From Caenorhabditis elegans (Eukaryota > Nematoda > Chromadorea > Rhabditida > Rhabditidae): a stretch of DNA of 64,000 nucleotides. Shown here in pieces: positions 1-64,000 of this stretch. Position numbers and translations under genes: made by a program. The stretch lies in NCBI RefSeq assembly GCF_000002985.6, contig NC_003284.9:7502001-7566000 (forward strand), written 5' to 3'. The number at the start of each line of letters is the position of its first letter. Position 1 is the stretch's first letter. The notes beneath the pieces were generated by a model. The model searched no databases, had not been told where the DNA came from, and saw only the letters and a list, made by a program, of their open reading frames with translations.

Positions 1-616
1 CTGATGGTATGAACGTTGATATGTAAGCTGTTGACGCTAAGATGCTTAAAGGCATAACAAGCGTCCAGCGGTAAATAAAAACACATTGTTCGGCTATATT
101 AGTTACGAATGAAACGTACACCATCATCATCACAAGATTTGATATGACAAACAAGGAATATGAACCCTGAAATATGATTTTTTGAATCATTAAAAAAAAA
201 TGTGTCTAATATAAAATATCTAATATCTGGACAAAAAAAAGACGAAATTCACAACTCACTCTTGGGTGCCAATTCCATTTCCAAATAGTAACTTGACAGG
301 CAGTACTTATACCAATGACAAGAATATATCCTACAATAAGGCTTCTTTTCCATGAAGTACCAAGTTCTCGAAGGTCGCTTGGTCTAGTTGCAACTCGCTT
401 TTTGATGGTTGAAGCGCAAGCAAAAATACAGAAAAGTGCAGCAATTAAGGGTGCTGGATAAAACTCTTCAGGGTTCCATAGATTCTGTACCGTACTGGGT
501 TTGCCCATGACAAAACTGATAGCTGATGTAAAAGTTATCAATGGGCCAACCAAGTAACTGTTCGAATATTGCCATTCAGCCATTTTGTGCCGAAGTCTCC
601 TAGTAGAACGGAACAC
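1..616 (-). CDS. Multi-pass membrane protein, 5' exons only (partial)
   Basis: I do not recognise this protein. Two coding exons are visible: 260-616 (ATG at 616) and 1-166, joined in phase 0 by a GTGAGT donor and a TTTCAG acceptor. The gene runs off the left edge. The translation has several hydrophobic stretches: one starting YLVGPLITFTSAISFVMG, one starting YPAPLIAALFCIFACA, one starting LIVGYILVIGIST, and at least two more in exon 2. Short loops rich in Lys, Arg and Trp lie between them, so it is a polytopic membrane protein. No signature motif is visible. A second in-frame ATG 11 codons downstream (MAEWQYS) could be the real start. The upstream neighbour is a channel gene on the same strand about 1.2 kb away, so the two are probably separate transcription units. 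Confidence 0.6.
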
Positions 617-1379
617 CCAAATGAATAGGAAGAACAGTCAGCAGACGAGAGCAGAAGGGGTGGTCACTTAATATGAGAAGAGGGTCGTCAACACATGACG
701 ACGTGGCAGATGTCGCTTATCTGCATCTGCTCAGAGACAAAGAGACAGGTGAAGAGAGCAAAAAAAAACGATAGAAAACTCCGATAAACATAAAGTAATT
801 CAGTTATTCAATATTCAACCAAAAAAAAGGTTTTGTTAGGTTCGAATGTTTTGAAAATCCGAGTTGTCTCTTTTGAGAGCGTGAATAAATCGTTCCAGTT
901 TTTATTGAATATGTTAACACTCTGAAAAACACTGGTAGTAGCTGATATCACATGCCAAATGGCAGCGTGTGAAACTTGAAAACTGAAGGAAGTGAGAAAA
1001 CAAAATGTCGAGCTTCATCTAATAATATGATTTTGGGTTTTGTGCCCTGTATCATGTTTTCTTGGTAATTGTGGTTTTTGCCTGGCAGTCAGATTTTGAA
1101 GCACTTATTATACTTTCTTGTAAATATATCGTTTGAGAATATAAACCGGGATGAGATGTTCTGAATATTATTTCAACATTCAATGAAAATATTATTTTAC
1201 TGAAGCCTTATTATTAAACCGGGATTTTAAACAAAAATAATTGAAATCGCAACGAAATTGCATATATCTTGGTGGAACACCCCAAAAGAATTCAGTGTGT
1301 GCAACATTTTGAATCAATATGACAATTTTGTGATCATCTTTTCAAGAATTTTGAAACCGTATAGCAAGTTATGTCCTAC

Positions 1380-1418
<39 letters not shown>

Positions 1419-1822
1419 ATTTAGTAGCATTGCATTACATTTTTCAACTTTTCTATCATATATTTTGGTTGACGTTTGTTCCATTTAAAAACTGTCAACC
1501 AGAAATGTTTGCTGATTCTTTTTCTATCGTATTTAGTTAATTTTTTATTGATATCTTCAAGATGAAGCGAGTTACGTATAATCTTTTAAAGGGAAGTTTT
1601 GGGATGCATGAAGGAAATACGGTAATTAAAACAAAATTGGAATATGAAATCTGCATAACAGAACAACTTTTGGTAAACTTCAATAGTTGTGAGGGGCGCA
1701 AACTGATAAACTTCTTTTTTTTCACTGCAAGTTAAACATTTCTTAGAATTTTTTATGATGTTTGGTAATTAGCCTCTACTTTCAAAGCACAAATATTTAT
1801 TAATTTCGACTGTAAATAGAAC
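617..1822. other. Intergenic, AT-rich
   Basis: No coding exon is supported. The stretch holds the 5' flank of the left-edge gene and the 3' flank of the channel gene. A TA dinucleotide run lies at about 1388-1415. The short ORFs here have no splice context or coding bias. Confidence 0.5.
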
Positions 1823-4503
1823 TCAAAACATAAACTCCATAAACATGTAAAATGTCACAAGACAATTAACAACAAAAAAGAATATACTGAATATAATATC
1901 TGTCCACGAGAAAAACCTCTGCCATATAATTCGGTTCTTCTCTGTCGAATCCTGTTCGTCAAGATATCGTTTGATTTCCTCCATACAAAACCTTAACTCT
2001 TGCACCAGATCAGCTGGTTTTGAACAAAAATCTTCTTCTATCTTAAAGTTCTACATTTTAGCTGGACATCGTTAAAAAAAATATTAAAATAACTATTTGT
2101 TTTGTAGTAGATACTCACTTCTTCCAATGACATTTTGCAGTCATCTGAAAACAATTTGCACACCCAGTACGGAGGAGTTGCATCGAGATATAGCATCCTT
2201 TCGTGTGCAAAAATTATTACAACTGATACTAATACAGCAATTACAGATATAACAAATTCAATCAGCACATACATTCCTTAAAAATCAATACCTTGAAAGT
2301 ATTAAAAAATTTAAAATTACCCAATAGTGGTATTCCTTCACTACTTCTTGGCATTTGTCCTGTGACCATGTCTAAGATAACAGCCATGGTAAGCATTGTA
2401 GTGAGACCCAATGACACCTTAAATTTGACATATACATGTCTTTGCAAGCTTTATTTCCTTCATATTTTAATAAGCTTTTAACAATTCACTCTTTTTTATA
2501 AGTTTATGCCACTTTGTTCAAAGTAATCTACTATTTTGTTGAGTATCTACAAAAAAGTTTGCATTCATGTTTTTAATAGTCTTGGTTTTTCAATAATTTT
2601 GCGTTTAAAGGTACCATTTTCGATTAGCCTGACATACAATTTCAATAGAGCAAATGTGGTTTTCAAAAAAATAAAAACCTACATGCTCTTCTCTGTCTCC
2701 GTGAACTCCATGAGGCGTAAACAGTCCAATGTTTGAGACGGTAACAATTAAAAATGATGGGAGCAGAATGACTACAATGTAATACAATGGCTTTCGGCGA
2801 AGTTCCTAAATCTATGAATTTAGCGAAATACATACATTTATTGTTTACCAAGTAATAGAAAATCTCTTCATAAACATTGAATCCTCCAAGCGTGTCACCA
2901 TATTTTGTTGTCATCTTTGTAGCATTAAACGATACAATGTCCCATTCAGAATTCTTCTAGAAAAGATGGAAATTCTGTGAAAATCAAAATGGACATACGC
3001 TTTTCTTTGGGACAAATGTGTCGAGTACGTTGAAGCTAATCGCATGAGCTTGATACGACCAGGAGCCAAACTGGAGGGCACATAATTGAACATCAAATGG
3101 GAAAGAGAGCACTGACATAGGGCACGTCAAGTCGACGAGCTAAAATACAATAAAGGGAAACATTGGGAAACAATTTAAATTTGAAACACTTAAAAGTAAT
3201 ATTAATCTTACTTTATTGAAATCAACTTCCACTCGCCCATCGTATCTTACTCTTGCATTGTGGTTTTCTAACGGTTCAGTTTCTTCTACTCTGAAACAAA
3301 CACGAATAAGATATCTTGTATTCAATTTTTTTCAGAGCTAATAACATACGTATTAAATATATATCCATCTGGAATCCAAATTTGCGATTTGGGTATTATT
3401 ATTCTCTCTATTCCGTTCCATTCCTTAGGATCCCATGTTAGATAATCGTCTTTCCAACTTTGGGGGAACCAGAGCAATATTTTGATTTGCTCATTTTGTT
3501 CATTCTGCAATAAAAGTTGTAGTTTTGTAGCACAATCATTAATTATTAAAATTTTTTGAACTGTATGCGCAGTTAAAAAGAGATGTAAACTAAGTTTTCA
3601 CCTATCATCATTTTGGAAGTCGGCCAAAGAAATCTTTTCTGCTTTGTTTGTGTTTAAATTATACAAATTATTTTTTCAAACCGGCATCAATGCTGAACTT
3701 TTAATTCATAAAATTCCTTTTTCTTTAAAAGAAATATATATTTAGACCAAATATCTAGTTGCCCATAAATTAGTAAATTTATCAGGCAAAAGTTGAAGAC
3801 ATACTCTGGAAACTATATCTAAGTTCAAATTTTGTTTTAATAATTTCAACAATAAACTCCCAAACTTCATTTCTGCGTCTCTATATATGAAATGGAAATG
3901 TATTTAAAACATTTTCCTGGAAAAAGGTCACAATTCCGTAAAACATTGTGCTTCTAATGCTTTTTGAAGTTTAAAAACTTACCACCTCTACCAAGTTGTA
4001 AATTTGTGGCTGTACCGTCACATTGAGCACACTGGAATAATTCCGAACCGGTCGAGTATATTGGTAGTAATCATCAAGTAAGTGCTTTGCCAGTTCTCGT
4101 TCATTTCGATCATCTTTCTTCTCCACTGCCTTATTTTTTACTTTTTCTGAAACACAAGCTGTCAATGTTATTTCTGCCGTCATTTTTCAAATAGATACGT
4201 TCTTAAAAACTATTCGCAAAAACGTTTTTGGGTGGCCAGCAAGGCTTGCGGGATTTGTTTGATTACCGAAATCTGGGAAGTGCGGAAGAGAGTAGAGTTT
4301 CGAGTTGTGTGTTATGCTCGATTGGATGGCTTTCATGTGATGAAAAATTAATTCGAAAGTTTCGAAATTGTTTCGAGTTGATACATTTATAATAAAACAA
4401 CGTGATGTTTTTTAATTCAAAAAATGTATTTTTGAAACTTACCACATTTCGCGAAAAATAATAGAATACTGATAGATAATAAATAAGAGATTTTATAGTA
4501 CAT
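1823..4503 (-). CDS. Cys-loop ligand-gated ion channel subunit (nicotinic-receptor-like, non-alpha)
   Basis: Subunit of a pentameric plasma-membrane channel gated by a neurotransmitter-like ligand. Ten exons give 434 residues: 4443-4503, 3983-4146, 3350-3504, 3212-3290, 2999-3139, 2849-2956, 2683-2805, 2321-2417, 2119-2276, 1823-2041. Exon 1 encodes a signal peptide (MYYKISYLLSISILLFFAKC). The extracellular domain has the disulfide loop CPMSVLSFPFDVQLC with exactly 13 residues between the cysteines. M1 starts PLYYIVVILLPSFLIVTV. M2 starts VSLGLTTMLTMAVILDM and is preceded by REEH. M3 (MYVLIEFVISVIAVLVSVVI) and a C-terminal M4 follow. The M1-M2 linker is acidic and lacks the Pro-Ala of anion channels, suggesting cation selectivity. 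No vicinal Cys pair is seen in loop C, so it is not a classical alpha subunit. From memory of the region this may be acr-22, but I am not certain. Confidence 0.88.
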
Positions 4504-5289
4504 AAATACAGATCAAAAAGTGAGATTCAATAAGTAAAATGTAATTAGGAGTAGCCGATGATCGTATAAAATGCAAAAATTCGCGTTTTATTCCTAAGCT
4601 CTAGTGAAAGACGGTATATCGCAGCCAAAGAATAATCGTCTTGTTCAACACGCGATTTATTTGCATTGGATGAAGTATTTGACTGTGGGAATATTGACCT
4701 TAGATTTCTTTCCCTCTCTTTTTTTCGTCTGCCAATCTTCATCTTAAAGTGGTACACTACTCCGAATTGTTACGGCTCGTGTAGGTTGTTGGACGAGATT
4801 GAGTACCTGTTTCTCAGTCCAGCGTGTAGTCAAACGGTTTTTTGTTAAGATCTGAAGATGAGAAAGGATGAGCGTAAAGTGTGCAAAATATAAGCATTAA
4901 GTATGGGAGAATGACTAACAAAGTTGTATATTTGTATTTGATTTGTAATGCAGAAATAGTGTCATTTCATAGTAAAGTTACGTTTGAATCAATTTATTTG
5001 GAAAGTAAACTGAACCTTTCATGTGTTGGCATGTAGACCACCCTCGAAGAAAATTACCAATTGTGCCGAGTCACCTAGTAGCTAACAAGTAAGTAGAGTC
5101 TATATAAACAGGTCAGGCCAGATTTGCCGGCTTCGACAATTAACAACAAAAATAAAAAGTTAGACCTTAAGAAACTATCGGAAAAATCGACTTGCAAAAT
5201 TCTCAACCATCATTAAAATTTAAACTTGTAAAAAACAGCAAATAATTAAAAAATAATATTGTTGGATATTGAAAAATAAAAAAGAGTTC
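4504..5289. other. Upstream region of the channel gene
   Basis: No gene seen. This is the 5' flank of the channel gene, about 0.8 kb up to the tRNA gene. Short ORFs on both strands lack splice context. Confidence 0.5.
5278..5283 (-). terminator. Pol III oligo-T terminator of tRNA-Ala
   Basis: On the minus strand a run of six T lies a few bases past the tRNA 3' end. This is the usual RNA polymerase III stop. Confidence 0.7.
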
Positions 5290-5361
5290 TGGAGGTATGG
5301 GGAATTGAACCCCAGCCCTCTCCCATGCTAAGGGAGCGCTCTACCACTGAGCTATACCCCC
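5290..5361 (-). tRNA. tRNA-Ala (AGC anticodon)
   Basis: A 72-nt cloverleaf reads on the minus strand. The acceptor stem GGGGGTA pairs with TACCTCC (one G-T pair) and the discriminator is A. The D arm carries box A (TAGCTCAGTGG). The anticodon stem CTCCC/GGGAG encloses loop TTAGCAT, giving anticodon AGC. The T arm TGGGG-TTCAATT-CCCCA carries box B. There is no intron and no encoded CCA. An oligo-T terminator follows immediately. It looks fully functional. Confidence 0.96.
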
Positions 5362-6056
5362 GGCTAACATCTGATGTCAAATAAATGATGAAATAGATTA
5401 TCTTCGTTATGAACATTAGCGAACATAAATTGACTGAAAATAGTGTAATCCTAATGGTAACTTGTTTCATTAAAGCAGGGATAGTATTCTAAAAGTATTA
5501 TAAAAAATATTTTTTGCCATTAATCTACGGTAAAATTGGTTTTTGAAAACACATTACTATATTCTAAAATGTTTTGCACAGTAGGCCTGTCAGCGAGGAT
5601 GTCCTCGGCGGCAGGACGAGGACGAGCCTGTGCCCTGTCGTTTAGGACGAGGACGCGTCTTCGTCCTGCTGTGGAGAGTTTTGCGCGCACACACAGTGAA
5701 GCTAGAAAGCTAGATTAGCGGCGGACGTCCTCCGCGACAGGACGAGGACGAGCCTGTGTCCTGTCGTTTAGGACGAAGACGCGTCTTCGTCCTCAACTAC
5801 AGGACGCAGGACGTCCTAGTTCGTCCTATTTAACAGCCCTATTGCAAAGTATTTGAGAAAAAATTATTTTTTCTGAAATTGATAAACGATTTATTTTTAA
5901 AATTAGCTAACAGAAAAGCAAAATGCAAATAACTGAATCAGGAGATCAAAGCTCAATCAAACGTAAACATTTTAAGTAAAATCCATAAAATTGTAATGTC
6001 AAAGAAAACATTAAATCCAAGGATAAGATTTGGGACAAACGCCACACATTCGGAAA
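5362..6056. other. Intergenic between tRNA-Ala and the EB/CE4 gene
   Basis: Contains the GC-rich duplicated repeat at about 5600-5830 and otherwise AT-rich DNA, including the 3' UTR of the EB/CE4 gene. No gene is supported. Confidence 0.5.
5612..5793. repeat. Duplicated 56-bp GC-rich repeat ending in a palindrome
   Basis: Two 56-bp copies, 5612-5667 and 5738-5793, start 126 bp apart and differ at only about two positions. Each ends in a palindrome. In the second copy positions 5770-5793 form a perfect 24-bp palindrome (AGGACGAAGACG followed by its reverse complement), and in the first copy one base breaks it. Further GGACG/CGTCC words continue on both sides to about 5826. Composition is far more GC-rich than the surroundings. 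It looks like a dispersed nematode repeat rather than a gene. Confidence 0.8.
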
Positions 6057-7305
6057 CTATGCGCAAATTGTCCTCTCGCTCTTCCACTGAAACTGCACGT
6101 CGTAGGATTCTGAAAAATCAATTAAATTTATTGTTGGCAACATTTCATCAAAAACCTCGCATGGGTTAGCTTCATCTTTCATTTGAGGTTTGCACTGCCA
6201 CGAACGCAGACTTTTAATATTGTTAAGGTCCACCGGATTTCTCATGTAATCAATAATTTGACTTCCTGTGACCACGAAAACGTCTTGTTTTTGAACAATC
6301 TGAAAACAAAATGTATTTTTTAAAAAAAATGTTTGTTATTAAATCTCACGAATTTCAAAAAGTCTCTGAGAGCGTAAACTGCACCATTGTCTGGAAGATA
6401 CGTCAAAAATTCAGTGTCCAATGTTAATATAAATGGTGCACGGTTGGTTTTGTAATGGTTCATGAAGTTTCTCTGGAGCATTTTTGTCACAGAATCACGA
6501 GAGTCAAACGGTTTCATGGCCCGCGTTAATGTTTTGTACCATCTCGTGTCATTTGCCTGTATGTTTTGAATTGGAATTTCCCAAATAGCCTTATGGCTTT
6601 GTGTTGGACAATTTCCGTCACATTCCCAAGCTAATTTGTGATCTAACGTTTGTGGCCAATATGGGCTGCTGACCAACATTGAGTTATCAAAAGTAAAGTT
6701 GTTTTCAGACATCATTCGATATTGAGCATCACCTAAAATTTAAAACCAATTATTAAATAAACTTTTAAATTCTATTAAAATTTGTCACCTCCAATTTTAA
6801 GCTCCGGCGCCCGAGTTCCAATAATATGAGATCTATCAATAAAACTGAACTCTGCAAGTGTTTCACGCATTCCTTTTTGTTCTTTGTACCATCTCTCTTG
6901 AGTTCGACCGGAAAGATCCTCTCTTGTAATCGAATTCACACCAATCTCGTGGTTTGTACTATGTAGCCAAAGGGATTGGTCGTAATTGTTCCACTGATGA
7001 GATACAAAGAATGTTCCTTTGATTGCACATCCATTCGGATTGCGAATACTTCCACTGAACAAAGATTTCAAAGTGTTAATGATTCTATCAGTGATTGGAT
7101 CGTCGAAGGACAACATAACCATTTGGGGAACTTGTTTCGTGTCGAAGTTGTTTGGTGGTATTTTTCCAGTGCTGAAATTGTTTGATAAGTCTTTATATCA
7201 TTTCAAAATCTCTCAACCTAGTGCAGAAGCAACTGGGAAGTCTGCATGATCCGTCTCTCGGGCATTCGGTCAGAAGTCTTGAAGGTTGACGTCTTCTTGT
7301 TTGTT
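6057..7305 (-). CDS. Chitin-deacetylase-like (CE4) 3' exons of the EB-module gene
   Basis: Four exons (7218-7305, 6789-7171, 6350-6732, 6057-6299) encode about 365 residues resembling metazoan chitin deacetylase-like proteins. The landmarks are a Cys-rich lead-in (CPRDGSCRLPSCFC), the QVPQM-MLSFDD start of the NodB fold, HEIGVNSITRED at motif 2, GTRAPELKIGGD at motif 3, and a later CDGNCPTQSHKAIWE stretch. CE4 enzymes remove acetyl groups from chitin with a divalent metal held by one Asp and two His. The Asp pair is present, but the HSxTH-type motif 2 reads NSITR here, so both metal-ligand histidines appear lost. The first exon starts in phase 1, matching the donor at 7599 of the EB array, so these exons are best read as the long 3' end of that gene. 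A separate downstream gene is the alternative, but no start codon or signal peptide was found for one. Confidence 0.82.
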
Positions 7306-7446
7306 CTTGAAAAACATATTTGCTTGTTAAAGTCATGTGTGAAAAATGTTAGTATTATTTATTAAGCTTATTAAGTTAGTTTTGTTTTCATGCAAAATAT
7401 ACAAAAATATCGAAAAATATTAAAACGCAATCGATTAGGCAAGTCT

Positions 7447-10400
7447 TTAGACGCATTCTCCGTTAACCAGGTTAGTATTAAAAGTGCATTCACAAAGTCG
7501 ATCGCTTGAACAGGTTTGCGATTTCCCACAATCTTTATAACTTCCACATTTCTCTGAAATTAATCGTTGTTGTGTGTATTAAAAGGTTAATGTAATACTT
7601 TTTTCAATGTGACGAATCTTGATATTAGCTTCTCTATCAATTTCATCTTGCGGAGTTACACAGTATCCAAAAAAACAACTTGAATTTTGTTGGCAGGAAG
7701 TCGTGGCATTACACTTTGAGCCAGGGTATGCTGTAAAATAGTAGGTTATAAAATAGCAGGTTGCGAAAAAGATTGACAACTTACCCATCGAGCCTTGATT
7801 TGCATTTATGCTTGAAACGCAGTCAAGTGTTGAATCGGAATAGTTAGTTTTTGCGCAAACGCAATATCCATTTCTACATTCTGCTCCTTTACTGCAGAAA
7901 CTGGTGTGACACCTTGACCCGGGAAGGTTCTGAACAAAAGCTGTCAGTTTTGAAATTGTTTATGAGAATACTCACGGCAAGTTGACAAACTCCATTTATC
8001 ATTTCATGATCATTTCGGCAAGCACATCTTTTATCAATACAAATTGAACCACCTGTGCATTCAGAATCAAATGTGCAAAATGTCTTAGGATAAGATCTGG
8101 ATCGCACATTGTATCTGTCATTTAGCACACAGGAAGATCGGTCCGAGCTAGAAAATCATTACTAATTTATCTAATTATTTAGTCTTTTACAATTACCTCG
8201 GTTCATAGCCAGAATCACATAAGCAAGTTCCAATGAGACACGAAGATCCACCTATACAGACAATAGTGTTATCACAGCTATCACCCGGTCTAGCTGTTCT
8301 TGTCAAATTGTAATTATCATTTTGCGGGAAGCTAGGTGAACACACGTTATTGAGTACACCACTTCCCTGAGGACAGGAACAAATTGAATTGCTACAAGAA
8401 GATCCTCCAGAACATCGTTGCATGCATGGTTGATATGCACAACTTGGATCACACGTTTGTCCAGGGTTCACTAAAACATGATTGAAGCGCTTAGTTAAGA
8501 TGTTTAGTAAAATTACATTCAATAATGAAAACTGGAATGGCAGTTGTCACAGGTAGCATTGTGAATCTCACTTCAATAGTTGGTGTACATCTTCCGTTAT
8601 CTACACTGAACCCAACAGCACATTGACATATATTTTGATTACATGATGATCCTCCTGAATATTGGAAGTTTTACATAAAACATTGTTTCATTTAAACCTC
8701 TGCAAATCATTCCATTGTTTTGGCAGCTTTGTCCTGGAAGTGCATCTCCTAGATAGAAAACGCAATTAGATCCACTGATAACTCTGTTTGAAGGGCAGAT
8801 ACAATAGTTATTAACACATTGTGCATCATTTCTGCATGGTATTGCGTTTGGTCTCAAGTCGCACATTTTTCCAGGTAGTCCGATAACTTGAAAGTCAATA
8901 AATTATAATCTGACTGGACTCAACAATGACTTACATTGCAAATAGGATTGAGATTGAGCCGACGGAGCGCATCCATTTCCCACACATGGTGATGGTATCG
9001 CAACAGCTCTTTGGACACAGTTGCACTTATCAGCAACACATGTTTCAGTTTGAGCATAGTATCCCTTCAAAATCAAAATCTTATAAATATTTATTTTCTT
9101 ATTCTAAATCTTACATTTCTACACTGACATTGATCCTGAATACAAACTTGATTATTTCCACATTGCCGTTGGCAGTTTCCCATATCCGGCACAACATGTT
9201 GTACACAATTACACCTATCTCCTGTGCAAGTTTCTGGCTGTGCATAGTATCCCTGAAATTAGTTAGCGTTTAAATTAATTTTATGATAATCGTCATACAT
9301 TTCTACATAGACATTGATCTTGAATACAGACTTGATTATTCCCGCACTGATTCATGCATCCGCCACTTATCGCGTCAACTGATGGCTGGACACAATTGCA
9401 TCGATCAGAAATACAGGTTTCCTGTAGAACAAGATATCCTGATCGACACTGACATTGATCTTGAATGCAAACTTGATTCATTCCACACTGGCGATTAAGA
9501 CAAGAATCACTCTCAACTTCCTGAATGCAATTACATCGGTCTTGAAGGCAACTTCCAGGTTGTTGATAGTAACCCTAAATGAGAATAATTAGTTTATTTA
9601 ATTGTTAGTTTTGTTGTTTTTCTTACAGGTCGGCATTGGCACGAGTCTTGTATGCAAATCTGATTAGTTCCGCATTGTATATTTCCACAGTTAGCATTAC
9701 CCATATTTGAACATCTTCCGTTGATTGCTCCTTGATTATTAGGACACTTACATATACCATCAATACATTGAGAGTTTCCAGTACAAATCGTATTTGTCAA
9801 ATCACATGGATCGCCAGGAGATGAATAAGTGTTAATTGATACACAAGTTCCATTTTGTACTGTTTCGCCACCGGGACAAATGCAGACATTATTCGCACAA
9901 ACTGAATTTCCAGTACAGAGAATTGTACCATCTTCACATGCGCCACCAGGTGCAGCTGAAACATTTGAAATATTGTCTTAAACGCACTTTCATTATTAAT
10001 AATTGACAAATTAATACATTTTGAAAGGTAGTTACAACCTTAATACGTATTGTTTATTCAAAAATTTCACAACTAGCTAACTTTGCAAAATAAGGTTTAC
10101 TTACCTAATTGAATAACCGACAAGGTTTCACTGTTCACACACATTCCATTAACCAAATCATATCCAATTGGACAGTTAATTGTAGAAGCTGTAAAACGAT
10201 TTCAAACATTTCAAGATAAATTTGTAAATAAGCAAACTTACCGCTAACAACTCTGTTCACTTTCCTCCTGCCTGATATAGCTTTAACATTTCTTGATCGA
10301 ACGGAAGGTTCATAAGGATAGCATTCGTCCACATCAGCATCGTATTGGTCTTGGCACTGACAAAATGATGAAGTGCATGTGGCTCCACCCGAGCAACCAG

Positions 10401-13400
10401 AAGCAGTGCCACAAGCAGCACCAATTCTAGATTCATATCTAACACACGAATCCCCCTTTTTGAAATAGTCATCTGGACATTTGCACATAAAATTTTCACA
10501 AGTGGATCCTCCTACACAAAATCCTTTACGACAAGATTCTCCCGGTAAAGCAAGAGAAGAAATGACTGAATAACATTTTTGTGGTCAAAATTCAGAACGT
10601 TCTAGCTTACCGGACATTCTGGGAACGCATGAGAAAGAAGATTGCACAAAATTACTTGCACATTTGCAGACGTTTTTTAAGCATTGACGCTGGCTTTCAC
10701 AGTGACTGTTTCGGAAGCAATATTCTCCAAGCTTTGCCAACTTCTTCGGCGTGAATCGTAACAATTTCCGGTGAACATCACTTATAAATCGTTTTTCTGA
10801 ATGGGCATGCTGTTAGATGTTAGTTGTCAGATAGAAGCATGCGTGTTACATGTTCATAAAAATTATTTATAAAAACAAACTGAAAAATTTAAACCTCGTG
10901 GTGATACAACGCATTTGTTTTCTTTCAAGACTAGGGGCTCATTGCATGTACAAAGACCATCTTCACAGTGGGAATCTTTTTGACAGTGTTCTCCATACGC
11001 ACAAGATGTTCCGGGCTCAGCTGGAAAATAAGTGAGTCTGATTTCAAAATTTCAAATATTCACTCACCGAAAGTTATTGGAACACAAAATCCATATCTTG
11101 TGATACCAAGTCCTGGCTTGCATCTACACTCTCCTTTCACACATTGAGCTCCGGATGGACATTGATTAGAAGCCAGGCATTTAGTTGCTTAAAGATAATT
11201 ATTCATTTAGCTACAGCATTAGATAATTACCATCAATTTCACTGACACATTTATCCCCATAATGTACAAGACCTTCGGGACACCGACAGAAACCATTTAC
11301 ACAAACAGAACAATTTGTGCAATGCGTTTTGTTATCACACATATGCCCGGGTTTAGAAACTGAATAAAAACAAGGTTAATAACACATCAAACTAAAATAT
11401 AGCTCACGTCTCCATTTGTATTCTGGATTTGAAGTGATTTGTGGGGATGGAGACGAAGTTGATCCAAGTTTCATTGAAATAATAATTGGTGTTAAAGGGC
11501 GATTTGTAGAACTGGAAACGTAATTTTCAGGTAACGTCGTAGCTGTTGTAGTTTGAAGAGTCGTAGTAGTTTTCACAGGAATTGGCGTCGTATTCGATGC
11601 AGCTGTAGGAGTAGTATGTGCCTTGATCGGCTTGATCAATTTCTTAGATTCGAGAACAGTCAACTTCTCTATAATCCTTAATCTTTGACATTTTCCCTCG
11701 AACAGAGTGAATTCTTCTTTACAGAAGCAGATTCCATGAACGCATTCACTATTTCCACTACATTCTTCTCCACCCAAACACGATGACAACGGAGGAACCA
11801 CAACTAAATAAGAACACAAAAGAAATCATGACATGCTTGATATGGACAAACCTTTAATTTTTGCAACGTTTTTCACACAAGCTCCATCACTCTCAAAGAA
11901 TGTTTCAGGACAGGAACACACTCCCTTCTCACAAATTGCTCCCTTTGAGCACAATGATAGTTTATCACATTTATCGCCGAGTTCTACCAATTTACTTTCT
12001 TTTTCCGTTTTTCTTTCCTTCGGTTTTCCAGGTCTTGGAATACACTGGGTTGATCCGAATATTCTATATCCATCAATACATTGACAAACATTACGACGGC
12101 ATTGAGAATGGGCAATTTTGCAATGGTCATTCGATGTACAGATATGACCGAGAAGACCAGCTGAATAAACATAACAGAATTTCACAATTCACTGCACGCA
12201 AAACAAAAAGTACACATGGTGACAAAAATAGAAACTGATATGACATACATTTTACTTGTGACAAAGTTTCTGGTTCAGCTGGAGTCACAATGTTTGCAGC
12301 ACACTGTCCATTAATGTTAGTGTATCCGGTTCTACACGTGCAATAGTTTTCTTGGCATTGGGCATTTCTTTCGGCACATCGATCGTCACTAGTGCAAGTT
12401 TGTCCGAGTTGAACTGAAATAAATCACTTTCCATATGAAACCCTAATTTAATTTGAAAGCAAAAAAAAAACAAAAACTATCTTACCATAACTTCTACATT
12501 TTCCATTGACTGAAAAAAGTCCTTCTGGGCAAGAACATTTCCCAGAAGCACCACACATCAGACCTTCTCCACAGTCATCTCTTGACGAGCAAGGACTTCC
12601 TTCAATTCCTATATTTTTCTTAACACATATATTGTGCATTTGCTTGTAATCAGGCTGGCATTGACATACTCCTTTGATGCATACAGATTGTCCAGTACAA
12701 ATATCTTCAGGGTTGCATAGATATCCCGGAGTTACTAGAACAACAACTATTTTTGTTTTTTCTCTTGTCTCTTATTGATAAACTTAGCATCTAGATGGTC
12801 TTTGGTTTTATTCAAAAATTTTCAACTGACAAAATATCGAGTTTTTATTTTTTGCTATATGTTCACACCCTATCAAGTATTTTCAATGAGATCTTAAAGT
12901 ATGACTGAAAAACCAACAAAAGTTCGGCTTACCAGTTTTCCTCAGAACACAAACATCCATGCTGGCAACAAAGCCAATTCCACATTGGCAATTGTTATCC
13001 ATGCATGTAGAGTTTCCAAGGCATTGGTCTTCGTTGTTGCACGAGTTTCCAATATTAACTTTTCTTCTTTGCACGCACATTTTGTCCCGGATCATCATGT
13101 TATTTACACATTTGCACACGTTATTTTCACATACTGAGAATGGTGAACAGGCAACCTTTTCTGAGCATGGTTCACCTGGGGCAGCTGAATACAAATGATT
13201 TTAAAGATTTTATGAAGCAACAGGATTTTATAAAATTACCTGTTTGCTGATGCACGCATTTCTTGTCAATTGCGCTCATTCTGGGTGGGCATTCACATCG
13301 CCCTCTTGCACAATAAGAACCTCCCGTGCATCTAGATGTGATATCCGTACAGAGATCTCCTGGATAGACAAAAGTAAAACCCTTGCAGATCTAAACATGA

Positions 13401-15782
13401 CATTAACTTTTTCAACTCCAGAAAACGCATAACTTACACCATTGATAGAATTCTCTCCTCTGCGACAAGCACATTTACCAGAATCAGTGTTGCAATAACT
13501 ACCTCCTTCACAAATAATTCCCTTGCCGCATGTATCTCCTGGCTTCGCTGACACTTGATCGATGCAGATCTTATTAATTTCAACTTTTCCATCAACACAA
13601 GCACACTTTCCATTAACACAGACTGAGTTTCCGACACACATTTCTCCCATCGTACATCCATATCCTGGATGAGCCTTCAAACGTTCGCGGCACTCCCCTC
13701 CAATGACCATTTGAGATGCTTTCATACATTCGCATTTGTTGGTTTCTGGGGAGCAGTAACTGTGATCGACACATTCTTCTTCGTTTTGACAGGAAGTTCC
13801 AGGACGAGCTGAATATGCGTTGATTGAAGTAAAAGTAGAAAAGTAGAATGTTACCTGCTACATGTTCAATGCATACTCCATTTCTCGGAGTTTTACCTAA
13901 TGGACATACACATATTCCAGCAACACAGACTGATCCACCATCACATGTTACTCCGATTCTGACGCAAGCACTACCGATTGGAACTGAAAAGTATATTTTA
14001 AATTGATAAAAGATAATATTAGCAACAAACCAGTATCATTATCATTCTCTACATCGGTTAGTTGAGGTGAAGAGTTACGTGATTTTGATTGACTTGCGAA
14101 TCGAAGTCGGATTTTACGAATGTTTTCAAGGGCAGTGTTATAAGCATGCGCAGCTGGATTAGTGAAGGTAAAAAGAGTGATGAGGCATTAGACATTACTT
14201 ACCTGCTCGATTCTGCTGGCAATGACCATTGATCAACTCGTGATTTCTTGGACACGAACACTTTCCATTATAGCAAACAGACCCCTTTGTACATTTCTCG
14301 TTATTTTGGCAACTTTCATTAGGTTCACTTTCAACTTGAAAACAAATATATTTCACTAATTATAAGAAATCATGTATAAAACTTACTTGCTTGGCACTGT
14401 TCATCTTGAACATAAAATCCAGGAGGACATTGGCAGGTTCCACTTTGACAGAAGCTTCCAAAATTACATTGAGCATTAGCAACACAAGGTTGTCCAATTG
14501 AAACTTGTTTCACGCAACGCCCAGCAACTTCAACAATGCCAGATGGACATCCTTAAAATCAATTTTGATTTGAAATTCTTAATGTTTGACAAATTTCATG
14601 CATACCTTCAACGCAAATTTCTTTGTCAATGACTCTTTTGTGGGGAGGACAACCATGTGAGCATTTCAGTCCATCAAAGACAAGTCCATTCGGACACCGA
14701 CATGTATTTTTGTCACACACAAGACCACCGAACGACGCTTGACACTGTGAAGAGTAAATACAGTCCTGCCCGGGTTGCTTCTCTGAAAAAGTAAACAGCT
14801 TTATTTTCATCACTATTGGCTTCAAACCTGGGAGACATTCTCCTGTGACACCGGAGTAAACTTGATTGTTTGGACAGGATCTTCCACATGTTCCATCAGC
14901 GGCGACTGGTAAGTTAGGTGGACAAGTGCAGGTTTGCATAAAGCAGGTAGCGTCAGGATATGCGCCAGAGCATTGAAGGTTATGGGAACATCCCTTGCCC
15001 CCAGGAGGGAAAACTGGAAAAGGAGTGTAACTTGATTCTTATCCAATTATTTCTGAATATTACCTTCTCTACATTCCCCAATTTCGCTAATAAAAATATG
15101 ACCTCTTTCCTTACAGTCATTATTGACAAATGTGCATCCGTTACTGCTTTTCTTCATTCCATACACACATTCACATCTGAAAATTAATATGTAAAAAAAC
15201 ATTAGTAAACTCATCAAACCTCATTTTCAAGCAATACGCTCCTGGTTCCAGTGCGGAGCATTGTTGTGAGTATTGACAAGGCTCGCCCGGTTGTTGAACT
15301 ATAATATTCAAAACTAGAAAAAGAAACAAATCTTCAACTAATTATACCTGTCATGCAGACTCCAGCCTCGCGGATGTAAGTTTGACCAGCAGGACACGCA
15401 ACAGACGTTTGAATGGCTAAATTTTTTTATATGTAGTAGAACAAAAAAAATAAATATTTTACCTGTTGAAGATGCGATACAAGTGGTTCCTGTATTCAAT
15501 GCTCCCTTTACGCACTGACAAACTGAGTGGCAAATTGCCAAGGGATACCCTGCGCATTGATTATCATAGGAGCAAGTGAGATCTGGAGCAATTTGGTATG
15601 CTCTTGGCCCATCATAATTTCTCCTTCTGAAAAAGTTGCCTCGGAACGATTGGTTGATTGTTCGATGATCTGCCATTATCTCATTTTGTAACATTATTTC
15701 TGAAAATTTAAAATGAAACTTTGAGACTGTTTTCAACAGTTTTTTTACCTGCTAATATAAACACTAAGAACAATAACCGCAT
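7447..15782 (-). CDS. Giant secreted EB-module protein (array plus short 3' end)
   Basis: A signal-peptide exon (15749-15782, MRLLFLVFILA) is followed by 33 exons down to 7599 that encode tandem Cys-rich EB-type units, typically PG-x-C-x5-C-x-G-x-S-x-C-x5-C-x-C-P with a later Cys. Most exons begin and end in phase 1. An alternative last exon, 7447-7553, adds one Cys-rich unit and a stop, giving about 2,111 residues. Splicing from 7599 to 7305 instead appends the CE4 exons, giving about 2,441. A Thr/Pro-rich linker in exon 11408-11803 interrupts the array, and exons 9115-9627 carry a distinct repeated unit. EB modules are common in nematode secreted proteins, and an extracellular-matrix or cuticle role is an inference. 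From memory this may be F48E3.8. Confidence 0.85.
15463..15699 (-). other. Exon 2 of the EB gene, shared junction for both promoters
   Basis: It starts in phase 1 and accepts either the signal exon 15749-15782 or the upstream exon 15989-16159, both of which end with a single G. Its first half is non-EB: a basic stretch with RRRNY leads into the first Cys unit. Confidence 0.6.
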
Positions 15783-15988
15783 GGTTAAGCCGGTTCAAAT
15801 TTTTAAGTGAATTGAAAAGCTCAAAATGAAAACGAAAAGTGTTGGTTGCAAAAGACAGAACTTGAGAATCATATGACAAGAGAGCAGTTATCTTTCATTT
15901 TTATAATGATTGATAGACATGGTCCCTGCCGGCATGCATGACTCATCAGCGGCTGTTTCTACGTTATGATTTTTTTATCGCTTCTTAC

Positions 15989-17615
15989 CATTTCGAATTG
16001 GCGGGTGATGTGCTGCTTGCTGATTTGAAACACAGGTCTGCTGAATTGCCAAAAAACCAACAGGGCACACACAGTTTCTATTAACATCGCAGTTAGCACC
16101 AGGAAATCCCTTATTGCATTGTATGGAGTCTTCACATCCATGCTGACCAGGGTAGATTACTAAAAAACAAGCTATGTCGTATTACAAGTGTTTTTTTTTA
16201 AATTTAGTTTTTTTTTTCAATTCGAGTCAAAAGACGATGTTAGTTAGCGTGTACGGTTTGTCCAAACAGATCCATTAGAAATTTAGAAAATATAAGCATT
16301 TAATAAATTTAAATATTCAGAGCTTAGAACCATAATACGGAAGTCTACATCAAATATTTTAATTAAAAAAACAGGATCAAAAAATATTTTACTTTTGCTC
16401 TTTACTTTTTTAATGTAGAAGTTGAGAATTATTCCCGATAAATTGAGAATTATTCCCGATATGATATCCACTGCAAATTAAAAAATTATGAATGATATTT
16501 TTTGTAAATAAACTGATAGTGGAAACTGTAAAATAGTGTATTTACTGAAATATAAACTATTTAAATATCAAAAATCCATAAATTGTTGAGTATTTTGCCA
16601 CGTGTATTCAATTTTGAATTTTGTCAAATAAAACTTTCAGTGAAACATTCTTATAAATTTAGAATACTTTTCTCAGTCGTAGATTGATTTCAATAAATTG
16701 TATAACTTGTAATTTTTATTTTGCTTTTTATATGCTCATAAAAAATTATCACCGTTGTTGATTTTGACGAACTACACTTGTTTCATATGTTTTGTGACTA
16801 GAAGTTAACCCGAACATTGATAAAGTCAACAATTTACATTTCTTCATCCTGTGCCACTTGCATTAGAACGTATTTGTCAACAGATTATTATTCCCAAACA
16901 GTTAACTTATTTGGCTACTTGAATCAGACCGTGAAAGGAAAAGGAAAAGAAGAAAGATGAGCTGTCCACTTGCTCTCACTAACTCACCCGGTTTGCATTG
17001 GGTGCCGACATCAACATGAGAGCTGCGGCACATACAAATTGAGAACGAAGAGCAAAACTCTCCGGGTCCGCGGCAATCGCTGTCGATACGACACTGCTGG
17101 GTGAGTGTCTTACCTGAAAAAAAGGGAAATAAAGGAAAAAAGAAGAAGACGAATGTAAAAAAGGAGAATATGAATGAGATTGGATAGCTCTCATTTTCAA
17201 CTCGAGTATTTTCGAATACGCAATGACCTGGCTTTTTCCATATTTTTTTGGTCGATTCCGGTTTGAACTAAACCACTTACTTTTCTCAGTTACACAGACT
17301 CCATCAACGGCTTTGTAAAAACTTGCACACATGCAAATTTCATCAATACATTCGGTATTTTCCGAAATACATCTTCGTTTTTCATTCATCAAACAAGGTT
17401 GACCAATCAGGCCATTAGTCTTTTTTATTGAATGCACGTCATTTGTCAAAATGGCTGAAAATATTGACTTGATTAAACATTGAAATTTTGATTAAACACT
17501 GAAAATAACGCAAGCTTCAACTTTCTATTGTTGTCAGTCTTAACTGAAATCAATTTTCAAAAATAAAATTAAACTGACCTATTATGAAATAAAATAACAA
17601 AAGTCGCATCACCAT
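15989..17615 (-). CDS. Alternative 5' exons of the EB-module gene (second signal peptide plus EB units)
   Basis: Four exons are visible: 17579-17615 (MVMRLLLFYFII, a signal peptide), 17281-17454 (a Cys unit starting GQPCLMNEKRRC), 16988-17113 (starting CRIDSDCRGPGEFC) and 15989-16159 (starting PGQHGCEDSIQC). Each joins the next in phase 1. The last ends in phase 1 with a GTAAG donor and can splice directly into exon 15463-15699, giving an open product of about 2,600 residues with the CE4 tail. No stop codon or terminal exon of its own was found. An alternative upstream promoter for the same gene is therefore the simplest reading. A small independent EB gene with an unseen last exon cannot be excluded. 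Confidence 0.7.
16421..16460. repeat. Short tandem duplication of about 20 bp
   Basis: TTGAGAATTATTCCCGATA occurs twice in immediate succession within an AT-rich intron of the EB gene's 5' region. A small local duplication with no coding role seen. Confidence 0.7.
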
Positions 17616-20600
17616 GATGTTTTTGGTACAACTGTCGGACTGTCGACCATCCGAATAGTGCTCTCCCATTTTGCCGCACGGCCCCTTCAAATCTCCTGTT
17701 TTCTTTCCGCTCTCCAGGTTTGGCGTTGTGTCGGCTAAGCGTTGTCAGTAGGCGAGACGGTACTGTTTGATCACCTGAAATAATAACAACGTTAGCTCTT
17801 TCTCCATCTCTTCATTTGCCGCAGATATGCTACTGGTCTAACGATGACCAGTACTTGTCTAAATTTGCGATTTTTGGAAAAGGGAATGGCTTTGTGCAAA
17901 TGAAGGTTAAAAATAGATATCATTGTGTCAAAATGTTTGTTTTTTTCTGAAGAGTAGATGGCGACATGGTAGTGAATACAATATGGTAAATTGTGATTCA
18001 AAATAAAACAATAGATACTTAAAACAACTCTGGCAAGACCGCTGCATATGTTTTATGCCCAAATTATTAAATATTGGTGGTTGTGAATAGTGTTAAATTC
18101 TTTGAAAAGTGTCTTGAATCAAAAAGCGCTTCTGAACCTTGAATAATTTGGAATTGATTGAACTATCTTATAACGCCAACAAAACTATTTTGAAATCAAA
18201 ATATAAATTCAAAAATGTTTGCAATCGTTTTGCATGAATACGGCATTGGTTTTGAAAAACAATTTGTTTCTTTAAGAATCAGCTCTAATAGCCGTAAGGG
18301 TGCAAAACTAATAGAAACTGAGAAAATATTAAAGGCTGCAAGACTAATTTTCAATAGTATCGTAGGAGTTTGAGACTATCAGAATAGGAGAACTACGGTT
18401 ATTTTGAAAACTGTAGTCTATAGAAAAATTGTAGTGAAATCGATTTACAGATTGTTATCCGAAAGAGCAGCATTTTAAACGAAGAAATACAACTCTGCCG
18501 ATAACAAAATTGTTTTACTAACATCTTACCTGGTTTTGAGCTAATCTCAATTAAATAATTCAAAATATTTTTTTAAATTTTCGCTGGCTATATTTCTTGT
18601 TATTTGAAACCTTCCTGAAAAGCGCGATATAATTGTGTACAGTGTTATTCCTAGCATTTTCCATGTGTTATTTATTTGAAAACAGATTATCAGAAAAAAC
18701 CACGGCATTTATAATTGCTCTTTTGTTGTAATGAAGCTAATCAACCAATTCCTTTGCGGTGTTGTTTTCTGTTGAACACATGTTCTTTGTCTGTCACTCA
18801 TTGACATGTTCATTCTTCATTTTCGCAACCTACTACAAGTAACATCTTCAAAAACAAGCTCATCGTTCTCATGCTCAAGAGTTTGCCTCCCACTTACCTG
18901 CACCATCAAAAACCAGCGTGAGCGTCTGCCAAACGCACCTGTTTGATGAGCCTGACCAACGCAATAGCCTGCAGTTGCGTCACTAAGGGGCAAGTCTTAT
19001 GGACGGACCTCAATGTTTATTGAGAATGAAGAGCTCTAGCAGACCCTTTATTTTTATTACCATTGCCATTTTGGGTGGTGTATGTTTTTGTAGCGTATAA
19101 ACTAAATGATGACGGTATGATTTGTCTTTTGTCCAAATGTATGCTCTAATTCTCCACGTTAACTGAGTTAATATTCTTTTGTTGTGGCATTCATATCAAG
19201 CGCAAGTGAATATTAAACTTTGAGAAATACCGAATTGGTGAATTTAAATAATCAACTCGAAACCTTTTATTATTTTTGATGGTTCAATTTGTTATTATAA
19301 CATTTTTCAACTTCTGAATCTTTTTGTTGTACTCTTAGTTTATTAACCTTTTGGACATTGTGTTCTGATTTGCTGGTTTCTCTTTATTTTTTGGAAAAAT
19401 ATTTCTCTAGAGCCCAGCAGTGTTAATCCACATCAATCGCTTCTCCCCTTTTGTGGATTATATAGGACGACTGGTCAAATGAATTTTTGTGGGTAGCGAA
19501 AAATTTCCAAAAATATTTTGTTTTTTTAAGTTTCATTCTTCTACATTTATTTTGATTTTATTAATGATGCTCATTTCAAACAACACAAATGCCCATTTGT
19601 AACTAAAAAATACGAAAAACGTATAAACAATAGAGGAGATATAACAAATAGAACAAGGAGTACATTCCTATATTTGGTAGGGTTGGCTGGTTTTATTTAA
19701 TTTTGGAGGGTGTCAAAAGTTTCACCCAGTTTGAATGTAGTTCTTGTTGCATAGTACTATTATTTTTTTATTGAATTGTCCGTCTCTGACGTTTTGAAGG
19801 AACTATTACATAGACTGGCAAAAAGCTCAAAACAAACACTGTGTTTTTAATCGTAAACTGTATCTTATCAGTTCGCAAATCAAAGCTATTTTCTTCTTTA
19901 TTGTTAATTATATAATTTTTATGCAAATATATTAAAAACCAAAGTTGATATTTTTATCGATCTGGCCTATTTCATGTAACGGTAGTCGGATTTTAGTCTC
20001 AGTCAAATCTCAGCAAACTTTTTAAATAATGTTACTATTTCAGTTGTTGCACACACTACACCCGACATCATTTTTACAAGGTATTTAATACATAGAACGG
20101 AGAAAGTTACCTTCTTTTTCTACCTAAACCAACTAAAAATATATTTTAATTAATACATTAAAAGCTGCAAGAAAAGCTTGCAAAAACAAATGTATCCCTA
20201 TTATGATCAGAGCGCTTTTTTCTTTGTTTTTTTTTCTTTTGCTTTATCGATACCCAAATTAAAATGCAATTATTTAATATTTGACACGCCTCAAAAAGTC
20301 ATTTGTTCTAAAAAATTTTTTTGAGAATTTGGTTTCATAACCGTTAGAATTTACACACGGTCTTACGCTGACCGAAAATTTACTCTACCTTCTGTCAATT
20401 TTTAACAGTTGTCATTTTAATGTTACAAAACCAAATCCTGTAAAGCTTGCTTCAAAGGAGTACCTCAACACCAACAAAACACCTTTCATGAGAAGAGATG
20501 CAATCAATCACTCATTTTTTACCTTTTTCATCAATATTTACTTGGACCGTTCCCCTTATTCCAACACCCCATACGATGATGAAAGAAACGGTCCGACCCA

Positions 20601-23572
20601 AAAGTCATCGGTTTGAGTTGTGTTTGCATAACCCTACTACATTTTTTTATCGACCCCTCTCAATATTACACCATCATCAGGCAGTCTTGTGGGTGTGTGT
20701 ATGTAGACCACCATCACACGGAACCTTTCCCCCAGGCAGTTTGTGTGTGCCGGCATGCGGTAAAACTGCTGCCCAGTACCCGACAGGTGTTCTTGTCATT
20801 CGTGTCGACTATCCCATTCAACAACATTTGATGTGTTCTGCTGCTCGTTTTCGTTCTCATTCAAGATTCTCATTTTGAGCATTGTTTTCATCTAATTATC
20901 CAATGAGTTGTAAGTTTGTCGGTTTTTAACGAGAATAGGTTTTTGGTAGAAATTACAAGGCACTTCATTTTATCTGTTCTTACACTTTTAAAAATTGATT
21001 AATCAGTGAAAAAAATAAATAATCACTAGTAATATATATATATATATATATAAGAAATATATATATATGAATAGAAATAGAAATCTTTTTTGATTAATTT
21101 GAAAAAAAAAACTTTCATTCTGGCGCAACCATACCTGCCTGCAATAAAATTTGAAATTTACTGTACGGTAATTCATCCATCAGTTTTTATTTTAGATGAT
21201 CAACATCGGCAGTGGTTATCCTATTAAATTAAATTCTAAAAGCATTGTGTTGAAAAAAACATTTTTATATTTTCAAATTTTTTAGTTTAAATGTTTATGA
21301 TTTTGCGCTATTTCGATCAATTTTCAGAAAAAATTGGAAAATTAATTTTCAAAATAATTGCAAAACCAGAGAGCATTAAAATCCATTAGACTGTTTAGTA
21401 TGACATCAGATTAATTTTCCATTTTTGCCATACGATTTACCTAGTCTAATTTTTCATTAATATTGTACTTGGCGATAATTCTGTAAAGGTTACATATTCA
21501 GCTCAAAATCTTACATCACATTACCAGGATCAACTTTACAATTGTAATTATATTTCTTTAAAAAAAACATCTTAAACTTTTCCCTGAAATTCCAAATTAA
21601 CTTTTTGCGTATAAATATCTTAATTCAGAACCTAAAATTATAATATTGACTTCAAGAATCCCTGCTTCAATTTTGTTTATTTTGCAATGAAATGATCAGA
21701 AAACGCATTGGCAAAATTAATGGCTCAATGGAAAAATCAGGTTTGATGAATGTGATAAACAAAACGTGAGAGATACATATATAAGATGTGTAAATCTAGA
21801 AATCTTGCCACCTCAATCCGATTCGGATCCCATCAAATCAGCTTGTAGCGCGTCGCCCTCACTGAGCTCGTGGGCCACAACGCATGTCTCCCGCTAATGT
21901 TATTTTTCCACCAATCTATAAACATATCCCATCATTCTTCTCATTGGGATCTTCTTTTTCCTCCATTCATTTTTCTCATATCTTTTCGTCGCCCTCGTCT
22001 TTCTTTCTTCTTTTTTCTCTTCTTTTTTTCCACTTTCTTTTCTTATTATCACAAAACTTTTTGGTGGTCAGCTGTTTTGTGTGCTCGAACCCAGTCAGCA
22101 ACGCGTCGTCTCCGATCCACCGCATCCATTGTCATTATCTCTAATCCTTCGGTCGGGAGGGTCCGTGCCGATGCATCCGTCGGTCGGGCACAAGGTTTAC
22201 ACACCCTACCCCTCATATATTTCGCTTCGGTAATTCGTTTTCTTTCTATGACACCGCTTTTTTAAATCTACGGTTTCCACTTTTTCGCGTATCACTCTTA
22301 TCTTATTTGCGTATCAAGTGTCGGTTTTCAAATTCCAGTAGTTGAAAAACCAGGGTAAAATGTTGAAAACCACTCCTGTAGTGACAAAATAACCAAATAT
22401 CATAATAAAACTTTTAAAAATTTTGAAGAAAAACTTTTATAAACAGTCAAATAAGGATATTACTCAGTTTTTGTCACTCGTCGTCGATCAAAATTGGTTT
22501 TCGTTTTTTTTGTTTTCTTCAAAAATTTATGGTTAAAAAAAAAAAAATTACTGTGATATTTGTTCATCTTAGCACTATAGAAGTGGAATTTCACATTTTT
22601 CCCACTGACGCTACTCCATCTCAAAGCAAGCAAAAATATGTAGAGAGGATATTAGATCCACCGGCTTCATTTGGCTTTTTATTTTATACGCCGGTAGTAG
22701 ATGATTTTATGAAGACAACTTGATTTTAGACTACAGAGATTTAATAAGCTTCTCGTGAAGTGTTTAGAACCACCCAGATTTTTGCCAATTTTCCAAAAAC
22801 AGGGAACATTTGTCCCTGCGTCCAGAAAAGTAGTGCCCATTCAACTCATAACTTCGAATAAATGCACATATTCCCGACCAGCAACTCCCTCGAGGTTCAC
22901 GAGAACGACCAAAGCAAACTCACAGATTTTTCTTGAAGAGCCCAATTGGCTCTAAAACGAGAAACGAGGACCTATTAGGCGGGTTCGCCCATCTTTTTTG
23001 AGCATATTGCAACTTACCAAAGTCAATGTGAAATTCAGCGTTCCTGCAATTCTAGCCGAATTTATTTGTGAAACGGTTGAAATTTCAACATTTTGTAGTA
23101 ACATCTAGCATGTTTTGAAAATTTATTTTCGTTAATCGTTAATTTTTTTAAAATAACTATTTCTGGTATTTAAGGTGGAGAAAATGGAAGTAGGAATTCA
23201 CTAGTTTTGTTTTTCCACGTGAAAATGCAATGTAGACTGAACCGTTTTGTTGATTCACATGACTTCTATCATTTGTGAGAATCATATTTCGATTGCAGAT
23301 CTTGCATCTAAATAAGTGAAAATAAACATTACTTTAGAAAACGTAGATCAACCAACATTTCGGTCCCGACTCGCGGAACATTGATAAATGGCCTAACCTC
23401 TCACTTCACACTTGATGCTCAAAACTTTGGCGTGTACCAACCATAATCTTTGTTCCACTCTTTTTTCTTATTGCTTTTTTCTTTATCTGTCATATCATCT
23501 TCATATCTCTTACAGTGCTACATTTTTTACATACCTTTCTCTTTTTTCTATTAGTAGTATCAAATTTCAGTA
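17616..23572. other. 6-kb intergenic region between divergent genes
   Basis: No coding exon is supported. It separates the 5' ends of the EB gene (minus) and the small membrane protein gene (plus), so it should hold both promoters. A TA-repeat block lies at about 21035-21066. Pyrimidine-rich and GC-richer DNA lies at about 21800-22200. ORFs of 126 and 131 codons at 20498-20878 and 21870-22265 have low-complexity translations and no splice sites. Confidence 0.5.
23565..23570 (+). promoter_or_regulatory. Candidate spliced-leader (SL1) acceptor
   Basis: TTTCAG after a pyrimidine/AT-rich stretch, two bases before the ATG at 23573 and with no upstream donor-linked coding exon seen. This is the usual arrangement for nematode trans-splicing. 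Confidence 0.55.
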
Positions 23573-25253
23573 ATGGGCAGCGGCCAGAGCATGAATCATA
23601 GTCCTGGAGACATGATGGATCACCACCAATACCCTGATATGAACATGATCTTCAAAGGAATCCCAAAAATGATTCAGGTAATTTTTAATGAACAGTATCT
23701 AGAAGACAACTAAAAATTGATTCCCAATTTAGGTCGCAGATGACATGCACAGAATGACAGATTATATAATGGATCTTCGTAACCTGACAATTGCTGTTTT
23801 AGCTATTTCTGTCTTTGGACTGATTTGCTTTATGATTTTAAAGATTGTGCACAACAAAAGTTCAAGGCGAAAGCGCCGCTCGATACAACGACAGGTGCCT
23901 ACTGCAAAAAAATCACGGCGAGATAGGTCGTAATGAAAAATTTATATGTTTCAGATAGAAGAAGGATATCCACCAGCTGCCCCGAGATACTATTACTCTT
24001 CGCAGTATGCTCCAGAACCATGGGACCGACCAAAACACACATACAGGTACTGATAAAAATGATAAATGATGAATTGTAAGCTTTTGAGCAAAATTGCAAA
24101 ACGGCTAAAGTTGAAAATACAGTTAGCTGATAAATTGCCACATTAAAAAAAGGTGACCAAGTATTGCTCGAACACAAACAATTTATTCGTGTTTATTGCA
24201 TGAGTTGCAAGTTTTATATATCAACTGGTTTGTTATATCAAATTCACAATTTCATGATTCAGTAATTGTTTTGTATCTTAGTTTTAATAGGAATATTCCA
24301 CATTTTTTAAACTAAAAACGACTAAGGTAACGGAATGATATTTGAGAGAAAGCAACTTGTCCCGTGGGACGTTAAAATATTTGCTATGAATTTGATTTTT
24401 TAAATTTCGGAATCATTTTTTATTTTATTCAATTTTATTTATTTATTTACTATTTCTTTGACTTGAAATGTGAGAGATTCTTTCACTTGAAATATAATCA
24501 TAAAATTAATTCAACAAACGACCAGTGTCTTTCAAAGTTAGGAAAAAATATTGTTTTATATGTATTTACATATAAAATTCTGAATGAATGACATCATGGA
24601 TCAAATTAGCGTTCACTGTCAAAAGTGAGCACATGAGATGTCGGCCGCTATAGTTTTTTTGCCGTAACTGTGTTCATCTAACCAAACTAAGTTAAAAATA
24701 ACCAATATTTTCCAGTCCATCCATTGAAGAGAAGAAACAACTGGAATGCAGGAACAGCAGTCCGGAGTTCAAAGGAAACGGTTCTGTCAATTACAAGGTA
24801 CGATTTCGTTTCTCTTAATGACTATCTTGACCAACTTAATTTATCAGCCATACACGAATGAGTCAACGGAGATGTCACCGGAAAATGAGAAGAAAACGTC
24901 ATTGAGCAACGATATGTCACATCGGGGAGCTACAACCGCCAGTGTACCAAAGGTAATAATTGACTCGGAGAACTATTTCTGAAGCATTCTCCCTCGTCAG
25001 TCAATTTTTGTCAGCTTCGTCTTTTGTACTACCCCTCCGTTGCCTTGTGATAAGTCTTTGACCCTTCTAACTCTTCTTCCCCGGCCGAGAGAACCATTCC
25101 AGCTTTTTGATATTATCCCCATTTTTTGTTTCATTCGATTTTTGTTTTGAATGATTTCTTGTATCAGTTGTCAATAGAAATGTTTAATTCCAGAGGTCAC
25201 TAGATCCAGTCAAGTTAGTGGTCGGTGATCTTCCATATGTTGATTCGTCATGA
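23573..25253 (+). CDS. Small single-pass membrane protein, nematode-type, function unknown
   Basis: I do not recognise the family. Six exons (23573-23677, 23733-23894, 23955-24046, 24716-24797, 24848-24952, 25194-25253) give 201 residues. It starts MGSGQS, which fits an N-myristoylation signal (Gly2, Ser6). A His/Met/Asp-rich segment follows, then one hydrophobic helix (NLTIAVLAISVFGLICFMIL, residues about 50-69), then a very basic patch (SSRRKRRSIQRQ). The C-terminal half is polar, rich in Ser, Pro, Glu and Tyr, and looks disordered. The basic residues right after the helix suggest that side is cytosolic. An AATAAA lies about 160 bp past the stop. The neighbours give no functional clue. Confidence 0.8.
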
Positions 25254-25728
25254 TTTGCTCAAATTTTCAAGTGATCAAGTTTGAAAATTGTTCGAAAAAC
25301 TCTCATTTTTATGTTCTGTCATTTTGTTTTACCGTTTTTTTTAGTAATATATATAAACTGAAACCCTCAATCCTGATGATGCCAAAATTTGTTTTTGTAT
25401 TGATTTTTATTGAATAAACGTTGATGTACGTTTTGAAACATTAAACCTTAAATTAATTTTTAATTTTTAAGATTATTCATTCAGTGAAATGTACCAGGTT
25501 TATGACTTTCACATTGTTTTAACCAATGGTTTTGAACCACATTTCCCAGAAAACAGTGTCTATTACCAATACTCAGAAATTTTAAAAATACTATAATATT
25601 CAGCTCCTTTGACACGTAAATTTTAAGATCGTGTGCCGTATTTCGGGATTTTTGGAAAAATGGGTATCGCCCAATTTTTCGATTGTTGAACGAAAATTAA
25701 CTGCATGTGATCATTATACATACACGAT

Positions 25729-25734
<6 letters not shown>

Positions 25735-25772
<38 letters not shown>
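25735..25772. repeat. GA dinucleotide microsatellite (about 19 units)
   Basis: Uninterrupted GA repeat in the intergenic region. Confidence 0.95.
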
Positions 25773-25776
<4 letters not shown>

Positions 25777-25946
25777 ATTTTAAATTTTCATAATTCCATA
25801 TCAAATTGATTGATGGGTTTTATTGGTTCGAGATGTGCATTCATTGGTGGCAAATTTATACAATTCCTGTCATGATTTATTAAAAGGTATATGGCAAAAT
25901 GATTTGGCAATTCGATGATCGGATATTAAACACTGATGGGAGGGAA

Positions 25947-25963
25947 GGGGGGGGGGGGGGGGG
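25947..25963 (+). repeat. Homopolymeric G17 tract
   Basis: Seventeen consecutive G, with shorter G runs on both sides. Such tracts can form G-quadruplexes and are known fragile sites in C. elegans lacking the DOG-1/FANCJ helicase. Confidence 0.95.
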
Positions 25964-26615
25964 TGGCGTGGGGTGAGAGAAAAGTATGAAGAACACCATC
26001 AATCATACATTTCGAAATAAGTGTTACACATCCACCATTGATGAAGAATGAATGGTCAAGGTGTCGAGGGATACGTAACAAGTGTTTAGAAGGAGAGGAG
26101 TGGGGGCCTCACACGAATATTGACTATGAGATGTATGAAACGAGCGAGCGAGGGGGTATTGGAAGAAGCAAAACGGGCAAGGGACCTATTTATTCAGAAA
26201 GTGGTGAAATGTTGAAAACTGCGGTGCATGGGCAAACAGCTGTGATGAAACGAAAAGAGAAATAAAGAGATATACGAAAACAGGGAATAGATAAGGTTTT
26301 TGGCAAGAGAGAAAATGTTTCAAGCATGTCTCATGGCTGTTTGGTGAGTAGGGGGTCGTCTATTTTGTGAGGTAGAGTACTTGTAAAGTTATATGATTCC
26401 AGGAAACAGTTTCTGCTCAAATATCAAAACATCATCAAAGATTCAAGACCACTAATAAAGATTTTGTAAGATATTCCTCACAATTGTGGCTACATTAATT
26501 CAAAAACCATTTCTATATTCTACATATTATACCATTCGTTACTCCAAACCGGAACGTTGTATCAAGTATCAAATTAAAATGTAATCGAAAACTAGAGTTT
26601 TTGTTTTTCTCCAGT

Positions 26616-29600
26616 TCAAATGTACTGTGGAGTCATGTGTGGGATTAACTGAGATTCAGGAGGAGGAAGGTTGTAAACATTAGTCGATAAAGATAATGGG
26701 GTTGAGAAGTTGGTTGTTAGAACACTCGGAGTTGTCATGTGCATTGGAGGTGGATCGGTAGATGGGGTTTCGTTTCGGTAGTCTGAAAATGTTAAACTTT
26801 TTCAGTTTATATTCATATTCCCTTACATTTATCAGGTGTCTGCTCTCTGGAGTGAAAAAGGTAATTGCTCTCGTTCCCATCGTCCATTGGGTGATCCAGG
26901 TATACTGCAAAACAAGAATGAAAAGCTTAGCGATAAGCTTCAAATTTCTCACAGTAATTAGGGCTCTGCCCGTTGATACTCTCGATAGGAGAGTTGCTGT
27001 CGCTTTCTGCACGATTTGAGGACTTCCACCGGCGACCAGCGTCCTTCTTCAACCGTTTCTCTTTGGCTCGACGATTTTGAAACCAAACCTGATAAAAAAT
27101 AAAACATTAGCGAAGCCGCTTGATAAGGCAAGTGCTACCTGAACAACTCTCATGTCAAGTCCAGTTTCTGAAGCGAGTTGTTCTCTGACATGTCGAGCTG
27201 GTTTACTGCTAGTTTGGTATGCCTGAAATAATAAATCTAAACATTTGAAATAATACATCTATAGTTATATTGAAGTGTAGAGCAGATTTCCTATTAGTCG
27301 TGCACTCAGAACGACGAATTAAAAAGTAGTCTAGTAAGTTCTATTGGCTTTGTACACGTAATGGTCTAATAACTCTGCTCAAATTGTTGAGAACTTTTGT
27401 TTAAAACAAGTTATCTTAATTATCACTTGCAACACTTATAATAAAAGTATGGATCGCACCTGAAATTGCTAAACAGACAATTCCGGATGTTTCGATTGTA
27501 TAGTAATATTATATTTTATATTGTAATGTTTTAAGGAATACGAATTTATAATTGGTAACACTAATATTACAGTAAATTGTTTCTGTTGTGAAATGCTCAC
27601 TCACTAAAGAATCTGACAAGCGGATTGCACTCAATTCTATTACAAATGGCGCCAGAGTGTTGCGGTTTTATGTGGCTCTTGTCAATCTACGGCGCTGTCT
27701 TGCTTTACAAAAATGATTTGCTTTATTTTATGACTTCACCTCATCAATGATAAAAACAGTGGAAAGAGCTCACCTGCTTCAAGGTTTCTAGACTCTTGGC
27801 GGAAATCGTAGTCCGTGGTCTCTTGTTACTACCATCGCCTTCTAGTTCATTGCAGTCTGGAAGCGAGACTATTGAGAAAAATCGAGTAGCTCTTTATGGA
27901 GGACTGATCACTTACGTTTATCTCTAGCCTGCTCATAATCGTCTTTACACACGAGTCGCGCATCGTCGGCAATCAAATAAAACTCTTCTCCGGTTTCAAG
28001 AGATCTGAAAAAATATGCAAGTTTCAGAGCAATAAGTTTAAAGTTTACCGTTTGCAAATAAAACACTGAAAACATTCAACATGGTAGACATGATTCGATG
28101 CTTTTCGAACAACATGGTCCGGGACGATGCCTTCATTGCAGGAGGAGCATTTGGTACCGAATTTTCTGAAGTTATGAGTTTTGTAAATGAAAAAAAAGAA
28201 GACGAATGCAGTTCAGCTATCAAAACTTACAATGCAAAAATTGAAACATTGCACTTGAAAAAATAACGTTATGGGTGGGTTTGGTAGAAACGAAAACTAT
28301 TAGTACGAGTAATTTCATGAACAAACTCATTTGCTTCAATGTACAAAATTATATGTATTAAGATTTTATTCAATCGAATAATAAATTCTACAACTATAAC
28401 TATTTTGACAGATGTATTCTAATTTTCTTTTGTTTTTTATAAATGACATAAATGACAAGTAAATATTTCGGTTCACATATAGATTTCCAAAAAAGAAAAC
28501 CCATGTTATTTGAAAGTTTTTCGATGTTTTTGTTCACTCTTAAAAACAATTCTTCTATGACTTCTGATATGACTTCTGATGATTTCAAGGTTGAGTATTA
28601 TAAAAATATTTTGAATACTACTGAATCTGAAACTTTTTCATTAAACTCGATCAAAAACGTTTTGAGAACTTTCCGGAAAAATTCAAAAGTTTTTTTTTCA
28701 CGGAATGCTTTCCTATTTTTAAGAAATTTAAGACCGTAATAAATAAAATTATCAACCTTATTGGAGCAAGTTTACGGTAACGCACTGAATAATTTTCAGA
28801 TTAACTTTTTTTTTATTAGAGTGATACTCTGCAACCATATTTTTTGTAGTCATCTATTTTTAAAGAAAAATTTTAATCTGAAGTCAGAGAGCTGTGATAT
28901 TATATTATAAAAGAAAATTGAACGTTTACTCAAAAAAACCTTTTAAATTTTTATTATTATCATTGAATGTTTGAAATCGTTCTCTAATTTTTTATTCTAA
29001 GATTTACCAAAAAGCTATCCCCTAGTTTCCAAGTTGAATTTAAATTCTATTCTTCTGGTTGAAAATGTTTTCGCACCAAATATTAAAAAAAAAAAAAACA
29101 TAAGCTTTCAAAGACAATGTTTTGTTATCATACACTTCTCCGTTCTATTTCAAAATATGTGAGTAAGAAAGCTAAAAAGCCGCACTACGCATTTCTGTGA
29201 TACCAAAAAAAGCTAAAACTACCATCTTACTTGTAAAAGTGTGCCCGGCAATACATAGAATCTTCGCGCAGGAAACATGTCGCACCAAGCTCGTCTTTAC
29301 ACGTAGAACATCGGAGGCATGATGAATGATAACATCTGAAAAGAATGAAACTTTGTCGAGAAAAAAATACTAGAGAAGAACAGTGAACCCACCTTCCGTT
29401 GACCTTTGAAACGAACCGATCTCTTATTTTCTTGTCACAAAGCGAACAAATGGCTTCTTCGTTATTCGGATGGCCTGCATTAACTGTAATAAATAATTCA
29501 ACTTGTTTCATATAGCGGCGTGTCGGCTAGATACCCATTCTTGACACATATTCTTGACACATGCTTTATGCTTGACATTCTCCTTGTCTTGTCCATTTTC

Positions 29601-30732
29601 CCTTGCTACACACTAAACCTTATATATTCTGTCATAATATTGTTGACTCCTACTGTTTTTACTTAATTTGTGGCTAAACAGGTTGGAGGAACAAGAGAGA
29701 AAACAGGAGGAGGGATATAACGAACCTAACGGTAATTCAATGCTCATCGCCAGAAGCTTGCAGGTGTGCGTCCTCCCCATAAACTGCTAAAGGTACGGAT
29801 GATGCGCGGAGGTGTGACCAACCATTAAAATATCAAATTTCCAGAAGAATGATGGTCCAGTATTAGCAAAAATATTATGCTATTTTTGTTGCTCAGAGAC
29901 ACAGAAAATACGAACACGAGGCCCGAAACGAGGTATCCGAGAACGCGCGAAAAGGTGTGATAGGTTTCGAAAAACGTTTCCAGTGTGTAATATTGAGTCA
30001 CAATAGGCAAAAGGATGGTCAACTAAAAAAACGCGAGGAGAAGAAAGTGATAAGCGACAAAGGCCACTGCCGTTGGCTACTGTTATTGTAATATGAAGTA
30101 TGAGAGAAAAATGGTGTAGTTGTCGGTAATGTTCAAAAGGACAGGAAGCGAAATGACAAGGATGGACTTTTTTCTTTTCTTTTTGTCGTATGACTTAAGA
30201 ATATGGGGAATACGTTTTTGCTTATGATTCTGAAGTATGAAATGTTTTCACGAAATGGTGTTGAACTAATTTTCTAGATGTTTACTAAAAAGTCCCTTGT
30301 CCCGGTTTTAAGGGGTTTGTGATTAAAAAAACAAATTTGCAGCTCAACAGCTGGCATTCTCTGAAAAAATCAATTCTTCACACTATGCATTTTGATAAAT
30401 ACGAGCAATATATGGTACTTGTTTATTAGCTGTTACCCAATATGTTTTCAGTGTATAAAATTCTATGATGTCAACACGTAAATAACCATGATTGCTCCTG
30501 CGTCTAAAATACAAAAAGAAAACATTTTTAATTTTTGGAAAAATTGAAAACATTTCGGGGTACAGATACAAAAAATACCTATTTATTTTAATCGAGTATA
30601 TCCGAAGAATATGTTTCCAAACCTACCATTACTAAAGTCTTCCTGCGGAGAAAGAAGCCCGGTGCTGCACATCACGATATGATTGTCCAGCTCATCGCAC
30701 TCGCCAAGAGTCAAAATGTTGTGTCCCAGCAT
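26616..30732 (-). CDS. ceh-14: LIM-homeodomain transcription factor CEH-14 (Lhx3/4 class)
   Basis: Nuclear DNA-binding regulator of neuronal identity; C. elegans CEH-14 acts in AFD thermosensory neurons among others. Ten exons give 355 residues: 30627-30732, 29393-29483, 29231-29335, 28049-28165, 27916-28004, 27774-27868, 27139-27222, 26953-27088, 26827-26904, 26616-26782. LIM1 starts at about residue 48 (CSLCDKKI) and LIM2 at about 107 (CSSCNEGIV), each with the expected zinc-binding Cys/His spacing. The homeodomain, about 184-244, includes KRPRTTI, the Lhx3-type [10 protein letters not shown] and [11 protein letters not shown]. It is split by two introns, one just before the WFQN recognition helix. 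The C-terminal tail is Pro/Thr/Ser-rich. I recognise the sequence as ceh-14 and not the X-linked relatives ttx-3, lim-4 or lim-6. Introns 1 and 3 exceed 1 kb and may hold enhancers. Confidence 0.96.
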
Positions 30733-30750
30733 GTTTGTTGAAAAAGGCCT

Positions 30751-30757
30751 CTGAAAA
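30751..30757 (-). promoter_or_regulatory. Candidate splice acceptor upstream of the ceh-14 ATG
   Basis: TTTTCAG on the minus strand about 18 bases before the ceh-14 ATG. Either a spliced-leader acceptor or the 3' end of a 5' UTR intron. Confidence 0.5.
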
Positions 30758-33700
30758 TAAACATAGCGAGTCGAATTCGGGATAGACGATTCTGACGATT
30801 TAGTTGAGGTGAATATTTAAGCGAAACCAAAGATATAATGTAATTTATTTTCTCTTTATTTTTGTTTATTATATGAAAACAAAAAAGAAAAAGAAAGAAA
30901 AAATTTGATTAGCTAAAAGTCTAATTTCAGAAAAAAAAAGTATTCATGAAAAAAAAACCGCACGCTAGCTTGAATAGCTAATGAACTTTTATAAAAAGCC
31001 TAGTCAAATGTTTCAGACTCATGATCAAACTCGTATGGAAAGTTAAGAAAAAATGTCGTTAGTCGGTTCTTGAGACTACGTGTATGTTATGCTCCACGAG
31101 CCATGAATGTCCCGAAAATAAAGTCCCGCCCATTTCTTGTCTCACGCCAATGAGCGGGTAAGAAGCCATGCTCTCTTGTGCATTTCTTAGCTCTGGGATA
31201 CGATACATCTCCCGAAACAATGGATTCAAACCTAAAGTTCACTAATTGAATGTTGCTCAAATGACTTATCACATCTAAGCAAATGTTTTACAGAAACGGC
31301 CGCGAAAATAAGAAGATTGTTTTTATCATCGATAAATTCAGAAATCCTCTCAAATCCGCTCGTTCCTCGTGATTTTCGGAGCAATAGCATCTTTCCAAAA
31401 AACTTTGTTTATATTCTACTTTCAAAATGATTGAAAAAGTGCAAAATTTGAAAAAAGAAAGAAACATTTCAACTTAATTGATGTCAAAAGCAATTAAGAG
31501 AGGGTGTCCTAGTTTCATTAATATTGCGTGCTTTTTGAAATGAAATGAGAAAATGAAATGATCAGTTAGGTCAAGAAAAAATTAAATTGCGGCATGAACA
31601 TGTTTTTGTGGATTATTGCATTATTAGAAACTATTGAACTTTTCATGAATGGGTTCCTTTTAAATGGTAAAAAAAATACTTTAATGAATAGAAAATTACA
31701 GTTGCTCATTTTAAATGAAAACAATTGTTGAATTTTCAGGAGTAGAGTTTCAGAATGAAATATCATCTTGGAAACAATAGAATTAACAGAAATTCAACTT
31801 GAGGAGCCTAACAGTAGTAAACATTGATCTTAAAATACAAAACAGTCGAAACTATGAATAAGTAAAATATAAACTATTTAGTAAAGTAACCCGATGATTG
31901 AATTTCATGGAAGTTTTAAAAATACAAAAATAGCTTCAAAATGTCTATTCAAAAATTATCGTCAAATATACGTATTACCGTATTAGTATTGTTTCTATTA
32001 AGCTTAAATCTTTACTGCTCTTATGTGGCAACTCATATCTTGAGTTTTGGATTCTATTCAAATTTGTTAAACTATTGGAATATCAAAAGCACACATATTT
32101 GGCACTTGTTCCGACTGAAAATGTTCCGACAAAGCAACAACTTTGAGCTTTCAATGTTCAACAATTGTGGTACAAGACTACTAGAAAAAGTTCTTATAAA
32201 TTATTTTACTTAATAAATAACAAAAATAAACATGAAACAATGTAAGTTGGTAATGTTCCGGTTGATCATTTTTATAGCAATTTCTGTGTGAGTTTCTTTT
32301 TCACTACTTCTATCATTACAATAATATGTGATAGTATATTGCTTGTATTTGTCTAGACTAAATTATTATAGGTTCACGATCTGCAGACTGCTTTAGTACT
32401 TCTTTTTTGGAAATGTATGGTGCCTATCCCAAGCTTTAAGCCAACCTAAGAAAACATTGATAATTTGTCTGCTTAACAAAAGATCAGAAGTTTACGAAAT
32501 AGTTAATTAAAAGTAATATAAACCAATGCTGCTCTCAAAAGCAGACAAGACAACGTGCGAGAGCACATCCATTATCCGGCTTGCAGGCCAGGATAGAAGC
32601 GCTTCAAAATTAGGTAATAGCTGGGTCTCGGCTCTCGTCCCGAAAAGCTGCCACCAGTCTTGATATAATGACGTCGTCGTGCTGCTGCTCTCTGCCTTCG
32701 TCCATCAACGCGCCAATATGGTGCGCGTATACGGACAATGATCGGTAATGGTTGAGGGGAGGGGAGGCATGGATGTATTTTAGAAGGGCAGCTGACAACA
32801 TGTTCGCAACAAATTCTGCTCGTCATAAAATTGGTGCTAAAATGTATCAATTAAGTTATGGAGAGTGACTGGGCAGCCGGAAGGAGAATCAATTCGTGAG
32901 GAGACAGGAAAGTGAGGGAAAACTGTTGGTCTTGTTGTAAAACTTAAGTTTTTTCTGATTCATTCTTTTTCTTCATGGTTCATGACTGAACCATTTAGCA
33001 TAAAGATGTGAGCATTTGATTTCCGCATTGTAAAATATTTTGTAAACCGATTGACCGTGCCCGGCACCCAATGTGTTGAATCAGTTTGTTTTCAATCGGC
33101 ATCAGCTAGCATGAACAGTTTAACAGTTACAAATATAAAAATTTCTTAGTGTAAAAAGTCAAAAAATATTTTGCGATACAGTTTTCATCAAATGATTTAA
33201 AAATTCCCAATTTTAATTTTTACTTAAAAATGTAAAAATGTGGAGGAAATGATTAAAGATTTCCTTTGCGCCAAAATGACTGCATATCATGATAACACTT
33301 TTCAAAAAATGTAAGTATATTTTATTTCTAATCAAAAAACGGGGGAAACTCACTTTCCGACTTTTTTTGAAAATGATCGATCAAAAAGCTTTCTTTCAAA
33401 CTTTTGTTCTAATGATGTTTAAAATATTTATATTCCAACATTTCAGGCGTTCGGAAGTGCCTAAGATTTCTCGAAAAGTAAAGTTACCTCAGTTTTCCAG
33501 CTTCAATAATATCACTTACTGACGTTACTCCATTTTTGTTTATACTATTTTATATCTGCATCTCAGACATTGATGTATACAGTTTTGCAGAAAAGACTTT
33601 CTTTACAATTTGGATTTTTTGGCTCTTGACTTTTGTAAACATGTAAACCAAATTAAAAAAAACTAAATATTAATCAGCTTTAACTTAATGCAATTTTTTT

Positions 33701-34471
33701 GGAAAATAACACGTTGAGTAGATACTTCAGAAAGTTATTTTCTCACGTACACTATATTAGCATTTAAAAGACCGTTTTTTTAAAATTATACCATTTTTTA
33801 CGATGTCCCAAATTTCATACCAACGTTATTTTTTCAAGATAAGAATGGAAACAAACAGTCTTGAGTTGTGTTTTTTCCTAGCTTCTGGAAATGGAATACA
33901 TGGTGAACAATCATAAAATATTTACAACTTATGACTTGTCAGGAAACTGAATTATACACGCGGGACGCGTCAAAAGACAAGAAAGCATCACATCTTGTCA
34001 TTGAAAATGTATCAGAATGGTTTAATTTTGTGTTATATAATGTTGTTTTCTTTATAGTGTAAAAGAACTCCACAGAAGTCATAACCCATATCATAAGCTA
34101 TTTTCATGGGTAGAACCCACTAATGGTCGAAACATATAATTAAGCTCATTTTACTTAACACCCCTCGTTGCTGCAGGTCATTACAGTAGTCAGAACGATA
34201 TTCTCAGGGATCTCCTATCTTTATCCTCTGTGGTATGTGCGCGAGAGTCATGTGGATGTTGTCTGCCCTGACAGCCAGCTGCCTTTCCAGTCGCCTTCTT
34301 CTCCTTGTTTTATGTCTTCGAGTTTACGACCGTGGCCGTTAACCCTTGAATTTCCTATTCAATACCTTTTGGCTTTTGCTTCATGTGTCTATGCGTATGG
34401 GTTGTACCGAGTCTGAGACATGTATGCTTTATTTCTTGTCAGATACTCAAAATTAGTTTTCGAAGAAATGA

Positions 34472-34477
34472 TTTATT
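34472..34477 (-). terminator. dpy-7 polyadenylation signal
   Basis: AATAAA on the minus strand about 175 nt past the dpy-7 stop codon. It is the first canonical hexamer found. Confidence 0.5.
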
Positions 34478-34652
34478 ACACAAGCAAGCACATTAATAAA
34501 TCTGTAACGACGTGAGTGGAATGATTGAAATGGCAAAACAAAATTAAACGGGGCTTGAATTATACTACGATAGTTGCTTTAACATTGATATTGGTTTTTC
34601 GGTGACTACCAATCATCAATAAATCATTTCAAAAAAAAAGAGAGAAAGGGAT

Positions 34653-35788
<1,136 letters not shown>

Positions 35789-35792
35789 TTAT

Positions 35793-35799
35793 CTGGAAC
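35793..35799 (-). promoter_or_regulatory. Candidate SL acceptor of dpy-7
   Basis: GTTCCAG on the minus strand, four bases before the ATG. Its position fits a spliced-leader acceptor. Confidence 0.5.
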
Positions 35800-35923
35800 A
35801 AAATGTAAGAATATTCTTAAAAATTGTTTCATTCAGAATGAATCTTGTTTTGTTTTCACAGAGCGGTAGAAAAAATATTTCGAGTTTTGACAAAAAATAT
35901 AAATTAAAAAAAAGAACAGGGTG

Positions 35924-36046
35924 TGATAAATGAATTGAATTGAAAAGAACATGGATTGTAGAAAACGGAAAGGTGGATGAAGGTGGAGTGTATCTGTTAA
36001 ATAGGTCAGTCTTTATCGACACAATAACCCAATTATCGGAGATAAG
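35924..36046 (-). promoter_or_regulatory. dpy-7 promoter: GATA sites and an NHR-23/ROR element
   Basis: Upstream of the dpy-7 ATG are WGATAR sites TGATAA (35924-35929) and AGATAAG (36040-36046), with GATA cores on the other strand near 36013 and 36033. A perfect ROR response element AAATAGGTCA lies at 35999-36008. GATA factors (ELT class) drive hypodermal genes, and NHR-23 (the worm ROR) drives molt-linked collagen waves. The short dpy-7 promoter is known to suffice for hypodermal expression. Use of these exact sites is inferred from their sequence and position. Confidence 0.65.
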
Positions 36047-36133
36047 AAAAGATTCCAAACGAGAAGAGATGAGTACATGCGAAAAAGGAATGTAGAATAT
36101 AAGGGATGTGTTGCGAGAAATCGTGGAATGAGA

Positions 36134-37384
36134 TTACAAATAGATTGTTCCCGAGAGGTCACTGATGTCTCCGTTACCGCTGCTGCCGCTGCCGCCGCTA
36201 CCGGAGAGACTTTCGATCACACGAGCGTCCTTCTGAAATGTGTACAGTTGCAAAACGTTGGATAAGAACATTTATCAACTAGGAATGCAAAAATCCTATT
36301 AGAACTCACAGGCGTCAGAGACATTCTTGCAAATGGGCATGCCAACGGTTGATTGGAGCTCGTGGATGGTTGGTTGGAGCTCGAACACTCACCATTTCCA
36401 GACGATGCAGTTGTTGCTGAGGTGGATGCCACATTCTTAAACTAAACATCTCTAAAACTTTTTGAAACATTCGAACTAACGTCTTCCAATAGCTGCTGCG
36501 TAGCGTGGTGCAAAACCGTGTTTTTTTTCATTTGAGCTTCATGGTCAGTTTTTCTGTTCTCATCAAATCCAGCTCTCATCTGATCCACCAAGCAAGCGGT
36601 AAAAATTACCCAAGCCTGTCCAGCTCCCGGAAGATCTCGCACTGCCTCTTGCGCCAGTACCACATCAATCATCACTTCTCCAAACTTTTCCCAGTAGTTT
36701 CCAGCAAGACCATATGGCTTCAAGATGCTATGTGCACGTCCTACAAATGAGTATATTTAGCAAAAAAAAACCCTTCTAAACATATGCTGCATACCAATTA
36801 CTCTCGGGTCGTTTTCAGAGCTAGTGTCCGTTCTCTTCGACTTTTCCACATCAAAATTCTTTATGACAGAGTCAATCATTTTCACACAGTTTTTTGAGTG
36901 ATCCCGTAATGTGGAAGTAGTTCCACGTGACATTGCACATAGAAACATCCTCGTCGAGAACATATCTCTTATGTTTGGCAGATTTTTCACGAGCTTGTCA
37001 AAAACCTGTAGTTTTATTTTTACTATGAAACTCATCTCACAACGAAGCTTACTTCTTCAAAAACATTTTCCACTCTTTTTCCTCCGTTTCTAGTCTGTAG
37101 TCGGTGCCAGGTGAATCTGATTGCACGCTTCTGTATTTTGCTCAAGCGAGTGTCGTAGATGTAGTGTTTCAAGGCAGGCGTCGGTGGTGCTGCTGGAATA
37201 GAAGTTCGCAATAATTGGAAATAAAAAAAAAATGTTTCAAACTAAAATTACCTTGTTGTTGTAAATCATAGATACTTGGCATACTGCTGCTTTTTCTTGC
37301 TTGCTTGCCGTCTTCCATGTTTGAGTCGACCGATCCTCCACCAGTTTTCTTTCGAACGGTCCGGCTAGAACTCACGCTTCGCAT
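36134..37384 (-). CDS. glb-16: Globin with N- and C-terminal extensions (probably GLB-16)
   Basis: Haem-binding globin, likely a neuronal or hypodermal redox or gas-sensing type and not an oxygen store (family-level inference). Six exons (37252-37384, 37053-37192, 36795-37005, 36481-36740, 36310-36441, 36134-36232) give 324 residues. A basic Ser/Lys-rich N-terminus of about 60 residues precedes the fold. The A helix holds FTWHRL and the CD region has Phe in MFSTRMF. A His in LRDHSKNCVKMID fits distal E7 and one in IGRAHSILKPYG fits proximal F8, so haem binding should be intact. A long H-helix region follows, then about 80 residues of Ser/Thr/Gly-rich tail ending in a GSGGSGSSG run. Most introns are phase 0. 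The symbol rests on position next to dpy-7 and is less certain than the family. Extra 5' exons may exist (37650-38129). Confidence 0.85.
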
Positions 37385-37649
37385 TATGAAAATGTGAAAT
37401 AACTACGGTATTTTTTCATGATCATAAAATAATGTCATGCTTGTGATTCCCTATGCCATATGTGTTTCTCGCAACAGAAAAAAAGATAACGAGGTGCCAG
37501 ATTGACGAATTAGTTGTGGGCGACAGGCGATGTAAAGACAATATTTAATGGGTTTTAAGAAATGGTCATGCTGATATTGCACGAAACTTTTAATCAAGGA
37601 AGTAAATTTTCAACAAAAAAAACTTCAAAAATCAACAATCTAGTAATAC

Positions 37650-38129
37650 CTTCGTTTCGGCCTGAACTGTGAAGATTCTCCCCCGCGGTCATCTCCTGTT
37701 GGGCTAGACTCGCTTCCTCTCCAGTTTGCCTTTAAAAAAATCATGGTTCTTATTAGTTTTTCATGGGTTTCTGAATTTTCAATTGGTAGGGAAATTGATA
37801 GAAATGTTCTTTTAGGTTTTTTTACTTGGTTACTGAACGCCTTACTACTAATTCTTTGGTTTAATTAGTTATAGACTGATGTTATGCATTTATATACATA
37901 AGTAGTTCCAAATAGTTTCAAAGCGTTAATTTTGAGAGGAACTCTAATAAAGACGGTTTTTAAGACATTTTTTTTGCATTAAAAAAAACTGAATAGAATC
38001 CCGAAGATCCCAACAGACCTGTGCATTCGATTGTGCAGCTGCATCGGCTGCCAAGTGCTCATCCTTCTCCTGCTTCTCAAGCTCGTGCAGAAGTCGCCGA
38101 CCACGAACAATTTTTGCAATAAGAAACAT
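37650..38129 (-). CDS. Possible 5' exons of a longer globin isoform
   Basis: Two exons with good splice signals are open and phase-compatible. Exon 38019-38131 has ATG at 38129, right after a TATTCAG acceptor that looks like an SL site; it encodes FLIAKIVRGRRLLHELEKQ and a Glu/Lys/Ala-rich stretch. It ends in phase 0. Exon 37650-37729 (starting ANWRGSESSPTGDD) ends in phase 2. Both are polar and could extend the globin N-terminus. The weak point is the junction into the globin. The only phase-2 acceptors near 37384 are poor, the best being AATGCGAAG, which would join at SVSSSRTVRK. They may be a separate short gene, or not coding. Confidence 0.4.
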
Positions 38130-38131
38130 AT

Positions 38132-41100
38132 CTGAATATGTAAATTGAATATGAATACTTGGTTCTTAAGGTCAAAAGATGATGTAAAAATAAAAATAGA
38201 AAAACTGGAATGAGGACGAGGTGGGAGGTGTAAATCGGGGAAAAGTAGACATGATCTTCAAGTATTAACGGATAAACATATCGAAAACGTTTCGCAGTGC
38301 TCGTCAGAAACTAAGAGTATTTCTATGGAATACAGCTGCTCACTGAGCACAACGGTGTTATAAACATATGCACATTTAAAAATTCGAATTATACTCGAGT
38401 CTAAAATACAAAAATCTTGCCTAGGATATAAGAACCACAATCTACCAAAAATATCTGCATCTACTCAACAACTTTAGTATTCTGGCAGCAAACGTGCATG
38501 AAAAGGAGCACAAAAATTTTATTCAGAAATTCGTCACTGTCAATTACGTGTAATGGACTACATCGTTTTATAGTGGGTTCTTCGGTTATTTCGAGATTGT
38601 TCTTGATATTCTGAATACATTTTCTAAGATATTAAATCTTAAGTACATATGAAAAAATGTGGAGCCTACAATAGATTTCTCTATTCAACTGAATTTTGCA
38701 AACTTGAATAAAACTTAAAAACAGAGTCTGCAATTGACTTTTAAATCTCATCTCAGAATAAAATATGTAAATTGTTAAGCAAAGTGAAAAACTCAATTTT
38801 TTGTTTTAATCTATAGCAAAACCAAAAGACCCGAACTATATTTTTAAGAACTTGCTTTGCCCAACCAAAAGCCATTTAGAATAAACCCAGTTGATTTAGA
38901 TGGCATGAAGAATTTGTAAAAAGTGTTTCTAAGTAATGCAAATCAAATTTAAAATAAAAATAGAATAACAATGCAGAAGAGGAAGAAAAACAAATTGTGA
39001 CTGACCGGAAGCTACCCGGGTAGAAAGATAATTTCACTTCCGTCGCCAGGTATTTTGCTTGTCTACTACCTCCATACGAGTAACCACGCATGTCCCACCA
39101 AAAAGAACTCGTCAGTATTTGCCTATTGAGCATTTCGTCTCTAAGATTTGGCCGCGGGACCCGATGCAGTGAGAGTGCATATAACAAAGAAGTTAACGGT
39201 GAATCGATGCACTAATTGAAGCCATTAGCATTCAGAATGTTGGAAGACTTCAGGTGGGGCACGGCTACTCTTTTTCTTTCTTCTTTCTCTCACGGTGTAG
39301 TGAATGAACGACATGGCTGGGAGAGAGAAACGAAGAGCAACATGGACCACTTTTTTCCACTGCTTCTAGTTTTTTCTTCTGTTGCTTGTGTTTTTTGTTT
39401 CTATTTTCATTACAAGGCGGACCTTGCAGACAGATTTACCGCCCGCCCGCTCACTAGTTTGTTTGTTTTTTTTATGATTTTGGATCTCGTAAATTGCAGT
39501 GACAAGCATAGACCAATCTACCTGAACGATGAATCATATTCAATTTTAAATGCATACAATTCTTCGAAAATGGGTTAAAATACGAAACAAAATATTGAAG
39601 TTTTGATAGAAAACTCTGACTTCACCCAAAAATTGTATTCAAAACCTAAAATCTGACAGGGCACACATTCATTCGGAAATATAAAATCAAAACTAAAAGA
39701 AACTTAAAGTTGATTAAAAAAAACAGTAATTAACTACAAAAAAGTGTAGATTCACCAATGTGAACATTGTATTATACGAACGATTTTTTTAATTGAGTAA
39801 ATTCGCGAAAACTCGTTGCAACTGAACTGTATAATTTTATTGTTAAGCCAGGGTCTTGGAGAGGATAAGAGATAAATTAAAACTCTAAAATACAAAAAGA
39901 ACAAAACCACGTAAGCAATATGATCAAATTCTAAGGGGCGGTACGGAAGACAACGAACAAAAAATTTCAAATTTCCTGTCGTTCTGCACAATATTTCTTA
40001 GAAAATGAAATGGCAAAAAGAGATGAAACAAGGAAAAAATGGAATTGGAGTCGGAGTTTGCGGTGAAGAAGTTGATGAGGTGCGCAAGTTTTTCAAATCC
40101 ATTTGACTACGCAAGAGATGGGCTACATTTTCTACCGTGCTTCAAGACCAAGAAAATTTTAAATAAGAGAGAAAGATAGAGAGCAAACTAAAGAACGAAT
40201 CTAAGCTACAAACAGAATAACGATGAAAGTTGAGAGACAGATTGAGAAAAAAGTGTTGAATCTAAAGAATGAAGTTCGACGCACCGAACTCGCTAATTTT
40301 ATTCGAGTTTGCAAAAACAAAGAAAAAGAGAAGGACGGCGAAACAAATGAAGTCATTTTCTGTCTTGACGGACCACAACTAGCGAGTCGTGAGGAATCGG
40401 TTTCTACTATTATTCTTATTCTCTTTCTTCTCCGCCTAGTGGCTTCTCACCAACACCATCATTTGTTTTTTATCGTGAAAAATGTCTCTCCATTCTTGGT
40501 TTCCAAAAATAAAGTAGCATCTAATTAAGACAAAAACATCAAATACAAAGAGCAAGTGAAGAAAAAGTGCACATTTTTATCCTTTTTTTTCTGCATTCTG
40601 TATCTGTTAAATCAAAAATTTTGCCAATTCTTTATGTTGCAGCAGTTAGAATACAAACTTGTTTTCTTTAATTAAGATTTCTCCTAAAAATTAAACGCGT
40701 TAAAATATTGAAAATGGGTGGCGAGTACCATTACAAATATTGTTAAATTGTGAACATTTTGAGTCTTTACAATTAAATTGTCCCAAAGCCCTTTTTTAAG
40801 ACATGGAAGTTTGTCAATGTATTACCGCTGGGTAAAATGCAGAAGTTTTTTGAAGATAATTTTATACAAGCTGAAAATCTCAGACTAACATAGCCAAGGT
40901 CAGGAGAGAAAGCAGGTGAAACTAATTCTTCAAATCAAAATGACGATGTCTGGCACAGCAGTCTCCGAATTTGTAGTTTATTGTCCACATGCTATATTAG
41001 CGCTTCACACTTTTCCGGAAGCATTGTAGTTTTCGAAACAAAGAAACTTATGTTATTAATTCAAAAACCACAAACTCTATTGAGATGCGAGATCCTGAAT

Positions 41101-44100
41101 TAATTCAAATCACTGGACTGTGTATGTGTGTGTGCAATGAATCTTTGTACTAACAAGACAAGGGGCTAGTTCCTGGATGAATTCAAAATGCGGGAGGTAG
41201 CGAGAAAACATGTGGGTGTCACTTTGACAAGAAAGGTGACATGAAAAATGGGAGAAAACGCTAACGGAGAGGCAATGTCATGTACCTGGGAAACGTTCAC
41301 GACCAAGAAAAAAGTTCAAAGTTTACAGAAACACTTGTTCAAATTTTAGTGTCTTGAAAACGACGGTTACGAAAGAATGGGAAGCCAAATGTAAAATAGT
41401 AGTTCTAAAACTTTGTTCAAATATAATTTAAAAAAAAAAAAACAAAATCTAAAGTAATAATATTTAAGAACATAACATTAAAAAAAAAAAGAGAATTACA
41501 TTTGTAAGTGTTGAAATTACAATGCACACACATACAGATTTCGAAGAAAAGTTTTTACGAACAACTAACTATGAGCAACATGTATGTTTTCACAAAAAAA
41601 ACCCTTCACAATAAAATCAATAAACAAAAAATGCTAATTTTTCTGCTGAAAATAAATTCACACGGTCAGATCAAAGAAAAGTTAATCAGAAGGTTTTCAA
41701 AGTGCGGGAAAATTGAATTGCTCCAAAAGTGATCTAGGAAAAATTTCTTTTGTGAAACACACAGCAAACATCACACAAGTTTTGGAATGGGAACAGTTGT
41801 TTCTGAAACCTCTAATTTTTTGGTTTGAAAGGAAATGGAAAACTTATCGAACAAGAATTGCAAAAAGAGTTTTTTTGGAATGAAAAAACACCAAATTATT
41901 ACAAATTTTATTTTCGTGCCGAATGAATAATTACCATTGCTTACATTTGTTTATTTTTCTGAAATTTCAAACGTCAGGTTTATTAACATGGGGTCGAAGT
42001 CATTTTAATGCATATTGTGTTTTCTTCATAGATAAGTTATGCCTTTAACATATTACCTCTAAAACAAAACGTTGTACTGAAGTAAAAAAGTTTCATTCAT
42101 AAAGGTATAAATTTTTAACAAATTTTTATAGACTTTATATGTTTTATATTGCTTTTATAGGCTTTTATAGGACTGGGTAATGATTATGATTTTTAATACC
42201 TAATATTGAATTTTAGTCTACACAAAAAAGTTATCCTCTCAAAAAATTAATAATTCTTTTTGAAGATACGAAACTGATACATAAATGAGCCTGAAATTTT
42301 TTAAGTCAAAACATGAAAAAAAATAGACTGAACAATTTCGAGGTAAAAAACTGAACTATAGAAAAAAACAATGAAAAAACTTTAAGATACATATACTTCA
42401 CCAACATCGAAAAAAGGAACAGCGAACTTCAGCCGTGAACAATTAGGCCCAAAAACAGAATTCTAATAGACTTATCCCAGTAGCTCGTGACTCACAAGTC
42501 AACAGACTTTTTTTTTGAATATTGCCAGCATCATATTTCATATAGCCTCGACAATGGGCAAAGCTCCCAAGACAGGAAAAAACTCGTAACAAATATAGCC
42601 GGCTCATAATTTCAACATTATGCGGTGTTGTTTTGTTTTACGTCATTTCATGCTGAAGTTTGTTTTTATTGGGTAATAATAGGAGAAAGTGATTTTCTTT
42701 TTCCAAATAAGTTTTCCTGTGAAATAATAATAATTGTGTTCTGATGCCATCCAGGAACTTTACAGACCATCGAAGCTAGACCAGACACAAAAATTATCCT
42801 TGATGACGCTTATTTGTGTTTGTTTCATAATTGGTTTCTCTACGGATTGTAGACGCAATCCAACGACGGGACGATAAATACATGACGCAAAATTAGAACA
42901 ATTGTGAATGGGTCGTGCAATCTGGAAAATGTCGTTTTCTTCGCCGCCAGGTTGTTTGAAAATTAAGTCCGAGCGTCCCTCCGTTTTTGGCCACCACCAC
43001 CTTCTCCCCCGCTTCTTCTTCTTCTGCTTCATCTTCTTTTTCTTGCCTCACTCACTCATTGGCTTCTGCTTCCAGCCGTCATTGAGGTGCGATGAAAAAA
43101 CTCTTGGATGTCGAGGGAATGAGAGAATGAGAGTGACTTGTGTGGGGGAGTATGTGTGTGTGTTTGTGTGCGCAATTATATTGAAGGCCTAGCAGCGCAC
43201 CGAAGGATGATGCCGGTTCTACAACAAGTACTCGTTGACTATTTGATGCTTACAGAGATTTGTTGCGGGATGAGGAAACAGATGAAATGAAGAAGCAGTG
43301 AAGAATTATAGGAGTAGGAGGACAAGACACTCTTTATTTTGAAGAATATATGAATGAGTATGTGATGGCATCCCAGGAACGTCGGCTTACAAGTACACAT
43401 TCATATCCGAAGGGAAGATGTTGTTCGAATAATTCGTGATGAAGCACCCATAAATCGTTTCAGAATGGACCAATGTTGATTGGACACGCGTACTTACATC
43501 AAGTGACATGTCAAACCAAAATCTAATCTACCTACATCCTCGCAACTCCTTTCTTAATCCAAATTTCCTGAAACACATAAATTTACATTGTTTTTGGTGA
43601 AAGTGCAATTACAGTGCGGTTACCCAATCCACAACCCAGAAAACTAAACCCAATGCTGCAGAAATTAGACGAACGGTAACGTCTTTGATGTTCGAGTAAC
43701 GTTAGATTCCTAGAATTTTCTCTGGAACATGTTTTTCAGAACAAATGTTTTTAGATAGACTTATTAGAAAACGACTTTAAAGGTAGAAGTTGTATTTTTT
43801 AGCTCGATACACTTCAAATTGAAGGTCAGCGTTAGCGTGCGGTATCACAAAATGTTTATAAACTGAGTTTACAAATTCTCTTAGTGTTTCACCTGATATC
43901 AAATACAATATAATATTCCCGAATAACTAAGAAATAAGGCCAACTATATATTTGAGAGTTGACCTACAATTTCCTACAATTTCCTGATTGTTTTTAGACA
44001 TCACAAAATTTACAAAAAAACAAGCGCTTGATCGTATGTTATGGTTGGTATGTACTAAATCAGCATTATAATTACGTGCAATTTATGATGGAGTTCAGAA

Positions 44101-44967
44101 AATCTAAACAGCATTTCTCGTAAAACTTTAAACTTTGATCGCATCCGAACTACAAACTTTAACTGTTGAGCCTTTCTAGAAATTTCAATAATCACCGTGT
44201 GCGTTTTCTATAATTGCAGCACCCAATCCTGTCATTTTGGAAAGTTATATCGTAATTGATTTTTTAAGATATCAATGATAATTAACTACAAAACTGTAGA
44301 ATAAGAATTGGAAATTCTGTATGTTCACAATTTATATCAAAACCAAACACGACTGAGAAAATACAATAGCCCCTTATTTCATTTGTCTTGGAAATCTGTT
44401 TGTTATTCGTTAGTTTTAATCCCAATAACATGCATCTGATCCCGTTTTCCTTTACCCTGTGCCATATCTCAAACGCACTGCCAAAACACGGCTTGCGTAA
44501 CAAAAGTGTAAGATGATCGGTACGATAACTGCCTTTTTTCAGTGAGAGCGAAACTGTCGGTCCTCCGGCTGTGGGGACTGCAAAAAAGAGAGAGGGAAAA
44601 CGAGCGAGCGGACTGAGATAATATCACCGTGTTTATACACTAAGTAATGTAACCATCTTTTTCTTAACTGCTTCTTCTCGTACTGCCAATGGCAGCCAAG
44701 AATTCGTTTTCCGCCGTCGCCACCGCCTCATTCGCCATTAAGCATAGTTGTAGGGGCCGTCCTTTGTGAATATCCGCATTTCTTTACTCACTCATCTTCC
44801 TCTTTTTCTATATATTGTGGGTGGAGATTGCGCCAAACTGCGCAAACACTTGTATATAAAAGCCACACCAAGTGTCGCAATTCTTTAATTATTCGAACAC
44901 TGCCTCTACAGACAGTTCGCAAGTTCTGGGCCTCTATTGAATATTCGAATTGTTTGCAAATCAAAAC
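38132..44967. other. Intergenic region (about 6.8 kb)
   Basis: Nothing supportable as a gene. It lies between the divergent globin and collagen genes. An open stretch at 39010-39170 (minus) has a possible donor but no acceptor partner. ORFs at 39216-39578 (no ATG) and 40223-40528 lack splice context. Purine-rich and GT-rich tracts lie at 43100-43180 and 44570-44620. Confidence 0.5.
44855..44862 (+). promoter_or_regulatory. TATA box of the second collagen gene
   Basis: TATAAAAG about 105 bp before the collagen ATG, next to a GC-richer stretch (GCGCCAAACTGCGC). Position and sequence fit a core promoter with a short 5' UTR. Confidence 0.6.
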
Positions 44968-46141
44968 ATGACTTCTTCGGGTTCAGATGATCTGAAAAGT
45001 CTTCAAGAGCAAGCAAATTCTCTGAGGAAGTAGGATTTTTTTTTGTTTTTTTTGTTTAGTTTTTTAATCTCACCAATTTTCCTATGTGTACTCTTTTTAG
45101 GTTTGCATTCTATGGAGTAGCCACCTCTACAATTGCCACTTTGTTCTCTGTAATTTCCGTGCCAATTTTATACAGTGTTATGCAACATATGCAATCCTCA
45201 ATGCAGTCTGAAGTTGATTTTTGTCGTCTTAGATCCGGTAACATTTGGAGAGAGCTTTCCAAAACTCAGGTATTCTAAAATTATTGTTTTCCCATATATT
45301 ATTTCGTGCAGATCTTGACCCAAGTAGCTGGTGGCGCAATTGTCCGCTCTCGTCGTCAAGCTGGTTACAGTTCCGGTCCACTTGAAAGTAATGATTCGCT
45401 TTCTCTTTTTTTTATACAAAAGTAATTTTCGCAACTTATGACATCAATGTTCTAGGCGCTGTTGAATCTGCTCCTGCAAATGTAGGAGGTGGTGGAGGTG
45501 GTTGTTGTGGATGTGGAGTCTCTCCACAAGGACCACCCGGAGTTCCCGGAAGAGATGGAGATAATGGAGCTGACGGAGAAGCTGGTGCACCTGGAAAAGA
45601 TGGACCAGACGGACCAGCTGCGACTCCTGCTCCAAACTATGACTGGTAATACTTTAGCGTCTGTTCACTGAATGTACTTACATAACTTTTTAGGTGCTTC
45701 GATTGCCCACCAGGCCCACCAGGACCAGCCGGAAGCGCTGGGGTTAAGGGACCATCTGGTAACCCTGGAGCCCCAGGAACTGATGGTCCAGCTGGAAATA
45801 AAGGAGGCCAAGGACCACCTGGAAACGCCGGAGCTCCAGGTGCAAACGGAAATCCTGGAAATGCAGGAACGCCCGGAATTCCTGGTAAAACTATTGAGGT
45901 TCCTGCACCAGCAGGGCCAGCTGGAGCTCCAGGACCAGCAGGACCACCTGGAACCGCAGGAACACCGGGTTCACAAGGTCAGCCAGGAAAGGATGGATCT
46001 CCAGGAGACGCTGGAGACAATGGTACTGCTGGATCTCCAGGTCACCCTGGAGGAGAAGGTCCAGTGGGACCAGACGGTGCCAGAGGACCAAGTGGAGGAT
46101 GTGAACATTGTCCACCACCAAGAACAGCTCCGGGATATTAG
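44968..46141 (+). CDS. Cuticle collagen (col family)
   Basis: Structural cuticle collagen, secreted by the hypodermis. Five exons (44968-45029, 45101-45269, 45312-45387, 45456-45645, 45694-46141) give 314 residues. The N-terminus has a hydrophobic anchor (FAFYGVATSTIATLFSVISV) in the usual nematode collagen N-domain. A subtilisin-type cleavage site RSRRQ follows. Next come a Gly-rich Cys cluster (GGGGGGCCGCG), a short Gly-X-Y block, the Cys pair CFDC, and then a long Gly-X-Y domain. One break, KTIEVPAPAGP, lies within it. A short tail with CEHC ends in PPPRTAPGY. It belongs to a different collagen group from DPY-7 and lies on the opposite strand. From memory it may be col-174 (F46C8.2), but I am not sure enough to assign the symbol. 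Confidence 0.93.
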
Positions 46142-46660
46142 AAAGATTTTGATTAGTTATCACTCGTTTGTAAAGTCTTTCCTAACTGTCCTATCACAGC
46201 TCGAGACTTTTTCGATGTGCTTTAATGTCTTTTCCGTCAGAACTTTCAGTGATCTGCAAAATTTTTTACATTTCAATTTTGTGGTTTTTCTTGTTTATCA
46301 TATATTTTTTATATCTAAGTTATATCCGTCAGTGAAAATGAAAATAAAACGTTTCAAAAGCTTGACAGACCATGTCCTAATTGTTTTTGTTTGAAGTCAG
46401 AACGCGAGAGAAAGAGTGAAAATCAATTACAAAGGATTCCACAATTTTTGTGAATTCGAAAAAAAATAAACAGAAAAAGTAAGAGAACAGTTTTCCTCTC
46501 CCTTTTTTTCTGTGATTTCATTTTTCAGTATGTCACTCTGAAACAATCATTCAAATGTATTAACTGTTACGGGCAAATTTGCATTTTGTGCGGTTGACTC
46601 GGTTCTTCACTACCTTTTTTGATCGATTTTCAACTTTATTTTGGAATTTTATGTTAGAAT
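46142..46660. other. 3' UTR of the collagen and spacer
   Basis: An AATAAA at about 46343 likely marks the collagen 3' end. The rest is spacer before the next plus-strand gene. Confidence 0.5.
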
Positions 46661-49178
46661 ATGTTCCAAGAAAAAGATGTTGGGCAACCTAAGCGTTGGG
46701 GATGTCTCGTTGCGGTTTTTGTGATTGTGAGTTACTGATTTTATTCTTCCCAGAAACAACCTTATCGAAGGAAAATTATTTTAGAATACTTGCTAATTGT
46801 TTATAATATTCATAAAATGATTTGACACACCTTTGAGATATAAACTTGCTGTGATCTTTCAGATGACTGTTTTCAATATTGCTGTTGTCATTGTGATTCG
46901 AGGACTTTTAGACACAGAGGACGAATTTGACAATCCTATCATTCAAGGTATTATATTTTTTTACAAAAATTATTTTTTATATCGGACATCATTTAAAAAA
47001 TTATCTGCATGAAAAATTACAACATTTTTCGGTCCTTGGAAGGATGATTTCTTATGATTCACTTCAAATGTACTAAATCTTTTTTATATAAACTTTCCAA
47101 AACGTTTAAAATTTGGGGAAAAACGTATGGTTTTGATCACGAATTTCGTTTGAAAGGGGTCACTTATTTTTAGGATTGCTGTTCCAATATTCCCAAAGAA
47201 ATGGCTCTCATTTTCAAATTTTTGTCGGAAACTTCAACCCTCTGACATCCTTAACTGGAAATTGCCGACACATTTTGAATCTAAGTTTGAACTGTCGAAT
47301 CCTAACCTAAATTTATTCAAAAAATCCTGAAATTTTTATGAGCTGTCAAAATGCACTAGTTACTTAAATCGGTGGCTAACTAAACTCAGGCCAGAGGGAA
47401 GGGAATGGGGTGTTTTTTTAAATGAAGTTCCTTTACTCGTTGTTATGCCCTAGCAATGAGGGAACATCAAACTGCAACTGCGGTGAGCTGTGGAAAAGCA
47501 AACTCAGTTACAAAGACTTCCGGGACAACCTAATACTTACTAAACGACTGGATATAACAAATTGAGACAATAATCATACACTTGAAATACCATTTTTTTT
47601 ATTAAAATAACTGTTTTTGGAAATAATCGTTTTGAGTATCACTTCATAAATCATAATCCAAAATAAGAATGGTGTGTGGGATATTGTTTCGTTGTAAAAT
47701 GTGCAATTTTTGGTAGGAAGCTGGTAAAAGACTTAAAAAGTTTACAAAATGTTTTTTGACAATTTAAAATTTTGAAACTTGAAAAACTCTTGAAAATTTC
47801 TCATATTTTACGATCTAGTGCTTGGCGTAACAGCAAAAACTTAGTTATAATTTTATTATCGCCTTTTTTGCATATTTTAGTCTTTTACTCTTTTATTGAT
47901 CACTGTATATTTTCCGGCGATGGGTACTCAAAATTTGGTAGCATTTTGTAAACAAAAACCTAAATTAGAAAACTTGAAATAAGTTTTAAAATTTCCAAGA
48001 CATTTGTGAGTATTTGTAAGTCTGCAATAAACAGATGTATGAAACATTTTTTTGAAGCCCTGACGTGTTATTTATTTTGTCTTTTTGAGCATACTTAAGT
48101 AATAAACAGTTTTAGTTTCTTCACATCTGAAATCACATTCACAAAGGCTTTTAACTCGGAAGAGACATTTAAACTAATCCAACACAGTAACATCCATCGA
48201 ATTATTTTTAATGTGTATTGTTAAAATCTAAAATCGAAAAATCAAAAAAGACGTGCACTCTATTTTTGCATTCCAAATAAATATAACATTCAACAACAGG
48301 TTATTTATTAATTATTGAAATGATCAGGAGAACTGCGCGATGATCTAACGGCTTTCCTTGGAATCTTCACAATGACTTTCTTTTTATGCTGTTGTGGATG
48401 TTTTTGTTGCGGATGTGCCTGCTGCAGGTAATTTTCAGGAGAAACAGTCATTAAAATATTCAAAAAAAATTAAAATTTTGAGATGGTGCTTCTTCCAATT
48501 TCCGTATGGAATCACAAAACTTTGGCGAGCAATTCCCAATTTATTTGTCAATAATATGGACCACTTTCCAATTCATCGATTCAAGGATCAAGGTTTGATC
48601 TTTTTTGTTGATAATTAAGACGCATGAAATATGATAAGATATTGCAGAAGAAACGGCGCCAGCCGAGGATCATGTGGCCAATGCTAGAGGTATTTTATCG
48701 AAGAAGATGGATGTGAAGCAATCGGATCGATGTGCTTATGAAAATACCGGTTATGTGGATATCATTGAGGTAAAAATGCAAATACATATCATTCTTGTCA
48801 CTTGCACTTGTCGCACTTTCAGATTACAAAAAAGTTTCTTTAATTAATAGGAATTTTGATAATATGTGTCCCAAAGAGTATGAACGATTGACGATTTCTG
48901 CTGAATGTTCAGGTATACAGTACTATATGTATGTGCAAACTCGCTATGTTTTTTTTTTGAATAGTGTCTATGGATTGAGAAAAAAAATAGTGTAAAAACA
49001 AAGCTTCCAACTCTTGAGTGAATTCAGATTTTTTAGTATTAGGACTGGACTACGAAAAACTTTTTCAAATCAATATTTCCAGATGGAACGAATTCCGGAG
49101 CCACCTCGTCTCATTTTGCCTCCGATTGCTCATGGTCGTCACCGCTCTCAAAGTATTGACGTTTCTGCTATTGTTTAA
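46661..49178 (+). CDS. Cysteine-rich two-pass membrane protein, unknown function
   Basis: I do not recognise the family. Six exons (46661-46726, 46863-46947, 48328-48427, 48483-48592, 48648-48769, 49083-49178) give 192 residues. The first hydrophobic segment is GCLVAVFVIMTVFNIAVVIV (about 14-33). A short acidic loop (DTEDEFDNP) follows. A second segment, FLGIFTMTFFLCCCGCFCC, runs into GCACCRWCFF and contains eleven cysteines within about 16 residues, a likely palmitoylation cluster. The C-terminal half is polar and ends with a Pro-rich segment (RIPEPPRLILPPI). Intron 2 is about 1.4 kb. The splice junctions are canonical in all but the short exon 4, whose acceptor (TTTTGAG) is weak; without exon 4 the reading frame is lost, which supports it. 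The gene ends 193 bp from the convergent secreted-protein gene. Confidence 0.75.
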
Positions 49179-49371
49179 ATTAAATTTTAATCACAATAAT
49201 AATTAAAATAATTTATAATATTTTCTTAGCAAAAAAACCTGATGAATGTTGAATTAAAATATTGAATAAATGAAAAAAAGACAGGAAAGAGTAGTTTGAG
49301 ATCTCCAATCGGGGCTTGGGGTGTTGTGAAAATAAATTAAAATACGAACGGAATGGGGGTAATCAAATAAC
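49179..49371. other. Convergent 3' spacer
   Basis: A 193-bp gap between the stop codons of convergent genes; an AATAAA on the plus strand at about 49265 serves the cysteine-rich gene. The two 3' UTRs may overlap. Confidence 0.5.
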
Positions 49372-52300
49372 TTATTTTTTTCCACCGAAGAATTGAGACA
49401 GAATAGAAGATGGTTCTTGGCGAGCTGGTTTAGCGTTTGTACGAAGCAGAGCATTCATGATTCCTGAAAATGAAAATATATAATTGCCAATTCATGGATA
49501 GTCTACCATCAAAGTCCTCAGCAGTTCCCTTGTACGGTTTATCTGGAGCAAAGAGTGCTCGGAGAGGTGGAGCTGAAGTGGTGGTAGTGGTTGGCTTCAC
49601 CAATCCAAACATTTCCATAAAGTTCAACTTCCCACGGCTGGACGATTGTTCAGGCTGTGGGCGTTCTTGAGGAACTGGAAATATCAAGTTAACAAATAAA
49701 TATTTACCAATAGACAAATGTATTACCGAACATATTCATAATTTTTTGAACAGGGCTTGCTTCAGTGGTTGTGGTCGTTGTTGGGGCTGGAGTTGGCATC
49801 AATCCTAAAATCGAACGTTTAATGCTTTGAAAAGCATTGTTTTTGATATTCCAGTTTTTGAGGAACATTGAGGTTCTGCCCATAAAATTTCGAGTTCGAC
49901 GATGAAATATCAGAACAAAACTTTTGTGAGGGAGCTGAAATATTTGTTTAATGTTTGGTAGGCTCCGCGTTTAGTGCCTCCTTCCTCCCATTTTTTTGCC
50001 ACCTTTCTACCACCTTACCGAGAAGCTAAATTCATGTTTGCTATAAAATTGTTTTTAAAAAATGTATCGGTTGCTGGATAGCCTTTCATACAAAAGAAAA
50101 ACCAAATGCGATTATTTCAAGTTGCGCAACCCGGTTTCTATTGAAAAATCTTCTTATAAGAACAAACGTAATAACGAGAGTTCTCAAAAGTTTTTTATAT
50201 CAATCAAAAAAATCAATTTCAGCAAATATCTTCAATTTAATGTTTATTTGATTATTGCCATTTTTGCATCAATCAGTTAAAAACAACTAACTTTTTATTT
50301 AGTTAATTTATGTACAGTTTAAGCCGATACAAATAGGCAACCAATGTAGCTTACCTGACTAAAAGTGTACAAGAATATATACAAAAACGGATAATATATC
50401 ACCAAGTCATGCAGCAAAATGTGAAGTTTTAATGGAAATTAATTTCTCTGAGATTTTAATTAAAAACATGAACATTTATTCAAACTTTTAGCTGTCATAA
50501 AAAATTTTGAAAAACTTTCAAGTCTTTATTTTGAAATTTTTTTCATTAAAAAGTTTTTATATCAGTTTGTCTCTAAAACAAGTCAGTATTAATCCTTTAC
50601 TTCTCCTTGAATATCTAACATTTTCCAGGCAGTTGGTTTTAGAATACAAAACTTCGTTATCAATTTTACTGTTAGATATAACAAGCTGCTGCAAAACTAC
50701 TGAAATATAATTTCGATTTGAATGCAATCTTGGATCTTTACCATATTTTGTTCAAACTGCTTTGAAACAAAACCATTTCAGGAATCAATGTACTAATCCC
50801 TTACCAAAAAGACTCAAAAGGTTTCCGCCGGCAGCAGACTGTGAGGATGATTGCTGTGACGGCAGCGCATCTAAAACACCAACAGTTTAGTAATTCCGCC
50901 TTATTGACATAAGTAGTTTCACTGGAATTTGCTGCCTGTCCTCCTCCAAGGAACTGTCCGAACAGGTTTTGACGTGGTCGTGGTCGTGGAGTTGGTGGTG
51001 GTGGTAAGTTTTCATATTCGTCAGCACCTCCGCCAGCTGATCTACTGTTGCCCGTGCCTGAATGATAACAGTGATTATGGAGGAACGAGGAAATATACTA
51101 GCGAACATTTAACTGATACCTAGGAAAGAATCAATGATCGCCTTGAATCCTGCAGGCGCTTGCGTCGTTGTAGTTGTCGGCTGGGCAAACTTTGCATTGG
51201 CAAGCATTCCTGGAAATTAACTTTTACGACTCGACCATTGTCTGTCCGTTGTTTATAGATTCTCGTCAGAATCATCTACCACAAACCTCCGTACTGTTGT
51301 AACATTTGCGCCATAATCCCATTCTGTGACGATGATCCTCCACCACTCAGGATACTGTTGTCTTCAGTGAACGATCGAACCCCTGACAGATTTTGTATCA
51401 GTGAAAGATGAACAAAGAGGAGAAAGGGCTAAATCGGTGATATATCTAAGCAAAAAAGGGAAAAAATGAGGAACAGGTCTCATGGACATATCGAACTGCT
51501 TATTGATAGCAGGCAGAGAATAAGATGGGGGAAATTTTTGAGTGAAAGTTGAAGAAAGTACCTTGAAAGCGAGGACGAATTTCCTGTTCACTTCCACCAT
51601 TTCCGTTCATGATATTACCACTGAGTTCCATGATTTTTGAAGCAATTCCGTAAACTGCAAATGATTATTCTTCCGTTCGTTGATTATTCACAATATTTTT
51701 CAAATTATTGTTCGTTTTGTAAACCTCGTTTAGACTACGGTGCCAAAATTGCCAGATATCATGGTAAAACGTTTCAAAAATGTTTTGATATTTTGTATTT
51801 TGTTTCAAAAAGTTGAACAGTTCTAATCAGTTTTAATTAGGAGGAAATTTTGAAGAAAAGGAAATTAATCAGTTTTTGTCACTTTTCGAGAAAGTGGGAA
51901 AAATTGAAAACTACATTTTTTGGAACAAAATGAACATTTTCCAATAATTTGTTGTTTTGTTCTGACACTTGGTAATTTTGACACCATAGGATTTAAAAAA
52001 AAAAAGGATTAAAGGACGATCCGTTCTTCAAGTGCTATGCACTGCGGATCTGGGATTCAGGTACACTGCCTGGTGGTGATCCCTCTGGTTTTAATCATGT
52101 TCCCGCTGGCGCTACTTCATCTTCATGAAACAAAAACTTCAAAGCATAAAAATGAAAATGCCATTCACATTTTAATAAAATAGACAAGTAATGTAATGAC
52201 TTCACTGATTTGATACCCAACTACCAGCCATTGCCTTATTTATAGTTATACTTTTTTGATTTTGAAAAACAAATTTAATGATCTTTTTTATTCGTTTGAC

Positions 52301-52419
52301 AATGTTTCAAAGGCTTTTCACAACTTACGCCTTCTGAAATTTTCTGCATTCTCGACAGCTTCTTCTCCGTTTTGTGCTACTATTACAGCTGGTAACAGAA
52401 CTAAAAAAGATATCCACAT
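49372..52419 (-). CDS. Secreted Thr/Pro/Gln-rich protein made of repeated exon modules
   Basis: No named family is recognised. Nine exons (52329-52419, 51562-51654, 51287-51382, 51120-51209, 50923-51057, 50805-50870, 49727-49804, 49507-49674, 49372-49463) give 302 residues. A signal peptide (MWISFLVLLPAVIVA) is followed by a polar, probably disordered chain with Thr runs (PTTTTTQAP, PTTTTTTEA, PTTTTTSAP). It has no transmembrane helix and no cysteine. All eight introns are phase 1. Many exons end in a short hydrophobic stretch plus Gly (IIDSFLG, LLSLFG, IMNMFG; the protein ends near LSQFFGGKK), so the gene looks built by repeated exon duplication. The Thr runs suggest O-glycosylation. A cuticle or matrix role is only inference. 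A TTACAG at about 52426 may be its spliced-leader site. Confidence 0.8.
51739..51986. repeat. Inverted-repeat element (MITE-like) in intron 1
   Basis: The left end GGTGCCAAAATTGCCAG is an imperfect inverted copy of the right end CTTGGTAATTTTGACACC, about 250 bp apart. Internal sequence also partly folds back (AAAACGTTTCAAAAATG against the A/T-rich GGAACAAAATGAACATTTTCC). No transposase ORF is present. Similar end sequence (GCTAATTTTGGCACCA) recurs at about 55648-55663, suggesting a dispersed family. Confidence 0.5.
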
Positions 52420-54866
52420 GCTTGATCTGTAATGATAATATGATAAATGATCATTTTTGAAAAGATAGTCATGAAATAGCGGCTAATCAGAAGAAGATAT
52501 AGGACCGGAACAAAAACAATACAATAGAAAAGATAAGAGGTTAGATAAGAGGCTGAGTGTTTTTTTTTGGATTTTGTTTGAATACATTTCATGCTATAGC
52601 AGTGTTGAAGCAGAGATGTGAAAAAAGTGAACATTTGAAAAAAATAAAATTTTGATCATCCAATAAAATATATTGAAACCAAAATGGTGGAGTATTACAT
52701 AAGGCTTGATAATAAGCAACGAATATATCTGGCTGTGTGAGAAAAGGAGGAGGGATCGTTTCTTTTCTGCGCCCCTTCTCTTTCTCTCTATCAAAACCCT
52801 GTTTGTTGGTGGTGGTATGAGGAAAGACATAGAGATGACAATGACAGACCACAGGGCGGATGAGATAACACATTCAGTATTGCGTCACCCAGAGTGACTT
52901 TTCACGTAATCTTTATTCCAGCTTGATTGACCATGTCCATATGCATAAAATTAGGCGGGTTTGGATAAAGAGAAGCGGAGAAAAATTGAGCGATACATAT
53001 GTATAAGGGAATTTATTCGTTCGTTTTTTTGAAATAAAATGTTTTACTGGAGCTGAATTTTTAGAGTTCGACTTTTATAAACTTACGGTCAGATTTCATA
53101 ACTAGATTTTTTAAATTTTCAAAAGTAGTTTTCTCTAATCAAAATTTGAAAAAAAAATCTTGGTTAGACTTAGTTGAAGTTTTGCAACCGTACAACAGCG
53201 ACCAAAATATATAAGTTGTTTAATTGTGCATTTCACCAACAAAAAAATTGCATTGCAATACTAGTAGAGAGATACGTTATACCTGAATCGAAGATAGTAA
53301 TCAAATATCAATATATTTACAAGCACTGCGAAAAAGTTCAATTGAAAAAATTTAAGATCCTTCGATTTTTGAAAAATCTCGGTAAAGAATTTGATATTGA
53401 GTATGGTTTTTTTTCAATCAAAAATGAAAACTATAGTCTTATAATAATTTTGTTTAAAATTTTTCAGAATATACGGATGCTTGGATTGAAATTACTAATA
53501 ATATATGATCTTATAAAACCTTCATGAAGCTTGAGCTTATGCTTAGATAAAATGGCCATTTTGTCGTTATCTATCACATCAGTACATTTGATTATATAGT
53601 CGTCTCATTTAATCAACCAGTAACTTAATTAATGCGTAATACAATGATCGATTTTCGGAAATGGAGGTACATTCTGTCGTGGAGCGCGAAAGGAGAATAA
53701 GAGCGTATCGTCATTAAACACCACACAACGTTTTCTGCAAATGAAACTACTTTCCCTTTTTGAAACTTCTACAATACTTTTCATTTCTGCGATTCCCCTT
53801 CTCTGATCCGTTTGAATCTTCCCAGAATTCAGCAGATAATCCGATTGGTGCAGAAGAAGTGAAGGTGACCCGTTCTCACCCTATATCTGGTCTCAGTTTT
53901 TTGCAAGTACAGTTGTCCGAAACAATTCACCAGTTTTCTACTCACAGTTTCAATTTGTTCTATGCTAATTGAGTTCGTCACCTTGCGCACGCGCAAACCA
54001 GATATGCCATTTCAATCAAAGTCCCGTATTTGTATTGAAAAAGGATAACGACTAGTTTATGTTTAACATTTCTCAAAGTGAGGTGCAAAAATAAAGTTTA
54101 ACTTTATTTCACATATTGAAAATCAAGTCAAAACTTGATTAAACTATTAATGGAGCTTGAAATTTCTAAAATTGACCTGCAATTAGAAAGTAATTTCAAA
54201 ATTTTCAGCACCTATATTAAAATAATGTTTGTTAAGATTAGTTTTACTGTTTTATTTTTAAAATTTTCGTTCTAATCAACAGTTATCATTACAATATAAT
54301 TCGAATCAAGAAAAAATATCTTAGGAGCAATATATTTCACGTAATAACTTTCACAATACATATAAACAACATTTGTTGAATTATGTTAAGCATTTCTACA
54401 TGACCGATTGTTCTATTATTTAAAAGTTTGTTGTTGAAGTGCTAGAACATACAGAAGTATTTGATAGATGTGATAGAAATTTCCATTTCTATTTAAAAGT
54501 TTAGAAATGTTGAAAAAAAAAACCGCGGAATTACTTGAAACAATTAGAGATTTTCGGACAATTATTCATAATCGATAAATTCATAGAATTAATGTTCGTT
54601 TCAATTTTTGCTTATGTTTCTTTCTAAATGTTTCCAAAAGTGTTTTGAGTATCCTAAAATGGCTACGTTTATTCAAAAAAAATGTTAATGTTTTCAGATG
54701 CAATAAGAGATCTTCTATGCGAACAAAGTTTAAAATCATAATTAATTATGTCCTTTTGGTTCAATGATTCTCTGTAAACACCCATGTGAGTTAGTCATCA
54801 CTAGATTTATTCACAGACATATGTACATGTTTAAAAATCACATTCCTTATCTTTTCTCAAGGTTGT
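52420..54866. other. Intergenic region
   Basis: 5' flank of the secreted-protein gene and 3' flank of the cation transporter gene. No gene is supported. The 117-codon stretch at 53174-53527 has no ATG, is extremely AT-rich and has no splice partners. Confidence 0.5.
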
Positions 54867-56451
54867 TCAGACGTGTTCATCACCATCAAACTTATAGTCG
54901 CAATGTACGAAGGCACGCTCTACAAAGGGCAGCTTCTCCAACTTGACTTGCAAACTCTCAGCTACATCGTGCGCCATTTGAAGGGGTGCTGGTTCATCAA
55001 AGACTGCATGCACTTCCACTAGAAATTTTTCTCCAAAGTGGTAGACATGGACAGTGTCTAGTGCTTTGATGCGTTGGTCGTGGTTGATGGAGATCTGTAA
55101 ACAAAAATGTGTTCGTTTCAGTCTCGCTTTTCTCGATTTACTGTCAACCTGTTTGTTTGTTTGTTATTTCGAAAAATTACCAAATATTTGTGTATACATA
55201 TAAATCTGCTACTTATTTATAAACCTACATTTGTGATTCTGTTGATGAACTCCTGGTCTGCGCGTCTTCCAATTAAGTACGGAATATGCTCCCTGATGGT
55301 GAGGAACCACGTCACAATAATAAAACCGGAGACCATAAATGCTCCAAGAGGATCCGCGTATTTCCACCAGTTTTGTCCAATCCAAGCGCCTAGTAATGCA
55401 ACAATGTTCGTTAGGCAATCATTTCGCTGAAATATCATTCATTTAGAATGTAAAATTAAAAAAGTGGAGTACGGCCGATGGGGAAATGACTAAAACTAAT
55501 CTCTATCATGCTTAAATGACTTATAATAAAAGTTTTAAAAAGTTTCTGTAAATCTTTTTATTTCGAGTCAAAAATTGAGTTTTCCCTGTTTTTGGGCTCG
55601 ACTTAAAAAATCTTCAAAGTTTTTTGAAATTTTTCACTATTATATTTGCTAATTTTGGCACCACATGTGTAGTTTTCAAACATTTTCAAACTGGGCATAG
55701 TTCACCTTTAAGTCTAGAAATGTTTACGGAACTTTTTCAAGAACATAAACGTAGTTTCTGCTTCACTTTGCAGGTGTTATCATTTATTAAAATCAGATGT
55801 TACCGTAAACGCGCTATCAGAATCACTGAAATTTACTTGATCTATGGCGAGAACGAGGCATGCCGCTGATTTTCTAACTCTGCAAATCATGAAAAGACAG
55901 AATTTGGTGGCAGTTCCAGTGCAAAGTACAATCAGTGTTGTCAGATCAACTCGCGGGTCAAGCTTGTCTTCTATTGTCTGAACTGTTGCTCTTTCCAAAA
56001 CGATGAAGTTGGCAAAAAGCATTATCATGCCAACAATCACCACAGTAAGTGGTTCGAGTCTGAATACAATGATATTATACTCGTCAAATGAGAACAATTT
56101 GTTACTTTCTCATTCCAACAGGATATTGTTCCTTATTCATTTTCTCAATTTTGTAGCAAGCATACCAGACAACAACTCCAGAGGTTATATCCATAAAGCT
56201 GTCAACGACTGACGCAAGAATAGCCAATGACCCAGAGAAGTATGCAACGATCGATTTAGCAATGATCAGGGAAACGTTTAATATAATAGTCAATGTGGTA
56301 ATTCTTGAGTCCCAAACTAAGTCCCGTTTTTCCTTTTCAGCAGCTTTATCACTCTCCTCTTCAGTTAAGGTTTGCATATCTTCTTTGTGGGCTTCAAGGA
56401 GCGCATTTTGGTTTTCATAGAACTGGGATACTTTCTTTTGTTTGCGCCATT
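54867..56451 (-). CDS. Cation diffusion facilitator, Mn-type (5' exon not found)
   Basis: Proton-coupled divalent cation exporter in plasma or internal membranes. Four exons are clear: 56106-56451, 55837-56059, 55229-55426 and 54867-55094, the last ending with a stop. The polar N-terminal region (starting WRKQKKVSQFYENQN) precedes the helices. TM2 holds VVDSFMDITSGVVVW, and TM5 crosses an exon junction as LAIDQRNDCLTN. These give the DxxxD/DxxxD metal-site pair of the Mn-CDF subgroup, where zinc CDFs have HxxxD. The RKLEPL and IREHIPYLIGR segments and a C-terminal cytosolic domain (HDQRIKALDTVHVYHFGEKF) match the family. The first visible exon begins in phase 1, so at least one upstream coding exon is missing. 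From memory this is likely PDB1.1. Confidence 0.88.
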
Positions 56452-58129
56452 CTGAAATGTTTATTCTACAATAAAAAGTTGGTTTCAATGTTCAAAAAAT
56501 ATTGAAGACAAATTTCTTTGAGTGTTTGTAACTTTTTTTTTTCAAGACAAAGTGGAAATTATTTTCATTTTTAAGTATGGTACCTAATTCAAATTAACAA
56601 TTTGTAAGTTTTCTGTTAACTTCTTCAAGTGTGACAAGAGTATTAGATGAATAATATAAAAAGTATGTGTTTTTAAAGAAAACATATCACGCAAGTTTAT
56701 AGAAACAAAACTACTTTTGCTATCACTCATCATGATTTATCTATAAACTTTCGAAGTCTGTAAGTTGCTAATAGTCATTTCTCATGTCTAGGACTACAAC
56801 ATATCAAATCTCAAACAATAATCAAAATACCTCATATGTTTTCAACTGTTATTTTTTTAGCTCTCTATTTTGAGTGGAACTACACCACATTAAAACTATT
56901 GAACAAATTCCAACTTAAAAAATATAAAAAATTCAAAACTAACTCACTTTTTATTGTGGAGGAAATATTGTACAGCATTTCAAATCTGTGTACGTTATCA
57001 AGTTTAGCACTTCAAATTGATAGCCAGCAGGTCAACGAGCCCAACGCGTTTGCTCTTCAAACCACTTTTACCTTTTCTTTTATTGCTTTAATATAGTGAT
57101 TGTTGCTTGCGAAAGAAATTGTCATTACGTCGCATAGTTCTCCTTAATTTGTGATAATAGAAGTACAGTATCACGGAAAAATATTTGCAGCTCCATGAAA
57201 ACAATTTTCAGGAACAGGAATAGAGTAAATAATGAAAGACAATGTACAAAATTGCAGTGTCATCGAAATTGGCGGGAAACCACAAAAGCAAAGGAAATTC
57301 GAATGACGCTCAATGTGATTTTTAGTCAAAAAAAATGTACCAACATTGGCGAACAATATACAATAAACAAAGATTTTTATCGTCTTCAGGTCAGACACGC
57401 TGTTTTTTGGTTTTTGGCATCTTTTTGCATGTGACCCTTAATCGAACGGAAATTTGTTGTTTCTGTTTTCAAATAGTTTTCGAATTTTGTATCATTGGTA
57501 TAAAGTTGGAATCAATGCAGTATGTTGAAATCCATTTCTCATTTTTTGAATCCATTTCTCAATTTTAATTGACATAAAAAATGTTGAAAAACTTTTGAAA
57601 ATTTTCTTCATAAAATTATTGCATTTAAACACAGTGTACGTCTTTACGTTCAAAATATCCAGAACCGTTAGTTCTCTTTTTAAGAACTCCATCAGTTCCA
57701 TTTTTATTACGGAAACAACTCACATTTTACCACGATTTTGAATTTCTATAAAACAAACTTGTTTTCATTTAAACTGTTTTGCTGACCAACGTTGATTAAG
57801 TAAATGTTTGCTCAAATCAAAACTATTGTGTAACTATTGTTTTGCTTTGACATACTAATCAAACTTCTTAACATTTGTATGCCGTATCTGAAACGTTAAC
57901 AGTAACAAGTTTAATCTCATAGTCTCGATTTCCGCTTGTGTCAACAGAGAGTGTGAGCCATCGCGAAGCCATGTAGCACAGCGCGGAAAAGTGATTTAAG
58001 AAGCGGAAAAGATTGCGTTCCGCATTGCGGAATTTACTCACTGCTGCTGTTTGTGTTTGGGACAACTGTAAGATAGTTTCGCATAGCTCTCCTATTTTCT
58101 TTTTCACCGTTTTTCCATTTTCTCACCAC
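56452..58129. other. Region between divergent genes, holding the unseen CDF first exon
   Basis: The CDF gene needs an upstream exon ending in phase 1. The only minus-strand candidate with a plausible start, 57645-57701 (MELMEFLKRELTVLD), has GT sites only in other phases, so I did not join it. The promoter of the plus-strand four-pass gene also lies here. Confidence 0.45.
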
Positions 58130-59951
58130 ATGAATTCTGCACTGAACGATGCTGAACAAGACATTGAGAAGAGTCTGCAAAATGAAGACAATCTTTTATT
58201 AGACTACAGATGTTGCTGTAAAAGTATCAAAATAAAGGTAATTATATGTTTTTTTGAAAACAATGATTAGATCAAATTACAATTCTTCATTTTTATTTGT
58301 TACCACAAATGACATGGTACAACAATAAGTGGTTGCCAACGCACACATGGTGTTTGGCATTAATTCCATCTAATTACAGAAAGGAGCATATGCGGTTGCG
58401 GTGGTTTACACCTGCATTATTATTTCAAATTTATGTATGAGAGTAATCAAATCCGAGGAAGTATGTTATTCAAAACAAATGTCAAATAATCAGAAAGTAA
58501 TTTTTCAGGTGAAATGGTCTTGGCAAGTATTGTTTTTGGCCAGTGATTCCATAGCGGTTATCAGTTTATTCTACGGGATAACGAGGCAACATGCGGCTTT
58601 TTTGCAACCATTCACTGTTCTCAGTGTAAGTTTACAAAATCATCTAAAAAACAGAAAAATAGTTTTGCAAAACTATATAAAAACAATTTTCACGTAAACT
58701 TAACTTCTGATTCCAAAGTTTCCAAATTCGATATAGGAAAACCTTTTGTTTTTTAATAGTTGGTTTTTTAGACCTTAGATCGAAAAAAAACACACACCCT
58801 ACTAATAATTCAGAAAATATAGGTCAGTCATTTTTGTTGCTTTTTCAGATGGCCATAATCTAGATTCATTGATTTTTTTAGTACATAAATAGGTAAAAAA
58901 TTTGAAGAAAAAACTATGAACACTTCCACTAACTGTGCCTGAAATCTTTAAAATTTTAACAAGGAATCATTCATGGGAAACTCATTCATGGGTTCGCTTT
59001 CGCATCGAAAATTTTTTGATTTGTTATAACTTTTAAAAAGTTATATAACTTTTATAATTTTATAAGCTTTTACATCATTACAATGTTTTGTAATTTATTT
59101 TTAATTAACGTTCCAGCATCTTTAAAAATGATTAATGCTCAGCATCGAGCTGTTGTTTCAGTAATATATATACGTGCCAAAAATCTAGAACTTAATAATT
59201 ATTTTCATGTGAATTAATACTTTTATCTTAATTTTAAATGGATTTTTTTTGAACTTTAATTAAAATTTTTAAAACTTTTTTACATAATTTTGGTGTTTTA
59301 TTCAAACACTTACATTACCGTTTTTTTACGAAAAGAATTATCAGCTCTGATGTTTATCGTGAGAATTTCGAGTGAAATTTCATCAATTTCTATGAATTAT
59401 TTTTTAAAGAATTATGTCGTAAATCACTACATAGTTATTGCAAAAAAATGTTCAATAGTAAGAGAGAGGTAATGCCAATTCTAACTGGGAAACTAATTCA
59501 AAACGTTATATTATATATGATCATTCCATTGATATTCCAATAATTTAACAATTGCTGAATCCAAAAAAAGTCTACCGCGTTTGGTTAATTATTTATTTAT
59601 TTTACAGATTCTGACCGTATCATTTTGCCTGCTGCTTTCTTTCTTCTATCTCTCAGCAGTGATTGACCCAAGTTCTTACGCAGCTGAGCAGATCGAAATT
59701 GTTCTTGCCGATAAGGTGCAGTATTTTGCTGATCTTCTGAACACGACCCCAAAAGCAGGTACGCACGCGCTTTTTATTTTCCGCCTTCTGTGGTTTTTTG
59801 ATGACTGACTCAAACATTGTGCATTCCAGTAATAATAACGACTGGTGCAATTGGATCGCTAGTCTACGCATGCACATTTTTCCTTCACAGCTGGTTTATG
59901 TTTATTGTGGTTCGAACGGCACAGTACTTCCGTGCCATCACTAGTATTTGA
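58130..59951 (+). CDS. Four-pass membrane protein (LAPTM-like nematode family, tentative)
   Basis: Five exons (58130-58237, 58380-58460, 58509-58625, 59608-59758, 59830-59951) give 192 residues. A polar acidic N-terminus with LLLDYRCCCKSIKIKKGAYA comes first. Four hydrophobic segments follow: AVAVVYTCIIISNLCM, WQVLFLASDSIAVISLFYG, ILTVSFCLLLSFFYLSAVI and IGSLVYACTFFLHSWFMFIV. The Cys cluster before the first helix and the overall topology resemble nematode proteins related to lysosomal four-pass LAPTM proteins, but I see no diagnostic motif. All splice junctions are canonical and the total length keeps the frame. Intron 3 is about 1 kb. The gene is divergent from the CDF transporter and about 0.9 kb upstream of sto-1. 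Confidence 0.75.
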
Positions 59952-60887
59952 TAAAGAATACAACGGTAAACATGAATCGACCTGCTCTTCCTTCCTGTTT
60001 GCCTCCACTCTGTTTGAAAATATTGTCAATTACATACATCACCTTAATTTTTGTTTTTTTATTTTAATATTATGAAATCAAAAAAATCTATACAGAAATA
60101 GAACTATCATAAAACCTATACTTTTTCACACATACACCTATACACCTGACGCATTTATATGACAGAACCAAACGCGAGCGAACGCAATTTCATAACATAA
60201 AATCACCTATTGCAAAGTTTTTTTTCACACTTTTAATTTCACCAATGACGCAGAGAATATTGTGCATTGGCGTCTAAAAAAACCTGGCTCATGTTATCAC
60301 TCGATGCTTCTCCAACCACTAACATTTTGATTCTTGAAAAAGAACGTAATCTCTGACGTAAAATCACAAAAATAGTTATGTAATTTCATTTGATCACTCA
60401 TTTTATTTTCACACCGTCCGGTACTCTCTGTATAAAAAAACCTCTCGTCAGATAATTTTACAATTTGAATATAAAACCATCTGTTCTAACAATTGAATCA
60501 GAATATGTCCTCTTAAGCTTGTACCTTTTTAATTAACGCTCCATAATTTTTGGCATTTTTCATCTGCTCTGCTCTTCCATCGCACCACTGATCGTTTCTA
60601 ATTCAAAAATGCCTTTTTCCTACATCCTCTCACTAATTGCATTTTAGCAACCTACCCCCAAAAACAATCACACGAGTTATTTTCTCCTGTTACCAAGGAA
60701 AAAGGTCACAACATTAATCAGCTCAGTTCAGAGCCACCGGCTCTCTTTCCGCACCTGCCCTCCTCTCTCCTTCTATTCTTATTTCTCCCTTGCCCTTGTG
60801 TCTCTTCTGTGACGGCTCGCGTAGGCGGTCGCACAGTCCCCTTTCACCATAAATCACGCAATTGTGACCCCGTACCGTCCGTCTCTT
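59952..60887. other. Spacer and sto-1 promoter region
   Basis: 3' flank of the four-pass gene, then a C/T-rich stretch (about 60720-60840) just before the sto-1 start. No gene is seen. Confidence 0.5.
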
Positions 60888-62453
60888 ATGATGCAGCCCT
60901 CAGAAACAGTTGAGATGCAGGAAATGGCTCAACCTTCCGGCCAGCAGCGCGATGTCGAAGCGAGAGTTCAATCGGCCCCAGCAAGTTGGTTTTTTTTTCG
61001 TTTTGTTTTATGTAGAACTTTAAGTCATCGTAAAACGAAAAAAGTTTCAGTATTTTTACTAGAATTTAAATGTTCAAAATTGTTGGAAAAATTACTGTCA
61101 TATCAGCACGCTTTTATAATGTTTAGACTTTTGAAAAAAAAAAATTAGTCAAACTTTTGGTAATTTGTCAAATTTTTTGGTCAACTCCCAAAACGATGAG
61201 TAGAAAAAACTGAGTTAGTACCATTTTTTGGTTGTTAACAATAATAATACCAAATTTAAGAAAATTTAACAATTTTTTTATCTAATTAGACCATTCTCAT
61301 GATGCTGGATGCACCGAGATGTTTTGCATTGCAATGTCCTACGTCCTTATCTTCCTCACGTTCCCCGTCTCTGTATTCATGTGCATAAAGGTAAATTTCT
61401 ATCTACAAGAACGTATAAGGATGTATTTTTTCTTCAGATTGTTCAGGAATACCAACGTGCTGTAGTTTTCCGTTTGGGACGTCTTGTTCCTGACGTCAAA
61501 GGTCCCGGAATCTTCTTCATCATACCTTGTATTGATACTTTCTTGAATATCGATCTGCGTGTGGCATCGTACAATGTCCCTTCACAAGAGGTATGTTGCG
61601 CAACACACCTGCTCACTGTGATATAATCTTTCTCTCTTCAGATTCTGTCTCGCGATTCGGTTACCGTTTCTGTTGACGCAGTTGTCTACTTCAAGGTGTT
61701 TGACCCAATCACTTCGGTAAACTAAACAGCTGGTACGGTTCAATCTAATTTGGAATTTTTAGGTCGTCGGAGTTGGCAATGCGACCGACTCTACCAAACT
61801 TTTGGCTCAAACCACCCTCCGTACAATTCTCGGTACCCATACCCTTTCAGAAATTCTATCCGACCGTGAGAAAATCTCCGCCGACATGAAAATCTCGCTC
61901 GATGAAGCTACAGAGCCATGGGGAATCAAGGTTGAACGTGTCGAGCTTCGCGATGTCCGTCTTCCATCTCAAATGCAACGTGCTATGGCTGCTGAAGCCG
62001 AGGCTACTCGTGATGCTGGAGCAAAGGTGAGCCGACATGATGAGCATAGCAAAATGCGGGGGACCAATAATTATTAATTTCGATTGCAATTAATTTCAGA
62101 TTATCGCTGCCGAAGGAGAATTAAGAGCATCTGCCGCTCTTGCTGAAGCCGCCACCATCATTTCAAAAAGCGAGGGAGCCATGCAGCTTCGATATCTGCA
62201 CACACTCAATGCTATCAGGTAATGGAAGCGCACTATCAACTTTTAACTAACAAAATAAAATTTCAGTTCCGAGAAAACCAGCACAATCATCTTCCCGTTC
62301 CCAATGGAGATTCTCGGAGGAATCAGCAAGGTTGGTTCAGGAGGCACATCTCAGAACTTTCCAGTTCAAGAAATGATGAATGCCGCCCTTCAATCCATTC
62401 AACGTCAGGATACAGTTCCAGCCACCGCATCTTCCTCAGGAAGCCGACTCTGA
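60888..62453 (+). CDS. sto-1: Stomatin STO-1 (SPFH/band 7 protein)
   Basis: Integral membrane scaffold that binds cholesterol-rich domains and modulates ion channels; C. elegans relatives MEC-2 and UNC-1 regulate mechanosensory channels and gap junctions. Seven exons (60888-60984, 61290-61390, 61438-61590, 61642-61716, 61763-62026, 62100-62218, 62267-62453) give 331 residues. Two adjacent ATGs start MMQPSETVEM. The hairpin membrane segment, about residues 45-67, is MFCIAMSYVLIFLTFPVSVF. The SPFH domain has QEYQRAVVFRLGRL, GPGIFFIIPCIDTF, the LSRDSVTVSVDAVVYFKV strand and RTILGTHTLSEILSDREKI. The Ala/Glu-rich helix with QRAMAAEAEATRDAGAKI and the C-terminal FPFPMEILGGI follow. I recognise the gene by its sequence and by vps-52 lying next door on the same strand. 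Confidence 0.93.
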
Positions 62454-63330
62454 TTCCAAGCAACGCAAAATGAGCTACAGTTTCGTCAAAAAACAAAACA
62501 AGGATCAACTCGAAGCATATTGATAATCTCTTTCCTGTTTGAAGTATTTTTTTTTAACTATTAAACTGTATTATTCAACTGTATAACACTTAATATTTAT
62601 ACTCGATTTCCACCTCATTCACTTCCAAATTGCACATATCGGTTGTCAAGGCATATCTTTGAGAGGTTGTCTGAAAGACTTCCGATTTTGCTCCAAATTT
62701 TTTCAGTCATTTTTCTCATCATAATAATAATATATATATGATTCTCCACGTTCCATTGTATTTTTCAAGTGTATTTTTCCAAGAAAATGAAGGAAGCCAT
62801 ATAGTTTAGAAATTTGTCTAATTTTTTGTAAAACGGGAAATATTTGAATCGAAGGATTCAAAAAGTTTTGAGAAATTTTTTATTTCGAGCCTAATGCGCT
62901 GAAAACTAGGTTTTCACCAATTATTATGAAAGTCTTTGATCAGAAAAATTCATATTTTCACTTATTTTTTCACTAAACAAAAATCCAAATTTCAATATTG
63001 TTGGGGTTTGAAGATTTAATAGTGTTTTAGATTTCTCGTAGCGAATTGTCAAAAATATACCAAATAGATAAATTAAATTCTCTATAAAAATTCAAAAATC
63101 CACACATTCTCATTTTTCCAATTGTTCTGCATAACCTCCTTGGCGAGCATTTTCCTCGCCTTCCTCGCACACAAGCACACCATTATTCTAAACACCGCGC
63201 GGGGTGTAAAAAGCGGAGCATCGTTTAACGACGTGTTACCAATTGTTTTTTCTTTGGTTTATCGCTATTTTTTATTTATTAACGTTAGTTATTCATCAAA
63301 ATTTTTATTGAAACAATTTCAGCACAAATA
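62454..63330. other. sto-1 3' flank and vps-52 promoter
   Basis: No gene is seen. A GC-richer patch at about 63140-63230 (CCTCGCACACAAGC, CGCGCGGGG) lies just before vps-52 and is a plausible promoter. Confidence 0.5.
63317..63322 (+). promoter_or_regulatory. Candidate SL acceptor of vps-52
   Basis: TTTCAG eight bases before the ATG of vps-52. It fits a trans-splice site; leader type is unknown. Confidence 0.55.
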
Positions 63331-64000
63331 ATGCCTCGAACACGTGTCAACTTGCAAAAATCCGAGGCAAATGACCGTAGTTTCACAATATCGTCGCTAG
63401 AATTTTGTTTATCGCAATTGCGAAAAGCAGATCCGAATTTGGTGAAAAAAGCAATTGCTTCTGGTGACGGACTAACCGAGTCGAAAAGTATGTCTCTAAA
63501 TGTCAACATTTGAAAAATCAATAATTCAGACGACGTCAGCACGCGGCTATCGGAGGCACATCGTTATTCTGTTCAACAGTGTCTTGATAACTCTGAGCAG
63601 TTGGCTCAACTCCATAATCAACTTGTGCATTGTGATAATGTTTTTGAAGTAAGTATATTGTAAAAATTGCCAATATATAAATCAGTCGACTATTTAATTA
63701 AACTTTTTAGCGCTTGCAAGCAACATTGTACAGTTTTCAAGACAATCTAGGATCAATTGGGCAGGATATGAAAAATTTGCAGCTACAGTCGCATCATATT
63801 CATCAAGTAAATTAATTTTCCAATTTCAACGTACTATAATCTTCTCAGGAACTGGAAAACCGGCAAAAAGTTAGAGTCGAGCTGAGCCAATTTGTAGACG
63901 ATATTGCTGTTTCTCAAACGATGATGAAAACTATCAACGACACTGATGCAAATGACAGGGGTTTTTTGGAAGCGCTCCACGAGTTACACCACAAAATAAC
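63331..64000 (+). CDS. vps-52: Vps52, GARP/EARP tethering complex subunit (5' part)
   Basis: Core subunit of the GARP complex (with Vps51, 53 and 54), which tethers endosome-derived vesicles at the trans-Golgi, and of the related EARP complex. Exons 63331-63487, 63530-63648, 63711-63806 and 63849 to the window end encode about 175 residues, and the gene continues to the right. The translation starts MPRTRVNLQKSEANDRSF and contains a long amphipathic helical region (SQQ-type heptads: NSEQLAQLHNQLVHCD, LQATLYSFQDNLGSIG, MKNLQLQSHHIHQELENRQK). This is the typical Vps52 N-terminal coiled coil, with the conserved LQxxSxxIxxxLxNRQ-like core. Phases are consistent across all junctions. Its place next to sto-1 supports the identification. 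Confidence 0.92.

Follow-up and report, generated by a model that had tools for sequence, protein, structure and literature searches.

We consider it probable that a gene on the minus strand of the 64,000-nt window (the whole stretch of DNA analysed) encodes an F48E3.8-type secreted array of EB modules followed by an insect-type CE4 (NodB) domain, and that its transcript is spliced in two ways at a weak donor at position 7599. One splice would lead to a small terminal EB exon (7553-7447), the other to the CE4 domain. The DNA itself shows that both reading frames are open, that the small exon encodes an EB unit, that homology to CE4 proteins extends over the full length of the domain, and that there are two possible first exons. 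The CE4 tail has probably lost catalysis, which is more surprising than the EB-only end.

Gene model, first exons and identity

We rebuilt the gene from the raw sequence, using gene-finder exons as seeds only for 17615-7700 and checking and correcting them by eye. The resulting model, on the minus strand, consists of an EB-module array encoded by 33 shared exons (15699-15463 to 7730-7599) followed by two possible ends. Its introns are short, with TTTCAG-type acceptors; 35 out of 38 are below 100 nt, and the longest is the 293-nt intron from 7599 to 7305. Pfam EB (PF01683, cut-off 24.3 bits) matches two segments of the array with 190 and 460 bits. A mucin-like Thr/Ser/Pro-rich linker of about 85 aa (window about 11400-11660, minus strand) interrupts the array between modules.

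The CE4 end comprises five exons. The first (7305-7218, acceptor TTTTTCAAG) is followed by exons 7171-6789, 6732-6350, 6299-6156 and 6109-6011, with a TAA stop at 6013-6011 and an AATAAA 3' of it (5895-5890). The first-pass annotation ended the coding sequence at 6057; this is wrong, and arises only when the last intron is kept and read through. With 6156 spliced to 6109, the model has a C-terminus of CGVCPKSYPWI with the stop ending at 6011, and this aligns with CPVNYPWL of silkworm CDA1 (BmCDA1). A GACGAGGACG-rich unit that has inverted-repeat arms is present just 3' of the CE4 end (window 5597-5810) as two direct copies of 71 nt each, which are 93% alike, and ARAGORN places a tRNA-Ala (anticodon agc) at 5290-5361 of the window on the minus strand. 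Neighboring genes encode LIM-homeodomain, SPFH/Band 7, cation-efflux and ligand-gated-channel domains; a globin match of 21.2 bits falls just below its cut-off of 22.0.

Two first exons are possible, both with signal-peptide-like sequences as judged from hydropathy alone. In the gene model, first exon A (17615-17579, start codon at 17615, MVMRLLLFYFIIA) is followed by the upstream EB exons 17454-17281, 17113-16988 and 16159-15989 (Pfam EB 58 bits), the last of which joins exon 15699 in phase 1. First exon B (15782-15749, start codon at 15782, MRLLFLVFILA) also enters exon 15699 in phase 1, and a TATAAA lies 123 nt 5' of its start (15905-15900). The first-pass annotation had taken 17615 as the start, which holds as a possible start, but it missed the second one, which is probably the annotated start of F48E3.8. 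Reading through the donor at 15989 gives NGKKR and a stop (window 16159-15975, minus strand), so the head of start A may be a separate short EB product or gene (17615-15975). Multiple PHA-4 sites have been reported upstream of F48E3.8; counts of TRTTKRY showed no overall enrichment in the regions scanned here, with 1 site observed vs 0.9 expected in 15988-15783, 2 vs 2.1 in 18115-17616, 5 vs 5.9 in 19000-17616, and 6 vs 3.5 in 16987-16160.

Start B with the CE4 end (15782-15749, 33 array exons and 5 CE4 exons) gives a protein of 2441 aa, with VMLSFDD at residue 2124 and a gene span of 9.77 kb (15782-6011). According to the available text of Heustis 2012 (PMC3396651), F48E3.8 has 2444 aa, NodB at 2124-2277 and a gene of about 9.7 kb, while orthologues in its table have 2523, 2545 and 2693 aa. 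Since length, NodB position and gene size agree with the F48E3.8 orthologue group, the most likely identity of the gene is F48E3.8 of C. elegans, or else an orthologue very near to it; the C-terminal CE4 is a further likeness. The gap of 3 aa remains: within 30 nt of the junctions the frame survives only two changes, +9 nt at the exon that ends at 14203, where the donor is weak, and +6 nt at one other place. The same text, figure aside, is in tension with the motifs: there, SFDD is a feature of the C54G7.3 orthologues and NSISH that of Caenorhabditis (for F48E3.8, TFDD and NSISH), and here we read SFDD and NSITR. Because of this difference, our use of the name F48E3.8 is founded on the protein's length, NodB position and architecture and not on the motif text. 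By elimination only, and going by the part of the 2022 eLife paper available to us (PMC9629831), the gene is probably CHTS-1 of that paper.

Two possible ends from one weak donor

The first-pass annotation had proposed a donor at 7599 in phase 1 that could be joined in frame to 7553 or to 7305, and all of this agrees with the gene model, down to the exact coordinates. The donor (exon end AAA, followed by GTATTACA) and the acceptors were scored with matrices trained on the other junctions of the model (41 donors and 40 acceptors). At 2.2 bits the donor is weak: it outscores just one of the 41 others in the model, and 26% of the GTs on the strand reach its score. The acceptor at 7553 has 5.0 bits (5.01), above 6 of the 40 model acceptors, and splicing to it removes an intron of 45 nt, a usual size for the model. 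The acceptor at 7305 has 7.3 bits, above 16 of the 40. The donor at 7218 of the first CE4 exon is the weakest in the model (-3.2 bits); the CE4 homology nonetheless spans that junction.

As was also proposed, the two acceptors would lead to different products. Exon 7553-7447 adds one six-Cys EB unit and then a TAA stop (...HIEKKKCGSYKDCGKSQTCSSDRLCECTFNTNLVNGECV plus stop), giving 2111 aa from start B or 2269 aa from start A. Exon 7305-7218 opens a complete CE4 domain of insect type (...HIEKKQTRRRQPSRLLTECPRDGSCRLPSCFCT, then CE4); from start A this form has 2599 aa. The EB-only form contains 257 cysteines and the form with CE4 263; cysteine parity was considered as a discriminator between the two ends and rejected, both counts being odd.

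The small EB exon is not a chance occurrence. Its cysteines are spaced C-x5-C-x5-C-x5-C-x-C-x10-C, a pattern found 33 times in the six-frame ORFs of at least 20 aa in the window. Of these occurrences, 32 fall in ORFs containing exons of the model, and the one in exon 7553-7447 is the only other. Shuffled controls gave 3 matches in total over 100 pair-shuffled windows. When the 293-nt intron was dinucleotide-shuffled 20,000 times, no shuffle reproduced the combination of an acceptor scoring 5.0 bits or above (a threshold set at the real site's own 5.01), a six-Cys unit in phase with it and a stop codon, and 884 had an open frame of at least 30 codons. The exon has a codon score of 0.36 per codon, within the range of the array exons (0.02 to 0.56; first exon -0.69), a value matched by 5.9% of random open stretches. 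By itself it scores weakly against a profile HMM of its own array (4.8 bits, E 3.3), in an alignment that spans all six cysteines and bears an 11-bit composition correction, and its 14 bits against Pfam EB are under the cut-off. Scored against the other modules, it averages higher than only 3 of 36, which places it among the more divergent ones.

The stretch between this exon and acceptor 7305 (7446-7306, 141 nt) carries several short motifs on the minus strand. An AATAAA (7363-7358) lies 84 nt after the EB stop, with about 0.26 expected per 141 nt at the density of the strand. There is one TGCATG (7394-7389), a motif of RBFOX type (PMC3585155), for which 0.03 are expected in a stretch of this length, and there are two CTAAC, of STAR-protein type (PMC3469465, available text), at 7379 and at 7352, the latter within a TACTAAC at 7354 (together 7379-7348; 0.09 expected). 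As regulatory elements these are speculative: they were spotted post hoc, after the sequence had been read, and are a lead only. TGCATG together with two CTAAC occurs in 6 of 3193 overlapping 141-nt windows, several of the 6 being attributable to the stretch itself. In C. elegans unc-60, as described in the available part of PMC3469465, the choice of alternative downstream exon sets likewise depends on tissue and involves CUAAC elements; its alternative end differs in lying in the first intron and in having a UGUGUG element, and no GTGTG was found in 7446-7306.

We propose that splicing over 45 nt to 7553-7447, with cleavage via the AATAAA at 7363, would produce the EB-only protein, and that splicing over 293 nt to 7305 would excise the EB exon with its poly(A) signal and produce the EB-CE4 protein. 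Use of both ends in vivo would follow from this scheme, and from what can be read in the sequence we lean towards the EB-only end being used. The earlier proposal of one gene making a matrix protein with or without the CE4 tail stands as the best reading of the sequence; against it, all three predicted F48E3.8 transcripts carry the PDA (deacetylase) domain, according to the available text of PMC3396651.

Those 2012 predictions also speak for a different reading, which we regard as somewhat unlikely: that only the EB-CE4 end is used, exon 7553-7447 being left over from a former 3' end or else included too rarely to matter. The divergence of its EB unit, weak by both HMM and Pfam, and the position of 7305 as the best acceptor in the intron are in keeping with a relic, but the exon retains every one of its six cysteines and stays open, its acceptor is usable, its intron has the usual size and a poly(A) signal follows; an unused relic should decay. 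Quite improbable is a role of the exon as a poison exon or micro-exon in longer transcripts, in which its stop or a part of it would be included 5' of CE4 and lower or modify CE4 output. GTs do exist in or after the exon at 7468 (3.8 bits), 7542 (3.0 bits, phase 1) and 7403 (2.1 bits), yet they are as weak as 7599 or only slightly better, below nearly all model donors, and use of 7468, being a phase 0 donor, would throw CE4 out of frame. It is hardly credible that there are two genes, one for the EB array with its end at 7447 and one for CE4 with its own promoter or with operon-type trans-splicing at 7305 or slightly 5' of it: the AATAAA at 7363 does sit 57 nt 5' of acceptor 7305 and an in-frame ATG occurs at 7336, but on inspection the product from this ATG (MTLTSKYVFQEQ...) lacks a hydrophobic leader, exon 7305-7218 contains no ATG in frame, and in the available text of PMC3396651 the exon boundaries of the PDA domain are EST-verified in C. 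elegans and a 2444-aa protein spans both parts. No separate secreted CE4 gene is thus visible here.

The CE4 tail

The tail had been called deacetylase-like, and by homology it is: it aligns with silkworm CDA1 (5ZNS) over nearly the whole length at 209.8 bits, and with silkworm CDA8 (5Z34) at 135.2 bits. The alignment with the silkworm enzymes (CDA1, 5ZNS and 5ZNT; CDA8, 5Z34) runs from LPxCFC to the C-terminal CPxxYPW. What the label does not convey is that the zinc-binding histidines are gone. The domain has diverged, and the Pfam score for CE4/NodB (PF01522), 20.1 bits against a cut-off of 23.1, concurs.

In BmCDA1, according to the available part of PMC6463723, zinc is bound by Asp206, His261 and His265, the base is Asp205, supported by Arg306, and motif 5 is YFH. 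Here His261 is replaced by Asn and His265 by Arg (HSITH reads NSITR), so two of the three zinc ligands are gone, and in motif 5 YFH reads TLD, with His replaced by Asp. Both Asp residues of SFDD are kept, as is the Arg (RAPY reads RAPE). The set expected of an active CE4 enzyme (Asp-His-His zinc triad, base Asp and motif-5 His) is incomplete, the triad reading Asp-Asn-Arg, whereas the silkworm enzymes keep Asp-His-His and have no EB modules. The altered motifs sit in exons 7171-6789 and 6732-6350 of the minus strand. Because both zinc-binding histidines and the motif-5 histidine are lost, the CE4 tail is probably a pseudo-deacetylase and maybe no enzyme at all, a point that is new here.

In the available text of PMC3396651, Heustis et al. 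remarked that motif 2 is unusual and still inferred retained activity. Deacetylase activity was shown there in worm extracts, and that text does not assign it to the F48E3.8 protein.

Known relatives and the pharyngeal lining

The first-pass annotation considered the EB-rich CE4 architecture little studied. The EB-CE4 gene itself is already published as F48E3.8, with pharyngeal expression and RNAi, in 2012; what stands is that no description of its EB-only end was found in the literature examined, including the available text of PMC3396651, and that a literature search on EB modules, chitin and nematodes found nothing. A pattern scan for relatives in other genomes gave 9 matches, none of them a relative, and a viral scan gave none.

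The family already includes a CE4 gene known to give a product that lacks CE4, the paralogue C54G7.3/lgx-1, for which transcripts devoid of the PDA domain are reported: one of two predicted transcripts is of this kind in the available text of PMC3396651, as is a major C. elegans lgx-1 transcript according to a 2010 thesis cited in the available part of PMC9605236. This nematode gene is alike in having transcripts with or without the CE4 domain, but differs in its 1876 aa, 13.3 kb, intron of about 4 kb and chitin-binding domain (PMC3396651). PxCDA3 of Podosphaera xanthii, in the available part of PMC9605236, is another CDA gene for which alternative splicing gives a protein without the deacetylase domain; it is fungal, and a 22-nt deletion leads to a frameshift stop in place of an alternative terminal exon.

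Both proteins of the gene analysed here would be bound for the chitin lining of the pharynx, where the CE4 tail, having lost its zinc-binding histidines, may tether the protein to chitin instead of deacetylating it. We tentatively suggest, as a rather unlikely possibility, that the pharyngeal lining receives a giant EB matrix protein in which a dead CE4 domain, serving as a chitin-binding tether, is present or absent according to a splice/poly(A) switch, and that this switch is perhaps under the control of RBFOX acting at TGCATG (7394) and of STAR proteins acting at CTAAC (7379 and 7352). With CE4 as a tether, the switch would therefore set the share of the array that is anchored, and not chitin deacetylation.

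In the published view, the pharyngeal cuticle of the worm is a chitin-chitosan matrix and F48E3.8 is one of two putative makers of chitosan. Should the CE4 domain of F48E3.8 be unable to bind zinc, this role becomes doubtful, and lgx-1 (with the reported motif NSISH) or another enzyme would be needed. If the EB-only end is used, a single gene would supply the matrix both with and without a chitin-facing domain.
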